Shown here piece by piece: positions 1 through 64,000 of a stretch of 64,000 bases of DNA. The position numbers and the translations under genes were made by a program. The notes under the pieces were generated by a model. The model had not been told where the DNA came from. It made no database searches and saw only the letters and a list, made by a program, of their open reading frames with translations. This DNA is from Bacteroidia bacterium (lineage in GTDB: Bacteria; Bacteroidota; Bacteroidia; Cytophagales; JAAEPT01): the NCBI GenBank assembly GCA_030431525.1, contig JAUIJC010000010.1, positions 1 through 64,000 on the forward strand. Direction: 5' to 3'. Numbering within the stretch: the stretch's first letter is position 1; each line of letters starts with the position of its first letter.

Positions 1-206
1 GGCTCCTCCGTCGCCGCCCTTGCTTATACTCCGGAACAGGATTGAAGAGGTATTGTCGAGAAGGAAAAAAGGAAATTCGTTAACTTCATTTCACATAACT
101 GTGGTACGAAGAATGGGGGGATGTATAGGAGGTAATGCTTGTTGTTTGAGAATGGACAAGTCGGGAGACTTGAATTGTAGTAAGCACGAGAGCGCTAGTG
201 GGGCAT
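1..206. other. No supported gene at window edge
   Basis: Nothing here can be called as a gene with confidence. A 62-codon plus-strand frame (20-208) has no recognisable features and lies opposite the direction of the neighbouring genes. A minus-strand frame running off the left edge reads LFRSISKGGDGGA at its end but has an upstream stop and no start codon, so it is at best a remnant. The 3' part of the stretch contains a degraded copy of the hairpin repeat described at 191-275. Confidence 0.4.
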
Positions 207-275
207 AAAAAAACGCAAGTCTCAGCTTTCGCCAAGACTTGCGCTAGTTTGGGATTGCTCAGACATGCGCCAGTT
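191..275 (-). repeat. Cluster of hairpin-repeat copies (full and half)
   Basis: On the minus strand the octamer ACTRGCGC recurs at about 191-199, 241-249 and 267-275, and again at 801-809 behind the next gene. The copies at 241 and 801 continue into full hairpins of the same design: an arm GCGCAAGTCT, a 12-nt loop related to NNGCGAMAGCNN, and the complementary arm. The copies at 191 and 267 keep only one arm. This is direct sequence evidence for a repeated hairpin unit that has duplicated locally and partly decayed. Whether it is only a terminator or also a mobile or recombination element is unknown. Confidence 0.55.
207..243 (-). terminator. Hairpin terminator after the 153-aa gene
   Basis: Arms 214-222 and 235-243 (CGCAAGTCT and its complement) form a perfect 9-bp stem with a 12-nt loop. 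On the minus strand the stem is followed by seven T residues (207-213). It lies 60 nt past the stop of the gene at 303-764 and is a good intrinsic terminator for that transcript. Confidence 0.7.
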
Positions 276-302
276 GAAGAGTAGTTTGGTTCTACTTACT
301 TT

Positions 303-764
303 CTACGCAAACCAAACCTGTACTAAGTCATTCTTCTCTTTCACTGCAATCTTGGAGAGTTTAACTAAATCAGTAATTGCTTTTTCAACCATGGTTGAAT
401 CTTCTACTATTTTGTCAGAAAGATTGTTGTACCACTTTTTAGCAATGCTGTGAACATCATTTCCAGAACAGCTTGCAATCAGGTTCTTTAGGGAGTCTTT
501 CAAGCAAAAATTCCCTTGGTCTGTTTTAGCAAAATAGTATTCCTCAGCATTCAGGTTGTCTTCCAATTGGTTTTTATCCAACTGGGTTATAAAGATCTTA
601 AAAAGATGGTTTAACTCATCTGGTGATATATGGATGTCAAAATCTGAAAACGCTCCATGGTCTTCCAATTCTTCCAAGACTGAAAAATCCTCATTGGCAA
701 CTGCGCCAACAATCTTGTCTTTATCTCCTATATAAAACTTTGGTGTTAATCGCATTGTTTTCAA
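303..764 (-). CDS. Unknown 153-aa soluble protein next to PARIS-like pair
   Basis: I do not recognise this protein. It is acidic, has no signal peptide or membrane segment, and looks mainly helical in its second half, with two cysteines close together in a segment reading FCLKDSLKNLIASC. It starts 50 nt after the stop of the DUF4435 gene, on the same strand, and shares its AT-rich composition. The gap contains a hairpin with a T run, so read-through or its own promoter would be needed for expression. The same hairpin type follows its stop. An accessory, regulatory or immunity-like role for the neighbouring module is possible from position alone; nothing in the sequence proves it. Confidence 0.6.
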   Translation of the reverse strand: MKTMRLTPKFYIGDKDKIVGAVANEDFSVLEELEDHGAFSDFDIHISPDELNHLFKIFITQLDKNQLEDNLNAEEYYFAKTDQGNFCLKDSLKNLIASCSGNDVHSIAKKWYNNLSDKIVEDSTMVEKAITDLVKLSKIAVKEKNDLVQVWFA

Positions 765-805
765 GAAAAAAGGCGCAAGTCTTTGCTGTCGCTTAGACTT
801 GCGCC
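763..805 (-). terminator. Hairpin terminator after DUF4435 gene
   Basis: Arms 772-782 and 795-805 (GGCGCAAGTCT and complement) make a perfect 11-bp stem with a 12-nt loop; on the minus strand it runs into a T-rich tract (763-771). It lies 9 nt past the stop of the TOPRIM-like gene and immediately before the start of the next gene. It is homologous to the hairpin at 207-243, with coordinated differences in the loop. Confidence 0.7.
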
Positions 806-814
806 AGTGGGGGG

Positions 815-1681
815 TTAGGTGTTTTTTGGATATTTATTATCCATACATTGAAACAAATCATACTGCTTTAATGAGTTTATTTCAATCGATGAAAAAAAAG
901 CTCTGGTGAAAGATTTAATATTGAAGCTATAAGTGTTTTTAACTTTTTTTATAAGTAGGAAAAATAATTCAATAAAATCTTTGCCATGAACGAATAAGCG
1001 CACTTCATTATGTTCATCATACTTTTCTCTGACCATGTTTATTTCTTCTAAAAACCTCTCTTTATTGGGAAGAGCACTATTTTTGGATAAAAATTTTGTT
1101 AAAATATCTTCAGGTGAGTATGTGAAATTTGATTCCTTGAATTTCACTATTTTGTCTAGTTCTAACATTTTGTAGCTTCTATCAATAACCTCTCTTGAGT
1201 ATCTTAAGGCGAATAGTTCAAGTAGCAGGTTCTGCATTATCTTAATAATTTTTTCGGCTTCAAGTGGGAAATTTTTTAAGCCAATTTTCAAAAACTTATT
1301 AATAGAAGATTCATTAAATAAGTACATTTCCAAATTCGCAAAGTCTGTATATTTCAGATATGATCTTTTAATTGTAGTGTCATTAATAGTGTCAAAGTCT
1401 CTATCTACAATAAACATTATATGAGGTAATTTATCACCGATTTTGTTTGTGATAAATTCATTGAGAAATAATACTTTTTCTTTATTTGAGTATAATTCAT
1501 TACCATTTGTTTCTGAGAAATCTACATTATCAATTGGTATCACATTAACTTCATTTGACTCTAGATAGATTTCAAAAATGTTTACCTCTTCTGGTCCTTC
1601 AACATATATATCTTTGAGATCTGGCTCAATCATATACAATGCTTCAATTTCTATTACTTTTCGTAAATATTCTTTCTCCAT
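815..1681 (-). CDS. DUF4435 TOPRIM-like protein (AriB-like)
   Basis: A 288-residue protein with the hallmarks of the DUF4435/TOPRIM fold: a first acidic motif VEGPEE at residues 27-32, a DxD motif VDRDFD at 92-97, and a following NLEMYLF element at 116-122 that is typical of DUF4435. In known systems such TOPRIM proteins are metal-dependent nucleases kept in check by an ABC-type ATPase partner; in PARIS the pair is AriA (ATPase) and AriB (DUF4435). Here the start codon lies directly after the stop of the ATPase gene with no spacer, so the two are almost certainly co-translated. The low GC contrasts with the icmF gene next door and suggests horizontal acquisition. Family assignment is from motifs I can see; the PARIS role is inference from the gene pair. 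An OLD-like or other overcoming-lysogenisation module is the main alternative. Confidence 0.72.
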   Translation of the reverse strand: MEKEYLRKVIEIEALYMIEPDLKDIYVEGPEEVNIFEIYLESNEVNVIPIDNVDFSETNGNELYSNKEKVLFLNEFITNKIGDKLPHIMFIVDRDFDTINDTTIKRSYLKYTDFANLEMYLFNESSINKFLKIGLKNFPLEAEKIIKIMQNLLLELFALRYSREVIDRSYKMLELDKIVKFKESNFTYSPEDILTKFLSKNSALPNKERFLEEINMVREKYDEHNEVRLFVHGKDFIELFFLLIKKVKNTYSFNIKSFTRAFFSSIEINSLKQYDLFQCMDNKYPKNT

Positions 1682-2989
1682 CTACTCTTCTAATTTTGTG
1701 ACATTTTTAGCATTAGGAGCTAGTAATTCAATGGAGTGTGTCGCTATAATAAATTGCACAAAATTATTTGAACTAAATTTTAGTAGTGTTTTGAGTAGGT
1801 TTCTTTGCCACTTAATGTTTAAAGAGATTTCAGGTTCGTCTATAATGAAAATTGTAGCTTGATCCGTTGCTGTAATTGTATTAATGAACAGTAAAAGCAG
1901 TTGTTTTTCTCCCGAAGAAAGCAAATCTACATCTAAGCATTCGCCTGAATCATGATAAACTTTAAACCCTTGGTTGAGATCAAAAGAAACAGATTTGTTT
2001 GTGTAGAATGAGTTTATAGATTTGACGAAGTCATTCAAAATTTCGTACAGGTTATTAAGTGCTCCAATTCTTGCCTTAGTGCTGTTGATAAATAGATGTA
2101 AAATGCTTGGTATAGCTTCTTTTCTCTTTTTAATTCCAGAAATGGCTTTCCGAATTTCAATAAAATCGGTTTTGCCTATGAGGCCAAACTTTGCAAGTTG
2201 TGAGCTTTGCTCTTCTAGTAATTCAAGTTCTTTTAAAAGTATAGATAGTGTTGGTATTTTTCCTGAAGGTTTATTTATATTCTTGATTAAGTCTGAAAAA
2301 ATATCTACAGTTGTCGATTCGCCTGTCTTTGAGCTGGAGATGACTTGTTTTCTAATCCAATCAATGAATCTTTCTAAAGTTAATTCTAATGAGAGTCGTT
2401 TTTCATTTAATCTTTTCTTAGTTGTAATCCTTTCATACTTTCTTGATAGTTCAATATTAGAGGAAGAGAATTCGAAATCGTTATCATGATCAGAAGATAA
2501 CTCGCTATTGAGAGTTTTTCTATCATCTGAAAGGAAATATATGGATATGTTTAAACTTCTAATGTAATCTAATATTTTTCGAAACTCTTTATCATCCTCA
2601 GATCCTTGATCTAGTGAGATATTATGACCATCATATGTCGTTAAGTGTAACTTATGAATATATCTTCCGTTTTTCTTAATATAGTATGTATATGGTCCAT
2701 ATATACTCTTATCACGAAAGGTCCCAATTTCGATGCCATTTGTAAGTGAAATTGCAAATTTTTCAAATTTAGTTTGCGCTAGTTTGGACTTATATCCGCT
2801 TTTAATTTTGGTCGATAGTATGTAGAAAATTAAGTTTAAAACTGTTGTCTTTCCTGAACCATTATCTCCATATAAAATAAAAAGTTTACTTAACTCCTTT
2901 TCGTTCTTGTCTTTAGGTAGAGTATAGTTGTAGTAGCCAAAGAGCTTTTTTACAGTAATTGATTTTATGCTTATTTGTTGAGTATCCAT
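1682..2989 (-). CDS. ABC/AAA-type defence ATPase (AriA-like)
   Basis: A 435-residue SMC/ABC-like ATPase without membrane segments. Walker A is GDNGSGKTT (41-49), the ABC signature LSSGEKQ lies near 357-363, Walker B IFIIDEPE near 380-387, and the switch histidine is in IATHS (H418). The middle part (about 150-340) is a charged helical insertion as in AAA_15/AAA_21 and OLD-family ATPases. It is followed without spacer by a DUF4435 TOPRIM-like gene; ATPase plus DUF4435 is the make-up of PARIS, in which the ATPase senses phage anti-restriction proteins and releases the nuclease. Size and order fit. The start MDTQQ is preceded by AT-rich sequence without a clear Shine-Dalgarno site. Whether it is PARIS proper or a relative cannot be decided without comparison. 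Confidence 0.75.
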   Translation of the reverse strand: MDTQQISIKSITVKKLFGYYNYTLPKDKNEKELSKLFILYGDNGSGKTTVLNLIFYILSTKIKSGYKSKLAQTKFEKFAISLTNGIEIGTFRDKSIYGPYTYYIKKNGRYIHKLHLTTYDGHNISLDQGSEDDKEFRKILDYIRSLNISIYFLSDDRKTLNSELSSDHDNDFEFSSSNIELSRKYERITTKKRLNEKRLSLELTLERFIDWIRKQVISSSKTGESTTVDIFSDLIKNINKPSGKIPTLSILLKELELLEEQSSQLAKFGLIGKTDFIEIRKAISGIKKRKEAIPSILHLFINSTKARIGALNNLYEILNDFVKSINSFYTNKSVSFDLNQGFKVYHDSGECLDVDLLSSGEKQLLLLFINTITATDQATIFIIDEPEISLNIKWQRNLLKTLLKFSSNNFVQFIIATHSIELLAPNAKNVTKLEE

Positions 2990-3181
2990 TTATTTTCGGT
3001 TCTGTGTAATACATTTTCGAATTGTGCCTAACAGTTGTATAAACGCTCCCATGGCGCTTAGTCACCCTTATAGATGACATTGTGAATATACCCCTAATAG
3101 CGTCTGTGAACAAATTATGAGGTATGAGTGCGTTTAAATTCAAGGATATTTTTTGAAATCTCCTTTTTTGACTCAAAACAC

Positions 3182-6100
3182 TCACATTCCCCTCCGATAT
3201 TTCCCCCCAACTTCATACAACGCATGGGTCATCTGCCCAAGTGAGCAATGCTTAGCGGTTTCCATCAGGCATTCAAAGGTGTTTTTGGTGGAAAGGGCAG
3301 TGGTTTTTAGCTCTTCCAAGGCGTCCTTGGCCAATGGCTGGTTGGCGTTTTGGAAGTGTTGGAGGGCGGAAATGGCCTCGTTTTTTTCTTCGTTGGTGGC
3401 GCGGATGACCTCTTCGGGGAGCTGGATGGGGGAGCCTTCTTCATTGAGGAAGGTGTTAACCCCGATGATGGGCAGTTCGCCGGTGGATTTTTTGTGCTCG
3501 TAGGCCATGGACTCCTCTTGGATTTTGGAGCGCTGGTACATGCGTTCCATGGCGCCCAAAACGCCCCCGCGCTCGGAGATGCGACAGAATTCCTGCATGA
3601 CGGCTTCCTCCACCAAGTCGGTCAGCTCTTCGATGATGAATGCCCCTTGCAAGGGGTTTTCGTTGCCCGCCAATCCCAGTTCCTCGTTGATGATCAGTTG
3701 GATGGCCATGGCGCGCCTTACGGATTCTTCGGTGGGCGTGGTGATGGCCTCGTCGTAGGCGTTGGTGTGCAGGGAGTTGCAGTTGTCGTAGATGGCGTAG
3801 AGGGCCTGCAAGGTGGTGCGGATATCGTTGAAGGCGATTTCCTGTGCGTGAAGCGAACGCCCCGAGGTTTGGATGTGGTACTTGAGTTTCTGGGAGCGGT
3901 CGTTGGCGTTGTACTTATAGCGCATGGCCTTGGCCCAAATGCGTCGCGCCACTCGGCCGATAACGGCGTACTCGGGGTCCAAGCCGTTGGAAAAGAAGAA
4001 GGAGAGGTTGGGCGCAAAGTCGTCGATGTGGAGCCCCCTTGAGAGGTAGTATTCCACAAAGGTGAAGCCGTTGGCGAGGGTGAAGGCCAGCTGGGTGATG
4101 GGGTTGGCGCCCGCCTCGGCGATGTGGTAGCCGGAGATGGAGACCGAGTAGAAGTTACGGACCTTGTGTTGGGTGAAGAACTCTTGGATGTCGGCCATCA
4201 TGCGCAGGGCGAAGGCCGTGGAGAAGATGCAGGTGTTTTGGGCTTGGTCCTCTTTGAGGATGTCGGCTTGTACGGTGCCACGCACGGCGCTTAGGGTTTC
4301 TTGGCGAATTCGTTGGTAGTTTTCGGGGTCGAGGATTTGGTCGCCGGTTAGTCCCAACAGCATCAGGCCGAGGCCGTCATTTCCTTCGGGCAGTTCGCCA
4401 CGGTAGTGGGGCTGTTCAATGCCCAGCTCGCTGAAGTGTTGGGCGATTTTCTGTCGGTATTTTTCCTCTTGCCCAGATGCCTTGATGAAAAGCTCGCATT
4501 GCTGGTCGATGGCCGTGTTCAGGAAAAAGGCCAAGAGCATGGGCGCCGGACCGTTGATGGTCATGGACACCGAGGTGGAAGGCGAGGCCAGATTGAAGCC
4601 TGAATAGAGCCGTTTGGCGTCATCCAAGGTGGCCACGCTCACGCCCGAGTTGCCCACCTTCCCGTAGATGTCGGGACGGTGGTCGGGGTCCTCGCCATAG
4701 AGGGTCACCGAGTCAAAGGCGGTGGAAAGGCGTTTGGCCTCCGAGTTTTTTGAAAGGTAGTGGAAACGCTTGTTGGTGCGCTCGGGTCCGCCCTCGCCAG
4801 CGAACATGCGGGTAGGACGCTCGCCTTTGCGCTTCATCGGGAAGACGCCGGAAGTGTAAGGAAATTTCCCAGGCATGTTTTCCCGTAGGCACCAGCGTAG
4901 AATGTCACCCCAGTTGGAATAGCTGGGCAATGAAATCTTTGGGATTTTGGTGTGTGACAGGCTCTCAAAATACATGGGCATTTTGATTTCCTTGCCACGG
5001 ACGATATAGCTGTAGTCCTCAGAGCGGTACTTTTCCAGTTCCTTGGGCCAGCGTTCAAGAGTGGCCTTGTTTTCGGGACTGAGGCGTTTTTCAATTTCTT
5101 CGATATGACGGCTCAGGGCCGTTTTTGCCGATTGGTCATTCAACAATGCCAAGCTTCCTTGGAGCTGGAAAAGTTGGGTGGCGTAGGTGCTTTGGTTTTC
5201 CACCTCCTGTTCAAAAAGCTCGTGCTGTTCCGCGATTTCCGCCAAGTAACGGCTTCGGTCTGGAGGGATAATGATTTGCGTGGAGGCCTCAATGCCTTCC
5301 CAGGTATTGAAGGTTCCTTTTTCCAGTTGGTTCAATGCCGTAATGACGCCGTTGAACAGGGCATTGGTGCCAGGGTCGTCGAACAAGGAGGCCGTGGTGC
5401 CAAACACGGGAAGTTCGTCTGGATTGGCATGCCAAAGCCCTTTGTTGCGGGCAAACTGTTTTTTGACATCCCGCAGGGCATCCTCAGCGCCAGGCTTATC
5501 GAACTTGTTGATGGCCACGACATCGGCGTAGTCCAGCATATCGATTTTTTCCAGCTGTGTTGCGGCGCCGTATTCTGGCGTCATCACATAGAGGGAAAGG
5601 TCGGCGAAGTCCGTGATTTCCGTGTCGGATTGCCCGATGCCCGAGCTTTCGAGGATGATAAGTCCATAACCGCAGGCTTTTAGGATATCAAGGGCGGTAT
5701 CGATACTTCCGCTCAGCGCCTTGTGTGTGGCGCGTGTCGCCATGGAGCGCATAAACACCCGTGAGTTGTCCAAGGCATTCATGCGGATGCGGTCCCCCAA
5801 AAGGGCTCCACCTGTACGCCGTCTGGTTGGGTCCACCGACAGGATGGCGATGGTTTTGGCTGGATTGGCCAAGAGGTATCGACGAACGAGCTCGTCAATC
5901 ACTGAAGACTTTCCTGCGCCACCTGTGCCTGTAACGCCCAATACAGGTGCTTCAATAGGATTTTTCGTTAATGAGAACCGCTTAAAAGTGTCTGGATGGT
6001 TTTCAGCCAGCGTCAGCAGTTTCGCGGTTTGTTGTGGGGATTCGGTGTTTGGAGAGAGGGTGGAGGAGGAAAAATCATCGGGGTTGGTGGTGAAGGCGCA

Positions 6101-6499
6101 TCGTTTGAGCACGTCGTCAATCATGCCTTCCAAGCCCATTTTTCGCCCGTCGTCCGGGGAGTAGATTTTCTCCACGCCATAGGCTTCCAGTTCCTCGATT
6201 TCCGCCGGAAGGATAGTGCCTCCGCCTCCGGCGATGATCTTGATGTTTGCTTCGGCTTCCCTCAACAGGTCCACCATGTATTTGAGGTATTCGGTGTGTC
6301 CGCCTTGGTAGGAGGTGAGGGCGATGGCTTGGGCATCCTCCTGAATGGCGCAATCCACAATTTCCTTGACCGAGCGGTTATGCCCCAAGTGAATGACCTC
6401 TGCGCCTTTGGCTTGGAGGATACGGCGCATGATGTTGATGGCGGCGTCGTGGCCGTCGAACAATGAGGCTGCGGAGACAATACGAATCGGAGAAGGCAT
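3182..6499 (-). CDS. icmF: Fused isobutyryl-CoA mutase IcmF
   Basis: A 1105-residue fusion enzyme. It has an N-terminal cobalamin-binding domain (about 8-130; DGHDAA near residues 15-20 in place of the usual DxHxxG, and LTSYQGGH near 61-68). A MeaB/ArgK-type G-protein domain follows, with P-loop [12 protein letters not shown] at 188-199 and NKFDK. The methylmalonyl-CoA-mutase-like catalytic region occupies the second half. IcmF interconverts isobutyryl-CoA and n-butyryl-CoA with adenosylcobalamin; the G domain acts as chaperone for cofactor loading. The length matches the family. The gene is visibly GC-richer than the AT-rich module downstream of it. The GC content also creates long spurious frames on the opposite strand. 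The upstream gap of 243 bp carries an inverted repeat. Confidence 0.93.
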
Positions 6500-6569
6500 G
6501 AGAGCTATGTTCTAAAAACGAGAGGAAAAAGGGCCCGTGAAGGTGGAAATAAGAGACAATTTTTTGACG

Positions 6570-6703
6570 GGAGTTTAGGGAACCACAGAGGACACAGAGG
6601 CAATGAGAAAAGGAGGCTCCTTGTTCTCAAAAATGTAATTTCTTGAAGAAAGTGAGTCTCTTAAATCTCCCTTCCTCCTAATCTCTGTGGTTAAAAAAAC
6701 TCC
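6570..6703. repeat. Inverted repeat around 'accacagagg' element
   Basis: The left arm 6570-6590 and right arm 6683-6703 match at about 17 of 21 positions when one is reverse-complemented, centred on AACCACAGAG. Inside the left part the short unit CACAGAGG is itself repeated. The element fills most of the gap between the DUF5686-like gene and icmF. This sequence type recurs in intergenic regions of many Bacteroidota (recollection, not checked). It could act as a weak terminator or an mRNA-processing hairpin. Confidence 0.5.
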
Positions 6704-6742
6704 AGTCTAAAATCTAATGTGAAAGCCTATAATTCTCTATGA

Positions 6743-9178
6743 TTAAGGCTTCAGAATCAAAATAAACTTAAAGAATAGGTTCTTTCCAAATCCGCCGTCC
6801 AAGCGCTGCGGACCGAATCGGGTATAGGCGCCCGCACCAAAGCCAGTCTTGATACCAAGCGGTTTACCGACAATGATGTTGTTCAACAGGAAACCAGATT
6901 CAAAGTAGGGTTTTTCCAAGGTTTTAATGGCGATGCCCTGATGAGAAGAACCTGTTGTCAATTGCCCAATTCCCGTGTTGAAGGCTACTTCAATGGAAGG
7001 GTTGAAGTGTTTGTAGTTGGTGTAATGAAAGGAACCAAAGTTATGTGAGAGGAATAGGTAGAGGAATCGGTTGGACAGGTATTCATTGTGGCCCATTGTT
7101 TCGAAGGTGTTGTGAATCACGCCTCCGTTACCTCGCGTGCCTTTTCCGGTGAACAATTTAAAGTAGGGGACATCACCAAAAACATTTCCTGCTGAAAGTT
7201 GAAATCGCAAATGCCCCACTCGTGGAAATTTCCACCCGTGTTCCAGCTTGGCCATCAGTTTGAGGTAGGAAAATTCACCTTTTGCGATACCCTTGATACC
7301 TTGGTCGATGCGCAAGTACAAATAGGGATGTTTGCTCCCCAGACTGAAATCCTTTTCCAAGACCTCGATGAATTTCTCACCAAATACGTAACGGGCTTCG
7401 GCTTGCAATTCGAAATAATGGAAAAGGCTGTCAGATTCTCCTTGGAAGATATAAGGATAGGTGGCGGCTGATTGGCTGATGTTGATACCAACCACGCTTT
7501 GCAGATAGGTTCGTGGCTGGAAGCGCATTTGCAGGGTCGTTTCCCTGATGTTGTCCATGCGGCTTACTCCAAAATGGCGTAACCATTCCGTAGGATATTG
7601 GAAGGTATTGAGTGCATAAGGCTCTTGGGCGGATTCCGCCACGTCCTTTCGGTGATAGAGGCTGAAGGTGACGGGTCGTTTTGAAATGCTTGGAATCTCT
7701 CGGGTATAGTTTCCGCCAAAACCGTATTTGCCTTCTTTGTCTTTAAAGCCATAGGCGAGATAGCCACCCAACGACACGTTTTTTATCAGCTTATCATTCG
7801 TGTGCGCGCCAATGCCGAGTCGTAGTCCTTCATGCTTGTTGAAGTTCACCAATTTATCCGCCTCAATCGAAACAGGTCCCACGGGAATTTCCTTGAAATA
7901 GACCAGTTCTCCCACATTCAAGATTTTCTCAAACTGTTTAAGCTGCCCAGTTTCCTCATAGAACTGATAGGTGGCCGAATCTTTCGGGCTCAATGAGGTG
8001 GGGCGTTGTTGTTCCCAATAAGAAGAATCTTGCTGGGAAAGGCTGTCGGCAGACCAGCGCAGGATAACAGGATCAAATTGTTCAGGATGGAGTTCTGGGC
8101 TGCGTTTTGGATCAATGACCTCTGTTCGGATAATGGTGGCCAATTCGGTTTTTTTCTTATCCAAGGTCAAGCTTTTGTAAAAGTAAGTGGTGGTCGCTTT
8201 CGGGAACCAACACAGGCTGTCCACCCATTGGTTTTCCATCACCATTAACAGCGATATGTCCTTGATGGCTGGTTGGACAATCGCTTTTTCCACCGCGTAG
8301 TTTTTATTGATGAATAAATAACCTTGCAGTGATTTGAAGCGCGCATGGTTGCTTGGATTGAAGCGGACCATTACCAACGTATCATTTTCGAGGGGAATGC
8401 TGTCGGTAATGACATATTCATAAGCCCGAATAATGTTCCGGCTGATAGGGCTTATGTATTGGTCCCCAAAGAGAGTGATGTTGGACTCATAAGGGCTGAG
8501 GCTCTGCATACTGGCATTTACACCTAAAAGTAAAGGGTCCTCAATGCCAGAGAATTGCGAGGCAGTGACTGTTTCATCGTGATGGAGCTCATCGTAGTAC
8601 CTGACTTCAGTGATAGACTCCGAAAGGATTAGGTGTTGGTATCCAGCGAGGTTGTCAATTTTTTTGAAGGTATGCTTGGAAAGCAGACGATTGACCAAGC
8701 CTTTCATGCGTTTTACGCCTGCCGAATCGGCTGTTAGGACCAGCTTGTTGTAGGTTTCATGGGTGTAAGGTGCAAGGCGCTCAGGATGATGAACTCTTGA
8801 TTTTTCCAAGGTCCAGCGCATCAAGTGTTTGGCAGGCAATGTGGTTTCTTCGCTGTAGAAGAATTTGCGGATTCTTGGCAGTTCAAGCGTGAGGGGAAAA
8901 GCAAAACTGGAATCCGTTGAAAGCTCAATGGACTCGTGCGTATGTCGGGCGTGTACTTGAATTTGCTTGATGGAATCTAGGCTTTCCACTGAAAAAAGGC
9001 CCGCTTGGTCAGCCAAGAAATGCTGGGAGCCTTCATTCAAACTCAAATGTGCAAAGGGAATTGGACGCCCCGTTTCTGCTTCCAATACAATCCCTTCCAC
9101 CGTATTGGACTGACCAACTGCGGCAAGTAGTGTGAAGAAAAAAGCGTGAAGGAATAGGAGAAGAAACCTTTGACTCAC
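6743..9178 (-). CDS. DUF5686/CarboxypepD_reg-like outer-membrane protein
   Basis: An 811-residue envelope protein. It has a signal peptide (LLLFLHAFFFTLLAAVGQS) followed by a carboxypeptidase regulatory-like beta-sandwich (about 25-100, starting TVEGIVLEAETGRPIPFAH). A long region follows that is characteristic of the DUF5686 family and ends in alternating aromatic beta-strands expected of an outer-membrane barrel, with a C-terminal FKFILILKP strand. DUF5686 proteins are common in Bacteroidota and resemble TonB-dependent-receptor plug/barrel proteins, but no substrate is established. It is the first gene after a DUF481-like barrel gene (gap 52 nt) on the same strand, so an envelope operon with the two upstream genes is plausible. 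The start shown gives a good signal peptide. Confidence 0.75.
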   Translation of the reverse strand: MSQRFLLLFLHAFFFTLLAAVGQSNTVEGIVLEAETGRPIPFAHLSLNEGSQHFLADQAGLFSVESLDSIKQIQVHARHTHESIELSTDSSFAFPLTLELPRIRKFFYSEETTLPAKHLMRWTLEKSRVHHPERLAPYTHETYNKLVLTADSAGVKRMKGLVNRLLSKHTFKKIDNLAGYQHLILSESITEVRYYDELHHDETVTASQFSGIEDPLLLGVNASMQSLSPYESNITLFGDQYISPISRNIIRAYEYVITDSIPLENDTLVMVRFNPSNHARFKSLQGYLFINKNYAVEKAIVQPAIKDISLLMVMENQWVDSLCWFPKATTTYFYKSLTLDKKKTELATIIRTEVIDPKRSPELHPEQFDPVILRWSADSLSQQDSSYWEQQRPTSLSPKDSATYQFYEETGQLKQFEKILNVGELVYFKEIPVGPVSIEADKLVNFNKHEGLRLGIGAHTNDKLIKNVSLGGYLAYGFKDKEGKYGFGGNYTREIPSISKRPVTFSLYHRKDVAESAQEPYALNTFQYPTEWLRHFGVSRMDNIRETTLQMRFQPRTYLQSVVGINISQSAATYPYIFQGESDSLFHYFELQAEARYVFGEKFIEVLEKDFSLGSKHPYLYLRIDQGIKGIAKGEFSYLKLMAKLEHGWKFPRVGHLRFQLSAGNVFGDVPYFKLFTGKGTRGNGGVIHNTFETMGHNEYLSNRFLYLFLSHNFGSFHYTNYKHFNPSIEVAFNTGIGQLTTGSSHQGIAIKTLEKPYFESGFLLNNIIVGKPLGIKTGFGAGAYTRFGPQRLDGGFGKNLFFKFILILKP

Positions 9179-9230
9179 GGATTAGCCTGTACTTTTCAAA
9201 CTTGAATCAAGGACAATGAGACAAGCTGAT

Positions 9231-10292
9231 TTAGAAGGAATATCTGATTCCGCCCACCACACCGTAATCGTCTCGAACGGCGTCTTCGGATGGTGGCCGT
9301 TGGTCAAAGTTATGATAAAAGCTGATGTTTAGGCTAAAGTCATTGAAGAGTTCGAAGTCCAGTTTCAGGTCAAGTCTGTTCCTAAGCCTTCCTTTGTTAG
9401 TAATCCCCACATAAAAAGTTTCCGAGGCGGTCAGGTCGAGGCCGCTCTCTCCAAAATCGTAGATGTTCAGGTCTGTGCTAATGAAATATTCTAAGTTGCT
9501 GTCTGTCTGGCTGCCGTCATCGGCATATTCACGGATGGCTGAGAGGCCGTTTGTACCTTTCCAGCGAAATGAATGACGGAATAGTAAGTACCGTCCTATA
9601 CCTGCTGTCGCCTGAATACGGCTTCGAATACCTAATTCAGTATTTTGTTCCACACCAATTTTTCCAGCCCAAAACCATAAAGTTCCCAAAAATCGCCTTT
9701 GGTAGTTTAGATAAATCCCTTGGTTGAGCCCTCGGTCGGCCTCTTCTTGAAAGGTGATAATGCTGTTGCCTTGAAGCTCGACAGTGCGCTTAAAGGTTTC
9801 GTATTGCATCAGTAAATCACCATTGAAACGTAGGATTTTACTAGCGCTGGTATAGCTCCCCCCAATGCCAATCTTGCCAGAGAATTGGTCACCAAAGGAG
9901 TTTTTGTAAGAGGTGATGTCAACCAATTGGTCCAAGCGGACGGGGACGTCTTTTCCAGCTGGTCGAACAATCAGGTGATGGGTGGAATCCAGAGGACTGA
10001 TTCGACCAATATAGGTCATGCCATCCTCCATGGTGAACATGTAAGTTCTTCCCGTTGTGAGGGATTGCACCTCGTCGTGGTCGAGGGTAAGTACATCAAA
10101 TCGCCTGCTGTCAAATTTTATTTTATCGCCAGCAATTCCCTTTACAGTACCAACAAGGGTGTCGCCAGAGATGTGTATCAAGGTGTCGTTTTGACCATAG
10201 CTCTTCTGCAGAAAAGCAAAAAAGACAAGCAGGCAAATGAGTATTGGGCTGTGCAGTCGTTTGTGCAAAAAATTAACCCAATGGAAGCTCAT
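9231..10292 (-). CDS. DUF481-like outer-membrane beta-barrel protein
   Basis: A 353-residue secreted protein with an N-terminal signal peptide (ILICLLVFFAFLQKSYGQ). About 100 residues of small beta-domain follow (DTLVGTVKGIAGDKIKFDSR...; LTTGRTYMFTMEDG), then a series of amphipathic strands ending in VVGGIRYSF. The C-terminal part resembles DUF481 (salt-induced outer-membrane protein YdiY-like). The start codon is immediately adjacent to the stop of the patatin-like gene (10293), so the two are likely cotranscribed and translationally coupled. Function is unknown. Presence of the barrel is inferred from strand pattern and terminal aromatic residue, not from homology search. Confidence 0.65.
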   Translation of the reverse strand: MSFHWVNFLHKRLHSPILICLLVFFAFLQKSYGQNDTLIHISGDTLVGTVKGIAGDKIKFDSRRFDVLTLDHDEVQSLTTGRTYMFTMEDGMTYIGRISPLDSTHHLIVRPAGKDVPVRLDQLVDITSYKNSFGDQFSGKIGIGGSYTSASKILRFNGDLLMQYETFKRTVELQGNSIITFQEEADRGLNQGIYLNYQRRFLGTLWFWAGKIGVEQNTELGIRSRIQATAGIGRYLLFRHSFRWKGTNGLSAIREYADDGSQTDSNLEYFISTDLNIYDFGESGLDLTASETFYVGITNKGRLRNRLDLKLDFELFNDFSLNISFYHNFDQRPPSEDAVRDDYGVVGGIRYSF

Positions 10293-12626
10293 CTACTTTA
10301 TCAGTGACTTAAGTTGAACCGCGGCGGTTCGGTTTGGAATGGAATACAAGGATTGTTGAATGTTCTCCTTCTCACTTTCCGTCAGGTGCCAACTTAGTGA
10401 AGCGCGCTTGCGCTCTGGGGCCTCGGTGTCATGTGCCGTGTCGGTGGGTATGGAGTAACCGTCCTCAGGAGTATATTCGAAATGAATGACCGAAAGGTTG
10501 CCTTTAAACCATGTTGTGGCATATTCTAAATCATGGTCATTGCCCCAGTCCAACAGGTCACCCCATTTGCTCAATGGCCCCGCAATGGGGTTAAACAGCT
10601 TGTCCCAGAAGGATTCAGGGTGTTTTTCTTTGATTTCTTTTCTGCTCTCCGAGTCGCGAATAGTCAGGATAACTACACCACCAGTGTTTTCCGCAATCCA
10701 ATCTTTGAAGGTGTAAATGAATCGAACTGCATCAGATACCCCGAAGTTGTCCGAAAGTCCAGCGTCCATGATTTCCATGGCGGGGTTGCTTGGCAGCACC
10801 ACGTTCGGTGTGATGTAAGGGAAGGTGGCATTCATGCGAAGGGCGCTTAAGAAGCGTAATTCCTCGGCGTCCTGATGCTCAAAGAAGCGCATGAACTCAA
10901 TGGCCTTTGCCCGATTCATTCCACGCTCTCGGTTGTCAGGGAAAGGCGCACACATGTAGGAGACGGGCTGTGGACTGATATAGAGTTTTCTGCCGTCGTT
11001 GATAATGGTGGGAGAGAGGAGGAGCATCGGGATTTTTGCCTGCTCTTCTGGCTCCTTGTAATCAATGATGCGTTTGTTTAAGACTTGGTTGGTATTCAGG
11101 CTCAACTGCCTTTCAAAGGCATAACCACGTCCTTTGGAGTATTTATGTCCTCCAACTTCAAACTGCTGGAACCTGAAAAACAGGTCACTCACCACCATGG
11201 AGAATACCATCGGGTTGAGAATATCCCGTGAAATGTTCTCTACATGCTGGTTGGAATACAATTCCATAGTGTCATTCTCGAGGCTTTGAAGATAAAGCTC
11301 ACGGAAATAGCTGCCGCCAATCAAACCTCCCGAAGAGCCAGTCATCAGCATGGTTTTGCGCATCAACTTGCCCTCCGTCAGGCTATCCAAATGTTGAAGA
11401 GAAAGCGTGCTCCAAACGGCTGCTCGCTGGCCTCCACCGCTTAGGCAGACAAAGACCATTTTTGGTTTTTCACCTTCTGGAAACTTGGATTTCCAATTCT
11501 CTAAAATTTTTAGGGAATGGTTATAGTCTTCGTCAAAGAGTTCTGGAGTAGTCTTTTCGTCAATCGAATGAAGGGAATATTCTGCCTTATGTGTTTGATA
11601 GTCGAGCCCGAATGCCTCATAACGGGTGTCAAAGACTTCTGACTTAATAATGATGTTCAGGGCAATCAGGAGAATAATGCCACCAGTAACTGTCCACGCA
11701 CGAAGCCAATAGGCCACAAATCCTGTGAACAGCAACATGAATGAGAAGAACAGAAGACTACTGGCTGCGGCTGGAATCTGGAAGACAGGTTCTTCTTTAA
11801 AAAGTCCCAAAATGATGATGAGTACAAAAATGGCCGATTCAACGGACACGGCATTCAAGTGGTGCTTGTCAATGATCCTTAGAAGGGCCTCTCGGTCGTA
11901 GGAAATCTCTTGTTTTACCACCTTGAATTTGAAAGCGCTGGAGACGTAACAGAAGGTGCGATAGCGGTGAACACGCTCTTCGGCCATTTTGGTCAGCGTG
12001 TGTCGTGCCTTGAAGCGCCGCCGCCGCATACGTACGTCGATGCTGTGGGCCAGCTCATCAAACACCCGTTTGTTCGTGACTTTGAAATAGTAGAGAAAAG
12101 TGCCGTTGACGATGAAAATCCCCAAGAGCATGGCGCCCACTTCACTTAGGATTTCCCATGTGCCTTGCTGCCCCACGGTCGATTGGAACTCAACGTATTG
12201 AAGGACATAGGTAAAAATGAAGGTGGCGGGAATGATGCTATTGTTGATAGCAAAGGTGGTGAACGGGAAATGTATGGTGCCCAAGAAATGGAACTTGTGG
12301 CTGTCCAAAATGTAGGAGGTGATTTGAAAAGACAGGATGTAGATGCCGAGGCAAATGCCAATGATAAAGGTGGCTTTGTAGCTTACCGTTCCCAAGTATT
12401 CAGGGTCAAGAAAGAGGTAAGGAATTCCGTGCTTTCCCCCAAGGTTGCCCGTTACGATAGCGAAAAGAATCAGCCAGAAAAGTAAAAGGAACTGGTTCTT
12501 CTTAAAGTTGTTCACCAGCAATTGCATCGGAAAGAAGTGGTTCACCCACTTGAACATGCCGATGAGTCTGATGACGATGGGTGCATCGCTCCATGGTTTG
12601 GGCGCTATGGGGGAGTCTGACTTCAT
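10293..12626 (-). CDS. Membrane-anchored patatin-like phospholipase
   Basis: A 777-residue protein. The first 340 residues contain a cluster of hydrophobic helices (for example FLLLFWLILFAIVTGNLGG, then several pairs up to VTGGIILLIALNIII). The rest is a patatin-like domain: an oxyanion glycine run LSGGGQRAAVW, the nucleophile elbow GSSGG (Ser in GxSxG), and the catalytic dyad Asp in IMDAGLSDNFG (DGA/G motif, here DAG). Patatins hydrolyse acyl esters of phospholipids. The membrane portion suggests it acts on the bilayer in which it sits. It is the first gene of a three-gene minus-strand run (with the two barrel proteins), which suggests an envelope-lipid function. Substrate and cleavage site preference cannot be read from sequence. 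Confidence 0.8.
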   Translation of the reverse strand: MKSDSPIAPKPWSDAPIVIRLIGMFKWVNHFFPMQLLVNNFKKNQFLLLFWLILFAIVTGNLGGKHGIPYLFLDPEYLGTVSYKATFIIGICLGIYILSFQITSYILDSHKFHFLGTIHFPFTTFAINNSIIPATFIFTYVLQYVEFQSTVGQQGTWEILSEVGAMLLGIFIVNGTFLYYFKVTNKRVFDELAHSIDVRMRRRRFKARHTLTKMAEERVHRYRTFCYVSSAFKFKVVKQEISYDREALLRIIDKHHLNAVSVESAIFVLIIILGLFKEEPVFQIPAAASSLLFFSFMLLFTGFVAYWLRAWTVTGGIILLIALNIIIKSEVFDTRYEAFGLDYQTHKAEYSLHSIDEKTTPELFDEDYNHSLKILENWKSKFPEGEKPKMVFVCLSGGGQRAAVWSTLSLQHLDSLTEGKLMRKTMLMTGSSGGLIGGSYFRELYLQSLENDTMELYSNQHVENISRDILNPMVFSMVVSDLFFRFQQFEVGGHKYSKGRGYAFERQLSLNTNQVLNKRIIDYKEPEEQAKIPMLLLSPTIINDGRKLYISPQPVSYMCAPFPDNRERGMNRAKAIEFMRFFEHQDAEELRFLSALRMNATFPYITPNVVLPSNPAMEIMDAGLSDNFGVSDAVRFIYTFKDWIAENTGGVVILTIRDSESRKEIKEKHPESFWDKLFNPIAGPLSKWGDLLDWGNDHDLEYATTWFKGNLSVIHFEYTPEDGYSIPTDTAHDTEAPERKRASLSWHLTESEKENIQQSLYSIPNRTAAVQLKSLIK

Positions 12627-12772
12627 AGAGAAGATGCAAAGATTGGAAAATTGGATGAGGAGGGCAGATTTTCTAGGGCCTTCTATTCAATCTGGGCCTC
12701 AATTTTGTTACGGAAATTTTATGCCAAAGGAAACGCGAAACGCTTTCATGGACTTATTTTTCTAATTCTGAT

Positions 12773-12780
12773 TACTTTTG
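12773..12780 (+). promoter_or_regulatory. Candidate -7 element upstream of lepA
   Basis: TACTTTTG matches the Bacteroidota -7 consensus TAnnTTTG exactly. No TTG/TTTG stands at the expected -33 distance, so the promoter is only half supported. If used, the transcript would begin at the edge of the 163-bp repeat element, placing that element in the lepA leader. Confidence 0.35.
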
Positions 12781-12787
12781 CACCGTT

Positions 12788-12950
12788 AGCAAAAGAAAAA
12801 CAATAAGCTGACCCAGTCGTTTTGTTCTTTTGCCCGCTGTTCGTGGCAAGTTGATTTGCGGTAGCTATGGCTATCCCTGCATCCACTTTCCACAAACAAC
12901 GAACAAAATAACTGCGCCTTAGTGGGCCAGTTTATTATTTCACTTTCGCT
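12788..12950 (+). mobile_element. 163-bp MITE-like repeat, copy 1
   Basis: A 163-bp block that recurs in inverted orientation at 16630-16792. By hand alignment without gaps I count about 22 mismatches (about 86% identity), with both copies exactly the same length. The ends form imperfect terminal inverted repeats of about 30 bp (AGCAAAAG... against AGCGAAAG...), and the interior holds a second hairpin around GTTCGTGGCAAG / CTTTCCACAAAC. It has no coding capacity. It lies between patatin and lepA and would form part of the lepA leader. Non-autonomous transposon, RNA-structure element or REP-like unit are all possible. Confidence 0.75.
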
Positions 12951-13041
12951 TATCGTACAGAGAGAGTGCGGGGTTTGCTTACTTATATCAGCAAATTCAG
13001 TCCATTGTTCCGCATTCCGTACCAATCTCAGACCTTCCCCG

Positions 13042-14829
13042 ATGAAGAACATTCGCAACTTTTGCATCATTGCCCATATTGACCACGGCAAGAGCACCTT
13101 GGCCGACCGCCTTTTGGAATTTACGGGTACCGTTACCGACCGAGAAATGCAAGCCCAGGTCCTCGATGACATGGATTTGGAGAAGGAAAGGGGCATTACG
13201 ATTAAGTCGCATGCCATCCAAATGGACTTTGAATTTGAGGGGGAGAAATATGTGCTGAACCTGATTGACACTCCAGGACACGTTGACTTTTCTTACGAAG
13301 TTTCTCGTTCCATCGCTGCCTGTGAAGGGGCATTGTTGGTAGTGGATGCTGCTCAAGGCATCGAGGCGCAGACCATTTCCAACTTGTATTTGGCTTTGGA
13401 GCATGACCTGGAAATCATTCCAGTTTTGAATAAAATTGACTTGCCTGGCGCTCAGCCTGAGGTGGTGACTGACCAAATTATTGATTTGATTGGTGGCGAC
13501 CCAGAGAATGTGATTCACGCCAGCGCCAAGGAAGGACTTGGTATTCCTGAGATTTTGGAGGCCATCATCAACCGTGTGCCTTCACCAAAAGGTGAGCCAG
13601 AGGAACCGCTTCAAGCCTTGATTTTTGACTCTGTTTTCAACTCATACCGTGGTATTGAGGTGTATTTCCGTGTCAAAAACGGAGAGATTCACAAGGGCGA
13701 CCGTGTGAAGTTCATGGCTACGGGCAAGGAGTATGACGCCGATGAGATTGGCGTGTTGCGCCTAAAGCAGGAGCCAAGGAACGTCATCAAAACCGGTGAT
13801 GTAGGTTATCTGATTTCGGGTATCAAGCAGGCCAAAGAGGTGAAGGTGGGTGACACCATCACCCGTAAAGACAGGCCTTGTGAAAAGGCCATTGCTGGTT
13901 TCGAGGATGTGAAGCCGATGGTATTTGCAGGTATCTATCCTGTGGAAACCACGGAATATGAGGACTTGCGTGATGCCATGGAGAAGCTTCAGTTGAATGA
14001 CGCTTCGTTGGTGTGGGAGCCAGAGACCTCGTTGGCACTTGGTTTTGGATTCCGTTGCGGATTCTTGGGCATGCTCCACATGGAAATTGTTCAGGAGCGT
14101 TTGGAGCGTGAGTTCAATATTACTGTCATCACTACTGTACCATCTGTACAGTTCCACGCCATCGGCAACAAGGAGGAGCTCATTATTGTGAATGCTCCAT
14201 CCGAATTGCCAGATGGAAACAATATGATTCGGGTAGAGGAGCCTTTCGTAAAGGCCCAAATCATTACCCGTGCAGACTTTGTTGGTCCAATCATCAGCCT
14301 TTGCATGGACAAGCGTGGTCAAATCCTTAACCAAGTGTATTTGACTGCCGACCGTGTGGAGTTGTCGTTTGACTTGCCACTTGCTGAGATTGTATTTGAC
14401 TTCTTCGACAAGTTGAAAACCATTTCCAAGGGTTATGCTTCCTTGGATTATGAGTTGAAAGGCTTCAAACCTTCCAAATTGGTTAAGCTTGATATCATGT
14501 TGAACGGTGAGCCTGTGGATGCCCTTTCGGCCATTGTTCACCGTGACAAGGCTTATGAGTGGGGCAAGCGCTTGTGTGAAAAGTTGAAAGAGCTTGTACC
14601 TCGCCAACAGTTTGAGATTGCCATTCAGGCAGCCATTGGTACGAAGGTTATCGCTCGTGAAACCGTGAAGGCCCTTCGTAAGAACGTAACAGCAAAATGT
14701 TACGGTGGTGACATCTCCCGTAAGCGTAAGCTTTTGGAAAAGCAGAAAGCTGGTAAGAAACGCATGCGTCAGGTTGGTCGTGTGGAGATTCCACAGGAGG
14801 CCTTCATGGCGGTATTGAAATTGGACTAA
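13042..14829 (+). CDS. lepA: Elongation factor 4 (LepA)
   Basis: A 595-residue translational GTPase, close to the usual LepA length of about 600. It opens [19 protein letters not shown] (G1 P-loop), then [11 protein letters not shown] (G3) and NKIDLPGA (G4). The LepA-specific C-terminal domain ends with [23 protein letters not shown]4 back-translocates or remodels stalled ribosomes under stress. A longer in-frame start at 12922 exists, but it would add 40 residues encoded within the repeat element, so the start at 13042 is preferred. It is followed by a strong hairpin terminator and then folD, each in its own transcription unit as far as the sequence shows. Confidence 0.97.
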
Positions 14830-14837
14830 GTCAGTTA

Positions 14838-14887
14838 ACAGTCAACGGTTAGCAGTTATCATCTGCTAACTATTGACTGTTTTTTTG
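14838..14887 (+). terminator. lepA terminator built from GTTAAC/GTCAAC repeats
   Basis: Arms 14838-14855 and 14863-14880 pair at 16 of 18 positions with a 7-nt loop, followed by seven T residues. The left arm contains iterated AGTTAAC/AGTCAAC/GTTAGC units; further GGTTAACTG copies lie at 14939-14970 ahead of folD. Confidence 0.75.
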
Positions 14888-14976
14888 ATAAAGTTCTATT
14901 GAAAAGAAATAATGAATTGGCCAACCTGATGGCCTTTGGTTAACTGCTCACGGTTAACTGATAACTGATTACTAAA

Positions 14977-15846
14977 ATGACTTTACTCGACGGCAAGAAG
15001 ACTTCAGCCGATATCAAAGAATCCATCCGTCTGGAGGTGGAGCAAATCAAGAAGGATGGAGGCAAAATTCCTCACTTGGCCGCTATTTTAGTGGGAGAGG
15101 ATGGAGCCAGCCAGACTTATGTGAACCGCAAGGTGAAGGATTGTGAATATGTTGGTTTCGAGTCAACTTTGTTGCGTTTCCAAGACTCTATCACCGAAGA
15201 GGAGCTTTTGGCTGAGATTGAAAAGGTAAACCAAGATGCCGATATCGACGGTTTGATTGTTCAGTTGCCTTTGCCAAAGCACATCTCCAAGGACAAGGTG
15301 ATGGCGACCATCGACCCAAAGAAAGACGTGGATGGTTTCCACATCGACAACGTGGGCCGCATGGTGAGCGGAAAGCCTTGCTACTTGCCAGCCACGCCTT
15401 ATGGCATCCTCCTTTTGTTGGAGAAATATGGTATCGAAACCCGTGGAAAGCATTGTGTGGTCGTTGGTCGTAGCCATATCGTGGGCACACCAATGAGCAT
15501 TTTGATGAACCTCCGTGCTGACTGTACCGTGACCATCACACACCGTCACACTGTTGATTTGCCGAAATACACCAAGGAAGCTGACATCTTGATTGTGGCT
15601 GTCGGTATTCCTGAGTTTATCAAGGCGGACATGGTGAAGGATGATGTGGTTGTAGTTGACGTGGGCATCACCCGTGTAGAGGACACTTCCAAAAAGTCTG
15701 GCTTCTCCTTGAAGGGAGACGTCGCCTTTGATGAGGTAGCTCCAAAATCCAGCTTCATCACGCCAGTGCCAGGTGGTGTTGGTCCAATGACCATTGCTTC
15801 CTTGTTGAAGAATACCTTGCTTGCCGCCAAAGGCGAGATTTATTAA
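14977..15846 (+). CDS. folD: Bifunctional methylene-THF dehydrogenase/cyclohydrolase FolD
   Basis: A 289-residue enzyme of one-carbon metabolism. It oxidises 5,10-methylene-tetrahydrofolate to methenyl-THF with NADP and hydrolyses it to 10-formyl-THF in the cytoplasm. Diagnostic segments are [13 protein letters not shown] (active-site tyrosine and lysine), [22 protein letters not shown] and [14 protein letters not shown] (nucleotide site), and the C-terminal [16 protein letters not shown]. The length is the family norm. It lies 147 nt after lepA behind a terminator and is itself followed by a perfect 20-bp hairpin, so it is probably monocistronic. Confidence 0.97.
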
Positions 15847-15859
15847 GGCCTTAGATGTT

Positions 15860-15912
15860 AGACTTTAGACATTAGCCCAAATATTGGCTGGGCTAATGTC
15901 TAAAGTCTTTTC
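15860..15912 (+). terminator. folD terminator, perfect 20-bp stem
   Basis: Arms 15860-15879 and 15889-15908 are perfectly complementary over 20 bp (AGACTTTAGACATTAGCCCA), with a 9-nt loop, then TTTCTCT. The left arm is preceded by TTAGATGTTAGAC, so the unit TTAGAC is iterated as in other hairpins of this window. Confidence 0.75.
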
Positions 15913-15948
15913 TCTAATTGTCCAAACCCCAATTCACACTTCCTTTCC

Positions 15949-16566
15949 ATGTCACAGCCAGATTTACACAACCTTCCCGTAATGGAGTCATTCTACACCT
16001 TGCAAGGTGAGGGCTGTCATGCTGGAAGGGCCGCCTATTTCATTCGATTGGGTGGTTGTGATGTGGGTTGTGTTTGGTGCGATGTCAAGGAGTCGTGGGA
16101 GGCTGAAAAGCATCCACTATTTTCTGTGACTGACATTGCCGATAAGGCAGTTGAGGAATCAGCAGGCCGTCTGGCAGTCATTACCGGAGGTGAGCCTCTG
16201 ATGTATGATTTGTCGGCTTTGACCCAAAACCTGAAGGATAAAGGTTTTGAATTGAATATCGAGACGGCAGGTGTCTATCCAATTACAGGAGAGTGGGACT
16301 GGATTTGTTTCTCCCCAAAGAAATTCAAGCAGCCCTTGCCGGAGTATTTTGAGAAATCACATGAGTTGAAGGTGGTGATTTTCAATAAAAAAGACTTTGA
16401 ATGGGCAGAATCCTTGGCTGAGCAAATGCATAAGGATGCAGCGCTTTTCCTTCAGGTAGAATGGTCAAAAAAAGATGAGCTTCTGCCTTTGGTCATTGAC
16501 TATGTCAAGGAGCATCCAAAGTGGAGAATATCGCTGCAAACACACAAGTATATGGATATCCCGTAA
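15949..16566 (+). CDS. queE: 7-carboxy-7-deazaguanine synthase QueE
   Basis: A 205-residue radical-SAM enzyme of queuosine biosynthesis; it converts 6-carboxy-tetrahydropterin to 7-carboxy-7-deazaguanine. The N-terminus shows the family's FYTLQGEG motif, followed by LGGCDVGCVWCDVKE, a C-x3-C-x2-C [4Fe-4S] cluster site, and TGGEP further on. The length is typical of the compact QueE type. Other queuosine genes are not in the window. Short gap after folD's terminator, own terminator behind. Confidence 0.93.
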   Translation: MSQPDLHNLPVMESFYTLQGEGCHAGRAAYFIRLGGCDVGCVWCDVKESWEAEKHPLFSVTDIADKAVEESAGRLAVITGGEPLMYDLSALTQNLKDKGFELNIETAGVYPITGEWDWICFSPKKFKQPLPEYFEKSHELKVVIFNKKDFEWAESLAEQMHKDAALFLQVEWSKKDELLPLVIDYVKEHPKWRISLQTHKYMDIP

Positions 16567-16586
16567 GGGGAAATCATTCAATGTTA

Positions 16587-16625
16587 AAAGGCATGGAACA
16601 GTAAATGTTTCATGCCTTTTTTTGT
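16587..16625 (+). terminator. queE terminator
   Basis: Arms 16587-16599 and 16607-16619 pair over 13 bp with one G-U wobble, followed by a T run. It ends five bases before repeat copy 2. Confidence 0.8.
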
Positions 16626-16629
16626 GCCC

Positions 16630-16792
16630 AGCGAAAGTGAAATAATAAACTGGCTCACTAAAGCGCAGTTATTTTGTTCGCTGTCGGTAGCAAATTGATG
16701 CAGGGATAGCAGTAGCTATCGCAAATCAAGTTGCTACCGACAGTGGGCAAAACAACAAGCTGACTGGGTCAGCTTGTTGTTTTTCTTTTGCT
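16630..16792 (-). mobile_element. 163-bp MITE-like repeat, copy 2 (inverted)
   Basis: Inverted copy of the element at 12788-12950, the same 163 bp long. Its interior hairpin is formed by TGTCGGTAGCAA and TTGCTACCGACA. Compared with copy 1 both arms differ at the same places and remain complementary, a covariation that points to a selected structure or to arm-to-arm conversion. It lies between the queE terminator and the acetyltransferase gene. The 70 bases between it and the next start show no other clear signal. Confidence 0.75.
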
Positions 16793-16863
16793 CAATCTAA
16801 CCCTCGAAATAGAATAGTCGTTAAAAACACTAAGAAGTCAATTCTCAACCTTGCTATCGAACT

Positions 16864-17487
16864 ATGCGAACCGAGAAGGAAAAAATGCTGTCCGCTGAAT
16901 ATTATAACCCATCGGATAAATTATTGGTGGCAGATCGCAAAAAGGCCGAAGAACTGCTAAAAAGTTACAATCGTAATGGGCAACAGGGGAAGCGTGGCAT
17001 GCCCTTGACAGAGATTCTCGGAAAGGAAAATCGGGGAATGGTAAAGCCTCCCTTTGCCTGTACCTATGGGTATAATATCCAATTAGGGAAGGGGTTTCGG
17101 GCAGAGCAAGGCTGTTGTTTAAATGATTGCAATAGTATTGTGATTGGCGAAAACGTGATTTTGGGCGAGGGGGTGAAGATTACCACCTTGGTCGAAAAGA
17201 AGGACAAGGCTGTGTTGGAAATGGCATATCCTGTGAGAATTGGGAACAACGTTTATATCGGAGACCGAACGGTTGTGTGTTCAGGAGTCAGTATTGGCGA
17301 TAATGTGATCATCGCTCCAGGAAGTGTTGTTTCCATTGATATTCCAGATAATGTCATCGCAGCAGGAACCCCTTGTCGGGCGATTCAGATTGTGCCCCCT
17401 TTAGAAATGTTGAACAAACTTGAAGAATTGAAGCGGGGGAAGGGAAGCTTAGACGCTGAAGATGAAGGTAGAGGTCTGGCAGCCTAA
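16864..17487 (+). CDS. Maltose/galactoside O-acetyltransferase-like hexapeptide enzyme
   Basis: A 207-residue left-handed beta-helix acetyltransferase of the LacA/Maa type. It begins with an N-terminal helical part ending in FACTYGYNIQLGKGFRAEQG, followed by hexapeptide turns (IVIGENVILGEGV, VRIGNNVYIGDRTVVCSGVSIGDNVIIAPGSVV) and the closing AAGTPCRAI. In this family a histidine (in NHN/DHD) is catalytic. Here the equivalent region reads CCLNDCNSIVIG, so the usual histidine is not apparent, which may reflect a shifted active site or loss of classical activity. Acceptor unknown. The C-terminal tail (residues about 185-207) is charged and likely disordered. Confidence 0.8.
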   Translation: MRTEKEKMLSAEYYNPSDKLLVADRKKAEELLKSYNRNGQQGKRGMPLTEILGKENRGMVKPPFACTYGYNIQLGKGFRAEQGCCLNDCNSIVIGENVILGEGVKITTLVEKKDKAVLEMAYPVRIGNNVYIGDRTVVCSGVSIGDNVIIAPGSVVSIDIPDNVIAAGTPCRAIQIVPPLEMLNKLEELKRGKGSLDAEDEGRGLAA

Positions 17488-17548
17488 GAAAAGTAAATGT
17501 TGCCTATCTGTTCATCTTTTGCTTATGCTCAATGAGCAAGGAAAGAAG

Positions 17549-17582
17549 GCACAATAACTCAGTTGTTGTGCTTTCGTTTTTA
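17549..17582 (+). terminator. Terminator after acetyltransferase gene
   Basis: Arms GCACAATAAC (17549-17558) and GTTGTTGTGC (17562-17571), with a 3-nt loop and a T-rich tail. It ends just ahead of the next gene. Confidence 0.6.
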
Positions 17583-17611
17583 TATCGATTCACCAAAAAA
17601 ATAGAAAACCC

Positions 17612-18445
17612 TTGGCGTACACAGGATCATTTGGAAGGCTTATAGAACGTCGTTTGAAAGAAAGGCGACAAGTGCTGCTCCATTGGTGTCAGCTGATGAC
17701 CTTCTGTATTTTTGTGGCTTGGGGGTGGAAACTACTTTTTTTCGGGGCCTTCCTGGATGAGCTGTTCGGCGAGAATGAGTTTTCAGATGCCCTCTCCAAG
17801 TTCTTCGGTTTCATCTTGATTCTATCATCCTTTGGGAGTTTTGGGATAAAGAAGCCTAACTGGTTTGCGGATTGGTTGTTGGCCATTGGGGTGTTTATCC
17901 TCTTTCTGATTATGGTCGCCCATTTCAAGGCTTGGAACTATAATATTGGAATGCCCTTTAGGTTCGGCGTCCAGTTTGCCATTCCTTTTGCGCTCTGGAG
18001 TATGATTAATGGTCGATTAATCTTTAAGGAGCAATGGTTAAAGGTGCTTTTGGCTGTCACCTTTTTGGGACATAGCTTGTATGCGATTGGGATTTATGAA
18101 ATTGAGACCTCCTACATCAACATGGTCACTTTTGCTTTTAACCTCGAAGGTGACGACACGGCCGTCAGTGTAGTGGTTTTGATGGGGGCCTTGAATATTA
18201 TAATGGGGCTCTTGTTGTTTGTGCCTCAAATCTCAAAAATTGCCCTTTACTATTTTCTCATTTGGGGAGTGTTTGTAGCAGTAATGCGGTTTGTCTCCTT
18301 TTTTGATTCCCACAACTTCTTGCTCAGTCTTCACGAGTATTTGTATAAAACAATAGGGCGGCTTCCACAGGGAGGAATTGCTTGGTTAATCCTCTTGCTG
18401 GAAGATCAAAAAAATGACCGAAAGAGGAAGCCAAAACCGATCTAA
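17612..18445 (+). CDS. Unknown multi-pass membrane protein
   Basis: A 277-residue integral membrane protein that I do not recognise. About seven hydrophobic segments are visible, starting with QLMTFCIFVAWGWKLLFFG and ending with GGIAWLILLLEDQ. The N-terminus (RRLKERRQ) and C-terminus (DQKNDRKRKPKP) are both positively charged and thus probably cytoplasmic. The start used is TTG at 17612; no better ATG precedes the first membrane helix. The gene ends three bases inside the convergent pcm gene. No catalytic motif is visible. Confidence 0.7.
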   Translation: MAYTGSFGRLIERRLKERRQVLLHWCQLMTFCIFVAWGWKLLFFGAFLDELFGENEFSDALSKFFGFILILSSFGSFGIKKPNWFADWLLAIGVFILFLIMVAHFKAWNYNIGMPFRFGVQFAIPFALWSMINGRLIFKEQWLKVLLAVTFLGHSLYAIGIYEIETSYINMVTFAFNLEGDDTAVSVVVLMGALNIIMGLLLFVPQISKIALYYFLIWGVFVAVMRFVSFFDSHNFLLSLHEYLYKTIGRLPQGGIAWLILLLEDQKNDRKRKPKPI

Positions 18446-19056
18446 TCATGGCGGGTGAAGGGAACAAAACGAACACCGATTGTTCTTCGCGCATGAATTT
18501 GTCCCTTAATCTTTTCGTAAACCATCAATTCTTGGAACCACCCCTGAGAGCCAACAGGAATGATGAGTCGTCCTTTCTCGGCTAATTGTTCAAGTAGTGG
18601 TGGTGGGACTTTTTCGGCAGCGGCCGTGACCAGAATAGCGTCGAAAGGACCTTTTTCTGGCCATCCAAAATAACCGTCGCTACATCTCACATGCACATTG
18701 GAATACTTGAGTTCCTGTAAAGTCTTGTTGGCTTGATTCGCAAGTTCAGGAATGATTTCAATGGAATAGACTTCTTTAAAAACCTCTCCAAGTACTGCCG
18801 CCTGATAGCCAGAACCTGTGCCGATTTCCAAGACCTTTTTTTGCTTGGAAGGCTGAGATAGAGCGGTCATGTAACCAACGATGTATGGCTGGGATATGGT
18901 TTGCCCATAACCAATGGGAAGTGGGTTGTCTTGGTAAGCTTCCTTTGTGATTTCTTTCGGCACAAAAGCTTCCCTAGGCACTTTTTGCATGGCCCTCAAC
19001 GTGGCGGTATTATGAATGCCGCGGTCAATGAGTTGTTGTTGGATTCCCGGAAACAT
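18442..19056 (-). CDS. pcm: Protein-L-isoaspartate O-methyltransferase
   Basis: A 204-residue SAM-dependent methyltransferase that initiates repair of isoaspartyl residues in damaged proteins. The order of motifs fits PCMT: VPREAFVP, then YGQTISQPYIV near the substrate site, the SAM loop VLEIGTGSGYQAAVL, and PFDAILVTAAAEKVP. The length is normal. The gene is convergent with the membrane-protein gene and overlaps it by three bases. A short gap with a terminator separates it from the lipoprotein genes on the same strand. Confidence 0.95.
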   Translation of the reverse strand: MFPGIQQQLIDRGIHNTATLRAMQKVPREAFVPKEITKEAYQDNPLPIGYGQTISQPYIVGYMTALSQPSKQKKVLEIGTGSGYQAAVLGEVFKEVYSIEIIPELANQANKTLQELKYSNVHVRCSDGYFGWPEKGPFDAILVTAAAEKVPPPLLEQLAEKGRLIIPVGSQGWFQELMVYEKIKGQIHARRTIGVRFVPFTRHD

Positions 19057-19124
19057 GATGCACTCTTTTCATATAGAACGATGTCAAAGGAGTATCATTT
19101 TGGGAATTATTGAGTTTTGGGCAT

Positions 19125-19154
19125 AAAAAAACTCATGGCTGAAAAACCATGAGT
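19125..19154 (-). terminator. Terminator after heavy-metal-binding lipoprotein
   Basis: Stem ACTCATGG (19131-19138) with CCATGAGT (19147-19154), and an A run on the plus strand at 19125-19130 giving a T tail on the minus strand. It lies 27 nt past the stop of the gene at 19181. Confidence 0.75.
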
Positions 19155-19180
19155 TTGAATGATTGAGAGTGAAATAAGAC

Positions 19181-19438
19181 TTATTTCACCTTTCTGAGGT
19201 CCATCTCACATACCACACATTCACCAGCTTGGTGGTATTGTTTCTCCCCCTCACATTTCATTGGACAGTAGTAAAGAACACCTTCTTCACCCTTTGGTTG
19301 AGCATTGGCTGTGGTATCCACTTTTGAGGTATCCTGTTGGTGGTCCTGGTCATGGTTTTGACTGTCACTGCCACCACATGATGCCAATGAAAGAACCAAC
19401 GCAGTAAACGCAAGAAGGAATGAAAATCTAAATTTCAT
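19181..19438 (-). CDS. Small lipoprotein with heavy-metal-binding domain
   Basis: An 85-residue lipoprotein. The signal sequence ends in the lipobox LSLASCGG, a His/Asp/Gln-rich linker (SQNHDQDHQQD) follows, and the C-terminal half reads YYCPMKCEGEKQYHQAGEC...CEMDL, the pattern of the small heavy-metal-binding domain found on CopA/CusB-like proteins of Bacteroidota. Three cysteines plus histidines can bind Cu or Zn. Likely periplasmic or surface metal sequestration; no efflux genes are adjacent. It lies eight bases after the neighbouring lipoprotein gene in the same direction. Confidence 0.8.
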   Translation of the reverse strand: MKFRFSFLLAFTALVLSLASCGGSDSQNHDQDHQQDTSKVDTTANAQPKGEEGVLYYCPMKCEGEKQYHQAGECVVCEMDLRKVK

Positions 19439-19446
19439 TGGTCAAA

Positions 19447-19773
19447 TTATTTGTTGGATGGGGTTGAGAACTTTGATGAAGAACCGAATGGGCTTGATGA
19501 GTTGAAGGTTCTTGTGGAACGGTAGCTTCTTGATAGACCAAGTGAACTACTTGGTTTAGGCTCTACGGTTGCTGTAGTATCCTGCGCAGTAGTGTCCACA
19601 GGAGTTTCGGAAGGAACCGAGTCAATTTCTTCTTGATGTTGGGCTGAGTCTGCTGCTTCAATGTTTGTAGAATCAGTCTCAGGAGTTGATTGGGTGGAGG
19701 TGGAATCACCACCACAGGAGGATAGGAGACCTATTGAAAAAGCAGTAGCGAAGGAAAGGATCAAGTGTTTCAT
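19447..19773 (-). CDS. Small Ser/Thr-rich lipoprotein, unknown
   Basis: A 108-residue protein with a lipoprotein signal (MKHLILSFATAFSIGLLSSCGG). It continues as an acidic Ser/Thr/Asp-rich low-complexity region and a C-terminal Ser/Arg/Phe-rich stretch (SLGLSRSYRSTRTFNSSSP). An upstream in-frame start at 19899 exists but would overlap recJ by about 100 bases and would bury the signal peptide, so the ATG at 19773 is chosen. Positioned between recJ and the metal-binding lipoprotein on the same strand. No function can be inferred. Confidence 0.65.
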   Translation of the reverse strand: MKHLILSFATAFSIGLLSSCGGDSTSTQSTPETDSTNIEAADSAQHQEEIDSVPSETPVDTTAQDTTATVEPKPSSSLGLSRSYRSTRTFNSSSPFGSSSKFSTPSNK

Positions 19774-19793
19774 AACGTTTAATCTTTTGATAC

Positions 19794-21524
19794 TTACAAA
19801 ATAAGGGCTTTTTCTTTGGGAGAAAAGGGACGGATGTCTTTCACCTCCAGTTCCAAGGCGGTATGACCCCGAAAGCTGTTTCTCTTGAGATGAAAACACA
19901 GGGAGAACGGTTTACCGCTTTTGATGAGTTCCCAATGTTGGCCTAAACCGAATCCAATACCGTCCATTACCGTGGAGGTTTCCAGCTCCCTAACATTCAG
20001 TTTTAGGTGTTTTTTCTCCTTTCCAACAAGTCGAGAGGCACCATGGTTCACAAGGTTGTGGCAAACAAACATTGGTTCTGGGTTCCAAGGTCCAAAAGGG
20101 CGCATCCGTTCAATGATATTTAGAAAGGACTGAGTGAGTTGGTCCAATCGGACTTCACAATCAATGTGGATTGGAAGCTCAAGCAAGCCATTATTGATTT
20201 GTTTGCCAATGGCTTGGTCAAAAGCTTTTTGAAAGGCTGAAAGCTTCCCCTTTTCAATGGTCATTCCAGCAGCTTGCTTATGGCCACCAAATTTTTCAAG
20301 ATGCTCGGCACATTCTTGCAGTGCTTGATGAATGTTTACCCCTTCAATGCTTCGGGCTGAGCCTGTAACTTTTCCCTCTGATTCGGTGAGGATGATAGTG
20401 GGTTTGTAACTTTCTTCAATACACCGAGCAGCGACAATCCCAATGACGCCTTTGTGCCAATTTGGACTGAAAAGTACGTTACTGAAGTTTGAGGCCTCTT
20501 GAAGACTCATTTGATTTTTTGCCTCCGTCATGACTTCCTCCAAGATGTCTTTCCTTGCTTGGTTGTAGCCTCTGATTTTCAAGTACAGGCGTTCACTCAA
20601 TTTGGGGTCCTGCGTGGATAAAAGTTCCACGGCCTCAAGGGCATTGCTCATACGCCCAACGGAATTGATTTTTGGTCCAAGCTTGAAGACGACATCATCC
20701 ACATGAAAAATGCGGGTTTCATCTTTTGAACCCATTAATGTTTTCAAACCAAGGCGAGGATTGGTATTGAGGCGGTTTAATCCTCGATTCACTAATGCCC
20801 TGTTTTCTCCCGTTAGGGGAACGATGTCTGAACAGGTGGCCACAGCGACTAAATCCAAGTAGCCAAGAAGGTGCTGTTCAAGGTTGATTTGTCTTTTTAA
20901 ACAAAGGCCTTGAAGCAATTTGAAACCTATGGCGCAACCACAAAGCTCTTTGGAAGGGTAGTGACAGTCTTCCTTTTTTGGGTTGAGGATGGCCAAAGCG
21001 TTTGGCAATTGTTCTTTGGGTAGATGGTGGTCGCAAATAATGAAATCAATTCCCATGGACTTGGCGTACTCCACTTGTTCTGTGGCGGTGATTCCACAAT
21101 CCAAAGCGATGATGAGCCCTATGCCTTTTTTATGAGCCAAGTCAATGCCTTGTTTTGAAATGCCATAGCCTTCAGTGTGGCGGTTCGGAATATAGGGAGT
21201 GATTTCGCTCTTGAAGTGTTGCCTCAAAAAGTCAGTAAGCAAGGCTACCGAGCATACACCATCTACATCATAATCTCCATAGACCATGATAGGTTTATGG
21301 TCGGTGACCGCCGTTTCGAGTTGGTTCACCGCCTTCTCCATATCCTTCATCAGGAAAGGGTCGTGAAGCGTGGTTTTGGAGTCTACAAAATAGGCTTTGG
21401 CCTTTTCATAGCTATCGATGTTTCGATTGGTCAGCAGTGTGGCGGTGAGAGGTCGAATGCCAAGGGATTGTGCCAAGGACTCAACAAGTGAGTTTTCGGC
21501 AGCGGGACGGAAGGTCCATTTCAT
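19794..21524 (-). CDS. recJ: Single-stranded-DNA exonuclease RecJ
   Basis: A 576-residue 5'-3' exonuclease used in recombinational and mismatch repair. The DHH phosphoesterase motifs are in order: DYDVDGVCSVALL (I), LDCGITATE (II), ICDHHLP (III), then the DHHA1 motif GGHKQAAGM and the C-terminal OB-like domain. Length matches RecJ. The ATG at 21524 (MKWTFRP) is preferred over an upstream frame start at 21596, because the extension would be encoded by a hairpin (21552-21606). Confidence 0.95.
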   Translation of the reverse strand: MKWTFRPAAENSLVESLAQSLGIRPLTATLLTNRNIDSYEKAKAYFVDSKTTLHDPFLMKDMEKAVNQLETAVTDHKPIMVYGDYDVDGVCSVALLTDFLRQHFKSEITPYIPNRHTEGYGISKQGIDLAHKKGIGLIIALDCGITATEQVEYAKSMGIDFIICDHHLPKEQLPNALAILNPKKEDCHYPSKELCGCAIGFKLLQGLCLKRQINLEQHLLGYLDLVAVATCSDIVPLTGENRALVNRGLNRLNTNPRLGLKTLMGSKDETRIFHVDDVVFKLGPKINSVGRMSNALEAVELLSTQDPKLSERLYLKIRGYNQARKDILEEVMTEAKNQMSLQEASNFSNVLFSPNWHKGVIGIVAARCIEESYKPTIILTESEGKVTGSARSIEGVNIHQALQECAEHLEKFGGHKQAAGMTIEKGKLSAFQKAFDQAIGKQINNGLLELPIHIDCEVRLDQLTQSFLNIIERMRPFGPWNPEPMFVCHNLVNHGASRLVGKEKKHLKLNVRELETSTVMDGIGFGLGQHWELIKSGKPFSLCFHLKRNSFRGHTALELEVKDIRPFSPKEKALIL

Positions 21525-21551
21525 AAGAAAAATAAAAAATGGGTTAAGCGT

Positions 21552-21606
21552 AAACCCCGCTTTGAGCTGAAACTCGTTTAGGGTTTCCTTGCTCAAGGCG
21601 GGGTTT
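21552..21606. terminator. Hairpin between lipoprotein gene and recJ
   Basis: AAACCCCGCTTTGAGC (21552-21567) pairs with 21591-21606 at 15 of 16 positions around a 23-nt loop. On the minus strand it lies after the stop of the 21673 gene and before recJ, and is followed only loosely by T-rich sequence. It may be a weak terminator or an attenuating leader structure of recJ. Confidence 0.5.
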
Positions 21607-21672
21607 AAAACTCAGAAAAAATAGCATTAGCCTTTTCTCAGAAGGAATCTCCTTCGTGATAGCAGACTAAAA

Positions 21673-22488
21673 TTACAGTCTTAAGTTAATACTTTCTCCT
21701 GTTAGCAAACTTGGAGCAAGGTCTGTTTTCACGTCATCGATAGACACGGCCAAGGTATTTGGTCCAGATTCACCTTCATTAATAGCGAAAATCACCATTG
21801 TGTTGTCACCAGAATTCACATTAAATAGGAAGTATTCTCCTTCGTTGGAAAGCGTGTAGTTTTCCAGCACCCATTCTCCATTTAGATAGACCGAAATAAT
21901 GTCTCCATCTTCAGCGGCATCATCCCAAAACCTTACAGGCACCTGACTGGAGGTTACATCGTAAGTGGCTTTTGGGGAATTGTAAGTCGATGGGTCAACC
22001 GTGCTACATTTCCCGTTAATACGAAACTCCAATGGGTTGCTTTGATTTCCAATCTCATTTTGGGTGTGCTGTTTTACCCAAAGGTGATTCAGGTTTGCTG
22101 CTTCAGCTTCAGAATCAAATGTGGCCAGCAGTTGAAAACTTACGGTGTTTTCAGTAAGGGTAAAATCCATGTTTCCCAACTGACTTTCAAAGCTTGGGTA
22201 CAGCTCTGAATTGTCGCTTTCATAGAATTTTGGGGCAAGGATAACGCTGTCCAAACAATCTTTCTCCCCGTCAAAGGAAAAGCTAATGTCCACAGCTACT
22301 TCGTTTCCATTTCCTCCACAGGTGGGGTCTTGGATAACGTTGTACTCCAAATCCGATATAGTAAAGCCCTTACAAGCGGATTCTATAATTTCTATTTCGA
22401 GTGATTTCTTTTTGCAGCCAAAAAGGAGGAAGGTGGCAGCTAAAGCACCTGCTTTTAATAGGTTGAAGTATATGTGCTTATTTGTCAT
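21673..22488 (-). CDS. Lipoprotein with C-terminal domain shared with upstream neighbour
   Basis: A 271-residue lipoprotein (lipobox FLLFGCKKK). The central part (residues 30-170) is an unassigned beta-rich region with paired cysteines. The C-terminal 90 residues (WDDAAEDGDIISVYLNG.WVLENYTL..., then NEGESGPNTLAVSIDD) are clearly homologous to the C-terminus of the gene directly upstream. The two genes overlap by 11 bases in the same direction, so they form an operon and probably arose by sharing or duplicating this secreted domain. The domain has the look of a beta-sandwich; its ligand is unknown. Confidence 0.7.
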   Translation of the reverse strand: MTNKHIYFNLLKAGALAATFLLFGCKKKSLEIEIIESACKGFTISDLEYNVIQDPTCGGNGNEVAVDISFSFDGEKDCLDSVILAPKFYESDNSELYPSFESQLGNMDFTLTENTVSFQLLATFDSEAEAANLNHLWVKQHTQNEIGNQSNPLEFRINGKCSTVDPSTYNSPKATYDVTSSQVPVRFWDDAAEDGDIISVYLNGEWVLENYTLSNEGEYFLFNVNSGDNTMVIFAINEGESGPNTLAVSIDDVKTDLAPSLLTGESINLRL

Positions 22489-23641
22489 GAGACTTGAATT
22501 TTATTTCCAAGGTGCCTGAAGTCTGTAAATCCGATTCCAGAATTACCTGATGTTCTTTTTTGTCGTCCTCCACGATGATGGCGGCAGTGTTAGGGTGGTA
22601 TTTACCCAGATTCAAAGCATGGAGAATAAGCAAGTTCGTGCCCTCCTGAAGTTCAATTTCAAACACGTATTGATTCTTCTCAAGGGTGTAATCCTCCAAT
22701 ACCCACTTGCCATTTAGGTTCAGGGAAATGCGGTCTCCGTCAACCATTTGGTGGTCCCAAACCTTGACTTTAACCTTGCGGCTGTGAACTTTGATTTTGT
22801 GGGTAACATCCATTTCACGGCCCTCAACGGTATTATCGTTGTTTGAGCTTGTGGTGTCCGCAACAACAATCTCTTCCTTAGGCTCTTTCTTCTTTTTCAC
22901 CTTAGGCTGTCTTTCCCGCTTAGGGAGATAGAAGAGGTTCATGTGGTATTTTATCGAAAGGCCGACAAATGAACCTTTGGAGCCGAATTCCTCTGAGGTT
23001 AGGATTTGTTCGTTTTCCTTTAGCTCATAGCTACCCTGCATGAAGTTTTGGTTACCCATGTTAAAATTGAGTCCAAAGCTGAACATGTTACCATTTTTCA
23101 GGTATTGTTTGTAGCCAATTTCAGGAATGAAATAGCCGTTGGATTCTGCGTAATCAACACTGGCAGTCATTTCCAAGTCGTTGCCGTCGAGGAGGTAGGA
23201 CCTGTTTTCTGACAATGAATTCGGGCCAACCAAGTTTTGGCTATAACTCAGTCTCGAATAGATATAACTGTGGCCTGACCTAATGGGTAAGGACAAATCC
23301 AGCGCAGCAAAATAGCTAAGGAAGAAGTTTTGGTTACGCATGGTGGCTTCAAAACCAGCGTAATGCGACGCAAAGCTCTTGTCTTCTATCGTTAGAGTCT
23401 GGTATTGTTGCATCAAGCCCACTTCAAGGGAAATAAAATCATTCTTTCTCACCTGAAGCCCCAGAGAGCCGTTGCCATGAAATGCTTTTGATTTTTTTAG
23501 GGCATCACCACCAAAGGAAGTTGTCGGAAATCCTCCACCTAAACTCCCTGTTAAAAAAAAGCGGGTTTGGGCGAAAGAGTGGTGTAAGGTCAAAAAGATA
23601 ATTGAGCAACAGAGAAAGTTAAGGTATAGTCGTTTTTTCAT
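22478..23641 (-). CDS. Outer-membrane barrel protein with shared C-terminal domain
   Basis: A 387-residue secreted protein with signal peptide MKKRLYLNFLCCSIIFLTL...FAQ. Residues about 20-240 show alternating strands and aromatic turns of a porin-like beta-barrel. A Lys/Glu-rich hinge (ERQPKVKKKKEPKEE) leads to a C-terminal domain reading VKVWDHQMVDGDRISLNLNG, WVLEDYTL and NLGKYHPNTAAIIVEDD, homologous to the C-terminus of the next gene. A longer start at 23677 is possible, but the ATG at 23641 begins exactly at the signal peptide. Probable role: surface display or anchoring of the shared domain. Confidence 0.68.
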   Translation of the reverse strand: MKKRLYLNFLCCSIIFLTLHHSFAQTRFFLTGSLGGGFPTTSFGGDALKKSKAFHGNGSLGLQVRKNDFISLEVGLMQQYQTLTIEDKSFASHYAGFEATMRNQNFFLSYFAALDLSLPIRSGHSYIYSRLSYSQNLVGPNSLSENRSYLLDGNDLEMTASVDYAESNGYFIPEIGYKQYLKNGNMFSFGLNFNMGNQNFMQGSYELKENEQILTSEEFGSKGSFVGLSIKYHMNLFYLPKRERQPKVKKKKEPKEEIVVADTTSSNNDNTVEGREMDVTHKIKVHSRKVKVKVWDHQMVDGDRISLNLNGKWVLEDYTLEKNQYVFEIELQEGTNLLILHALNLGKYHPNTAAIIVEDDKKEHQVILESDLQTSGTLEIKFKSHDK

Positions 23642-23969
23642 TGAAATATCACATGTAGGGGAGATGACTGAGAACACAATTTTGCTAAAAGTGTTCCACT
23701 TGTCTATAAATGATTCGGATTTGTCAAAAATAGTAAATTTCCAAAAAGGCCGTTTAAGGGGTTTAGGGTAGGGTTCTACAGACTAAAGAGTAGATGAATT
23801 AGCTTCCTGATTCAGAAATATGGGAAGCTTTGGGGGTGGATAAGCATGTTTGAACAGGTAAGAAAGCTGGTCTGTGCGGTAAGAAATCGAAGTCGTTCTT
23901 AGTTTTAGATGGTGCTTTTTGGGAGCGATGACGTAACTTTCGAGCTTGATTGCCTTGTGGGAAAGCATT
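23642..23969. other. Divergent intergenic region
   Basis: 328 bases between the barrel-protein gene (minus) and lpxK (plus). It contains a candidate minus-strand -7 element at 23725-23732. On the plus side the 60 bases before lpxK contain TAGTTTTA, one base off the -7 consensus. No RNA gene or repeat was seen. Confidence 0.5.
23725..23732 (-). promoter_or_regulatory. Candidate -7 element for the two-gene envelope operon
   Basis: On the minus strand the sequence reads TATTTTTG, an exact match to TAnnTTTG, 83 bases before the start at 23641. No clear -33 TTTG is found at the standard distance. Confidence 0.35.
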
Positions 23970-25028
23970 ATGGATAAGCGCACCGAAAAAATCTTACGTC
24001 TTGTATTGGCTCCTCTGACTCCCGTTTATGCCTTGGCCATGCGGGTTCGGAATTATCTCTATGATTCGGGCCGACGCAAATCCATTCATTTTGATACCAA
24101 AGTGATTGCGGTGGGGAATTTGGCGACTGGTGGTACGGGAAAGACTCCTCATATTGAATACCTGATTCGCATGCTCAAGGACGACCAGCAGGTTACCACG
24201 CTGAGTCGGGGGTATGGCCGAAAGACCAAGGGTTTCATTTTGGCTGGTAAAGGGGCTATTGCCCGACAAATTGGGGATGAACCCATGCAATTTTTCTCCA
24301 AGTTTGGTCAAGAAATAACCGTGGCTGTGGGAGAGGATAGAGCGCTTGCCATTCCGTGTATTCTCTTTGAAAGGCCAGAAACCCAAGTCATTTTATTGGA
24401 TGATGCTTACCAGCATCGTTCGGTAGTTCCAGACTTAAATGTTTTGCTGACGGAATTCCATAAACCGTTTTTTGAGGACACTGTTTTGCCCTTGGGAAAT
24501 CTCCGTGAAGGGAAATATGGTGCAAAAAGGGCAGATGTGGTGATTGTTACCAAATGTCCGATGGACTTGTCTTTGGAAAAGCAAAAGGCTTTTGAGGCAA
24601 GTATTCAGAAATATGCGAAGGACAATACGCCAGTCTTTTTCACGGGAATTGACTATGCGGAGCCAAGTCCTGCCATTCCTTTCACGGATGTGTTTTTGTT
24701 GACGGGCATTGCAGACCCCTCCCGCTTGGAAGAGCATGTTAGTTCTCGGTGGAATTTGCTCGAAAGCCGTAACTTTGGCGACCACCATTCCTTTACCCTT
24801 GAGGAAATGCAGGCTTTGGTCAATGATTTCAAGGCATATGCACAGAAAGACAAGGTGTTGATGACTACGGAAAAGGACATGATGCGCATTCAGGGAGAAG
24901 GTTTTGCAGAGGTGTTGGAGGATGTTCCAGTGGTGGTGATGCCGATTACGGTGAAGTTTCTTGATAATGCCAAAGCCTTTGAGGCGCTTGTACGCAAGGT
25001 GGTTGAAGCCGATTCAGATAAACTGTGA
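23970..25028 (+). CDS. lpxK: Tetraacyldisaccharide 4'-kinase LpxK
   Basis: A 352-residue inner-membrane-associated kinase that phosphorylates the 4' position of the lipid A precursor DS-1-P. It begins with a hydrophobic amphipathic segment (ILRLVLAPLTPVYALAMRVRN). The P-loop is GNLATGGTGKTP, followed by LSRGYGRKTKG and the acidic motif LLDDAYQHR characteristic of LpxK. The length fits. The start at 23970 (MDKRTEK) is preferred over the ATG 24 bases upstream. Its stop overlaps the start of the porin gene by four bases (GTGA), indicating translational coupling. Confidence 0.93.
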   Translation: MDKRTEKILRLVLAPLTPVYALAMRVRNYLYDSGRRKSIHFDTKVIAVGNLATGGTGKTPHIEYLIRMLKDDQQVTTLSRGYGRKTKGFILAGKGAIARQIGDEPMQFFSKFGQEITVAVGEDRALAIPCILFERPETQVILLDDAYQHRSVVPDLNVLLTEFHKPFFEDTVLPLGNLREGKYGAKRADVVIVTKCPMDLSLEKQKAFEASIQKYAKDNTPVFFTGIDYAEPSPAIPFTDVFLLTGIADPSRLEEHVSSRWNLLESRNFGDHHSFTLEEMQALVNDFKAYAQKDKVLMTTEKDMMRIQGEGFAEVLEDVPVVVMPITVKFLDNAKAFEALVRKVVEADSDKL

Positions 25029-26950
25029 GATTGATTCGCAACATATTGTTATTGAGTTTGGGATTTTGGACTGTTTTGGCCCAAGCTCAAATTTTGGACG
25101 ACAGCACCAAACAGATTTATGGACCTCATACCACCCGTTATTTTTATGAGGCGGATTTGGGAGAGGACAGCATTTCCTATCAGCACATCAATCATGAGCT
25201 GAGCGATTACTATGATTTTGGGAACCTCAATGAGGGCCGACTTTATCAGGATTTAGGCACGATAGGTAGTGCCAGTAGGCGCTTGTTTGACTTTATGCCT
25301 CTTGGGACTGGGGTGCAGTTGGGGTTGAACAGCTTCAACCGTTACGCTTTTTCGCCGGAGGACACTCGCTATTTCAATACTCGTTCTCCCTATGCGGAGG
25401 TGAACTATTGCAACACCGTTGGTCAAAATGAATTTATCCACGGGTTGTTCAGTCAGAACATAAATCCCAATGCTAATATTGGTTTTGAGATTCGACGATT
25501 TACTTCATTGGATCAGGTGGGAGCAAACCCAAACCGCAATGACTTTTTCACGGATCATTTTGGAATTAGGGTGTTCGGTTCCTATTTCAGCCCGAATGGT
25601 CGTTACAAGGTTTTAGGACATTTCCGCTACCTCCGTGAAACCCAGTTTGATAATGGTGGTGCGATTTTGAGCGGGAGTAATGAAGAAGGAATAAAAGATT
25701 CCAATAATGTAAATGGAGTCATTTTTAATGACTTAAGAGATCCCAACTTGGATGATGTACGCACACGTGAGCGTCGAAATGCTTGGCACGTCTATCAGCA
25801 ATATGCACTATCCAACAAAGGTGGAGTGGTACTCTTTCATTCTTTTGACCGCTTGAGGCAGAAGAATACTTACGAGGATTACGATGTGGATGGCACCAAA
25901 GCTACGGGGCTTTCAAACCTGCAGTTTTATGATAGCATCGCTTTTCTGAACATTGACACCACCTTTGATTCGCTGACTTACACCCAATACATCAACAGGG
26001 TTGGGATACAAACCAATTATGGAGGAGGACAGGTTACCACATATTACAAGGACCGTTTGCTTTACCTGAATGGGTATAATGTGGGCCGAAATGGCAAACA
26101 GGAGTTTTACCACAGAAAGCGGCATGAGGCTTATGTTGGTCTAAACTACCGTCAGCGATTGGGAAAATCTGTGGCCAAAGTAGGAGGAGAGTTTTCCATC
26201 AATAAAAGGTATCACAGCTTGTTTGGAGAATTGTCCTCCAAAAGATTAAAGGCTCAAGTTCAAGGAAAGATTCTTCCGGCAAGTTTTGTCAACATACATT
26301 ATCGGGGAAACCATTTCACTTGGGGGGAACAGGTCGTTACAGGGTTGGAATTCAACGACCAAATTTTTGTAAACGGTAGTTTCAAATACCGTTTTGGGCG
26401 AGATTCCCTGAACATTGAGCCTTTTGCTCAGTGGGACTTGGTACACGATTACATTTATTACAACCAAGAAGCCCTGCCAGACCAGATAGATGGCTGGGCT
26501 CAAGTTTTTGGAGCAGGATTTACTGCAAGGGTTTGGTTGAGAAAGAATATCTTTGCGTCGCAATTGCTGCGGTTTACAACATCAAGTGAGGATGAGATAC
26601 TTCCAGTGCCTTTGGTTTATAGCCGAACCAGGATGTTTTGGGAGACGGACCAATTGCTGAAAGGTGGGAAATTGTTGACCCAACTGGGCTTTGATTTGTT
26701 CTGGCACTCAAATTATAAGGCCATGGCCTATATGCCAGAAACCCAGCAATTCTATCAACAAAGCGATTTTGAGGTGGACCAATTGGCAAGATTGGACCTG
26801 TTTATTCGCTTTCGTCTGAAAACAGTCATGTTATATGTCAAAGGTTATGATGTGACGCGACTGTTTGTGAATGGCTATCAGTCCACACCAACCTATCCAG
26901 GTACGAAACCAGCCTTTGGTTTGGGAGCCATGTGGAGATTCTATAATTAA
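25025..26950 (+). CDS. Putative porin
   Basis: A 641-residue outer-membrane protein of the Bacteroidota putative-porin type. It has a GTG start, a signal peptide (IRNILLLSLGFWTVLAQA), and a region with DSTKQIYGPHTTRYFYEADL. It then shows a long succession of amphipathic beta-strands with many Tyr/Phe/Asn turns, ending in AFGLGAMWRFYN with a terminal aromatic residue. The four-base GTGA overlap with lpxK couples its translation to lipid A synthesis. Substrate unknown. Confidence 0.78.
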   Translation: MRLIRNILLLSLGFWTVLAQAQILDDSTKQIYGPHTTRYFYEADLGEDSISYQHINHELSDYYDFGNLNEGRLYQDLGTIGSASRRLFDFMPLGTGVQLGLNSFNRYAFSPEDTRYFNTRSPYAEVNYCNTVGQNEFIHGLFSQNINPNANIGFEIRRFTSLDQVGANPNRNDFFTDHFGIRVFGSYFSPNGRYKVLGHFRYLRETQFDNGGAILSGSNEEGIKDSNNVNGVIFNDLRDPNLDDVRTRERRNAWHVYQQYALSNKGGVVLFHSFDRLRQKNTYEDYDVDGTKATGLSNLQFYDSIAFLNIDTTFDSLTYTQYINRVGIQTNYGGGQVTTYYKDRLLYLNGYNVGRNGKQEFYHRKRHEAYVGLNYRQRLGKSVAKVGGEFSINKRYHSLFGELSSKRLKAQVQGKILPASFVNIHYRGNHFTWGEQVVTGLEFNDQIFVNGSFKYRFGRDSLNIEPFAQWDLVHDYIYYNQEALPDQIDGWAQVFGAGFTARVWLRKNIFASQLLRFTTSSEDEILPVPLVYSRTRMFWETDQLLKGGKLLTQLGFDLFWHSNYKAMAYMPETQQFYQQSDFEVDQLARLDLFIRFRLKTVMLYVKGYDVTRLFVNGYQSTPTYPGTKPAFGLGAMWRFYN

Positions 26951-26952
26951 GG

Positions 26953-27026
26953 CAGTTATCGGTTAACAGTTATCAGTTAACAACTTACCAGAGTTTGTGC
27001 TGTTGATAACTGTTAACCGATAACTG
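26953..27026. repeat. Perfect 23-bp inverted repeat before miaE
   Basis: Arms 26953-26975 and 27004-27026 are perfectly complementary over 23 bp; further pairs extend it imperfectly. Each arm is itself a near-duplication of a 14-base unit, AGTTATCGGTTAAC and AGTTATCAGTTAAC. The right arm ends 13 bases before the miaE start codon, so the hairpin could mask the ribosome-binding region or terminate porin transcription, although no T run follows. The same GTTAAC units build the lepA terminator. Confidence 0.7.
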
Positions 27027-27039
27027 TTAACTGAAAAAA

Positions 27040-27621
27040 ATGCTTGGATTAAAATTGGCCACGGACCCACGCTGGGTGGACATTGCCGAGAAATCAATCG
27101 ATGAGGTGTTGATCGACCATGCTTTTTGTGAGCAAAAGGCCGCCAGCACCTGTATTTCATTGATTGTCAACTACCCAGACAAGAAGCGTTTGGTGGAGGA
27201 GTTGGCGCCTATCGTGACAGAGGAGTGGGGGCATTTCCGAATGGTGCTTTCTGAGTTGGAGAAGCGTGGTTACGAATTAGGCCAACAGCGCAAGGACGAG
27301 TATGTATTGGCCTTGGCTAAATGTATTCGAAAAGGCGGTTCTCGTGACCAGTATTTGGTGGAGCGCTTGTTGATGAGCGCATTGATTGAGGCAAGAAGCT
27401 GCGAGCGTTTCCGCTTGCTCTCTCTTCATATTTCAGATGACTCCCTCAAGGAGTTTTATCACAACTTGATGGTGGCCGAGGCCAACCATTACACCCTCTT
27501 CTTGGAATTGGCCAAGGAGTATATGCCCGAGGAATACGTTAAGCAACGTTTCCAAGAGTTCTTGGATGAGGAAGCAGAAATCCTTTCCAGTTTGGAACTA
27601 AGAGGGGATAGGGTGCATTAA
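27040..27621 (+). CDS. miaE: tRNA 2-methylthio-N6-isopentenyladenosine-37 hydroxylase MiaE
   Basis: A 193-residue diiron oxygenase, the usual length for MiaE, which hydroxylates ms2i6A37 in tRNAs reading UNN codons. Iron ligands fit a ferritin-like four-helix bundle: EEWGHFRMV in the first pair and EANHYTLF in the second, plus the helical ligands in DHAFCEQKAAS and EARSCERFR. The start ATG lies immediately after the inverted repeat with an A-rich rather than a Shine-Dalgarno leader. No other tRNA-modification gene is adjacent. Confidence 0.92.
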   Translation: MLGLKLATDPRWVDIAEKSIDEVLIDHAFCEQKAASTCISLIVNYPDKKRLVEELAPIVTEEWGHFRMVLSELEKRGYELGQQRKDEYVLALAKCIRKGGSRDQYLVERLLMSALIEARSCERFRLLSLHISDDSLKEFYHNLMVAEANHYTLFLELAKEYMPEEYVKQRFQEFLDEEAEILSSLELRGDRVH

Positions 27622-27623
27622 AG

Positions 27624-27695
27624 TATAGAGTACCAAGTATAGAGTACAAAGTCGAGTCATGGTACTTGGTACTCTATACTTGGTACTTTGTACCC
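27624..27695. repeat. Inverted repeat of iterated AGTATAGAGTACC units
   Basis: Starting two bases past the miaE stop, the left arm is built of two copies of AGTATAGAGTAC(C/A). The right arm (about 27665-27690) is complementary over about 24 of 26 bases. Palindromic subunits (GTACTTGGTAC, GTACCAAG) occur several times. Acts as a candidate bidirectional structure between miaE and typA; no clear T run follows. Confidence 0.65.
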
Positions 27696-27732
27696 ATTTA
27701 ACTAAGTAACTACACACTTTCTAATAGGCATC

Positions 27733-29538
27733 ATGAGCCAAGAAATCAGGAATGTGGCGATCATCGCCCACGTTGACCACGGTAAGACGACCTTGGTTGA
27801 CAAAATTATTCAAGCCTCCAAGTTGTTCCGCGAGGGAACAGAATTCGACGAGTTGATTTTGGACAACAACGACTTGGAGCGTGAGCGTGGTATCACCATC
27901 CTTTCCAAAAACGTTTCCGTTCGTTACAAGGACGTAAAAATCAACATCATCGATACTCCAGGTCACGCCGACTTCGGTGGCGAGGTAGAGCGTGTATTGA
28001 AGATGGCTGACGGTGTTATTTTGTTGGTTGACGCCTTTGAGGGCGCGATGCCACAGACCCGTTTTGTAACGGAAAAGGCCTTGAGCCTTGGCTTGAAGCC
28101 GTTGGTGGTAGTGAACAAAGTAGACAAATTGAACTGTCGTCCTGACGAGGTTCAAGAGTCTGTTTTTGACTTGATGTTCAACCTTGGTGCTACTGAGGAG
28201 CAGTTGGATTTCGTAACCTTGTTCGGTTCTTCCAAAGAAGGTTGGATGAACACGGACTGGAAAGAGAAGACCGAAGACATCACTCCTTTGTTGGATGCAA
28301 TTTTGGAGAACGTTCCTGCAGCTCCATCACCAGAGGGTACGCCTCAAATGCAGGTAACCTCTTTGGACTTCTCCAGCTTTACTGGTCGTATCGCCATCGG
28401 ACGTGTGTTCCGCGGTACGCTTAAAGTTGGTGACCAAGTTGCTTTGACAAAGGCTGACGGTTCTGTAAAGAAAATGCGTCTTAAGGACATCGAGGTATTC
28501 GAAGGTCTTGGCCGTGTAAAAGTAGAGGAGGTTAGCGCCGGTGAGATTTGCGCCTTGACTGGTTTGGACGACTTCGAGATTGGTGACACGGTTACTGATG
28601 CTAATAATCCAGAAGCGTTGCCACGTATCGCTATCGACGAGCCTACAATGAGCATGCTCTTCACCATTAACAACTCACCATTCTTCGGTAAGGAAGGTAA
28701 GTTTGTTACTTCCCGTCACTTGCGTGACCGTTTGGAGAAGGAGTTGGAGAAGAACCTCGCTTTGCGCGTGATTCCAGGTAACACTGAGGATAAATTCAAC
28801 GTGTATGGCCGTGGTGTACTTCACTTGTCCGTATTGATTGAAACAATGCGTCGTGAGGGCTACGAGCTTCAGGTTGGTCAGCCACAGGTATTGTTCAAGG
28901 AAATTGACGGCCAGAAATGCGAGCCGATGGAGACATTGGTTGTTGACGTTCCTGAGGACGTATCTGGTAAAGTAATCGAGTTGGCTACTAAGCGTAAGGG
29001 CGAGCTTCGTATCATGGAGCCAAAAGGCGACCTCCAGCACTTGGAGTTCGAGATTCCTTCTCGTGGTTTGATCGGTTTGCGTAACCAAGTTTTGACAGCT
29101 ACTGCTGGTGAGGCTGTAATGACGCACCGTTTGAAAGGTTACGAGGCTTATAAAGGCCACATCGAGCAGCGTTCTAACGGTTCCATCATCTCTGGTGATA
29201 CCGGACCTGCTACTGAGTATTCCTTGAACAAGCTTCAGGATCGTGGTACTTTCTTCGTGGATCCAGGAGAGGTGCTTTACCAAGGTCAGGTTATCGGTGA
29301 GCACACCCGTGACAATGACTTGGAGGGGAACGTTCAGAAAGGTAAGCAGTTGACCAACATGCGTTCCGCGGGTTCCGATGACAAATCAAGGGTAGCTCCT
29401 AAGCGTCAGTTCTCTTTGGAGGAGGCGTTGGAGTACATCGGTGGCGACGAGTACTTGGAGGTAACTCCAGAGTCCATCCGTATGCGTAAGATTTACTTGA
29501 CGGAATCTGAGCGTAAGATTCAAGCTAAGAAGCAGTAA
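27733..29538 (+). CDS. typA: Ribosome-associated GTPase TypA/BipA
   Basis: A 601-residue translational GTPase of the EF-G superfamily that binds the 70S ribosome under stress and during subunit assembly. G motifs: [12 protein letters not shown] (G1), ERGITI (switch I), [11 protein letters not shown] (G3) and NKVDKLN (G4). The C-terminal BipA-specific domain follows, with [12 protein letters not shown] and the loop [11 protein letters not shown]. Its length is standard. The codon use is that of a highly expressed gene (many CGT, GGT, TTG). It is followed by a clear intrinsic terminator. Confidence 0.97.
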
Positions 29539-29565
29539 GATTGATTCTGCTGAAATATAAATGAG

Positions 29566-29597
29566 AAAGGAGGATGTGAAAGCATGCTCCTTTTTTT
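29566..29597 (+). terminator. typA terminator
   Basis: Arms 29566-29576 and 29583-29593 pair at 10 of 11 positions (AAAGGAG core), followed by T residues. It lies 27 nt past the typA stop. Confidence 0.8.
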
Positions 29598-29625
29598 ATT
29601 GTGAGCCATGTGATTTAAAAATTGA

Positions 29626-30039
29626 ATGAGTAGTATGATGGCTAAAAAACGACAGGATGTTCTGTTCTTGGCTCTACTGGGGATTTGTGTATTATTGATT
29701 TTTATAGTGGCTGCTCCAGCAAGAAATTATATCCCTATTATTTGGGGTTTTTTAGGGTTTGGTGTTCACTCTGTTTTGTTTATCAAAACATCATGGGATT
29801 TAAGCGCCTTTTTAATTGATGACCACAGTAGAGAGTTGGAACGGTTAAAAATTAGTTACCATAAAAGTAGGTTTAAGAAAGAGGTTAACTTGTTTGATCT
29901 ATTTCAAGAGAGGGAAAAGATAGAGTTAATTTCTCCTCAGGTAAAATCACAGCTTTCATTATTTCGTCATCGGTTTAAATTAGCTGCTATATCATTTCCC
30001 ATGATAATAGCACTTGCCTTACTCACAATATTCTTTTGA
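29626..30039 (+). CDS. Small two-to-three-helix membrane protein, unknown
   Basis: A 137-residue protein of unknown function. Hydrophobic segments are VLFLALLGICVLLIFIVAA and the overlapping IPIIWGFLGFGVHSVLFI near the N-terminus, and AAISFPMIIALALLTIFF at the C-terminus. In between is a charged cytoplasmic or periplasmic loop (RELERLKISYHKSRFKKE...FQEREKIEL). An alternative start three codons in (MAKKRQD) is equally possible. It is AT-richer than typA. No operon partner; the downstream region is the duplicated pdhB fragment on the other strand. Confidence 0.6.
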   Translation: MSSMMAKKRQDVLFLALLGICVLLIFIVAAPARNYIPIIWGFLGFGVHSVLFIKTSWDLSAFLIDDHSRELERLKISYHKSRFKKEVNLFDLFQEREKIELISPQVKSQLSLFRHRFKLAAISFPMIIALALLTIFF

Positions 30040-30067
30040 GTTTTTAAAAGCATTTGATTTTTATCAC

Positions 30068-30096
30068 AAAAAAATCCCCGCCTCATCAGAAGCGGA
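30068..30096 (-). terminator. Terminator, duplicated copy of the pdhB terminator
   Basis: AATCCCCGC and GCGGAGATT pair around a 10-nt loop; on the minus strand a T run follows. It is an almost exact copy of the hairpin at 30884-30912. Each copy has one mismatch at a different place, in each case of the wobble type. Confidence 0.7.
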
Positions 30097-30123
30097 GATT
30101 TTCTATTTCTACAGTAAGTAATC

Positions 30124-30215
30124 TTACCTGTAAAGTACGCTTTTAATCACCTTAACGGTCTTGTCAATGTTAGGAAGGATCTTATCGATCGATGTAAGGT
30201 GGATGGCAATTGAAT
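30124..30215 (-). pseudogene. Truncated duplicate of the 3' end of pdhB
   Basis: On the minus strand this stretch translates, in frame to a TAA at 30124-30126, to DKILPNIDKTVKVIKSVLYR. That is the same as the last residues of pdhB (DEILPNVDKTVKAIKSVLYR) with a few substitutions. The nucleotide match continues through the stop and downstream of it, covering the terminator. The offset to the true pdhB end is exactly 816 bases. Upstream of about 30215 the similarity ends. The fragment has no start codon and is a remnant of duplication or recombination. Confidence 0.85.
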
Positions 30216-30263
30216 AGATGCTGAGTAGGTTTATGGAAGAAGTTTAGGGGCTTGGAAATTGGT

Positions 30264-30824
30264 CTACCAATTAGCGTCATTTTTAAAGCATTCAATAGGC
30301 ATTTTTTTCTTTATATATACCTCGATATAGGGTGAGCGATTATGGATGAACATGGTGTCTCCACTAAATGAAAAATGTCCTTTTTTTATGCCGTAAGCAT
30401 GACGGCCATTTCCTGTGCCTGAAATACGAGAAAATTTATCGAATTGGATCAAATTGTCTTTTAAATAATAGACACCTCTAATTCCAGAATTTAATGGGTT
30501 GAAATAATTACAGTCTTGGTTTCTCTTAAAGATGAAAAATTCATTAAACCTACCATTTGCGTAGAACCGAAACATGAAATAGCCTCTTTCTTCTTTATCT
30601 GTTAAGTGGTGGATGATGCCATTATATTTGGATCCAAACTCTTCATAATAGACTGTGGTGTCAATTATATTTAGTAGTTCGGGTGTGAACAGGGAGACAT
30701 TTGAAAATATTTTGTTTTCTACAGGAACTACTGTTGTACCATTTTGAAGAGTGTAGTGCTTTACTCCACAAGAGGAAATTTCAATTAAGATTAATGTAAT
30801 GAAGAGTGTTATTCTGAGTGACAT
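30264..30824 (-). CDS. Unknown lipoprotein flanked by pdhB 3'-end repeats
   Basis: A 186-residue protein that I do not recognise. The N-terminus is a lipoprotein signal (LFITLILIEISSCGVKHY). The remainder is Phe/Tyr/Asn-rich and probably beta (YFMFRFYANGRFNEFFIFKRN), with cysteines near residues 105 and 179. It is AT-rich compared with pdhB. It lies between the authentic 3' end of pdhB plus terminator and the duplicated fragment, so it was either inserted there or caught up in a tandem duplication. Its stop is about 50 bases before the remnant. Confidence 0.7.
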   Translation of the reverse strand: MSLRITLFITLILIEISSCGVKHYTLQNGTTVVPVENKIFSNVSLFTPELLNIIDTTVYYEEFGSKYNGIIHHLTDKEERGYFMFRFYANGRFNEFFIFKRNQDCNYFNPLNSGIRGVYYLKDNLIQFDKFSRISGTGNGRHAYGIKKGHFSFSGDTMFIHNRSPYIEVYIKKKMPIECFKNDANW

Positions 30825-30883
30825 ACAAAGTCAATTTTTTGAGGTGATTAGCTATCAAGTTTTTGTTTGTCTCTATTAACATA

Positions 30884-30912
30884 AAAAAAATCCCCGCCTC
30901 ATCAGAAGCAGG
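30884..30912 (-). terminator. pdhB terminator
   Basis: AATCCCCGC pairs with GCAGGGATT (one wobble pair) around a 10-nt loop, with a T run on the minus strand, 28 bases past the pdhB stop. Duplicate at 30068-30096. Confidence 0.75.
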
Positions 30913-30939
30913 GATTTTCTATTTCTACAGTAAGTAATC

Positions 30940-31917
30940 TTACCTGTAAAGTACGCTTTTAATCGCCTTAACGGTCTTGTCAACGTTAGGAAGAATCTCG
31001 TCGATCAAGGTAGGAGCGTAAGGCAATGGAACGTCCTTGCTCACGACACGTTGAACTGGAGCGTCCAAGTAGTCGAAGGCGTTACGAGAAACGTGGTAGG
31101 CAATCTCAGAAGAGATAGATGCCAATGGCCAAGCTTCTTCAAGAACAACCAAGCGGTTAGTCTTTTTCACGGACTCAACAACCGTTTCGAAGTCGATAGG
31201 ACGAACGGAACGCAAGTCGATCACCTCAACGGAGATGCCTTCACCTTCAAGCACCTTAGCGGTCTCGTTGGCGATTTTCATGAACTTACCGAAGGAAACC
31301 AAGGTCACGTCTGAACCTTCTTTCACCACGTCGGCAACGCCGATTGGAATCAAGTACTCACCTTCCGGAACTGGTCCTTTGTCGCCGTACATCAACTCAG
31401 ACTCCATGAAAATAACTGGGTCGTCGTCACGGATGGCAGACTTCAACAGGCCTTTGGCGTCAGCTGGGTTAGAAGGAACAACCACCTTCAATCCAGGAGT
31501 ATTGGCGTACCAGTTCTCAAAGTTTTGAGAGTGCTGTGAGCCAAGCTGTCCAGCGTTACCCGTGGCACCACGGAAAACGATAGGGCAGTTGTACTGTCCA
31601 CCGGACATGTATTTCATTTTGGCGGCGCTATTGATGATTTGGTCAATGGCCACCAAAGAGAAGTTAAACGTCATGAACTCGACGATAGGACGCAAGCCAT
31701 TCATGCTGGCGCCAATGCCGATACCTGCGAAACCAAGTTCCGCGATAGGAGTGTCGATCACACGCTTGGGGCCGAACTCATCAAGCATTCCAAGGCTGAC
31801 TTTGTAGGCGCCATTGTATTCAGCTACCTCTTCACCCATCAGGAACACGTTCTCGTCCCTGCGCATCTCCTCGCTCATGGCTTCCCTGAGCGCTTCGCGA
31901 AATTGAATCTCTCTCAT
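30940..31917 (-). CDS. pdhB: Pyruvate dehydrogenase E1 component, beta subunit
   Basis: A 325-residue thiamine-diphosphate enzyme subunit of the two-chain E1 type; with the alpha subunit it decarboxylates pyruvate and reductively acetylates the E2 lipoyl domain. Diagnostic segments are MREIQFREALREAMSEEM, the TPP-contacting MGEEVAEYNGAYKVS, ERVIDTPIAE-like RVIDTPIAELGFAG, FMTFNFSLVAIDQI, and the C-terminal VPLPYAPTLIDEILP. The ATG at 31917 fits the family start; a start seven codons upstream also exists. The alpha subunit and E2/E3 are not in the window. Its 3' end and terminator are duplicated 816 bases away. Confidence 0.93.
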   Translation of the reverse strand: MREIQFREALREAMSEEMRRDENVFLMGEEVAEYNGAYKVSLGMLDEFGPKRVIDTPIAELGFAGIGIGASMNGLRPIVEFMTFNFSLVAIDQIINSAAKMKYMSGGQYNCPIVFRGATGNAGQLGSQHSQNFENWYANTPGLKVVVPSNPADAKGLLKSAIRDDDPVIFMESELMYGDKGPVPEGEYLIPIGVADVVKEGSDVTLVSFGKFMKIANETAKVLEGEGISVEVIDLRSVRPIDFETVVESVKKTNRLVVLEEAWPLASISSEIAYHVSRNAFDYLDAPVQRVVSKDVPLPYAPTLIDEILPNVDKTVKAIKSVLYR

Positions 31918-32063
31918 GTTACTAAGAATAGTCAACAAGTCAACAAGTAAAGTTGCCAGTCACAAGTAATGAAGTGTCAATCCTTGCCGGAACTATTACT
32001 AAATGGGGGTATCCCCATAAGACGCCGTAAAAATAGAGGTTAACGGCTCAATTTCCAATGGGA

Positions 32064-32101
32064 AAAAGAAAAAGCCAAGTCTGAAAACAGACTTGGCTTT
32101 T
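32064..32101. terminator. Bidirectional terminator
   Basis: GCCAAGTCT (32074-32082) and AGACTTGGC (32089-32097) form a perfect 9-bp stem with a 6-nt loop, flanked by A-rich and T-rich tracts on the two sides. It lies past the stop of the coiled-coil gene (minus strand), upstream of pdhB. Confidence 0.8.
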
Positions 32102-32120
32102 CTCTATGGGGAAAGGAAAG

Positions 32121-33374
32121 TTATTCAATAGTGAATTTGGTCTTTCCAACTTGGTGGTCTTCAGACCAAACAGTGATGGTGTAGTCACCTTCATCCAACT
32201 TTTCGTTCACGTTGTGGTAGAAGTAAACCACATCGTTCTCGTTGATAAAGTTGTGATTTTTCTCACCAGAGAAAGATGTTGTTTTGCCGTCAGCAGTTTG
32301 GAAGGAACCTCCGCCTTTGCCTTGGCTGAACAATACGTTTCCAGAAGGTGAGCTCAACTGGTACTTGAAGTTTTTGTAGCCTTTGCCAGCAGCAAAGTTC
32401 TCCTTGATGACAAAGCCAACTTGAATTTGACGTACTTTCTTAGCCTTGTACGTGTCAAACTCGTTGTTGTTGAAGCTTTTATCACCCTCGTCTTTCACAC
32501 TAACCTTAAGGTCTTGGATGTGAAGCAACTGAGCCTCCGTAAGGATGGCGTTCTGCTCAGAAAGTTGAGATTTCAACTCCTTCTGGCTGTCCACCAACTG
32601 ACGGTTCTGGTGAGTAAGAACACGGTTCTTACGCTTCAACTCAGAGATTTGCTTGTCGCGGGCAGCCAACTCAGCTTGGTGCTTAGCCAAAGCGCTGTTG
32701 AGTTTTTCCTCAAAGGCTTTTTGGTTGACTTTACCACTGGAGCTAACCGTTGCTGTGGCTACAGGAGCACTGCTTTGGTTCGCTTGTGCCTCGCGAAGCT
32801 CAGCTCGTGTATAAGAGAGTTGAGCACGCGCTTCACGCAATTGGCTGCGCAAGCTTTCGAGCTCAGCGATTTGGCCTTGAAGGTCCTCATTGGACTGACC
32901 CAAACGCGCCAACTCATCCTTTTGTTTCTGGAGCGTTTCGATCATCTCTTGGATCTTGTTGTCCTTTTGCTCCAGCTCTTGTTTCTTCTGTGATTCGAAA
33001 CCGCTTAGCTGTTCAGAAATCTCATCGTTTTCCTTTTTGGCAGAGCTGTACAAGGTGTACATATAAGTACTGCCAGCTACCAACATGATCATTCCCGCAG
33101 CCAAAGCCCAAGTTAATGGACGGTTGGAGGAAGAGGATTCTTGAGGAGCAGGGGATGAGGCAACAGGAGCAGCCTTTTTCTTTTCAGGTGCCTGTTTTTT
33201 TGGTGCCTCTTGTTTAGGAGTGCTTGCTTCAGCTTTTGGCGCAGTTGTTGCCACTGGCTGTTCAGCAGGTTTTTTTACTTCTGCGGTATCGGCGGCTTGC
33301 TCAGGTGTAGCTTTCTTAACCACACGCTTTTTCATTGGCGGCCTAACAGGTCTCCTAATTGGTCTCTGGCTCAT
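32121..33374 (-). CDS. Membrane-anchored coiled-coil protein, unknown
   Basis: A 417-residue protein. Residues 1-85 are Pro/Lys/Ala-rich and probably cytoplasmic (RPIRRPVRPPMKKRVVKK, APKKQAPEKKKAAP). A single membrane helix follows near 88-106 (LTWALAAGMIMLVAGSTYM), then a long coiled coil (about 115-290, dense in E, Q, K, L heptads). The C-terminal beta-domain of about 130 residues reads VKVRQIQVGF-like KKVRQIQVGFVIKENFAAGKG and ends in DYTITVWSEDHQVGKTKF. The layout is of a trans-envelope spacer: cytoplasmic basic tail, anchor, rod, periplasmic binding head. I do not recognise a named family. Divergent from an OmpA gene, which suggests an envelope-structure role. Confidence 0.75.
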   Translation of the reverse strand: MSQRPIRRPVRPPMKKRVVKKATPEQAADTAEVKKPAEQPVATTAPKAEASTPKQEAPKKQAPEKKKAAPVASSPAPQESSSSNRPLTWALAAGMIMLVAGSTYMYTLYSSAKKENDEISEQLSGFESQKKQELEQKDNKIQEMIETLQKQKDELARLGQSNEDLQGQIAELESLRSQLREARAQLSYTRAELREAQANQSSAPVATATVSSSGKVNQKAFEEKLNSALAKHQAELAARDKQISELKRKNRVLTHQNRQLVDSQKELKSQLSEQNAILTEAQLLHIQDLKVSVKDEGDKSFNNNEFDTYKAKKVRQIQVGFVIKENFAAGKGYKNFKYQLSSPSGNVLFSQGKGGGSFQTADGKTTSFSGEKNHNFINENDVVYFYHNVNEKLDEGDYTITVWSEDHQVGKTKFTIE

Positions 33375-33507
33375 AGTAGCGTATTGAGAAATTGAAGGTT
33401 TGTGTCAAAACTTTCGGAAAAACTCCTTATTTTTCCAAAACGGCAACAGCATTACATTTAGCGCAACTTTCTAAAATTAGCGAATTTCAATCAAAATTCG
33501 AAAAGCA

Positions 33508-34335
33508 ATGGTAAGAATGCTACATAATGTGGCTCTCGCAGGAATGGTATTCCTTGTGGGAGGACAGGTGTATGCTCAAGATTCCCTGAGTGTTGACCAA
33601 AGCGATAGCTTGGACTTGTTGGAAGAGGAGGTTTATGAGCCACTCGATAGTGCGGAATTTGCCGCCTTGCTCGCTCCTGTGGAGGAAACCGCTGAGGAAA
33701 GAGCTTCGAAACGATCACATGTGGCCATTAAGGTGGTGGACAAAGCCTCCAAAGAGGTCATTCCCGCTACAGTAGAGGTGACCGCCTTTGATAATGGTGG
33801 AAATGTGTTGTTCCAAGGGGAGGGACAAGTGGATGAGAACGGAATTTTCCAGCTTGACTTGGTACCTGCTCGTTTGGAACTGACCATTGTTAGTGAAGGG
33901 TATTTGCCAATCACGAAACGCGTTGCTCTTGAAAAGAACGGGGAAGTAAAGGGGAAAATCAGCAAGATGTATGGCTTGACCAAATTGAGTGTAGGTGAGG
34001 CGATTCCCTTGAAAAATGTAACCTTCAACGAGGGTAAATTTGCTTTATTGCCTGAATCTCACGGTCAGCTCGACGCCTTGGTGAAATTGTTGGAAATTCA
34101 CCCTGACATGAAAATTGAGCTTGCTGGACACACAGATAATACTGGTAGCCCAGCGTATAACCAGCGATTATCAGAGGATCGTGTGGAGGCTGTAAAGCGT
34201 TATTTGGTGAAGCAAGGTATTCACCCGAAGCGAATCAAAGGTGTTGGTTACGGTGGTACTAAACCAATTGTAACTGGTGTGAACGCCGATAGCAAAAAGA
34301 ACCGTCGTGTTGAATTTGTAGTATTGAAGCTCTAA
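33508..34335 (+). CDS. OmpA-family lipoprotein-like cell-wall anchor
   Basis: A 275-residue secreted protein with a signal peptide (LHNVALAGMVFLVGGQVYAQ), an acidic linker, a carboxypeptidase-regulatory-like or PEGA-like beta-domain (about 70-155; VAIKVVDKASKEVIPATVEV), and a C-terminal OmpA peptidoglycan-binding domain. The latter shows AGHTDNTGSPAYNQRLSEDR and KRIKGVGYGGTKPI, with the Asp and Arg that hold diaminopimelate. It thus likely tethers an outer-membrane component to peptidoglycan. It is divergent from the coiled-coil membrane protein gene and followed by a strong terminator. Confidence 0.85.
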   Translation: MVRMLHNVALAGMVFLVGGQVYAQDSLSVDQSDSLDLLEEEVYEPLDSAEFAALLAPVEETAEERASKRSHVAIKVVDKASKEVIPATVEVTAFDNGGNVLFQGEGQVDENGIFQLDLVPARLELTIVSEGYLPITKRVALEKNGEVKGKISKMYGLTKLSVGEAIPLKNVTFNEGKFALLPESHGQLDALVKLLEIHPDMKIELAGHTDNTGSPAYNQRLSEDRVEAVKRYLVKQGIHPKRIKGVGYGGTKPIVTGVNADSKKNRRVEFVVLKL

Positions 34336-34366
34336 TCGTTCAATAACACACACACACAAGTATTTG

Positions 34367-34403
34367 AGGCCATGCAGCTTTTGCTGTATGGCCTTTTTGT
34401 TTT
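34367..34403 (+). terminator. Terminator after OmpA-family gene
   Basis: AGGCCATGCAGC (34367-34378) pairs with 34383-34394 at 11 of 12 positions, followed by TTTTTGTTTTT that runs up to the stop codon of the convergent kinase gene. A CA dinucleotide run (34346-34358) precedes it. Confidence 0.85.
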
Positions 34404-37400
34404 TCAGGCGGCTTGTTGTGAAATCATTGGTTGATGGAGGGGAAGCTTGAGGACAAAAGTGCTTCCTTTTCCGAGTTGACTTTTGAGTCGGATTTCACCA
34501 CGATGGCTTTTGATGATGCCCAGTGAAATGGACATTCCCAATCCTGTTCCTTTTCCAACGGGCTTTGTGGTGAAAAAGGGGTCGAATATTTTTTGTTGGA
34601 GTTCATCAGGAATGCCTGTTCCACTGTCCGAAATTGAAATGACGGCACAAGCCTCGTTATGGAATGTCCCCAAACTGGTGCGAATATCAATTTTTCCTTT
34701 GTTGGGGATGGCCTGAATCGCATTGGACAGGAGGTTCATAAATACTTGGCCAAGGCGGCCTTCTTGGCATTCAAGCTCAGGATTCGCTTTGTAGTGTCGA
34801 GAAATCTTAATCCTGTTTTTGTATTGATTATGAAGGATAATCAGTGAATTCTCAATGATGTCGGTGAGTTGTGCTTTTTGAAACCCACCGTGTTCCATGC
34901 GGGAAAAGCTCAGTAGCCCATCAATGATTTCACGACTCCTTCGCAAACCCGTTTGGATGTTTTCTTCCAGCATGATGACTCCATGATGCAATTCTGAGTA
35001 GTCAATTTCTTTTTTGAAATCGGCTATTTCCGAAAGTTTCTTGTCCAGATTTTTAGGTGTAATGCTTTCGTATAGTTTGAGCAACTGGGTGATATCATCT
35101 AATAATTCATTAAGCGCATCGATTCCCGACCCAATGAAGTTCACAGGATTGTTGAGCTCATGGGCGATTCCTGCTGTTAGTTGTCCCAGCGAGGCCATTT
35201 TTTCTGCGTGAATCAATTGGCTTTGAGTGTCTTTCAGTTTGATAAGTGTGCTCTCCAGTGTCAATTTTTGTTGTTGAAGGGTTTGATTCTGTAAACGGAG
35301 GCGAGCGGTGCGTTCCTGTATTTTGCGGTTTAGCTGTTGGTACAGCAAGGCGTTTTCCAGAGCCACTCTGGCGTGTTTGGCCAGAAGGTCAATCATTTTT
35401 AGAATGCTGCCAGTGAACAAACCGTGCACCTGTGTACTTTCTAAATAAAGGAGAAGTGTAGTATCCAGTTTAGCTGGAAAAATGATGGGAAGGCACAACA
35501 CGCTTTTTGGGCGCTGTGACTTTAAATAGTCATCGGTTTCCGCAATCGGGAAATATTCAGGGCTGTTGGAAGTGATTGTTTTTTTGGTGCTAAAACAGGT
35601 GGAAAGGAGTAATGATGGGAGAAAAAAAATCTTTGATTTTGGACATTGTTCTGCAATGACGCTGAAGGTTTGCCCTTTAGTATTGATGATATAACCACTC
35701 TCAGCCCCCGAGGAGTTAATGAGAATATTGAGGATTTTATGGGCTGTTTTTTCGGGTTCTGCAACGGAGGTAAGTGCAATACTCACCTTCAGCAGGTGTT
35801 CGGCTTGTTGAGGAAGGAGCGGCGAAAGTTCATTCATGTCCAAAAAGCATTGCCCGAATCGTTGTTCAATGCTTCGTTGAATGGCTCGTGCGTCCCATTT
35901 CCCAAAGAGTTTGTGTGCCTCTTGGATGTAGGATTGGGCGATGTGGTGTTGCTTTTGGTTGAGGAATTGAGTCCCGACAAGCAGATGACCCAAAGCCTCT
36001 TCGTGTAAGTGTCCATTGCTGTTCGCCCAATGAATTCCCCGTTCGTAAAGCTCCAATGCCTTAAGGTGATTCCCTTCCAGACTTGCTTTTTCAGCTTTTA
36101 CGAAAAGGTATTCATGCCTGAAGTTTAGCGGCGAATACATCGAATATGTTTTTAGGGTAGTCATCACCCTTGAAAGTTCTCGATGAAGACTCTTTCTGTC
36201 TTGGGTATCTACTTTTCGAAGTTCGGCAACAAGGCTAAGTCCATGGAGAAAGGTCACTGTTCCCTTGAAACTATGAGATAGGGGATGTTTAAATGCCCTG
36301 CAGTGTTCCAGACATTTTTCACTTTCCCCAAAATGATAGGCCAAATAGGCGGATGCGTGGTGAAATAGGGCTTTGCTGGCTTTGCTGCGAATAATGTTTT
36401 TCCCCTCGATGAGGTACTTCTGGCTCGGAGCCAAAATAGTTTCATGTGGAAAAGGCTCTTGCAATCGTCGGTTGAGCTGTATTTGAATTTGCCCCACATT
36501 ATCCAACAGGGTTTCCCGATAGGTGCTGATATAATGACTGTGATCTTTCAGCGCTTTATTAATCTCAGACAGAGGCCTACCAATTCTGAACATGGTTTGG
36601 GCATGGCTGAGGGCAGCAGTGGCAGCAAAGCGATAGTCACCTTTTCTGAAGTTGGTCCGAATATCCTTTTTGAGGGCAGGAAGATTCAGTCCTTGAAATT
36701 GATGCCAAGGGGAGACGTAGGCGTGATAAAGGAAAAAGACTTGGCTTCGGTAAAATTCATTGGCCTCATTTTTCACCATTTCCTGAGCCATTTGACCATA
36801 GAGAACCCCTCGTTCGATTTGCCTCTGGTTTTTACAAAGGAGAATGCCATAGATGACATAGGCCGTAGCAGAGGCTGGGGTGTGTCCTTTCTCGATGCTA
36901 AGATGGATCATCCAATGGATGATTCGGTGAAGAACTCTTCCTTGGTGAAGGAAAGCAGGAAGCAGCATGATACTCAAAATCATAAGCACCTGTTCCGTCT
37001 TTGGATCTTTACAAAGTTTGCTGCTTAGGGTTGGTTTTAACGGGGGGCGATGGAGTTTTTTGGGAATTTGATATCCAAGCTTCTTGAGTACGGATTGTCC
37101 TGTCCGAAGGGCAGCAAGGTATTCTTCTTCACGAGTTTTCGCCTCGATAAGAAGTCGATAGGCAGGCAATGTTTGATGAATTCTTTTGCAGTTGTTTATG
37201 ATTCTATGACAAAGAGGTATTAGTTGTTGATTTTCCTGAAGCCAAAAGCACATATTGGCCCAAGCCAAATGCAGGGCATAAGCCAGCTTGTTAAATCTCC
37301 AAGGGTTTCTTCCCAAGTGTTTAATTCCCTTTTTAAAAAGCCATGTCGCTTGCAGGTATTTTTTTTTGGATTGGGCCTCTTTTCCTGCCCCAAGTGCCAA

Positions 37401-38807
37401 TCCAGCCAGACTTTTTCTGTCCGTCTCTTCTTTTGGGTTGGCAAGGAGATAGTGCCTGAGTACCAATCGGGGTTTTTGGTTGGATTTTGTTTTTAAGTGT
37501 CTTGCCAGTAAAAGGTGATCGTTTCGTTGCTTGGTTTTGGGAATGGTTTCTAAGATGCTGTGCCTAATTAGTGGGTGGCAAAACTTATAGCAGGTAGCAT
37601 TCAGTTGAAAGATCAATTGGGATTTAAGAAGGGATTCTAAGGCGCTGTCCAAGTTTTCCTCATTTTCAGGAAGTAATGCTTGCAAGCTGTCAAGATTGAA
37701 TCTTCTCCCAATGATGGCCGCTTTTTCCAGAATATTAGCCAATGATGAACCTCTTTTGGGCAATGAGCCAATAAGATCCTGAGCAAAGGAATCACTTGTA
37801 GAAAGCAATTCCACAGTTTTCTTTGACCAATACCAGCGCCGTTTGTCTACGCTAAACTCAAGGGTCCCCACTCGTCTCATGGCCTCCAATTTCTCAAAAC
37901 GATACTTTCTCGAGCCACCAGCCTTTTTTTTCAAGGCTTTTGTCAATGCAGGGGTAGCTTTGAGGATGGAAAAAGGCGACCAGATTCCCTCAAGGTCATA
38001 TTTTCCTAAGTTGAAACGTGAGATCCGTCCTATCGTTTTCCATTCTGAGAGGCATCGACTTAGGTCGAGAAAGAGACTATGGGCAGTTGGGTACCTTTTC
38101 CTCGGTTCTTTTTCCAGAAGGCGTTCAATGATTCTGAGAATCGTGGATTGGATGCCAGTGGTTTGCCAAGAAATGTTTTTGTTCAATTGGGCATGTATGA
38201 GATCCATGGCTTCGCCCTGAAAGGGAGGCGAACCAAAAAGCATCTCATAAAACACAATGCCTAATGCATAAAGGTCTGATCTGGTGGTGGCAGGTCTGCG
38301 AATTTTTCCTGTTTGTTCTGGCGAACAATGGGTGAGTTGTTGGGGGAGAGGCGGATTTTCACACGGCACTTTTCTGCCTTTTTCCCAGCCGATAATTGTT
38401 GTTTGTCCATTCGTTTTGAGCAGAATATGGCTGGTATCCAGACTAAGGTGAGCGATGCCCTTTCGATGAACCCTTCTTAGGCTATCCGATATTGAAATTG
38501 CTATCTGCAAAAAGTCTTCAATATTAAAAGGCCCTCTGTGCAGGGCATCTTGAATGGATTTCCCATCCACATATTCCAGTTCCAAAACTCGGCCACCTCG
38601 CAGGCTGCGTAAGGCTTTTCGAACACCTCGGGTATCATGAAGCAGGCGTGTGATTCGGTATTCATTTTGAAGCGCCTCTACTTCAGCATTTTCAACATCT
38701 TTGAAGTTTCTAAGACGTTTGCGAAGTACCCCTTTCTCACTTTGGAGAATGATATGACGGTCACTCTCGTGAAGTGGGATTTTGGATGAAATTGTAGGTT
38801 TCAACAT
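34404..38807 (-). CDS. Large sensor histidine kinase with decayed Ser/Thr-kinase and ATPase domains
   Basis: A 1467-residue protein built like the multidomain Ser/Thr kinase-AAA-GAF-histidine kinase family, in order: kinase-like domain (1-260), ATPase remnant (265-480), helical repeats (about 480-1000), GAF-like region (about 1020-1160), coiled coil, HisKA (His1216 in IAHELNNP) and HATPase (N-box near 1356, GTGIPD, FTTKPVGKGTGLGM). The kinase fold is clear (SPEQTG, DLYALGIVFYEML), but the HRD, catalytic Lys and Asn positions read HLSLDTSH (120-127) and DFG reads GWE (140-142), so phosphotransfer by this domain is implausible. The ATPase part joins FNLGKYDLE directly to the winged-helix-side motifs (RRWYWSKK, LEKAAIIGRRFNLDSL) and contains no P-loop, consistent with loss of about 250 residues relative to full-length relatives. 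The histidine kinase looks intact. It begins two bases after the upstream hybrid-kinase gene. Confidence 0.88.
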   Translation of the reverse strand: MLKPTISSKIPLHESDRHIILQSEKGVLRKRLRNFKDVENAEVEALQNEYRITRLLHDTRGVRKALRSLRGGRVLELEYVDGKSIQDALHRGPFNIEDFLQIAISISDSLRRVHRKGIAHLSLDTSHILLKTNGQTTIIGWEKGRKVPCENPPLPQQLTHCSPEQTGKIRRPATTRSDLYALGIVFYEMLFGSPPFQGEAMDLIHAQLNKNISWQTTGIQSTILRIIERLLEKEPRKRYPTAHSLFLDLSRCLSEWKTIGRISRFNLGKYDLEGIWSPFSILKATPALTKALKKKAGGSRKYRFEKLEAMRRVGTLEFSVDKRRWYWSKKTVELLSTSDSFAQDLIGSLPKRGSSLANILEKAAIIGRRFNLDSLQALLPENEENLDSALESLLKSQLIFQLNATCYKFCHPLIRHSILETIPKTKQRNDHLLLARHLKTKSNQKPRLVLRHYLLANPKEETDRKSLAGLALGAGKEAQSKKKYLQATWLFKKGIKHLGRNPWRFNKLAYALHLAWANMCFWLQENQQLIPLCHRIINNCKRIHQTLPAYRLLIEAKTREEEYLAALRTGQSVLKKLGYQIPKKLHRPPLKPTLSSKLCKDPKTEQVLMILSIMLLPAFLHQGRVLHRIIHWMIHLSIEKGHTPASATAYVIYGILLCKNQRQIERGVLYGQMAQEMVKNEANEFYRSQVFFLYHAYVSPWHQFQGLNLPALKKDIRTNFRKGDYRFAATAALSHAQTMFRIGRPLSEINKALKDHSHYISTYRETLLDNVGQIQIQLNRRLQEPFPHETILAPSQKYLIEGKNIIRSKASKALFHHASAYLAYHFGESEKCLEHCRAFKHPLSHSFKGTVTFLHGLSLVAELRKVDTQDRKSLHRELSRVMTTLKTYSMYSPLNFRHEYLFVKAEKASLEGNHLKALELYERGIHWANSNGHLHEEALGHLLVGTQFLNQKQHHIAQSYIQEAHKLFGKWDARAIQRSIEQRFGQCFLDMNELSPLLPQQAEHLLKVSIALTSVAEPEKTAHKILNILINSSGAESGYIINTKGQTFSVIAEQCPKSKIFFLPSLLLSTCFSTKKTITSNSPEYFPIAETDDYLKSQRPKSVLCLPIIFPAKLDTTLLLYLESTQVHGLFTGSILKMIDLLAKHARVALENALLYQQLNRKIQERTARLRLQNQTLQQQKLTLESTLIKLKDTQSQLIHAEKMASLGQLTAGIAHELNNPVNFIGSGIDALNELLDDITQLLKLYESITPKNLDKKLSEIADFKKEIDYSELHHGVIMLEENIQTGLRRSREIIDGLLSFSRMEHGGFQKAQLTDIIENSLIILHNQYKNRIKISRHYKANPELECQEGRLGQVFMNLLSNAIQAIPNKGKIDIRTSLGTFHNEACAVISISDSGTGIPDELQQKIFDPFFTTKPVGKGTGLGMSISLGIIKSHRGEIRLKSQLGKGSTFVLKLPLHQPMISQQAA

Positions 38808-38809
38808 CC

Positions 38810-40489
38810 TTAGGCCGCCACTCGTCGATGTATGAGCGTACTAATTTTCTCAAAAAGCTGCTCTGGCATGAAGGGCTTACTCAAGTAATCATTCATCCCC
38901 ATTTCCAAGCATTTTTTCTCTTCCGATTTTGAAGCGTTGGCGGTACAAGCGATGATAGGGACGCTTTTGAAAGGTTCGGGAAGTTCTTGGCGGATGAATT
39001 TTGTGGCTTCCATGCCGCTGATGTCTGGCATGCGCAAGTCCATCAGAACGATGTCGTAGTTTTTCTCCCCGATTAATTCAATGGCATGACTACCGTTATG
39101 AGCAGTCTCAATTTTCATGGGTAGGTTTAAGCTTTTCAGCATTTCTACCGCCATGACTTTGTTGAGCTGGTTGTCATCCACCACCAAAACGTGAAGGCCT
39201 CGGAGTTCCTCGTGGGAAACCTCTTTAGCTTTACTTTGGCGTTTTAGGAGGCGAAGTTTATCCACTTCTTCAAACTGGAACATCAGGCTGAAAGTGGTCC
39301 CCTTCCCAATTTCGCTATCAACAGAAATGGCTCCCTTTAAAAGGTTGACCAGTTTTTTTGTGATGGCCAAGCCAAGTCCAGAACCGCCAAAGCGGCGGAA
39401 GATGTCCGCATCAGACTGGGTGAATTTGTCAAAAATGCGATCCTGTTTTTCCTTGGAGATACCAATGCCTGTATCCTTGATTTGCAAGAGTATAGCGCTG
39501 AGGTCAGGCGTTTCTTCCTTGGATTTACACCGTTTAACGATGAGCTCTACCTTTCCCTTTTCGGTGAATTTTAGGGCATTGCCCAAAAGGTTGATAATGA
39601 TTTGATTGAGTCTGACGGGGTCGCCCATGACGACTTTGGGCAGTTTGTCGTCCAAATGGATCTGAAAATCAATGGCCTTTTGGCTGGCCTTTTCAGTCAT
39701 GGTATTGAAGGCTTTTTGGATGCTGTCCTTAAGGTCAAAAGGTATCCTTTCTATGTTTAGTTTTCCATGCTCGATTTGGCTCAGGTCGAGGATGTCATTG
39801 ACAATCACCAAGAGATTTTCGGCGGAAGTTTCTATGTTCTGGATGTATTGCTTTTGTTTATCGGTGAGTTCACCCTTAAGCAATAGTTTAGTAAAGCCCA
39901 GAATGGCGTTCATGGGGGTGCGAATCTCATGGCTGGTGTCAGCGAGGAATTGTTCTTGTTGTTTGGCGTATTTTTGAAGCATCAAGCTTTGTTCCTCCAA
40001 AGCCTGTTTCTGTTCCTCAATGGTGCGCGTTCGCTGCCTTACTTTTTCCTCAAGGTTTTCGTTGGCTTCTTTTAATTCTTCGACGAGTCGTTTGTTCTCC
40101 TGTTGAAGTGCATAGGTTTCCAAGGCCTTATCCAAGGTCTGTTTCAGCTCTTCCATGTCCCAAGGTTTCTTCACATAGCGATAGACTTTTCCTCGGTTAA
40201 TGGCACCAATGACTGCATCAATATCTGCGTAGGCCGTGATGATGATGCGTATGATGTGGGGATATTTACTGGCCAGCGATTCTAAAAATTCAACGCCTGT
40301 GGTTTCTGGCATTCGCTGGTCGCTCAGGACCACTTGGACAGGTTCTTTGGCAAGAATTTCAGCCCCTTTTTTGGCAGAATCGGCCAAGAGGACTGTGTAA
40401 TGTTTTCGGAATGCGAACTTGAAATTGGTAAGGTTTTCTGGTTCGTCATCCACATAGAGGATGACAGGTTTTTTTTTGATGTCTTTCAT
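38810..40489 (-). CDS. Hybrid histidine kinase (REC-HisKA-HATPase-REC)
   Basis: A 559-residue soluble phosphorelay protein: an N-terminal receiver (about 6-125; LYVDDEPENL, phosphorylated Asp in VVLSDQRMP, Lys in YVKKPW), a coiled coil (about 130-190), HisKA with ADTSHEIRTPMNAILGF, and HATPase with N-box NLLGNALKFTEKG and DTGIGI, GSGLGLAI. A C-terminal receiver (LHVLVVDDNQL, Asp in IVLMDLRMPD) follows. It has no membrane segment, so it senses through its own receiver or a partner. An upstream start at 40582 is possible; the ATG at 40489 (MKDIKKKPVILY) begins at the domain boundary. It forms an operon with the large kinase gene two bases downstream, and is divergent from ispG. Confidence 0.92.
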   Translation of the reverse strand: MKDIKKKPVILYVDDEPENLTNFKFAFRKHYTVLLADSAKKGAEILAKEPVQVVLSDQRMPETTGVEFLESLASKYPHIIRIIITAYADIDAVIGAINRGKVYRYVKKPWDMEELKQTLDKALETYALQQENKRLVEELKEANENLEEKVRQRTRTIEEQKQALEEQSLMLQKYAKQQEQFLADTSHEIRTPMNAILGFTKLLLKGELTDKQKQYIQNIETSAENLLVIVNDILDLSQIEHGKLNIERIPFDLKDSIQKAFNTMTEKASQKAIDFQIHLDDKLPKVVMGDPVRLNQIIINLLGNALKFTEKGKVELIVKRCKSKEETPDLSAILLQIKDTGIGISKEKQDRIFDKFTQSDADIFRRFGGSGLGLAITKKLVNLLKGAISVDSEIGKGTTFSLMFQFEEVDKLRLLKRQSKAKEVSHEELRGLHVLVVDDNQLNKVMAVEMLKSLNLPMKIETAHNGSHAIELIGEKNYDIVLMDLRMPDISGMEATKFIRQELPEPFKSVPIIACTANASKSEEKKCLEMGMNDYLSKPFMPEQLFEKISTLIHRRVAA

Positions 40490-40571
40490 AACCCTTGCGC
40501 TCAATGATCCACAGGATACGCTATACATTATGTTGAACGGTTCTGAGTAAGGGAGGTTTTGTTGTCGCTCG

Positions 40572-40603
40572 TTTGTAATCACCTTGTTAGGGGTGTAATT
40601 TTG
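40572..40603 (+). promoter_or_regulatory. Bacteroidota-type promoter for ispG
   Basis: TTTG (40572-40575), a 20-base spacer, and TAATTTTG (40596-40603) match the -33/-7 pattern TTTG-N20-TAnnTTTG. The start of ispG lies 62 bases downstream. It partly overlaps the leader of the divergent hybrid kinase. Confidence 0.65.
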
Positions 40604-40664
40604 GGGAAGTTCTTGGGGAAAAGCGCTCTTGTGCTAAGTGGCTCCCTTTTTAGCATTCTGAAAC

Positions 40665-42641
40665 ATGACAGATTTCAATAGCCTGTACGCGGAGAGTTTG
40701 ACGGAATATCGCCGTCGAGAGACCATTGAGGTAAAGGTTGGCAGCACGGCCATTGGTGGGGATAATCCCATCCGATTGCAGTCCATGACCACGGTGGATA
40801 CGATGGACACGGAGGGGAGCATCGAGCAGGCCATCCGCATGATTGAGGCGGGTTGTGAGCTTGTGCGTCTGACTGCGCCGAGTTTGAAGGAAGCCAAGAA
40901 CTTGGCGAACATCAAGCAAGGCTTGGTAGAAAGGGGCTACGATACGCCATTGGTGGCAGATATCCATTTCACGCCGAATGCGGCTGAGGTGGCTGCCCGC
41001 ATTGTGGAGAAAGTTCGTATCAATCCAGGCAACTTTGTCGATAAGAAGAAGTTCGACCTGATTGAGTACGATGACGCTTCTTATGCCCAAGAACTGGAGC
41101 GTATCCGCGAACGCTTTACCCCATTGGTAGAAATCTGTAAGGAGCATGGAACAGCCATGCGCATTGGCACGAACCATGGTTCACTTTCCGATCGGATTTT
41201 GAGCCGTTACGGTGACACGCCTTTGGGTATGGTGGAGTCGGCCTTGGAGTTTTTGCGGATTTGCGAGGACTTGGACTACTACAATGTGGTCTTGTCTATG
41301 AAGGCCAGTAACACCCGTGTGATGGTACAGGCTTACCGACTTTTGGTGGCTAAACTCAAGGAAGAAGGCTTGAAACCTTATCCATTGCATTTGGGAGTTA
41401 CCGAGGCTGGCGACGGTGAAGATGGCCGAGTAAAATCTGCTGTTGGTATTGGCGCTTTGTTGGAGGACGGTTTGGGTGATACCATTCGCGTGTCGCTTAC
41501 CGAGGAACCGGAGTTTGAGATTCCTGTGGCTGCGAGTTTGGCTGGCCGTTACGATGACCGCCAAGGGCACGAAGAAATCAATAGCTTGGATTCCCTTTCG
41601 AAAAGTCCTTATGACTACGAGCGCAGGGAGTCAACGGCTGTGCTTGATTTTGGAGGTGAGGAATCACCGAGGGTCATCGCTGATTTCTCTAAGAAAGAAG
41701 GACTTTCTGTTGAAGACTTAAAAAGCGTGGGCCATTTCTATTTGCCAGCCACGGATAAGTGGGCGGGCAATGATTTGGCTTGTGACTATATCTATACTGG
41801 ATCGCAGGAACTTGGCATTGAGTTGCCATCGAGCTTGGGAAGGATTGCCGATGCTTCTGTTTGGGAAACCACTCAGGTGAAAACATACCCGTTGTTTGAT
41901 GCCAGTGGGTTTACATCAGCAACTGAAGTTCATTCTGAATTGAACTTTGTTCGTCTAAGCGAAGAGGAGGCTTTTGATTCCGAATTACAGGAGAAGTTAA
42001 AGGAAGCTGCTTCCGTCGTGTTGGTATTGTCCACAGAGAACAAGCATGCTATGGCGGCACTTCGTCGAGTGTGTTTGGAGTTGATGGAAAAGGGCTTGAA
42101 ACACCCTGTTGTCTTCGAAAGGGCTTATGGTGCGTTGGATGATGAAAGCCTTCAGATTCATGCCTCTACAGATTTGGGAGGACTTTTGGTGGACGGATTT
42201 GGTGATGGCGTAATGCTCAGCCCAGCCAATGATTCCAAGCAAGAGTTTGAGCGTATCAACGGTTTGGCTTTTGGAATTTTGCAGGCGGCAAGAACGCGCA
42301 TGTCCAAGGCAGAATATATTTCATGTCCATCTTGCGGACGAACGCTGTTCGATTTGCAGGAAACAACGGCCATGATTCGTAAGCGCACCGATCACCTCAA
42401 GGGCATTAAGATTGGCATCATGGGCTGCATCGTGAATGGTCCTGGTGAAATGGCGGATGCCGATTACGGTTATGTGGGTTCAGGTGTAGGAAAAATCACA
42501 CTTTACCGCGGACAAGAGGTGGTGAAACGTGGAGTACCTTCAGAGAATGCCGTGGATGAGTTGATTGAGATTATCCGTGAGGATGGCAAGTGGTTGGAAG
42601 CCCAAGAGGAGGAAGAACTTGATTTGAAGCAAGGGGTATGA
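40665..42641 (+). CDS. ispG: (E)-4-hydroxy-3-methylbut-2-enyl-diphosphate synthase IspG, large form
   Basis: A 658-residue [4Fe-4S] enzyme of the MEP isoprenoid pathway; it reductively converts MEcPP to HMBPP. The N-terminal TIM-barrel part is RYRRRETIEVKVG-like (EYRRRETIEVKVG), DIHFTPN, RINPGNF. The C-terminal cluster domain has SCPSCGRTLFDLQE with CxxC, and the third ligand in GIMGCIVNGPGEMADADYG. Relative to the about 370-residue bacterial form it has a middle insertion of about 260 residues (about 285-545), as in plants, Thermus-group and Bacteroidota enzymes. It has its own promoter and terminator. Confidence 0.96.
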   Translation: MTDFNSLYAESLTEYRRRETIEVKVGSTAIGGDNPIRLQSMTTVDTMDTEGSIEQAIRMIEAGCELVRLTAPSLKEAKNLANIKQGLVERGYDTPLVADIHFTPNAAEVAARIVEKVRINPGNFVDKKKFDLIEYDDASYAQELERIRERFTPLVEICKEHGTAMRIGTNHGSLSDRILSRYGDTPLGMVESALEFLRICEDLDYYNVVLSMKASNTRVMVQAYRLLVAKLKEEGLKPYPLHLGVTEAGDGEDGRVKSAVGIGALLEDGLGDTIRVSLTEEPEFEIPVAASLAGRYDDRQGHEEINSLDSLSKSPYDYERRESTAVLDFGGEESPRVIADFSKKEGLSVEDLKSVGHFYLPATDKWAGNDLACDYIYTGSQELGIELPSSLGRIADASVWETTQVKTYPLFDASGFTSATEVHSELNFVRLSEEEAFDSELQEKLKEAASVVLVLSTENKHAMAALRRVCLELMEKGLKHPVVFERAYGALDDESLQIHASTDLGGLLVDGFGDGVMLSPANDSKQEFERINGLAFGILQAARTRMSKAEYISCPSCGRTLFDLQETTAMIRKRTDHLKGIKIGIMGCIVNGPGEMADADYGYVGSGVGKITLYRGQEVVKRGVPSENAVDELIEIIREDGKWLEAQEEEELDLKQGV

Positions 42642-42681
42642 TATTGAGATAATTTTTGAGAATTATCTCCCTTAGTTTTTG

Positions 42682-42715
42682 AGGTCAATGGCAATAGCCG
42701 TTGGCCTTTTTTGTT
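42682..42715 (+). terminator. ispG terminator
   Basis: AGGTCAATGGC (42682-42692) pairs with GCCGTTGGCCT (42697-42707) with two imperfect positions, followed by a T run. Confidence 0.8.
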
Positions 42716-42884
42716 TTTGTGGCTGTATAGATTTCAAGTGGCTAATCGTCCACATCACTTTTCAGGACAGATTTTTTCGGTAATCCATCGAGGTTTTCAA
42801 GTCTTTTCGTGAATAAACCTTACATGCTTTCGTAAATATTATGGAGAGCTGTGTTGCGGAGAATTATAACGAAGAGCCTTTACA

Positions 42885-43505
42885 ATGAAATTTCTCAGAG
42901 CCATTCTTTTGTTGGTCGCTTGTTTTACCATGAGTCTATCCATGGCGCAAGACAGTTTGGATGTCGAATTTTTAGACAGACCGAATATAACCCCTGAGGA
43001 TTATAGCCCAGAGGCTGAAAAGTATTTCCTGCGCCCAGATGACTATTCTACGGATGACCTTCGGAAAATTCAGGACCGCTATGAGGGCAAAAATCCTAAG
43101 GACCTACCCGCAGTTGAGCAAGTCACAGATTCACCACAATTGGATGGTGCGCCATTCCCAAAAGTAGGCAATGCCGATGAACGTATGCGTGAGCAGCGTC
43201 GCCGTGAAATGGAACAGCAGTTTGATGAGGGGGAACCAAATCCAAAGTTGGCTAATCGGGTAGGAGGACCGGCTTTGGATGATCCCGAATTTGAAAGCAA
43301 GCAGGCTTTGGAAGTGATGGCCAATGAAGTGGATCCTTGGGAATTTCCGTGTGGAGCACCCTGCGGAGGCAAGATTACCGATGGCGTTCCAGACCCACAT
43401 GTGATTACGATTCAACCTCCATGTAAAGAGGAGCGATGTGCGCCAACGGTCATTCTCCTGAAGTTTGGTGAGCCTAAGTTTGAGCCTTACGAAGAAGAGA
43501 AGTAA
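42885..43505 (+). CDS. Secreted unknown with C-terminal cysteine motif
   Basis: A 206-residue secreted protein (signal FLRAILLLVACFTMSLSMAQ). The middle is acidic and Pro-rich, with a charged segment (MREQRRREMEQQFDEGEP). The last 60 residues carry four cysteines in two pairs (FPCGAPCGG and PPCKEERCAP), suggesting disulfides or metal binding in the periplasm. I do not recognise a family. Forty bases later the TPR gene starts on the same strand, so the two probably form an operon. Confidence 0.65.
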   Translation: MKFLRAILLLVACFTMSLSMAQDSLDVEFLDRPNITPEDYSPEAEKYFLRPDDYSTDDLRKIQDRYEGKNPKDLPAVEQVTDSPQLDGAPFPKVGNADERMREQRRREMEQQFDEGEPNPKLANRVGGPALDDPEFESKQALEVMANEVDPWEFPCGAPCGGKITDGVPDPHVITIQPPCKEERCAPTVILLKFGEPKFEPYEEEK

Positions 43506-43544
43506 GAAGGTCGAACAATCTGTATTGGAGTAAAATGGACGCTT

Positions 43545-44849
43545 ATGAAATATCTGCTACAGTTATTCTTTCTATTGTTCTTGTCTTCCGTCGCTGTTGG
43601 TCAGGCCGACCGTTCCGAGCAATATTATTACAAAGCAGTCCGTGCCTTGGTGGAGGAGCAGGATATGAATCAGGCCATCATCTGGTTGAATAAGTCGATT
43701 GATACGGACTCCAGTTATTTCCCTTCTTATCTCCTTCGAAACCGCCTATATCTTTATTCGAGAAATATTTATGAGGCGGGCCGAGAGATGCGAGATTTTG
43801 AGTTGCTCGATCCAGAATATGTCAAAAAGTATTTGAAGGATTATGCCTTATATGATGCTCTTGCCTTTCCGAAAGGGGAAGTAGTGGATTACGACTATTC
43901 ATTAGTTGAAAATCCTCAAGATTATCAAAATTATCGGAATAGGGGCTTGGTGAATAATCACATTCAAACCCTGCTGGATCAGCGGGCTGATTTGGATGTG
44001 ATGATTAAGCAAGATCCTTCAGCAATGGCCTATGTGCGTAGAGGGTTATCGCGGTTTTATGGTGGCGATCTCCAAGGCGCCATGGATGATTATGAGGAGG
44101 CCGTGAGGCAAAACCCAGGTTTGGCTGTAGCGCATAATTTTTTGGGCATTGCCCAGATGGAAGCAGGACAAATAGCGCTGGCCATCAATAATTTCACGGA
44201 TGCTGTGGAAATTAAGTCTGACTTTGCCGCTGCATATTTCAATCGAGGATTGGCTTATTTTGATGAGGGCAAGGACGATGAGGCCTTTGAGGATTTAAGT
44301 AAATCCATCGAAATCAATGAGCAATATCCAGTAGCTTTTCAGGATCGAGGAAGTGTCCTGTTTGCGATGCAGAAATACCCACAAGCGGCAGACGATTTCA
44401 CTAAGGTCTTGGAAAAGGAACCAGACAACAAAGATGCCTCGCTCAACAGGGCTTTGGCTTACAGTTTTGCTGGAGAATACCCTCAGGCCCTTGTTGACTA
44501 TGATTCCTTGTTAGCGAGGTATCCTAATGACCCAGTTGTTTTTAACCATCGTGGAGTCCTCTATTTATTGATGGAAGAAAATGAGAAGGCGATGGAGGAT
44601 TTTCAGCAAGCCATTGATTTGGATGAACGTTACGGTGTGGCCTATTACAACCGCGCTTTGGTGTATATGTATTTCGGGGAAAGGGAGAAAACCTGTAGTG
44701 ATTTGTGGAGAAGCAGGCGGCTTGGGGTAGGAGAGGCTGTGGAGCGAATCCGTTGGTTTTGCAATCAAGAACCACCAGAGTCAAGCAAGATGAATTTCCC
44801 CAGTGATATTTACTCCCCTGAGTTGCCGGTGGAGTATGAGGAGCGGTGA
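43545..44849 (+). CDS. Secreted TPR-repeat protein
   Basis: A 434-residue secreted protein (signal YLLQLFFLLFLSSVAVGQ) consisting almost wholly of tetratricopeptide repeats. About eight units with the W-LG-Y-A-F-A-P pattern are visible, for example AVAHNFLGIAQMEAGQIALAINNFTDAVEI and AAAYFNRGLAYFDEGKDDEAFEDLSKSI taken in parts. Such periplasmic TPR proteins serve as scaffolds for envelope complexes. Its last 40 bases overlap the 3' end of the convergent membrane-protein gene. Likely operon with the preceding cysteine-motif protein. Confidence 0.85.
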   Translation: MKYLLQLFFLLFLSSVAVGQADRSEQYYYKAVRALVEEQDMNQAIIWLNKSIDTDSSYFPSYLLRNRLYLYSRNIYEAGREMRDFELLDPEYVKKYLKDYALYDALAFPKGEVVDYDYSLVENPQDYQNYRNRGLVNNHIQTLLDQRADLDVMIKQDPSAMAYVRRGLSRFYGGDLQGAMDDYEEAVRQNPGLAVAHNFLGIAQMEAGQIALAINNFTDAVEIKSDFAAAYFNRGLAYFDEGKDDEAFEDLSKSIEINEQYPVAFQDRGSVLFAMQKYPQAADDFTKVLEKEPDNKDASLNRALAYSFAGEYPQALVDYDSLLARYPNDPVVFNHRGVLYLLMEENEKAMEDFQQAIDLDERYGVAYYNRALVYMYFGEREKTCSDLWRSRRLGVGEAVERIRWFCNQEPPESSKMNFPSDIYSPELPVEYEER

Positions 44850-45718
44850 GTTGGTTCTATAGTTTTTATGGATTCTCCTTTTAAGGTCAATTTAAGTAGG
44901 CCAAAAAAGAAAAAGCCTATGAGGTAGGCACCAATGAAAAATGCAATGAAGCCAAGAAACGTATCTAAAAAGGAGAAGTGTGAAAAATAAATGTATACCA
45001 ATCGGAAGAAGATAAAAAGGACCAGGAGGGTGTAAGGTATCATTAAAGCGAGTTCAAGCTTAGGGAAGTTTTTCAACGTTGTGCCTATTCCAGAAAAGAG
45101 ACTCATTAAAATTGTGGCAATTAAGTGCATGAAGGCCATGGTGATGAAAATGAGGTATACTTTTCCTAATAAGTCATAACCTTGGAGTGTTTGGATTAAG
45201 CTTTCCAATGAAGAAAGGTGAAGCGATATATAAAGAAGTTGTTTGGGGAGAGTTAAACTGATTTTGATAGTTTCCCAGAGGCTTTCTTCCTTTTGGAAGA
45301 GGAAGATTACAATAAATAGGGCTAATAAAACAAATACTCTGGAACTAAGGTCAAAAAGGAGTCTTTTGAAGAAGGATAAGCCCTTAAGCTGGTTAATTAC
45401 TTCCCCATTTTCTTGATTACTTTCCAAATTGAAATTTATGGAGCTTGCCAAAGGAAGCCAGCCTAAGTACCAGTTGATATCCGTAGCCTTAAAACTGAAA
45501 AATGAGATGTTACCCAAATTACTGTAAAATCGAATCTCTTTTGGAGAGAGTCCCAACCATTTAGAGGTAAGAAGGCTGTTGATGATGAATAAAAAGGAAA
45601 TAAGGCCAAAAGAAGTTCCGGTGAAAAGAGGGAGTGATAACAGATCAGACATTGTTAAAATATTTTCCAGCACTAAATAATTTTGTGAAATTAGAGTTAA
45701 TTGGTGTGACTCACTCAT
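44810..45718 (-). CDS. M50 site-2-protease-like membrane protein lacking the HExxH motif
   Basis: A 302-residue multi-pass membrane protein. The pattern resembles the RseP/M50 scaffold without the metal site. In the position of the first M50 helix (HELGHFLVAR...G) it has IINSLLTSKWLG. Then RFYSNLGNISFFSFKATDINWYLGWLPLA resembles the family's GP-LFSFK..TEY.L..LPLGG segment, and LSFFKRLLFDLSSRVFVLLALF resembles the helix with K-x-x-x-R. Near the C-terminus HLIATILMSLFSGIG stands where LPIPxLDGG would be. If this reading is right it is an enzymatically dead paralogue that might bind or regulate a true site-2 protease. A shorter start at the second Met (MSDLLSLP) is possible. AT-rich and convergent with the TPR gene (40-base overlap). 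Assignment is tentative. Confidence 0.5.
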   Translation of the reverse strand: MSESHQLTLISQNYLVLENILTMSDLLSLPLFTGTSFGLISFLFIINSLLTSKWLGLSPKEIRFYSNLGNISFFSFKATDINWYLGWLPLASSINFNLESNQENGEVINQLKGLSFFKRLLFDLSSRVFVLLALFIVIFLFQKEESLWETIKISLTLPKQLLYISLHLSSLESLIQTLQGYDLLGKVYLIFITMAFMHLIATILMSLFSGIGTTLKNFPKLELALMIPYTLLVLFIFFRLVYIYFSHFSFLDTFLGFIAFFIGAYLIGFFFFGLLKLTLKGESIKTIEPTHRSSYSTGNSGE

Positions 45719-45743
45719 TTTTAGGCATTATTTAGCATTCTTC

Positions 45744-46979
45744 ATGTCCTATTCCCCATCCTATTATATCCGCAAAAGACTATTGGCCAACAAGCCAGCG
45801 ATGTTTGGTGCGCTGATCATTGTTTTGGCCTTTTTGGTGTCCTTGTTGGGGTATTTGGTGATGCCGGATGATACTAAGTCTGCCAATGACGGGGCTATTG
45901 AGATTAGAAAGGAGGGGCCAGGCTTTGCTGTGGAAATGCTCAAGGTGACCAAGAATCAGCCCATCGAGCACACTGGTTTTTTTGAGCGGATGTTTTTCGG
46001 AAAGGAAAGCAAGTACAGGCTTGTTCCTATTCGCACTTATGAGCTTTCGGAGGATAGTCTTACACTGGAAATATCCCTTTACCATCGAGGTAAGTCAAAA
46101 GTTACCGAGCAATTTGATTTGGTTGATGTGGTGCTTCCACTGAAAAGGCAAGATGACGGAAAGTTGTATCATCTTGAAAACAGCCAAGTGAGTGGTACTG
46201 CATATTCAGAGGGGACAGGGGGAGGAAGCCAACCATTTCTGCTCCGCAAGAGGGAGCTGGTTAGTCTTCTCTATGAAAACAATATTGAAAAGCGAACCTA
46301 CCTATTAGGCACTGACCCCGCAGGTCGAGATGTGTTAAGCCGTTTGCTTTTGGGTACTCGAATTTCTTTGGGCATCGGCTTTGTGGCCGTTTTGATTTCC
46401 TTGGGCATCGGCATTTTGGTAGGAGCCATGGCTGGATTTTTCCGAGGCTGGGTGGACAATGTATTGACTTGGTTGATTACAGTCGTCTGGTCCATTCCAG
46501 GAATTATGCTTGTGATTGCTATAAGTTTGGCTTTAGGAAAAGGTGGCGTTTGGGTAGCTTTTGTGGCTGTGGGCTTGACGATGTGGGTGGATGTCGCCCG
46601 TGTGGTGCGCGGACAGATTTTGGAGGTGAGGGAACAGCAGTTTGTCGAAGCAGCACGCGCCTTGGGCTACGGTAACGCGAGAATTATCGTGAAACACATC
46701 CTTCCGAACTTGGTAGGACCGATAATTGTAGTGGCCACGGCCAACTTTGCGGCAGCCATTTTGATTGAGGCTGGTTTGAGCTTTTTAGGATTGGGTGTGC
46801 AGCCGCCAACTCCTTCATGGGGATTGATGGTACACGATGGCTATCAGCTGATGACCAGTCCAGGAAGTTGGTATTTGTTGGTGTTCCCTGCCTTGGCAAT
46901 CAGTACATTGGTGTTTGCCTTTAACCTACTGGGGAATGGTTTGAGGGATGCCTTTGATCCCAAAACGAAATTGGGTTAA
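45744..46979 (+). CDS. OppC/DppC-type ABC transporter permease with large periplasmic insert
   Basis: A 411-residue binding-protein-dependent permease. TM1 is at about residues 20-40 (AMFGALIIVLAFLVSLLGYLV). A soluble insert of about 130 residues follows (45-175, charged). Then comes the hallmark TDPAGRDVLSRLLLGTRISLGIG and four to five more helices, with the EAA loop EAARALGYGNARIIVKHILPN that contacts the ATPase. This is the OppC_N plus BPD_transp_1 layout for peptide or nickel import. The OppB partner, binding protein and ATPase are not in the window, so it is an orphan here. The insert is larger than in the E. coli protein. Confidence 0.88.
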   Translation: MSYSPSYYIRKRLLANKPAMFGALIIVLAFLVSLLGYLVMPDDTKSANDGAIEIRKEGPGFAVEMLKVTKNQPIEHTGFFERMFFGKESKYRLVPIRTYELSEDSLTLEISLYHRGKSKVTEQFDLVDVVLPLKRQDDGKLYHLENSQVSGTAYSEGTGGGSQPFLLRKRELVSLLYENNIEKRTYLLGTDPAGRDVLSRLLLGTRISLGIGFVAVLISLGIGILVGAMAGFFRGWVDNVLTWLITVVWSIPGIMLVIAISLALGKGGVWVAFVAVGLTMWVDVARVVRGQILEVREQQFVEAARALGYGNARIIVKHILPNLVGPIIVVATANFAAAILIEAGLSFLGLGVQPPTPSWGLMVHDGYQLMTSPGSWYLLVFPALAISTLVFAFNLLGNGLRDAFDPKTKLG

Positions 46980-47023
46980 AGGTCCAACAGCATCATTTTT
47001 TTAACATTTTACGGGATTTTTTT

Positions 47024-48238
47024 ATGCAAGAAGTAGATACTCAATTGGGGATAGATGAGCTGATTTCAGAAAACCTGCGGTTGAAAATGGCCTTGAATTC
47101 ATTGGTTGAGCTAACGAAGGCCATTAATTCCAATCCAACCGAAGACGAGCTTTACCATATTTTTTCATTCACCATTTTAGCTCAAAGGATTGACCGAATT
47201 AGCCTCTTAATACTTTCTGAAGAAGGGAAGCTGCTTTGTAAAAAAAGCAATAAGATGCTTTTGTTGGATGAAGGGCTTCATGCCATGAAGCAATTCGCTA
47301 AAGAAATTTCTCCTGTTCGACTCGAAGAAAAATTGTTGGGCTTGGAACAGGTAAATTGGGTGTTGCCTATTGTTCATCAAGGGAAATTACGGGGGTATTT
47401 GGCCGTCGGTCAAGAGCTGAATCCTTCACAACTCGATCATATTAGTACCCTCTCCAATGTGCTGATGGTAGCGGTGGAAAACCGCAAAATGGAGTTGGTC
47501 AGACAGGAGCGGGAGGCACATAAACGTGAGCTGGAATTTGCCCATGAGGTGCAAAAAGGACTTGTTCCCGATAAATTGCCCAATGATGATGTCCTTGAAA
47601 TGTTTGCCTATTACCAGCCACATTCAGGGATTAGTGGCGATTATTACGATTACATCCCCTTGGGAAAAAACAAGTTCTTCTGTTGCATTGCCGATGCGGC
47701 AGGCAAAGGCATACCGGCGGCTCTTCAGATTTCCAATTTCCAGGCGGCCTTGCGCGTTTTACTCCAATCAAACTACAGTTTGGAGGATATTGTCAGACGG
47801 TTACATGATCAAGTCTATGACAATAAGGAAACTGGCTTCGTAACATTTTTTGGGGCTATTGTCGATTTAGAAAATCAGGTGATGCAATACATTACCGCTG
47901 GGCATAATCCACCTGTGTTGATTCAAGATGGAAAATGTCATTTGCTAACAAAGGGTTGCAGTCCATTGGGTGCTCGAAAAATCCTTCCTTTTCTCTCAAA
48001 GGGTGAGATTGCTATTCGTCCTGGAGACCTTTTTTACGCCTACACTGATGGTGTTACAGAAATCAAAAATGCTAAAGGGGAGGATTATGGAGACCAGCGA
48101 CTAAGGGATTTCCTTCTGGATTGTGTGGAAGATGACCTAGAGGACATCCACGACGATTTGTTGCTTAAATTGGTCCGTTTCAAAGGAAAGCTGGAGTTTC
48201 CTGATGATTTGACAGTATTCGCCTTTAGGCTGAAGTAA
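47024..48238 (+). CDS. GAF-like sensor with PP2C (SpoIIE/RsbU) phosphatase domain
   Basis: A 404-residue cytoplasmic protein. The N-terminal half (about 1-160) is a GAF-like sensory region. A linker helix (EREAHKRELEFAHEVQKGLVPDKLP) follows, then a PP2C-like phosphatase domain with the metal-binding acidic residues in GDYYDYIPL, IADAAGKGIPAAL, YITAGHNPP, YTDGVTEIKN and DDLTVFA. RsbU/SpoIIE-type enzymes dephosphorylate anti-sigma-factor antagonists in partner-switching systems, but no anti-sigma/antagonist genes are next to it. It starts 44 bases after the permease gene on the same strand. Confidence 0.88.
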   Translation: MQEVDTQLGIDELISENLRLKMALNSLVELTKAINSNPTEDELYHIFSFTILAQRIDRISLLILSEEGKLLCKKSNKMLLLDEGLHAMKQFAKEISPVRLEEKLLGLEQVNWVLPIVHQGKLRGYLAVGQELNPSQLDHISTLSNVLMVAVENRKMELVRQEREAHKRELEFAHEVQKGLVPDKLPNDDVLEMFAYYQPHSGISGDYYDYIPLGKNKFFCCIADAAGKGIPAALQISNFQAALRVLLQSNYSLEDIVRRLHDQVYDNKETGFVTFFGAIVDLENQVMQYITAGHNPPVLIQDGKCHLLTKGCSPLGARKILPFLSKGEIAIRPGDLFYAYTDGVTEIKNAKGEDYGDQRLRDFLLDCVEDDLEDIHDDLLLKLVRFKGKLEFPDDLTVFAFRLK

Positions 48239-48266
48239 TGATTGAGTAATGAGGAAGAAATGACGA

Positions 48267-49271
48267 TCAAAGCTGTTCGATGGCTTTTTCCAATAAGGCC
48301 TTGGTCGCTTTGATTCCCTCATCCTCCGAGAGCTCATTGCCCTCGTATTCAATGCCGATATATCCCCTATAACCCGAGTCTTTGACGATTTTCATGATTC
48401 TGAAATAGTCGGACTCGGTTTCATTTCCTTGCTCATCAAATGCATTGGACTTGGCGCTGACGGCTTTTGCATACGGCATTAGCTCGGTGATTCCTTGATA
48501 TTTGTCGTAGGCATTGACGCATCCTTCCGGTCCCCATTCCAAACAGAAATTGCCAAAGTCCGGTAGCGTCCCCACATTCTCCATCCCCGTTTTTTGAATC
48601 ACATTGGCCAACCATTTTCCATCAGAGGAATAGCCTCCATGGTTTTCCACGATGATGTTGATGTCTTTTTCAGCGCCGTAAGTCCCCAGTTTTTTCAAGC
48701 CATCTACGGCATTTGAAGCCACTTCCTCACGGCTACCTTCGCCAGCCACATTCACACGGATGGAATGAGCGCCCAAGAATTTTGCGATGTCCACCCATTT
48801 GTGATGCTTTTCAATGGCTTCCATCTGCGCAGAAGAATCCGCATCTGCGATTTTCCCTACCGCATCGCACATGATTAAGCCCACGTTGACACCAGCATCC
48901 TCACATTTTTGTTTGAATGTCGCCCAATACTCATCGTTGTCAACTTTCCCCAAATAAAAGGTGCTGACAAGTTCGATGGAATTGATTCCGTACCCTTTGG
49001 CAATTTCTGGGAAATCGATTGGATCCAATTCTCCACGCAATACAGAGTCAGGCGATTCCTCAAGCATTTTAAAATACCATTCGGCATAGCCTTCTTGGTC
49101 CCGAGGCCCGAAGAATGACCTGTGCAATGACCACTGAGCAAGCGAGATTTGAAAGTCGGGGACGGTATCCTTGTCTATTGAATCAGTGCTTTTTTCCGAA
49201 GAATCCTTCTTTGGATTACAGGCCAAGAAAAAGGCTAGTGTGATAAAAACAAGTAGGCTTTTTTGAAGCAT
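48267..49271 (-). CDS. Secreted sugar phosphate isomerase/epimerase-like lipoprotein
   Basis: A 334-residue lipoprotein (lipobox ITLAFFLACNPKK) with an AP-endonuclease-2-like TIM barrel. Strand motifs are ISLAQWSLHRSFFG, GINSIELVSTFYLG, HSIRVNVAGEGS, IIVENHGGYSSDG with the metal-ligand Glu, GTLPDFGNF (Asp) and GYIGIEYEG (Glu). This superfamily includes xylose isomerase-like and inositol-degrading enzymes. Secreted forms are common in Bacteroidota and are linked to processing of unusual sugars outside the cytoplasm. Its substrate is unknown. It follows a GNAT gene by 29 bases in the same direction. Confidence 0.85.
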   Translation of the reverse strand: MLQKSLLVFITLAFFLACNPKKDSSEKSTDSIDKDTVPDFQISLAQWSLHRSFFGPRDQEGYAEWYFKMLEESPDSVLRGELDPIDFPEIAKGYGINSIELVSTFYLGKVDNDEYWATFKQKCEDAGVNVGLIMCDAVGKIADADSSAQMEAIEKHHKWVDIAKFLGAHSIRVNVAGEGSREEVASNAVDGLKKLGTYGAEKDINIIVENHGGYSSDGKWLANVIQKTGMENVGTLPDFGNFCLEWGPEGCVNAYDKYQGITELMPYAKAVSAKSNAFDEQGNETESDYFRIMKIVKDSGYRGYIGIEYEGNELSEDEGIKATKALLEKAIEQL

Positions 49272-49300
49272 TGGGTAAAAGGTTTGTTGAATAAAGTGTC

Positions 49301-49708
49301 TTAGTGCTCATCTCCTCCATAAATCCACATGGGCTCGGTCTCTCCGGCACGTTCGAAGCCCACTTTTTTATAGAAATCAATGGCCTTTCCATCAGCAGTG
49401 AGCATCTGCATATGGAAGCCAGCGTATTTTTCCTGAAGCTTGGCCACAATCATCTGCCCGATTCCTTTGCCTTGATAATCAGGATGAACCAATAGATGCG
49501 GGTAATACACCACCAAATGCCCATCAGAAATAGCATTTCCTAAGCCGACCAACTGTTCGCCATGCCATGCCGAAACCAATGAATGGGAATTCATCAGCCC
49601 TTGGTACAGCTGTTCAGGCTTATCAGCGGAACTCCATTCATTGGCTTTATAAAGGTCAAGAATGGCTTGGAGTGGGATATCCTTGTGGGTGGAGAGGGTG
49701 ATGTGCAT
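49301..49708 (-). CDS. GNAT-family N-acetyltransferase
   Basis: A 135-residue single-domain GNAT enzyme. It contains the acetyl-CoA-binding loop HPDYQGKGIGQMIVAKL (R/Q-x-x-G-x-G/A), preceded by LVVYYPHLLVHP and followed by DGKAIDFYKKVGFERAG with the catalytic-region Tyr. The acceptor is unknown. The start at 49708 (MHITLSTHKD) is well placed. The gene probably shares a transcript with the following epimerase-like lipoprotein. Confidence 0.85.
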   Translation of the reverse strand: MHITLSTHKDIPLQAILDLYKANEWSSADKPEQLYQGLMNSHSLVSAWHGEQLVGLGNAISDGHLVVYYPHLLVHPDYQGKGIGQMIVAKLQEKYAGFHMQMLTADGKAIDFYKKVGFERAGETEPMWIYGGDEH

Positions 49709-49833
49709 AGTTTAAAAAATGATGGTCGAGTTAAATTAGGTTTTAAACAACGGGCTGTCATCCTGACGAAGGAAGGATCTAATAAACCCAAGTAGTTACT
49801 TTTTTTCCTGATTGGAAAATCAGGAGTTACCTG

Positions 49834-49946
49834 TGTAGCGACGCTTTGAAAGTGTCGAAACCAAGACACCGCAGGTGGATTGCAGATACATGAATTGCAA
49901 TCAGTCTTTGACAGATTGGACTCGACGCTTTCAAAGCGTCGCTACA
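49834..49946. repeat. REP-like inverted pair
   Basis: The left arm 49834-49858 and right arm 49922-49946 match at 24 of 25 positions after reverse complementation (TGTAGCGACGCTTTGAAAG... type). Each arm is itself a near-palindrome around CGACGCTTT-GAAAGYGTCG, giving a head-to-head REP pair. Between them a second small hairpin (GATTGCA...TGCAATC) is visible. This is the shape of a BIME/REP element, which in other bacteria is moved by a RAYT transposase; none is encoded here. It occupies the gap between the GNAT gene and the flippase gene, both on the minus strand. Confidence 0.75.
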
Positions 49947-49998
49947 TGACTACCGCTCATATTGCCTCAACCCTACATTCGTATTGTTAGTTTAGTTA

Positions 49999-51405
49999 TT
50001 AAATCTCCTTCAAATCCCCAATCTTAATCAGGCGACTCAACATCACTCCACCCAAGGCCAAAATCCCAGAAATTGGCACATAGAAATACCACTCCATGTT
50101 GTCCTTGAGGAAATAGAGTCCCGCAAAATAGAGGAGGATGCTTGGGAGCAGTTTCAAATAAGTCATCCAAGGGAGGTTAACTGGACTTTTACTGACAATC
50201 AACACCATATAGGAAATGGAGGCCAGCAATGTGCTGAGGCCTGTGGTATAAGCGGCGGCCATGCTTCCGAACTGTGGAATAAGGAAGGCGTTGAGCACAA
50301 TGTTGAGGGCGATGGTGAGCACCAGAATGATATTGACCTGTTTGGTGAATCCGTTGGAGGTCAAGTAGGTACTGAGGATGGCGAAAAAGCCATGACACAT
50401 CAGCGAGAAGCTCAGAACTTGGAATACTTCCACCTTGGCTTGAATTTCTACTGGGCTGTTATTTCGGAAGGCAAAGAAGAACAAATCGCCTTGTACGAAG
50501 GCCATACCACAGACAAACACCAAAGGCAGGGCGGTGATAACGGTGCCGACTTTCAGCAGTTTATTTTTCTTCTCCAAGGTGCTTTCGTGGTGCGCAAATC
50601 GTGCAAAGAACATCGGCAGGACCGTCCATAGAAACATCATCAAGGCATCCAACCAACGGTAGGAAGCGGCGTAAATGCCGGCCTCTTGGGCGGAGGAAAG
50701 GCGCTCCACCATCACTTGATCAACCTTTTCATTGACCGAATACAGAATGGTCATCAGTGCGAAGGGAATGCTCAGTTTGATGATGTTCCCCAGTTTGGAA
50801 AACTTGAGGCTTGGGCGGTGCCACAGCCCTTTTTTAATCATCATAAAGAACAGCATCCCGAAGGCGAGGGCTACGGCACCCAAACGTCCGTAAACCAGTT
50901 TTTCCAGTGTCATGCCGTGCCACAGGAGGCTCAGCAGAATCACGACTTGCAGGACCTTATCGACATTGGAGGCGAAGGCATCCAGACTGAAATACTGAAA
51001 GCCTTGGAAGTTGGCCCGAAAGAAGAAGTTGAACTGGATAAAGGCGTGTACCAAACTCAACAGAGCCAAGAAGTAGAGCGAGGAGGATTCGTAGCCCATC
51101 AGCCAACCGATTCCTACCATGGCAAAGGGGTATAGGATGGTCAGCAGGCTTTTGAAGGAAAAGACTTCAGGGAATAGTCGTCCCAGTTGTTTGGGGTCCT
51201 CCGCAAGGGATTTTGTTAGGTATTGGTTGATGCCCAAATCCGTTAATGCCGAAAGCAGGAAACCCAAGGAGAAAAGCGAGGCGAAAGTACCGTAGGCGGT
51301 GTCGCCAATGGCGTTTTGCACCTCCATGTCCACCCACAGGCCAAGGGGTTTGATGAGTAAGTTGAGGATGACCGTTAGGCCGATGCTTTTGGCGAATTTT
51401 GCCAT
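49999..51405 (-). CDS. Polysaccharide flippase (Wzx/MATE-like)
   Basis: A 468-residue, roughly twelve-to-fourteen-helix membrane protein of the MOP exporter superfamily. The N-terminus shows FAKSIGLTVILNLLIKPLG and GTFASLFSLGFLLSALTDLGINQYLTKSLA, and mid-protein SVNEKVDQVMVERLSSAQEAGIYAASYRWLDA is typical of Wzx-like flippases. These move lipid-linked oligosaccharides across the inner membrane. It lies near glycosyltransferase and NodB deacetylase genes and thus probably belongs to surface-polysaccharide assembly. The upstream lipoprotein gene is 84 bases away on the same strand. Confidence 0.87.
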   Translation of the reverse strand: MAKFAKSIGLTVILNLLIKPLGLWVDMEVQNAIGDTAYGTFASLFSLGFLLSALTDLGINQYLTKSLAEDPKQLGRLFPEVFSFKSLLTILYPFAMVGIGWLMGYESSSLYFLALLSLVHAFIQFNFFFRANFQGFQYFSLDAFASNVDKVLQVVILLSLLWHGMTLEKLVYGRLGAVALAFGMLFFMMIKKGLWHRPSLKFSKLGNIIKLSIPFALMTILYSVNEKVDQVMVERLSSAQEAGIYAASYRWLDALMMFLWTVLPMFFARFAHHESTLEKKNKLLKVGTVITALPLVFVCGMAFVQGDLFFFAFRNNSPVEIQAKVEVFQVLSFSLMCHGFFAILSTYLTSNGFTKQVNIILVLTIALNIVLNAFLIPQFGSMAAAYTTGLSTLLASISYMVLIVSKSPVNLPWMTYLKLLPSILLYFAGLYFLKDNMEWYFYVPISGILALGGVMLSRLIKIGDLKEI

Positions 51406-51489
51406 GGGGAGGGGAGTGAGGCTTGATGCTGTGGGGCGCAGGGCACAAGGCCCTACGTTAGGGATGGAGATGGTTTTTGGGGTAGGGGA

Positions 51490-52074
51490 TTAATTTTCCT
51501 CCAGTTTTACCAGCAGGTCATGTGAATCAAAGTACTTTTCAAGTGCGTCCCACTTTTTATCACAGAAATAGTCAAAATCAGGATTTATTGTTTTGTCAAT
51601 AGTTCTTGTTTCCGTTTTTTGGCAGGAGAAGCAAATTTCATAATAGGTTTTTAACGAGTCATTTCGATAGAAGAGAATAGCGTTTTGGGGGTAGTAGCAA
51701 TCAGCCGCTCCACCAAATGTGTTCGTATTCTTCCATCCTACTAAAGAGGTGAGTAATTCTACAATTTGGGTTGAGTCCAATGGGATTTCCTCTATGGGGA
51801 GAAATTCCATTATTCCTTCTTCTCTATTGTATTTCAGTTTGGCTTGTTCTTCTGGATTAAAGGAACAAATAGAAATTCTCATGTTGTCATCAAACATCCA
51901 TTGGTAGTTAGCCAAGTTTGGTTCTGAAGAGATGCAAGAACCCTCTATTTCAATGGGTTCATTTGTCACTGTGAAATCAGAAGAGGGAGTTTCGTTCTCG
52001 ACAGAATTGCTTTTTTCAACTGACTGACAGCCTAATAAGAAGGCTAGTGAAAGAAGGGTGAATAGTGATTTCAT
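51490..52074 (-). CDS. Unknown lipoprotein
   Basis: A 194-residue lipoprotein (LFTLLSLAFLLGCQSVEKS). It contains six further cysteines, including ICFSCQ and AADCYY, and is otherwise rich in Glu/Asn/Tyr. I do not recognise a family. An upstream start at 52116 is possible, but the ATG at 52074 begins the signal peptide. It is AT-richer than the flanking glycan genes and precedes the flippase gene in the same direction. Confidence 0.65.
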   Translation of the reverse strand: MKSLFTLLSLAFLLGCQSVEKSNSVENETPSSDFTVTNEPIEIEGSCISSEPNLANYQWMFDDNMRISICSFNPEEQAKLKYNREEGIMEFLPIEEIPLDSTQIVELLTSLVGWKNTNTFGGAADCYYPQNAILFYRNDSLKTYYEICFSCQKTETRTIDKTINPDFDYFCDKKWDALEKYFDSHDLLVKLEEN

Positions 52075-52250
52075 AATTGTGGAATACTCAAAATGATGTG
52101 AATTCCCCCTTTCCATGGTTGAAAAACAAAACCATTTTCGAGGCTAAAAGCGAGTTTTTCCCAAAGGTAATATTATTCCCGATTGCTTCATTTTTGCAAA
52201 CCAATCTCAGGCTTCCGAAATTCGCTCTTTCGTGGTGGTGGAGTGTGACA

Positions 52251-52328
52251 GTGTTAGGGTGTTGAAGTGTTAAAGTTTGTCTGCAACACAGCACTACAAC
52301 ACTGCAACACCCCAACACTTCAACACTA
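52251..52328. repeat. Inverted repeat of iterated GTGTTRRR units
   Basis: The left part is GTGTTAGG-GTGTTGAA-GTGTTAAA and the right part is the complementary run (about 52290-52328, CAACACNN units). The best pairing is 19 of 21 bases. The arms are simple iterations of an 8-base unit. It sits 13 bases before the glycosyltransferase start and may influence its translation. Confidence 0.65.
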
Positions 52329-52340
52329 AAAAAAGCCTCC

Positions 52341-53465
52341 ATGAAAATCGCCGTCAACGCCCGTTTCCTATTACCCAACAAGCTGGAGGGGATTGGGTGG
52401 TTCACGCACGAAGTGTTGCAACGTATTGTCAAAGCGCATCCAGAGCATGAGTTTGTCTTCTTCTTTGACCGGAAGTATGATGAGCGGTTTGTGTATGCCG
52501 ACAATGTGAAGCCGATGGTGTTGCATCCGCAGTCGAGGCATCCGTTCCTTTGGTATTTGTGGTTTGAGCATGCTGTTCCGAGTGCGCTGAAAGCGGAAAA
52601 ACCGGACTTGTTCCTATCCACAGACAGCTATTTGTCTTTGAAGACCGATGTGCCGACTACCTTGGTGGTGCATGATTTGGCCTTTGAGCATCATCCTCAG
52701 GATGTGGGTTATTTGGTGCGTAAGTATTACAAGCATTATGTGCCAAAATTCGTGGAGAAGGCCAGCCGAATTGCCACGGTGTCGGAGTATTCCAAGCAGG
52801 ATATTGTGACCCAATACGGCACCTCGCCAGACAAGATTGATGTGGTGTACAACGGGGCGAATCCGATGTACAAGCCTTTGAGTGAGGAGGAGCAGAAAAA
52901 GGTGAAGGTTAATTATACTGGCGGGCAGGATTTCTTCTTGTTTGTCGGGGCGATTCACCCACGGAAAAACATTGCTCGCCTCTTTAAGGCCTTTGATGAA
53001 TTCAAAAAGGCGTCGAACAGCCCAATGAAGTTGGTCTTGGTCGGACGAAAGGGTTGGAGCACGGATGAGATTGAGCAAACCTATAATGCCATGAACTATA
53101 AACAGGACGTGGTGTTTACGGGTAGGCTTTCTTCGGATGATTTGGCCAAGGTGCTGGCTTCGGCCACGGCCATGACCTATGTTCCGTATTTCGAGGGCTT
53201 CGGGATTCCAATCCTTGAAGCGCAGTACGCCGATACGCCGGTGATTACCTCTAATATCACTTCCATGCCGGAGGTGGCGGGGAGTGGCGCTCATTTGGTG
53301 GATCCTTATTCGGTGGATTCCATTAAGGAAGGCTTGTTGAAAGTGGCCTTGGATAAAACCTATCGGGATTCCCTCAGGGAAGAAGGCAGGGAAAACCGAC
53401 TCCGTTTCTCTTGGGACAAGACTGCCGAAAAGGTGTGGGCTTGTATGGAGAAGAGTTTATGCTGA
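52341..53465 (+). CDS. Glycosyltransferase family 4-type enzyme
   Basis: A 374-residue GT-B glycosyltransferase. The N-terminal domain begins MKIAVNARFLLPNKLEGIGWF, and the C-terminal nucleotide-sugar domain has FLFVGAIHPRKNIARLFKAF, VLVGRKGW, FTGRLSSDDLAKVL and the GT4 ExxxE-like stretch PYFEGFGIPILEAQYADTPVI. It likely adds a sugar from a nucleotide donor to a lipid-linked or protein-linked glycan. It begins the plus-strand glycan cluster with the NodB and GT2 genes. Confidence 0.9.
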   Translation: MKIAVNARFLLPNKLEGIGWFTHEVLQRIVKAHPEHEFVFFFDRKYDERFVYADNVKPMVLHPQSRHPFLWYLWFEHAVPSALKAEKPDLFLSTDSYLSLKTDVPTTLVVHDLAFEHHPQDVGYLVRKYYKHYVPKFVEKASRIATVSEYSKQDIVTQYGTSPDKIDVVYNGANPMYKPLSEEEQKKVKVNYTGGQDFFLFVGAIHPRKNIARLFKAFDEFKKASNSPMKLVLVGRKGWSTDEIEQTYNAMNYKQDVVFTGRLSSDDLAKVLASATAMTYVPYFEGFGIPILEAQYADTPVITSNITSMPEVAGSGAHLVDPYSVDSIKEGLLKVALDKTYRDSLREEGRENRLRFSWDKTAEKVWACMEKSLC

Positions 53466-53466
53466 G

Positions 53467-53552
53467 TAATATGTATTAAGTACAATGTACAATGACTGCT
53501 ACGGCTTGAATCGTATGCAGTTGAGCATCATAATACATTGTACATAATACAC
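53467..53552. repeat. Inverted repeat GTATTANGTACAATGTA
   Basis: In the 100-base gap between the glycosyltransferase and NodB genes the left arm (around 53473-53493) is complementary to the right arm (around 53532-53552) at about 17 of 19 positions, and TACAATGTACAAT repeats the core ACAATGTA. No T run follows, so it is a repeat element rather than a clear terminator. Confidence 0.55.
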
Positions 53553-53565
53553 TGTTTCAATTTCT

Positions 53566-54192
53566 ATGTTCCTCTATCACTACGGTCCGCTATTCCGTCG
53601 CATTTTCCCTAAGTTGATGTGGCGGGTTCGCACCAAGGAGAAAAAAATGTTTCTCACCTTCGATGATGGTCCCATTCCGGGACCTACGGAGTTTGTGCTG
53701 GAAGAATTGGCAAAGTTTGATGCCAAGGCGACGTTCTTTTGTGTGGGTGATAATGTCCGCAAGCACCAAGATATTTTCCAAAAGGTGGTGGATGCAGGGC
53801 ATCGCATAGGGAACCATACCTATAATCATATCAATGGCCGAAAAACCTCCTTTGAGGATTATCTGGCCAATGTGGCTAAATGTCAGGAAGTCCTGCCTGC
53901 GAAGGTTTGTGGGGAGAGTAAGCTGTTTCGTCCGCCCTATGGCATGTTCACCCAAAAGCAAAAGGAGGCCTTGCGCAAAAAATATGATGTGGTGATGTGG
54001 GAGGTGCTCAGCGCTGATTTCTCACGGGCAGTTTCCAAGGAAAAATGCCTGCGCAAATCCATCAAACACAGTCGGGCTGGTTCAATTATCGTGTTCCACG
54101 ACAGCCTGAAAACCATTGAGAAGTTGAAATACGTGTTGCCACGCTTCTTGGAGCATTTTTCAAAACTAGGCTACACCTTTGAAACCCTCTAA
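53566..54192 (+). CDS. Polysaccharide deacetylase (NodB/CE4)
   Basis: A 208-residue carbohydrate esterase family 4 enzyme. The metal-binding and catalytic motifs are TFDDGPIPG (first Asp base, second Asp metal ligand), HRIGNHTYNH (two His ligands), FRPPYGMFT and ADFSRAVS, and a C-terminal IIVFHDS with the last His. It has no clear cleavable signal; the N-terminus is a positively charged amphipathic segment, so it is either cytoplasmic-face-bound or uses a non-classical anchor. Presumably it de-N-acetylates a glycan made by the flanking glycosyltransferases. The stop overlaps the GT2 gene by 14 bases. Confidence 0.9.
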   Translation: MFLYHYGPLFRRIFPKLMWRVRTKEKKMFLTFDDGPIPGPTEFVLEELAKFDAKATFFCVGDNVRKHQDIFQKVVDAGHRIGNHTYNHINGRKTSFEDYLANVAKCQEVLPAKVCGESKLFRPPYGMFTQKQKEALRKKYDVVMWEVLSADFSRAVSKEKCLRKSIKHSRAGSIIVFHDSLKTIEKLKYVLPRFLEHFSKLGYTFETL

Positions 54193-55180
54193 GCCTCTTA
54201 TATCAATCCTGTTGGCCGTCCGCAATGAGGAAGGTTGTGTGCTGGACTGCCTGAACAGCCTCACGCAACAGGATTATCCTTATTTGGAAATATTGATTGG
54301 TGATGATGGCTCTACGGACAAGACTCAACATTTAGTTCGGGATTTCATTCAGGACAAACCTCAGTGCTCACTTTTTAACACCTGCACCGTAGACGGGATG
54401 GCGGAAGGCAAGGCGCAGGTCTTGGCTTATTTGGCCCAAAAGGCCCAAGGTTCCCTTTTTCTATTTACAGATGCTGATATCATTCATCCCAATGCTTGGG
54501 TGAGTGAAATGTACCGCCAGTGGCGTGAAGGTCTTGGCGTAGTTATTGGCACAACAAAAATTCATTCTGAGGCAACAGGAGTGTTCGCCAAAATGCAGTC
54601 CTTGGATTTGATTCAAGGCTTTTCTCAAGTAAAAATGTTGGGGAAATGGGACATTCCCGTTTCGGCCATGGGCAATAACCTGATGGTTGCTCGGAAAGCC
54701 TACGAGGCAGTTGGTGGATATGAATCCTTGCCTTTTTCCCTCACTGAGGACTTTCAGTTGTTTCATGCCATTGTCAAAAAAGGCTTTGGTTTTGCCCACT
54801 GTTTTCACGCAAAAGGCTTGGTGGAGACCAAGCCAGAACAAAACCTTTCAGATTGGTTGAATCAACGCAAACGGTGGATGACCGGAGCTGTTCAGCTTCC
54901 TTGGTGGATGGTTGGGCTGTTGTTGATGCAAAGCCTTTGGTATCCGTTGCTTATTCTGTTGGCAATTTCGGTTTCATGGCCAGTGGCGCTCACCGCGTGG
55001 GGAGTTTCTGCATTGATAAAAGGGCTTTTTTTGAATCGAGAACTCCGAGAATTGGACAGCCATTCGCTTGGCATTTCCCTTCCACTTTTTGAAATCTTTG
55101 GGGGAGTCATGCCTGTTTTGGCCCTTGGCTATTACCTTTTTCCTGTTTCTGTTCGTTGGAAGGGTAGGACCAAGTCTTGA
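54179..55180 (+). CDS. GT2-family glycosyltransferase, membrane-bound
   Basis: A 333-residue processive-type GT2 enzyme. It has the N-terminal GT-A domain ISILLAVRNEEGCVLDCLNSL and GDDGSTDKTQHL, then LFLFTDADI (DxD-type), LTEDFQL (ED base) and QRKRWMTGA (QxxRW). At least three C-terminal membrane helices follow (for example WWMVGLLLMQSLWYPLLILL). The architecture is that of beta-glycan synthases and poly-N-acetylglucosamine-like polymerases. The TTG start overlaps the NodB gene by 14 bases, a translational coupling that pairs a polymerase with a deacetylase. Confidence 0.88.
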   Translation: MKPSKPLISILLAVRNEEGCVLDCLNSLTQQDYPYLEILIGDDGSTDKTQHLVRDFIQDKPQCSLFNTCTVDGMAEGKAQVLAYLAQKAQGSLFLFTDADIIHPNAWVSEMYRQWREGLGVVIGTTKIHSEATGVFAKMQSLDLIQGFSQVKMLGKWDIPVSAMGNNLMVARKAYEAVGGYESLPFSLTEDFQLFHAIVKKGFGFAHCFHAKGLVETKPEQNLSDWLNQRKRWMTGAVQLPWWMVGLLLMQSLWYPLLILLAISVSWPVALTAWGVSALIKGLFLNRELRELDSHSLGISLPLFEIFGGVMPVLALGYYLFPVSVRWKGRTKS

Positions 55181-55233
55181 TGGGATAGCAAGATAATTGC
55201 GAGGCTTGGGATAAAAGTATTTCAACGCCTCCA

Positions 55234-56217
55234 GTGAAAAGCACCATCTATCCATATCGCCTTAAATTCAAGTATCCTTTCCGTATTGCCCATACGCATC
55301 GGACACATACGGATTGCGTGTTTTTGCGCTTGGAGGATGGATTGGGTAATGTAGGTTGGGGTGAGGCAGTTTTCCCACCCTACATTCCAGAGAGTATTGA
55401 CAGCTTCAAGGTGTTTTTTTCAAAGATCGAGTTGCCTGAATCATTGGATGATTTGGAGTCCTATTTGGCGGATATTCATGAGCAATTCCCTGAAAGCCCG
55501 TTTTCCATTGGCTGTTTGGATATTGCCCTTCATCAGCTAAAAGCCCAACAAATGGGGCAACCGTTAGCGTCACTTTTTGGATTACCTTTTGACAATAAGC
55601 CCAGTTCTTTTACTATTGGGATTTCCTCTTTTGAGGAGATGAAGCAAAAAATCCATGAGGCTTCTGAGGAGGAATATTTCAAGCTTAAGGTGACGCAAAA
55701 TGAGATTGGGCGTATCATCGACCAATATTTGCTCATCACGGATAAGCCTTTTACCATTGATGCCAACCAAGGTTTCACCTCAAGGGAGGAAGCCTTGTTG
55801 TGGTGTGATCGCTTGGAAGGCTTGGGTGTGGCTTATGTAGAACAGCCATTTGCCAAGGATGATTTTGAAAGCCACCGTTGGCTGAAGGAGCGAAGCCCTC
55901 TTCCAATCATTGCCGATGAATCGTTTCAGCGCATTGGGGAATTGGAGCGCATCGCAAAATGCTTTGATGGCATCAATGTGAAGGTGATGAAAAGTGGGGG
56001 CTTGCAGGAGGCTTTTCATGCACTCACTCAAGCCAAACAAATGGGCTTGAAAACCTTGTTGGGTTGCATGTCCGAATCTTCTGTTGGCGTAAAATCGGCT
56101 TGGGCCTTGGCATCCTTGGCGGACTGGGTAGATTTGGATGGGCCAAAGTTGATTGTGAATGATCCGTTTGTGGTGGAAAAGGGTCTGGACCTTGATGTTT
56201 TTGGATTGAAGGAATAA
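55234..56217 (+). CDS. L-Ala-D/L-Glu (dipeptide) epimerase
   Basis: A 327-residue enolase-superfamily enzyme that epimerises dipeptides from recycled peptidoglycan. Catalytic elements are FKLKVT (KxK), FTIDANQGF and YVEQPFAKDD, IIADESF for Mg ligands, and INVKVMKSGGL (second lysine). The length is typical. The start used is GTG. It is isolated by an 80-base gap from the GT2 gene and followed by the tandem-repeat block. Other cell-wall recycling genes are not in the window. Confidence 0.9.
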   Translation: MKSTIYPYRLKFKYPFRIAHTHRTHTDCVFLRLEDGLGNVGWGEAVFPPYIPESIDSFKVFFSKIELPESLDDLESYLADIHEQFPESPFSIGCLDIALHQLKAQQMGQPLASLFGLPFDNKPSSFTIGISSFEEMKQKIHEASEEEYFKLKVTQNEIGRIIDQYLLITDKPFTIDANQGFTSREEALLWCDRLEGLGVAYVEQPFAKDDFESHRWLKERSPLPIIADESFQRIGELERIAKCFDGINVKVMKSGGLQEAFHALTQAKQMGLKTLLGCMSESSVGVKSAWALASLADWVDLDGPKLIVNDPFVVEKGLDLDVFGLKE

Positions 56218-56583
56218 CAGGATCGGAAAGCTGTTCGAAATGTTGGCTGAATCCTATTTATCGTAAAATCCTTTTCATCCTGTTCTACCTTGATTTTTAG
56301 GATTGGTAGATTGACAGGATCGGATTGTTGTTCGATGAATTGGCTGAATCCTGTTTATCAAATAATCCTTCCATCCTGTTCTACCTTGATTTTTAGGATT
56401 GGTGGATTGACAAGATAGGGTTGCAGTTCAAAGAATTGGCTGAATCCTGTTCATCGTAAAATCCTCTCATCCTGTTCTACCTTGATTTTTAGGATTGGTG
56501 GATTGACAGGATCGGATTGCAGTTCAAAGATTTGGCTGAATCCTGTTTATCAAATAATCCTTTCATCCTGTCCTACCTTGATG
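56218..56583. repeat. Tandem 96/97-bp repeat, about 3.8 copies
   Basis: Units start at 56218, 56315, 56411 and 56507 (lengths 97, 96, 96 and about 77). They have the consensus pattern CAGGATCGGATTG..TTCRAAGAATTGGCTGAATCCTGTTTATC, then a TAATCC and CATCCTGTTCTACCTTG segment, then TTTTTAGGATTGGTGGATTGA. Within a unit CAGGAT and ATCCTG repeat in inverted form, so each copy folds into a hairpin. Such ATCCTG elements are frequent between Bacteroidota genes (recollection). The array immediately follows the dipeptide epimerase stop. The remaining 131 bases up to the bioA start (56584-56714) show no gene or repeat. Confidence 0.9.
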
Positions 56584-56714
56584 AATTAACACAAGCCCCA
56601 TTTCATTCAAGCCATTCTCCGCATCCTGCCAATCAAAAAATCCTTCAAATCACGGTTCAGACTTTTTTCCATTCTAAGCCCTACCTTTGCCCACCGAACC
56701 AAAGAATTGTTTGC

Positions 56715-58010
56715 ATGACTGATTTGATTACCCGCGACGCAAAACATGTTTGGCACCCCTTTGCGCCCTTGTTGGGGCAGGCAGACCCCTTGCCGGTTGT
56801 TAAGGCCGAAGGGGTTTATTTGCATCTGGAGGATGGACGTAAAATTTTGGATGCTGTCTCTTCTTGGTGGGTGAACATTCATGGTCACGGTAATAAATAC
56901 CTCGCTGAGGCCTTGTACAAGCAGGCCTTGGAGATGGAGCACATCATCTTCGCCGGCTTTACGCACGAGCCTGCGGTTCGATTGGCGGAGCGCTTGTTGC
57001 CACTTTTGCCCGGAGGGCTGGAAAAGATGTTCTTCTCGGACAATGGTAGTACTTCGGTGGAGGTTGGTTTGAAGTTGGCCATTCAATACTGGCATAACCG
57101 AGGGGAGAAGCGACCAAAGATATTGGCGTTGGAGGGCGCCTATCATGGCGATACTTTCGGGTCCATGTCATTGGCTGGAAAATCGGCTTTCTTCGAGGCC
57201 TTTAACGACTACCTTTTTGAGGTGGTGAGCATTCCTTATCCACATGAGGGCAAGGAGCAGGAGACTTTGGATGCTTTTGAAAAAGAGGTGAAGTCAGGTG
57301 ATGTCAGCGCCTTTATTTACGAGCCATTAGTGCAAGGTTCAGCAGGAATGCGGATTTACTCGCCGGAGGTATTGGAGCGAATGCTTGCCTTGGCGAAGCA
57401 ATATGAAGTGGTGCGTGTGGCTGATGAGGTGATGACTGGTTTTGGACGTACAGGAAAGCTTTTTGCCTCGGAATACATGGAAACCGCTCCAGATATTATT
57501 TGTCTTTCCAAGGGAATCACTGGTGGTACGATGCCTTTGGGCGTAACCTGTTTGTCGTCTCGTGTGGTGGATGCGTTCCGAAATGATGAGAAAGCCAAGG
57601 CCTTCTATCATGGCCATTCCTACACCGCAAACCCATTGGCATGTTCGGTGGCAAACGCCAGCTTGGACATTTTGTTGGACGATGGCGTGAAGAACATGGC
57701 GCGCATTGAGGAGAGCCATCAAACTGCCATTTCCCGCTTTGAGAATCACCCAATGATTCGTTCCGTAAAATGTCTCGGTACGATTCTTTCGATGGAGGTG
57801 GAGACGGGTTCCCAGAGTTCCTATTTCAGTAATATTCGCGACCGGTTGTATCAAGGATTCTTGGATCAGGATGTTCTCCTACGTCCATTGGGCAATGTGG
57901 TTTACCTGCTTCCACCGTATATCATTAGTAATGAGGAGCTGGAACGCATCTATTCCCTTATCCTTGAACAGCTGGATTTGCTTCAGTCTGAGCTTCAAAA
58001 TCAGGGCTGA
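56715..58010 (+). CDS. bioA: Adenosylmethionine-8-amino-7-oxononanoate aminotransferase BioA
   Basis: A 431-residue fold-type I PLP enzyme (usual length about 430) for biotin synthesis; it transaminates KAPA to DAPA with SAM as amino donor. Family segments: HVWHPFAPLLGQ, SSWWVNIHGHG, FAGFTHEPAVRLAERL, SDNGSTSVEVGLKLA and EGAYHGDTFGSMS. DEVMTGFGRTGKLF precedes the PLP-lysine segment CLSKGITGGTMPLG. The start at 56715 is chosen because an extension to 56517 would run through the last tandem repeat unit. No other bio genes are in the window. A secreted unknown follows 27 bases later. Confidence 0.95.
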   Translation: MTDLITRDAKHVWHPFAPLLGQADPLPVVKAEGVYLHLEDGRKILDAVSSWWVNIHGHGNKYLAEALYKQALEMEHIIFAGFTHEPAVRLAERLLPLLPGGLEKMFFSDNGSTSVEVGLKLAIQYWHNRGEKRPKILALEGAYHGDTFGSMSLAGKSAFFEAFNDYLFEVVSIPYPHEGKEQETLDAFEKEVKSGDVSAFIYEPLVQGSAGMRIYSPEVLERMLALAKQYEVVRVADEVMTGFGRTGKLFASEYMETAPDIICLSKGITGGTMPLGVTCLSSRVVDAFRNDEKAKAFYHGHSYTANPLACSVANASLDILLDDGVKNMARIEESHQTAISRFENHPMIRSVKCLGTILSMEVETGSQSSYFSNIRDRLYQGFLDQDVLLRPLGNVVYLLPPYIISNEELERIYSLILEQLDLLQSELQNQG

Positions 58011-58037
58011 TTCCTAACCGCCATAAACCAAGTTTTT

Positions 58038-59603
58038 ATGAAAGCCTTTTTCTGTTTCCTTGTTGGGGTTTTATCCATTCAGTTTGCCTTCGGGCAGGCT
58101 TTGATTATGGAGAAAAACTTCGGTCAGGGTGGTCACCGAGTCCAGACTTGGAAGGGGTGTCAACCCATCAATGACAAGGAGTTTCTGACTTTGGTGCACT
58201 TGAAAGGCAAAGCGCACAAGGCGAATGTCTATTCCTTGGAGCGCCATAGCACAGCCCTTGAGGTGCGCTGGGTGGCGCCTGTGGCTGTCAAGGAAAACCA
58301 GCGGATTTCCGATTGGTTTTTCAAGGATGAAAAGGCTTTTGTCTTCGTCACTGACTGGAATGAGCAAGCTCGGAAAAGTACGCTGTTGATGACTGCCTTT
58401 GAGATGAAGAAAGGGGAGGTGGTTTCTCAAGACACGCTGTTTTCGGAAACAATTGGCATTTGGAATGACAACAGGGAAAAGGGCAAGGTGGCCGAGTCCT
58501 TTGATGAGGCGGTGGAAAGCATGCAATTGTCTGGAACGGTCGTTCCGTTGGAATTCCGTTTTCATATTGTTCATTCTCCAAATGGGAATTTCACCTTGGT
58601 CTATCGCTATGATTTCTCCCAAAAGGAATTGCTGGCCAAAGCAACGGTGTTTGACCGCTCGATGAAAAAGGTCGTTGATGGAGAGGTCAATATTGACAGA
58701 GGCATGGTGGCCGAGCAGTTTTTGGTGAATGACCGTGGGCAGGTGATTGTGGTCAAGAGTTCACCACGTGGTAAAATCGCTACGGTGAGGGTTGATTTGG
58801 CCACAAATGATTTTGTCTATTTGGAAGTACAGCCGGGCAGTAGCGCCAAGGAAAGCATCAAAGCCAAGCTGTTGGGTGATGATTCTCTAATGGTAGCCAC
58901 CTTGAATGTGAAGAACAAAGGGCTGACAGGAGTGAGTTTTGCTCGTCTAAATTTCGCCGAGCAAAGGGTCACCAAGAATGTGTTCTTCGCCATTCCTTCC
59001 AAGTTGAAAAATGAGGCACTCGAAAAGCAGAAGGAATTCAGAAAGGCCGAGGGACTTTACCGCTGGGAGAATTTTGAGCTGGTTGATTTCGCCTTGGACG
59101 AGCAGGGAAGAAGCTTTCTTTTGTTGGAAGAGCAGTTTATTCAGGCCGATGGTTTTCAATATGAAACCTCCCGAAAGTCTAACCCAAAACATTGGAAATC
59201 CCGTCCTGCTTACGTGCACACAGGCCTGACTTTCGTGTTGGCTTTCGATGCGGAGGATACGCCGATCTGGCAACAATTTGTGGCCAAACATCAAAGTACG
59301 GGCATTGTGGATGGGATGAACTCCCTTTCGGTTTTTGCCAATTGGACGTATGACGAGGAGGTCCGCCTTATTTACGCCATACCCATGAATTCCGCGACCA
59401 TGAGTACGCTTTGCTACATGGCGTTGGACAAGGAAACAGGCGAAGAGAAGAAATTTGGGGTGTTGGACAATCCAAGCAAATTGGATTTTGTGCGCCCTTA
59501 CACGTTTTGGGCGAATGACAGGGAGCTTATTTTTGTCGGTCGAAAAGGCTTGTTGGGCAAGAAGGGATTCATCCGATTGTATAAAATTATTAACAAGGAG
59601 TAA
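58038..59603 (+). CDS. Secreted unknown, probable beta-structured
   Basis: A 521-residue secreted protein (signal FFCFLVGVLSIQFAFGQ). The rest consists of repeated strand-turn patterns with charged loops (for example RQVIVVKSSPRGKIATVRV-like DRGQVIVVKSSPRGKIATVRV in parts, and FALDEQGRSFLLLEE). This suggests a beta-propeller or a large beta-sandwich array. I do not recognise a family. It begins 27 bases after bioA on the same strand and may be cotranscribed, although a functional link to biotin is unlikely. Confidence 0.7.
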   Translation: MKAFFCFLVGVLSIQFAFGQALIMEKNFGQGGHRVQTWKGCQPINDKEFLTLVHLKGKAHKANVYSLERHSTALEVRWVAPVAVKENQRISDWFFKDEKAFVFVTDWNEQARKSTLLMTAFEMKKGEVVSQDTLFSETIGIWNDNREKGKVAESFDEAVESMQLSGTVVPLEFRFHIVHSPNGNFTLVYRYDFSQKELLAKATVFDRSMKKVVDGEVNIDRGMVAEQFLVNDRGQVIVVKSSPRGKIATVRVDLATNDFVYLEVQPGSSAKESIKAKLLGDDSLMVATLNVKNKGLTGVSFARLNFAEQRVTKNVFFAIPSKLKNEALEKQKEFRKAEGLYRWENFELVDFALDEQGRSFLLLEEQFIQADGFQYETSRKSNPKHWKSRPAYVHTGLTFVLAFDAEDTPIWQQFVAKHQSTGIVDGMNSLSVFANWTYDEEVRLIYAIPMNSATMSTLCYMALDKETGEEKKFGVLDNPSKLDFVRPYTFWANDRELIFVGRKGLLGKKGFIRLYKIINKE

Positions 59604-59654
59604 GAGTGGGATGTAGGACGCTATTTCTACCCAATGATTTTCACATGAATAAAC

Positions 59655-59754
59655 AAAGGACTGAAGTCCTTTGCTGAGGAGAAACGCCCCTTCAGGGCTA
59701 CCACTTCAGAGCCCTGTAAGGGCGACATCTTCTTAGTGATGGGTAAAACCCATC
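59655..59754. repeat. Composite element of three hairpins
   Basis: Three palindromes in a row: AAAGGACTGAAGTCCTTT (59655-59672), an imperfect pair GCCCCTTCAGGGCT (59686-59699) with AGCCCTGTAAGGGC (59710-59723), and GATGGGTAAAACCCATC (59738-59754). The middle motif type occurs as dispersed repeats in several bacterial groups (recollection). It lies between the unknown secreted gene and the phosphorylase gene, with no T run after any hairpin. Confidence 0.65.
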
Positions 59755-59798
59755 GACTTGAGTGCATTTCATCCCCCGACTAATACATCGTCATAAAC

Positions 59799-60617
59799 AT
59801 GTTTGAGCAAATTAAAGAGGCCTCGGCCTATATTCAGGAGCGAGTCAATGGCTTTGTTCCGCAGGTAGGAATCATTCTTGGCACTGGACTCGGTGCCTTG
59901 ATCAACGATGTGGACGTTGAGTTTACCCTTGAGTATTCTGACATTCCATACTTCCCGATTGCCACGGTAGAGACCCATAAGGGACGCTTGGTGTTTGGTA
60001 CCTTGGAAGGAAAAAAAGTCGTGGTGATGCAAGGCCGTTTCCATTACTATGAGGGTTACTCCATGCAGGAAGTTGTTTTCCCTGTGAGGATAATGAAGCT
60101 TCTCGGCATCGAAAAATTGATGATTTCCAATGCGGCAGGAAGCATCAATGCTGGCTACAAGGTGGCCGACTTGGTCATCATCAACGACCATATCAACCTG
60201 CAACCAGCCAATCCGTTAGTTGGGCCAAATATTGATGAGCTGGGACCACGTTGGCCTGACATGAGCGAGCCTTATGACTTGGGCTTGGTGGAGCGTGGTT
60301 TAGCGATTTGTAAGCAGGAAAACATTTCTGCCCATTCAGGGGTTTATGTGTCGGTTCCGGGCCCAAACTTGGAGACCAAAGCAGAGTACCGCTACCTACG
60401 AACTATTGGTGCCGATTTAGTGGGAATGTCTACCGTTCCCGAAGTGATTGTGGCCGCTCATATGGGAATTCCAACATTTGCCGTTTCGGTGATTACTGAC
60501 ATTGGCGTGCCAGAGTTAGTGAAAAAGGTTGTGATTGAGGACATTATCGCAGCGGCCATGACTGCCGAACCAAAGTTGGCGCTGCTGTTCAGGAAAATGT
60601 TGGCTCACGAGGCCTAA
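59799..60617 (+). CDS. Purine nucleoside phosphorylase (trimeric type)
   Basis: A 272-residue phosphorylase of the trimeric (PNP/MTAP) class that cleaves inosine/guanosine with phosphate. Characteristic segments: GIILGTGLGALIND (phosphate loop Gly/Ser region), VETHKGRLVFG, GRFHYYEGYSM, SNAAGSINAGY, PGPNLETKAEYRYLR, and VTDIGVP. Length matches the family. A strong terminator follows. It is separated from its neighbours and probably transcribed alone. Confidence 0.94.
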   Translation: MFEQIKEASAYIQERVNGFVPQVGIILGTGLGALINDVDVEFTLEYSDIPYFPIATVETHKGRLVFGTLEGKKVVVMQGRFHYYEGYSMQEVVFPVRIMKLLGIEKLMISNAAGSINAGYKVADLVIINDHINLQPANPLVGPNIDELGPRWPDMSEPYDLGLVERGLAICKQENISAHSGVYVSVPGPNLETKAEYRYLRTIGADLVGMSTVPEVIVAAHMGIPTFAVSVITDIGVPELVKKVVIEDIIAAAMTAEPKLALLFRKMLAHEA

Positions 60618-60662
60618 TTGGATTGATTTGATGAAAGATTGGAACATTTCAATCTTAAGGTG

Positions 60663-60701
60663 AACCTCCCTTGGAAATTAGTTTCTTGGGAGGTTTTTCT
60701 T
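60663..60701 (+). terminator. Terminator after the phosphorylase gene
   Basis: AACCTCCC (60663-60670) and GGGAGGTT (60688-60695) with a 17-nt loop, followed by TTTCTTTG. Confidence 0.75.
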
Positions 60702-61130
60702 TGTAAATTGCCCGCAAATAAAAAGATGATATCTGAACGATTTTCTTGAAAAATGAACCAACAAAGGGGACTTGAATAGTCAAGTTGATACAGTTTAGTA
60801 AATTTCGTATATCTCTGTATTGGTTTGATTATTAGGTTGTTGTATTCTTTTTTAATCTGTTCTTTGGGAAGGGGACAGATTTACAGTTGGAATCAGGGTA
60901 TTGTTTTTGTTGAAAAACAACCATTCTTTTTGTAAGATTTTGAAGGGTAAGTTTTAAGATGTTTTTTTCAGTTTCTTTAGGGTGCCGTGATTTATAGTAT
61001 TACGTCCTATATGAGATTGGGGAAGCCTTTATGGGGGATAAGGGTTTAATTCTGTGAAAGATATGTGCACACCATAGGCTTTGATAGAAAGGAACTTTTA
61101 TGATTTTAGGAATTTGAGAAGAGGCAATCT
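60702..61130. other. AT-rich leader without recognised gene
   Basis: This 429-base region is AT-rich. I saw no RNA gene, promoter of the TAnnTTTG type, or repeat in it. The 50 bases before the next start hold AAGAGGC as a possible weak ribosome-binding site. Long untranslated leaders are common before sensor genes, but no riboswitch class was recognised. Confidence 0.4.
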
Positions 61131-64000
61131 ATGAAGATTAAAGGGTGGTTATGGTGCCTAATCTTGATGGTGCTTACTGCTAATGATTGGAAAGCTTATG
61201 CTTTTTATGATTTGCAGTTTAAGCATTACAACAGGGATCACGGCTTATCTAATAACACGGTCAATTGTGTCTATAAGGACAGTAGGGGTTATGTATGGTC
61301 CGCCACTGAAGATGGCGTGTCCTTGTATAATGCCTATGATTTTGAGGTTTTTAGGCACAGCTATGGAAATAAGAACTCCTTGGGGAGTAACATCACCTAT
61401 TCCATTTATGAGGATGATTCCTCGGATGTATGGGTAGGAACAATGGCGGGTGTGGATGTCTTTGACCGCGAAACCCACATGTTTTCCAAGCATTACCTGA
61501 AAGGGAAAATGGTGCATGCGATTTTTCGCACCAGAGGTGGAAGGCTGTTGGCGGGTGCGGATAAAGGACTCTATGTTTTTGATCGGGAATCAGACAGCTT
61601 CCAATTGCTAAAGGAGCTGGAAGGGGAGACCAAGGATGTACAACACCTTACGATTACCAGTATCTCCCAAGATTTGAAAGGTCGGATTTGGGTAGGGACC
61701 TACATGAGAGGGCTCTACTTTTATGATTTCAAGAAGGAGCGATTCAAGCATGTTGATGTCGGTTTTGGCAATGGTGCTGACCGTGTTCGGAAAATCGTCT
61801 GCGATGATTCTGGAAATCTTTGGATTGGCACTTTTGGTGGTGGCCTTGTGTATTTGGACTTGGAGAGCAAGACGGCAAAGCGGTATTCCACTTGGAATAG
61901 GAAGTTAGGAGGAAACCTCTTGACTGACATGGTCTTGCATAAGAATGGCGATCTCCTGATTTCAAGTGATGGAACAGGACTCTTGTTCTTTTCAACTCAA
62001 AAAAAAGAGCAGGTTTTTCAAGTGTCTGAAGATCCTTTGACCAATGGTTTGGCTACTTCAGTATTGCGTTGTGTACACGTTGACGCCGAGCAAAGTGTCT
62101 GGTTAGGTTCCAGTAATTTTGGCATAGCGTATACGCCTGATCTTCAGCCTTCTTTCAGTTCGGTGATTCCAAAGGTAGGAAAGGTGATTCGTCATAATCT
62201 GTCCTCATTTGCAGTTGATCGTTTTGGTGGAATTTGGATGGGTTCAGATGGTAAAGGGCTGTCCCGTTTCGATCGTCGATCAGGCCGTGAGACAAAAGTG
62301 AATGGCTTACAGAGCAATCACGTTTTGACACTTAAGGCCACTAGCAATGACGAGGTTTGGATCGGTACTTTTAGTGGAGGATTGTCCCGATACGATCTTC
62401 ATACCGGCAGCTTGGAAAATTATAAGCTCGGAGGCGAGGATACCAAATCTACCAGTCATGATATCGTTTGGAGCTTGCTGGAAGATCGTCAAAAAAGGCT
62501 GTGGGTGGGAACGCATTCAGGCTTAGACATCATCGACCTAAAATCAGGAAAAGTGGTGCGACGCTTCACCCCTGAAAACTCCAATCTGTTAAACCCATCC
62601 ATCCGATCCATGTTACAAGATCAGGATGGCACTATTTGGTTGGCTACTCAGGGTGGATTGATGCGGTATGATGAGCAAAATGATACGTTTGAGATTTTTA
62701 AGGTTCGTGTTTCTGGTGTAAACCGGGTGGAAGGAAACTGGATGTTGACATTGGCCGAGGGGAATGACTCCACACTTTGGATAGGAACCTTTGGCGCGGG
62801 CATTTTTGCTTTCGATAAAAAGACCAAAACCTTCTCAAATTTAGAATTGAAACAAGGGAATTTGCCAGGAAATGTGGTGGGTTCTATTGGGGTGGACGAG
62901 CAAGGCCGGTTATGGATTGGTAGCCAGAATGGGCTGAGCTGTGTGAATCCCGTGGATCAAATAGCAAAGACCTATAACCAGTCTCACGGTTTGATTTCTA
63001 ATTCCTTCACCATTAATTCCAGTTTTTATTTTGATGACTATTGGTATTTCGGAACCACAGAAGGCTTGGCCTGTTTTAAGCCGAGTGAGGTGCATGATAA
63101 TAACCATGTACCGCCAGTAGAGATTAATAGTCTTAAGATTTTCAACCATCAAATTCACCCATTCCAAGAGGGAAGTCCTTTGAAGAAGGAGATTTCGGAG
63201 GTGGATGATGTGACGATAGATTACGACCAATCTGTCATCACCTTTGGTTTTGTTGCTTTGAATTACATCGAAAGCCAACAAAACAAGTATGCGTATTGGC
63301 TCGAAGGCTTTGATAAAACATGGAACGAAGTGGGAGGTCAGCATTCCGCCACTTACACCAATTTGGATCCAGGGACATATATTTTCCACGTAAAAGCTTG
63401 TAACAACGACGGGTATTGGAATGAGGCAGGACGCCAAGTGGTGCTTCATATTCGCCCGCCATTTTGGATGACTTGGTGGTTCCGATTGATTATACTTCTG
63501 GTTATCGTGGGCGTGGTTTATTTGGTCTATCATATTCGGATGAAGTCCATAATGAAGCAAAAACGCCGTCTTGAAATTGAAGTGAGCCGAAGAACGCTGG
63601 AAGTCAAGGAGCAGAACAAGAAGCTGAGGTTTAAGAATAAACAGATTTTGTCCAGTATTGAGTATGCTACGCGTATTCAACAGGCCATTTTGCCAGACTT
63701 GGCTGAGATTAAAGAAGAGTTGCCAAACTCCTTTATCTATTACCGTCCGAAGGACATGGTGAGTGGCGACTTTTATTGGTACGCCAAGGTTGGGGAGAAA
63801 TTATTGCTGGCAGCGATTGACTGTACAGGTCATGGTGTTCCTGGTGCGTTCATGAGTATGATTGGTAATGATTTGTTGAATCAAATTGTCCTCAAGAACG
63901 ATGAGTTGAGTCCCGAGAAAATTTTGACTCAACTGAACCGAGGCGTCCGAGAAGCCTTGAAGCAAGACACGACGCAGAACATGGACGGCATGGACATGAG
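61131..64000 (+). CDS. Two-component-propeller sensor ending in a PP2C/SpoIIE domain (partial)
   Basis: The reading frame starts at 61131 and runs to the right edge (956 complete codons, C-terminus missing). After a signal (LWCLILMVLTANDWKAYA) it has about 12 to 14 Reg_prop-type propeller blades (each with a VWxGTxxGGL-like strand, for example WVGTYMRGLYF, LWIGTFGGGLVYLD). A Y_Y_Y-type Ig-like domain (VTIDYDQSVITFGFVALNYIE) and one membrane helix (FRLIILLVIVGVVYLVYHI) follow, then a coiled linker and the beginning of a PP2C phosphatase domain (ILPDLAE, DMVSGDFYWY, AIDCTGHGVPGAFMSMIG). So an extracytoplasmic ligand sensor directly controls a serine phosphatase rather than a histidine kinase. 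The ligand is unknown. Confidence 0.88.
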   Translation, partial: MKIKGWLWCLILMVLTANDWKAYAFYDLQFKHYNRDHGLSNNTVNCVYKDSRGYVWSATEDGVSLYNAYDFEVFRHSYGNKNSLGSNITYSIYEDDSSDVWVGTMAGVDVFDRETHMFSKHYLKGKMVHAIFRTRGGRLLAGADKGLYVFDRESDSFQLLKELEGETKDVQHLTITSISQDLKGRIWVGTYMRGLYFYDFKKERFKHVDVGFGNGADRVRKIVCDDSGNLWIGTFGGGLVYLDLESKTAKRYSTWNRKLGGNLLTDMVLHKNGDLLISSDGTGLLFFSTQKKEQVFQVSEDPLTNGLATSVLRCVHVDAEQSVWLGSSNFGIAYTPDLQPSFSSVIPKVGKVIRHNLSSFAVDRFGGIWMGSDGKGLSRFDRRSGRETKVNGLQSNHVLTLKATSNDEVWIGTFSGGLSRYDLHTGSLENYKLGGEDTKSTSHDIVWSLLEDRQKRLWVGTHSGLDIIDLKSGKVVRRFTPENSNLLNPSIRSMLQDQDGTIWLATQGGLMRYDEQNDTFEIFKVRVSGVNRVEGNWMLTLAEGNDSTLWIGTFGAGIFAFDKKTKTFSNLELKQGNLPGNVVGSIGVDEQGRLWIGSQNGLSCVNPVDQIAKTYNQSHGLISNSFTINSSFYFDDYWYFGTTEGLACFKPSEVHDNNHVPPVEINSLKIFNHQIHPFQEGSPLKKEISEVDDVTIDYDQSVITFGFVALNYIESQQNKYAYWLEGFDKTWNEVGGQHSATYTNLDPGTYIFHVKACNNDGYWNEAGRQVVLHIRPPFWMTWWFRLIILLVIVGVVYLVYHIRMKSIMKQKRRLEIEVSRRTLEVKEQNKKLRFKNKQILSSIEYATRIQQAILPDLAEIKEELPNSFIYYRPKDMVSGDFYWYAKVGEKLLLAAIDCTGHGVPGAFMSMIGNDLLNQIVLKNDELSPEKILTQLNRGVREALKQDTTQNMDGMDM

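Follow-up and report, generated by a model that had tools for sequence, protein, structure and literature searches.

A probable divergent PARIS-family (AriA-AriB) module in a Bacteroidota genome

Two adjoining genes lie on the minus strand near the start of the window, by which we mean the whole 64,000-nucleotide stretch that was analysed (Table 1). The ATPase gene comes first in the reading direction, and its stop codon touches the start codon of the gene for the 288-residue protein (TAGATG). The first-pass annotation had described a 435-residue ATPase directly followed by a 288-residue protein, and the open reading frames at 815-2989 confirmed this arrangement and supplied the strand, which the annotation had not given. 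Stretches without a stop codon reached at most 151 codons in 500 first-order simulations of this region, as compared to the observed 435 and 288, so the reading frames are not due to chance. Both genes are also conserved as a pair in four other genomes.

The GC content of the two-gene module is 29% (27% for the ariB-like gene and 31% for the ariA-like gene), compared with 55% for the neighbouring icmF and 46% for the whole window. Other 2.2-kb stretches of the window had a mean GC content of 46% and a minimum of 39%. The icmF gene encodes a fused isobutyryl-CoA mutase with B12-binding, MeaB and MM_CoA_mutase domains; it was found in most order-level relatives at 57-73% identity, which is too distant for a comparison of the junction. 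Of the earlier proposal that this is an AT-rich acquired module, the composition was borne out, and acquisition is indicated by composition and patchiness only. Based on its low GC content and patchy distribution, the module is probably mobile. Elsewhere in the window, a dip to 34% GC (30001-31000) contains an ORF of 186 codons without a Pfam match and is possibly another recent insertion.

A scan of the gap that should hold the promoter revealed no consensus promoter that stood out, and the matches were no more than expected by chance. At the other end of the module, the probable terminator directly 3' of the ariB-like gene has an outer stem of 11 bp (GGCGCAAGTCT/AGACTTGCGCC), and a T run follows it on the gene strand. 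The RNA fold of this element was -23.6 kcal/mol, and its loop is too long for a simple terminator scan. Each of the two 50-nt hairpin elements is a probable minus-strand terminator. The assembly contains no further copy of their stem motif, so a genome-wide REP family was rejected. An integron/attC origin was also rejected: no integron integrase was detected at the cut-off, and the elements, with their T runs on the gene strand, look like terminators. The paired hairpins may reflect a duplicated terminator or an exchange of the cassette type. The orphan ORF downstream of the ariB-like gene was rejected as a third component, as a search of 58 related genomes gave no homologue and the other four gene pairs have no such gene beside them. 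Window position 1 is also the end of the contig, which cuts off the left context of the module.

Table 1. Features of the module, its flanks and one further ORF of the window.
Feature	Positions	Strand	Description or basis
ariA-like gene	1682..2989	(-)	435-aa ABC-type ATPase, presumed sensor and cage
ariB-like gene	815..1681	(-)	288-aa TOPRIM (DUF4435-type) protein, presumed nuclease effector
AT-rich gap between icmF and ariA-like gene	2990..3181	(-)	should hold promoter; sequence reading
Probable intrinsic terminator	770..806	(-)	directly 3' of ariB-like gene; repeat search, RNA fold
Two 50-nt hairpin elements	207-256 and 767-816	(-)	78% alike; after orphan ORF and after ariB-like gene
Orphan ORF	303-764	(-)	153 aa, GC 36%, no clear family; downstream of ariB-like gene
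ORF in GC dip	30264-30824	(-)	186 aa, no Pfam match

The sequence motifs that the first-pass annotation had listed for both proteins were all located in the translations. In the ATPase, these are the Walker A motif GDNGSGKTT (residues 41-49), the LSSGE signature (357-361), the Walker B motif IFIIDEP (380-386, with E385) and the switch histidine, H418. The published rule for PARIS requires that AriA pass AAA_15 at 32 bits or AAA_21 at 27 bits (PMC9122126). The ATPase cleared both thresholds, at 60.1 and 72.7 bits, respectively. An AriA profile search, which had been proposed as a check, gave AriA as the best PADLOC model for this protein (8.8e-28). In a phmmer search of the PDB with the ATPase alone, AriA ranked first at 2.8e-19, followed by a retron ATPase at 1.8e-5. 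In a profile hmmsearch of the PDB, AriA matched over residues 8-431 at 1.5e-24, and a retron ATPase was again next, at 4.6e-7.

The predicted structure of the ATPase was of moderate quality (pLDDT 67). Using this model in a Foldseek search of 350,542 chains, ranks 1 to 15 were all AriA chains, the best at 1.6e-17. The structural Z score against AriA (8v46_A) was 23.8 over 364 residues, compared with at most 14.6 for the heads of SMC, Rad50, condensin and PtuA. Identity to the E. coli AriA is only about 20%. Based on the sequence and fold searches, the ATPase is grouped with AriA and not with SMC, RloC, OLD or PtuA. Membership of an SMC, RloC or OLD subgroup, which had been named beforehand as the finding that would speak against PARIS, is thus not what either type of search returned. 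Separately, phrog_7507, a phage protein family of PHROGs without an assigned function, matched the ATPase over its full length (2.8e-40), which suggests that the family comprises phage-borne AriA-type ATPases.

The second protein carries the motifs VEGPEE (residues 27-32), VDRDFD (92-97) and NLEMYLF (116-122). Searched alone, it had no significant match in Pfam, PADLOC, NCBIfam or PHROGs, including PF14491 (DUF4435) and the PADLOC AriB model. The published rule requires at least 27 bits to DUF4435 for AriB, and the protein missed this threshold, with no PF14491 match at E values up to 1. This cut-off is a detection threshold and not a biological criterion. The link to AriB comes through the relatives of the protein and through a profile built from the window protein and four relatives. 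Against all PDB sequences, AriB was the only significant match of this five-sequence profile (E 3.6e-4), and in the alignment E26 of AriB is paired with E28 of the window protein. In AriB, E26 is catalytic, as E26A mutants are inactive (PMC12409363). Members of the family matched PADLOC AriB at 5.6e-12 and PF14491 at 5.3e-9; three clade members matched PADLOC AriB, and the orthologue from genome G084 (49-50% identical) cleared the PF14491 cut-off at 35.5 bits.

When the clade profile was compared by hhalign with a set of ten AriB-type proteins, drawn from plasmids, phages and further Bacteroidota, the result was 98.5% with a score of 110.4. In the controls, the best of 100 column shuffles scored 20.1 and the reversed profile 20.2. 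An alignment of 14 AriB-type proteins shows no variation at E28, D93 and E118 and almost none at D95, T112 and G233. The structural model of the second protein, built from a three-sequence alignment, was poor (pLDDT 56, with the TOPRIM part under 50) and had no Foldseek match at E ≤ 0.001. Weak side matches to DUF3226 and OLD-like_TOPRIM were found among clade members. Judged from sequence, the second protein belongs to the AriB-type TOPRIM proteins and has every acidic ligand position. The first-pass assignment to the DUF4435 TOPRIM proteins was accordingly upheld through orthologues and profile comparison and failed as a direct match to the DUF4435 or AriB models. The absence of TOPRIM metal ligands, which would have counted against it, was not observed: E28, D93, D95 and E118 all align.

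The four relatives of the pair came from a Saprospiraceae MAG, a Planctomycetota MAG and genomes G084 and G306. The pair thus recurs in three further Bacteroidota and in a single planctomycete, with the ATPase gene directly upstream in 4/4, and identity among the conserved pairs falls to 20-34%. In the AriA tree, the five ATPases formed one clade (support 100/99), which a long branch separates from the other members, including E. coli AriA. The family is rare: the Bacteroidota sample gave matches in 4 of 395 genomes and the class draw in 3 of 395, and in both draws the weakest matches are doubtful fragments. Relatives of the second protein were absent from the phages, plasmids and viral contigs searched. 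In those plasmids and phages that were opened, the gene next to the nearest ATPase outside the clade was either annotated as DUF4435 or was a similar, unannotated gene, and the unannotated gene aligns with AriB. In the Saprospiraceae MAG (L006, 2377-9387), the pair is flanked by a RhuM gene on one side and, on the other, by a cluster that contains Fic and a split YhcG, the latter consisting of DUF1016_N and a PDDEXK nuclease; this region is likely a defence or mobile island. In G084 (L009, 501-1401, minus strand), the pair is followed by two small orphan genes without Pfam matches. These differ from the orphan of the window, so the genes 3' of the pair are variable.

The window pair shares with E. 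coli PARIS (8ux9, 8v45-8v49) an ABC ATPase followed, in the same order, by a TOPRIM protein of DUF4435 type. The sizes are similar (435 and 288 residues here; 464 and 308-316 in the PDB chains), the AriA fold extends over the whole length, and the catalytic glutamate, the DxD motif and the third glutamate of AriB are shared. The two systems differ in that AriA identity is low, the window AriB falls below the DUF4435 and PADLOC cut-offs, and the window genes abut (TAG|ATG). Neither K60 nor K64, the tRNA-contacting lysines of E. coli AriB, is preserved in the window pair. The K64 column holds Tyr in the window protein and Tyr, Lys, Asn, Phe or Arg within the clade. The tRNA set of E. coli PARIS, which includes tRNA-Lys, -Thr and -Asn, and its trigger should therefore not be carried over to this pair.

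Fused AriAB proteins, such as one in the same genome, have the same two domains in the same order, but they are single chains that fall clearly within existing models. Septu and retron PtuAB also combine a related ABC-type ATPase with a nuclease partner; however, that nuclease is HNH, whereas the window partner is an AriB-type TOPRIM protein, and the similarity of the ATPases is much weaker. The pairing of an ABC ATPase with a TOPRIM nuclease is common to OLD and the Gabija protein GajA as well, yet these are the best match of neither window protein. OLD and GajA are fused ATPase-TOPRIM proteins, and Gabija adds a UvrD-like partner.

The AriA match, the AriB-type profile, the aligned acidic residues and the recurrence of the pair in the clade together identify a divergent PARIS module, in agreement with the initial reading of the locus as PARIS or a close sister. 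We consider it very probable that the window pair is a two-gene abortive-infection module of the PARIS family, from a divergent clade, whose likely mode of action is caging, release and tRNA cleavage. In E. coli PARIS, a hexameric AriA ring sequesters AriB, and an anti-restriction protein such as Ocr binds AriA (PMC11455837). The known trigger is such an anti-restriction DNA mimic, and the released AriB dimerises and cleaves host tRNAs (PMC11455837, PMC12409363). The same scheme is the best reading for the window pair because the ATPase motifs and the acidic TOPRIM positions are intact and the pairing is constant. By analogy with the studied systems, the AriA ring would assemble and hold AriB inactive until a phage protein binds AriA and AriB is released. 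The freed AriB would then dimerise, with a predicted two-metal TOPRIM site composed of E28, D93/D95 and E118, and nick host tRNAs, such that translation and phage growth would stop.

Among the alternatives, one overlaps with this interpretation, as it assumes the same family membership and differs in the trigger and the target. The pair would be an AriA-AriB relative with the same cage-and-release logic that responds to another trigger and acts on another nucleic acid, which could be another tRNA set, another RNA or, as in OLD/GajA, DNA. We rate its chance at somewhat below even. The separate, long-branched clade (100/99), the absence of the tRNA-gripping lysines of E. coli and the weak DUF3226 and OLD-like_TOPRIM side matches are in keeping with such a shift. 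Nevertheless, the two proteins have their strongest relatives in AriA and AriB rather than in OLD or Gabija, and target choice is not readable from sequence.

It is extremely unlikely that a Septu/PtuA, SMC/RecN or OLD-type ATPase lies by chance beside an unrelated gene. PADLOC and NCBIfam do list PtuA and ABC matches for the ATPase, whose fold is common to the heads of Rad50, SMC and PtuA, but AriA ranks above PtuA (2.8e-19 vs about 1e-5; Z 23.8 vs ≤14.6). Moreover, the partner is a TOPRIM protein with conserved acidic residues and not HNH, and the gene pair is kept across phyla. A housekeeping or addiction (toxin-antitoxin) module without a role in defence is also very unlikely, even though Cran1, an archaeal member of the OLD family, has a cell-cycle role (PMC12796447). 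The pair is rare, patchy (4/395 and 3/395 in the two draws) and very AT-rich; the RhuM/Fic/YhcG surroundings of the Saprospiraceae copy are those typically seen in mobile or defence islands; and either gene of E. coli PARIS can be deleted without toxicity (PMC9122126).

The fused AriAB of the same genome (G000:C73:10266-12224, minus strand; 652 residues) lies between two cobW-type genes and scored 8.7e-109 against PADLOC AriAB and 27.7 bits against DUF4435. It is a second PARIS, of a lineage separate from that of the divergent window module. Two further loci of the host genome encode N6 adenine methyltransferases that belong to type I-like restriction systems, and these systems could be the first line that PARIS backs up. 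Tentatively, the window pair may represent a distinct PARIS subtype of Bacteroidota and Planctomycetota that is invisible to AriB models, senses another phage signal and cleaves other tRNAs, giving the cell two differently tuned alarms.

The pair is an expected addition to PARIS and not a new kind of system, and its novelty is modest. Its value is moderate, as present AriB models miss its nuclease and the host also has a fused PARIS. The finding extends PARIS to a divergent branch in which, for this genome, neither the published DUF4435 rule nor PADLOC detects the nuclease gene. For this reason, counts of PARIS in environmental Bacteroidota and Planctomycetota are probably too low. The pair, only about 20% identical to its E. 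coli counterparts, provides a useful comparison for the trigger-sensing surfaces of AriA and the tRNA-choosing residues of AriB, and the co-resident fused AriAB makes this genome a natural example of a cell with two types of PARIS.

What the first reader, a model, noticed from the sequence alone, without database searches (positions are those of the whole stretch)
12788..12950. 163-bp MITE-like element, inverted pair with covarying internal hairpin
Copies at 12788-12950 and 16630-16792 are the same length with about 22 differences by hand count. Terminal inverted repeats of about 30 bp (about 23 matches) and an internal hairpin are present in both. The inner arms differ between the copies (GTTCGTGGCAAG versus TGTCGGTAGCAA) yet stay complementary. 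That is strong evidence for selection on, or copying of, secondary structure. I know of no named element with this sequence.
Basis: seen in the sequence. Interest (0 to 1): 0.72.

Follow-up and report, generated by a model that had tools for sequence, protein, structure and literature searches.

The report
Jumping hairpin element with swappable ends
The two repeats are copies of a small transposon that cannot move without a borrowed enzyme; its distant relatives across one bacterial order keep the same folded core and the same length of about 160 bases but carry different ends.

Summary
The two 163-bp copies (22 differences) belong to a family of 49 full-length copies plus deletion derivatives in this 4.24-Mb genome. 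Copies are intergenic. 26 of 49 carry an exact 3-bp target duplication, mostly TTA/TTA or TAA/TAA, never one of each. It is a MITE.

Covariation is strong: 27 of 56 pairs change on both sides, against 9.5 in shuffles. It is strand-specific: among variants shared by two or more copies, Watson-Crick pairs became G-U 21 times and A-C 3 times. So one single strand folds, as RNA or ssDNA.

Covariance models found same-length relatives (89 of 92 extracted are 157-165 bp) in 20 other genomes of the order. They share a core but have unrelated ends. In one genome the ends match a multicopy IS5-family insertion sequence; a search by end sequence alone returned eight 163-bp elements with the same apical hairpin, six of eight with a 3-bp TNA duplication.

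Best reading: IS5-mobilised MITEs built on a conserved strand-specific hairpin whose ends differ with the transposase. No mobiliser was found in the window's genome. What the core does is inferred.

The parts
12788..12950 (-). Full-length MITE copy 1 (element proper 12789-12949, ends GC...GC); the folding strand is the minus strand
   Evidence: CM score 177.1 bits on the minus strand, 73.2 on the plus strand
12786..12788 (.). Left target-site duplication TTA of copy 1
   Evidence: Sequence; TTA on both sides
12950..12952 (.). Right target-site duplication TTA of copy 1
   Evidence: Sequence
16630..16792 (+). Full-length MITE copy 2 (element proper 16631-16791); the folding strand is the plus strand; flanking triplets CCA and TCA, so no intact duplication
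   Evidence: 181.9 bits on plus, 79.7 on minus
16681..16698 (+). 5' arm of the central covarying stem in copy 2
   Evidence: Fold; covariation per pair (helix 2)
16726..16743 (+). 3' arm of the central covarying stem in copy 2
16705..16720 (+). Apical hairpin GATAGC-AGTA-GCTATC; the TAGC..GCTA part is conserved across the order-wide family
   Evidence: conservation
16671..16676 (+). Conserved ATTTTG, 5' side of the conserved core helix
   Evidence: invariant or nearly so across divergent relatives
16748..16752 (+). Conserved CAAAA, partner of ATTTTG

Best explanation
[quoted passage not shown] SHOWN: multicopy spread, 3-bp TWA-type target duplication, intergenic location, a full-length hairpin with strong covariation and one-strand (G-U over A-C) preference, and an order-wide family of same-length relatives that keep a core (ATTTTG/CAAAA helix, apical TAGC..GCTA hairpin, C-R-A-G-G-C / AACGAAG internal loop in most types) while their outer ends differ. 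SHOWN for a relative in genome G184: the ends match those of a multicopy IS5-family insertion sequence. INFERRED: in all lineages the element is moved in trans by IS5-family DDE transposases that bind its ends and make a short staggered cut; the mobiliser of this genome's copies has been lost, has diverged or was missed. INFERRED: the core must fold as one single strand (transcript, or DNA exposed at replication or transposition) for the element to spread, so structure is kept in propagating lineages while landed copies drift.
For: 49 full-length copies; 26 of 49 exact 3-bp duplications against 18% between unrelated copies; 122 end-like sites, 0 in control. Covariation 27 of 56 pairs, shuffles 9.5. 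Shared variants WC->GU 21, WC->AC 3 (p 0.0003), private 3 and 7 (Fisher p 0.002). Model strand folds better in 49 of 49 own copies and 92 of 92 relatives. Relatives in 21 of 390 genomes, 12 of 129 genera, own genome included. G184 and G236: eight 163-bp elements found by their ends alone, 8 of 8 with the apical hairpin and the same strand asymmetry, 6 of 8 with an exact TNA duplication; IS5 transposase pieces with the same ends; a named IS5 element in a Pontibacter plasmid with nearly the same ends.
Against: No insertion sequence with these ends was found in the window's own genome: 6 DDE_Tnp_1 loci, none with such ends. Private variants in other subfamilies also lean to G-U (51 against 26), so 'landed copies drift freely' rests on this genome and on five orthologous pairs. 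Orientation to neighbouring genes is unbiased, which gives no support to a role in host transcripts. DNA parameters give the same strand preference, so RNA and ssDNA are not separated. Pair registers come mostly from model-strand folds, which favours G-U somewhat. No transcript or transposition was observed.
Confidence: 0.75

Rival explanations
1. Ordinary palindromic MITE without a selected fold: compensatory changes arise because the two arms are homogenised by template switching at the hairpin (quasipalindrome correction), and relatives share a core only by descent.
For: Some double changes come in blocks, e.g. the inner arms of C55:30004-30166. Orthologous landed copies are no more conserved than their flanks.
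Against: DNA-level homogenisation has no reason to prefer G-U over A-C on one strand (also 29 against 9 shared events in eight other subfamilies). Core and length persist across types with unrelated ends.
Confidence: 0.15
2. Host-domesticated regulatory repeat: copies act as terminators, processing sites or mRNA stabilisers, as reported for ERIC and NEMIS, and selection in the host keeps the fold.
For: All 49 copies are intergenic and close to genes. Stable hairpins with A-rich and U-rich flanks.
Against: No significant orientation bias: 18 co-directional and 12 antisense here, 32 and 23 elsewhere. Private changes in this genome mostly break pairs: 28 of 31 changes away from Watson-Crick. Orthologous copies are not more conserved than flanks.
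Confidence: 0.08
3. Single-strand (HUH, IS200/IS605 or REP/RAYT-like) mobile element acting on one DNA strand.
For: Strand-specific fold; three Y1_Tnp genes in the genome.
Against: Terminal inverted repeats with a 3-bp duplication of variable triplets are not expected for this family (recalled); the ends of relatives match an IS5-family DDE element.
Confidence: 0.03
4. A local duplication with chance similarity.
For: None found.
Against: 49 copies on many contigs.
Confidence: 0.005

Closest known systems
IS5-linked MITEs of Porphyromonas gingivalis (BrickBuilt, MITE239, MITE464, MITE700)
   Same: Non-autonomous palindromic elements in Bacteroidota whose ends match IS5-family elements (passages of PMC4596501)
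   Different: As described there they are species-level families with an internal minisatellite or other inserts; the passages seen report no order-wide conserved core, constant length or strand-specific covariation
bcr1-bcr3 repeats of the Bacillus cereus group
   Same: Intergenic, MITE-like, tens of copies; bcr1 scored with a common fold (passages of PMC3446304, PMC6542083, PMC2267715)
   Different: Proposed mobility tied to TTTAT repeats; no IS5 link in the passages seen; other phylum. The original bcr1 paper is not held
ERIC / Correia (NEMIS) / RUP
   Same: About 100-200 bp, TIRs, short target duplication, long stem-loop transcripts; RUP has a known IS partner (IS630-Spn1) (passages of PMC2229807)
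   Different: TA at the termini rather than TWA; no order-wide core with differing ends reported in the passages seen
PIF/Harbinger and Tourist MITEs of eukaryotes
   Same: 3-bp TWA target duplication and a DDE transposase related to IS5 (recalled, no call)
   Different: Eukaryotic; no conserved strand-specific core known to me

Membership tests
MITE (non-autonomous DNA transposon) | Many short non-coding copies | tested here: met
   49 full-length copies of 159-164 bp
MITE (non-autonomous DNA transposon) | Terminal inverted repeats | tested here: met
   Imperfect ends GCRAAAGWRAAAYAAYAA at both sides
MITE (non-autonomous DNA transposon) | Target-site duplication | tested here: met
   26 of 49 exact 3-bp repeats; cross-copy rate 18%
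MITE (non-autonomous DNA transposon) | Autonomous partner with the same ends in the same genome (usual, not required for the label) | tested here: not met
   None among listed end matches or 6 DDE_Tnp_1 loci in G000; met for the relative in G184
IS5-family-mobilised element | Ends shared with an IS5-family element | tested here: inconclusive
   Met in G184 (outer 14-17 bp); not found in the window's genome
IS5-family-mobilised element | Short target duplication typical of IS5 groups (3 bp for IS1031-like; groups recalled) | tested here: met
   TWA in G000, TNA in 6 of 8 G184/G236 elements; three-nucleotide target of the IS1031 group in PMC2516522
IS200/IS605 or REP/RAYT | No target duplication, ends are subterminal hairpins rather than TIRs (recalled) | tested here: not met
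   Target duplications and TIRs present
Known Rfam RNA family | Match above gathering score | tested here: not met
   only sub-threshold generic hairpins (mir-3910 and the like)
bcr1 / ERIC / Correia | Sequence homology | not tested
   Their sequences were not fetched; likeness is by description only

The most novel reading that the evidence does not exclude
A modular satellite of transposons: one structured core of about 160 bases, folding as a single strand, has spread through an order of Bacteroidota and rides on several IS5-type transposases by carrying different, transposase-specific ends. The fold is needed for spreading, which would make it a mobile structured nucleic acid (RNA or ssDNA) acting in DDE transposition rather than a passive deletion derivative of an insertion sequence.
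Probability: 0.4. Interest if true: 0.82.

Novelty: new variant of a known kind. Interest (0 to 1): 0.64.

Why it matters
Bacterial MITEs are usually read as decayed insertion sequences whose hairpins are a by-product of inverted ends. Here the part that is conserved across genera is the folded core and the length, while the ends, normally the only essential part, differ. If the fold is needed for spread, it shows an unknown single-strand step in the life of an IS5-type element, and it gives a natural set of ends and cores on which that can be tested directly.

Tried and rejected
Exact end pattern in GTDB contigs: 44 loci; a computed partner search on all of them and sequence views of five of them showed no paired elements, so I treat them as chance matches. 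Consensus against plasmids and phages: none; six relatives against plasmids: none. Viral contigs: 11 pattern hits for one pattern and 0 for another. The covariance model on these 55 loci gave only one place below E 0.01, a 60-bp palindrome in L065, on both strands. DNA search of 148 order genomes including the own one: only the own genome; the covariance model was needed. Rfam at relaxed threshold: only generic microRNA-type hairpins. RNA model R2 from a MAFFT alignment lost the inner stem and was not used. DDE_Tnp_1 loci of the own genome have other ends. Orientation bias: none significant. DNA energy parameters do not separate RNA from ssDNA. A kink-turn-like reading of the CRAGGC/AACGAAG loop was considered and not tested. 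Rows dropped: 92 relatives were extracted from the rows; opposite-strand duplicates and two G046 hits (C49, C269) were left out. In some searches gapped cells were set aside.

Full report
OBSERVATION. Window 12788-12950 and 16630-16792 are 163-bp copies in opposite orientation, 86.5% identical, i.e. 22 differences. Each folds end to end on one strand far better than shuffles: z -11.95 and -8.25, 0 of 200 shuffles as good. Copy 1 lies between the divergent genes at 10293-12626 (-) and the lepA-like gene inside ORF 12922-14829 (+); copy 2 lies between the ORFs 15949-16566 and 16864-17487 (the gene name is recalled from the sequence, not from a call).

COPIES IN THE GENOME. The window lies in a 4.24-Mb, 75-contig genome that is the only one held for its genus. 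BLAST scored 40 candidates per query, all listed as full-length or nearly so; a covariance model R1, built from 46 copies read on the minus strand of copy 1, listed 49 full-length copies plus shorter derivatives. The end pattern TWAGCRAAAGWRAAAYAAYAADCT with up to 3 mismatches occurs 122 times, control 0. Short forms with both ends but little or no core exist (about 50-90 bp: L046, L048, L049, L050, L051, L057).

TARGET DUPLICATION. Counting the element from GC to GC, 26 of 49 copies have the same triplet on both sides: TAA/TAA 13, TTA/TTA 7, and six others; the mixed pair TTA/TAA does not occur. Pairing the left side of one copy with the right side of another gives 18%. Among the first 40 copies no other length or offset gave a comparable signal except a 2-bp match inside the element, which is the GC of the inverted ends. 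I read this as a 3-bp duplication with TWA preference.

STRUCTURE. RNAalifold pairs 56 columns of the 46-copy alignment; 27 pairs have at least one sequence with both sides changed. Against 500 shuffles the number of such pairs is 27 against 9.5, the paired cells 97.7% against 92.8%, the covariation score 0.242 against 0.146, and none of the 500 shuffles reaches any observed value; slid registers give 10-13 pairs. Shuffles do not control for relatedness, as that tool warns.

STRAND. On the model strand the 49 copies average -80.4 kcal/mol against -57.4 on the other, lower in 49 of 49. To avoid counting relatives many times I counted each variant base once, against the majority base, and asked what it does to its pair. 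Among variants shared by at least two copies, Watson-Crick to G-U 21, to A-C 3, to other mismatches 7; among variants private to one copy 3, 7 and 21. Binomial p for 21 against 3 is 0.0003, Fisher for shared against private 0.002. A-C on one strand is G-U on the other, so a duplex-level process should give equal numbers. Eight subfamilies from other genomes give 29 against 9 shared and 51 against 26 private; there the private variants are not neutral-looking, so the contrast seen in the own genome is not general. The pair register is mostly that of the model strand, which favours G-U to an unknown extent; I added symmetric mismatches, and also non-conflicting opposite-strand pairs. DNA energy parameters favour the same strand (49 of 49; 90 of 92), so RNA and ssDNA are not separated.

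CONTEXT. By my own coding-potential script all 49 copies are intergenic apart from small overlaps; relative to the folding strand the flanking genes are co-directional in 18, antisense in 12, divergent in 14 and convergent in 5. For 92 relatives, 32 co-directional and 23 antisense, p 0.28; two of the 92 overlap a long ORF. I find no sign that one orientation to transcription is kept.

RELATIVES. DNA search of 148 genomes finds only the own genome. R1 over 98 genomes finds 158-163-bp relatives in three others. Their ends are unrelated to GCRAAAG but the architecture and a core are the same. R3, built from these nine, finds matches in 21 of 390 genomes of the order and 12 of 129 genera, the own genome included, with a cap of seven scored matches per genome. 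Of 92 extracted relatives 89 are 157-165 bp; 92 of 92 fold better on the model strand, mean -60.7 against -45.7. The model chooses the strand, so this is not independent. Several genomes hold more than one end type (for example G003, G046, G179, G192). In an alignment of 23 representatives the conserved columns are ATTTTG, C.AgGC, aTAGC...aGCTA, GAAG and AAAAg, with the ends variable. Flanks differ by type: 3-bp repeats (22 of 91 at the own register), TA-type 2-bp repeats just outside (22 of 91), 4-bp repeats one base further in, CTAG-type (12 of 91); TA and CTAG are palindromes, so these two cannot be told from an extension of the ends.

MOBILISER. A pattern for one end class in four relatives' genomes showed, in G184, 24 sites on each strand (control 6 and 4), many of them about 110 bp from contig ends, as expected for a multicopy insertion sequence that breaks the assembly. 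The pieces encode the N-terminus and C-terminus of an IS5-family transposase: DUF4096 PF13340 E 9.7e-22 and NF033580 E 3.3e-18 for the first, weaker for the second, both below the NF033580 whole-protein cut-off, which fragments can hardly reach. Its ends are AGAGCATGTTTAAATTT and the bases outside are TAA or TTA at six of six ends looked at. A named relative, the IS5 family transposase element on plasmid NZ_CP021236.1 of Pontibacter actiniarum (Cytophagales), is about 880 bp long between AGAGCGTGTTTAAATTT and AGAGCATGTTTAAATTT.

INDEPENDENT CHECK. Eight elements with both ends of this class in G184 and G236 came from the end pattern, not from the covariance model. All eight are exactly 163 bp, all have the apical TAGC..GCTA hairpin, all fold better on the strand fixed by end type, and six have an exact 3-bp TNA duplication. 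When the model R3 was run on them only two of eight reached E 0.05, so the likeness of the other six rests on length, apex, fold and ends. A ninth, 83 bp long, is a deletion form without the apex.

LANDED COPIES. Five insertions are orthologous between genomes. Element identity is 95.6-99.4% and flank identity 90.9-99.0%; the elements are not specially conserved.

MECHANISM. Shown: transposition-type 3-bp duplications, a covarying one-strand fold, a conserved core with differing ends, and an IS5 element with matching ends for one relative. Inferred: IS5 mobilisation of this genome's family, the need for the fold in spreading, and the exchange of ends between types. My most likely picture is that the core must fold as a transcript or as exposed single-stranded DNA for the element to multiply; I put RNA slightly ahead because tandem G-U pairs are common, but no result here decides it.

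COMPARISON AND NOVELTY. IS5-linked MITEs are known in Porphyromonas gingivalis (passages of PMC4596501), structured MITE-like repeats in the Bacillus cereus group (passages), and ERIC, Correia and RUP elsewhere (passages of PMC2229807); Coxiella QMITEs also fold as long palindromes (passages of PMC5896051). None of the passages seen describes an order-wide core of constant length with different ends and a strand preference. Searches of the held library for MITEs in Cytophagales or Hymenobacter gave no paper, and searches combining MITE, IS5 and structure gave only the papers named in those listings. I rate it a new variant of a known kind.

Noticed in passing
window 59654-59699 (+): Rfam Acido-Lenti-1 RNA (RF01687), 40 bits, above its gathering score
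   Followed up: no
window 15850-15918 and 14830-14890: Intergenic hairpins built from TTAGAC/ACATTAG-like and GTTAAC-like repeats after genes, terminator-like; weak matches to the MITE model
   Followed up: no
L047 1657-1921: A MITE-like end pair about 265 bp apart with a different interior that contains a GCGACGCTTTGAAAGCGTCG palindrome (REP-like), perhaps one repeat inserted in another
   Followed up: no
G000 C39:9195, C19:81230, C36:58076 (L142-L144): Three Y1_Tnp (REP-associated or IS200-like) transposase genes in the genome
   Followed up: no
L176 2298-2457; L147 1807-2000: Further copies of the order-wide element close to the fetched ones, i.e. local clustering in G128 and G046
   Followed up: no
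L128 (G000:C22) and L130 (G000:C57): Other insertion sequences of this genome with long ends (GACTTTGTTGCACAGACCTGAATCACC; AAGAGCCTGTC), transposase genes with stops
   Followed up: partly
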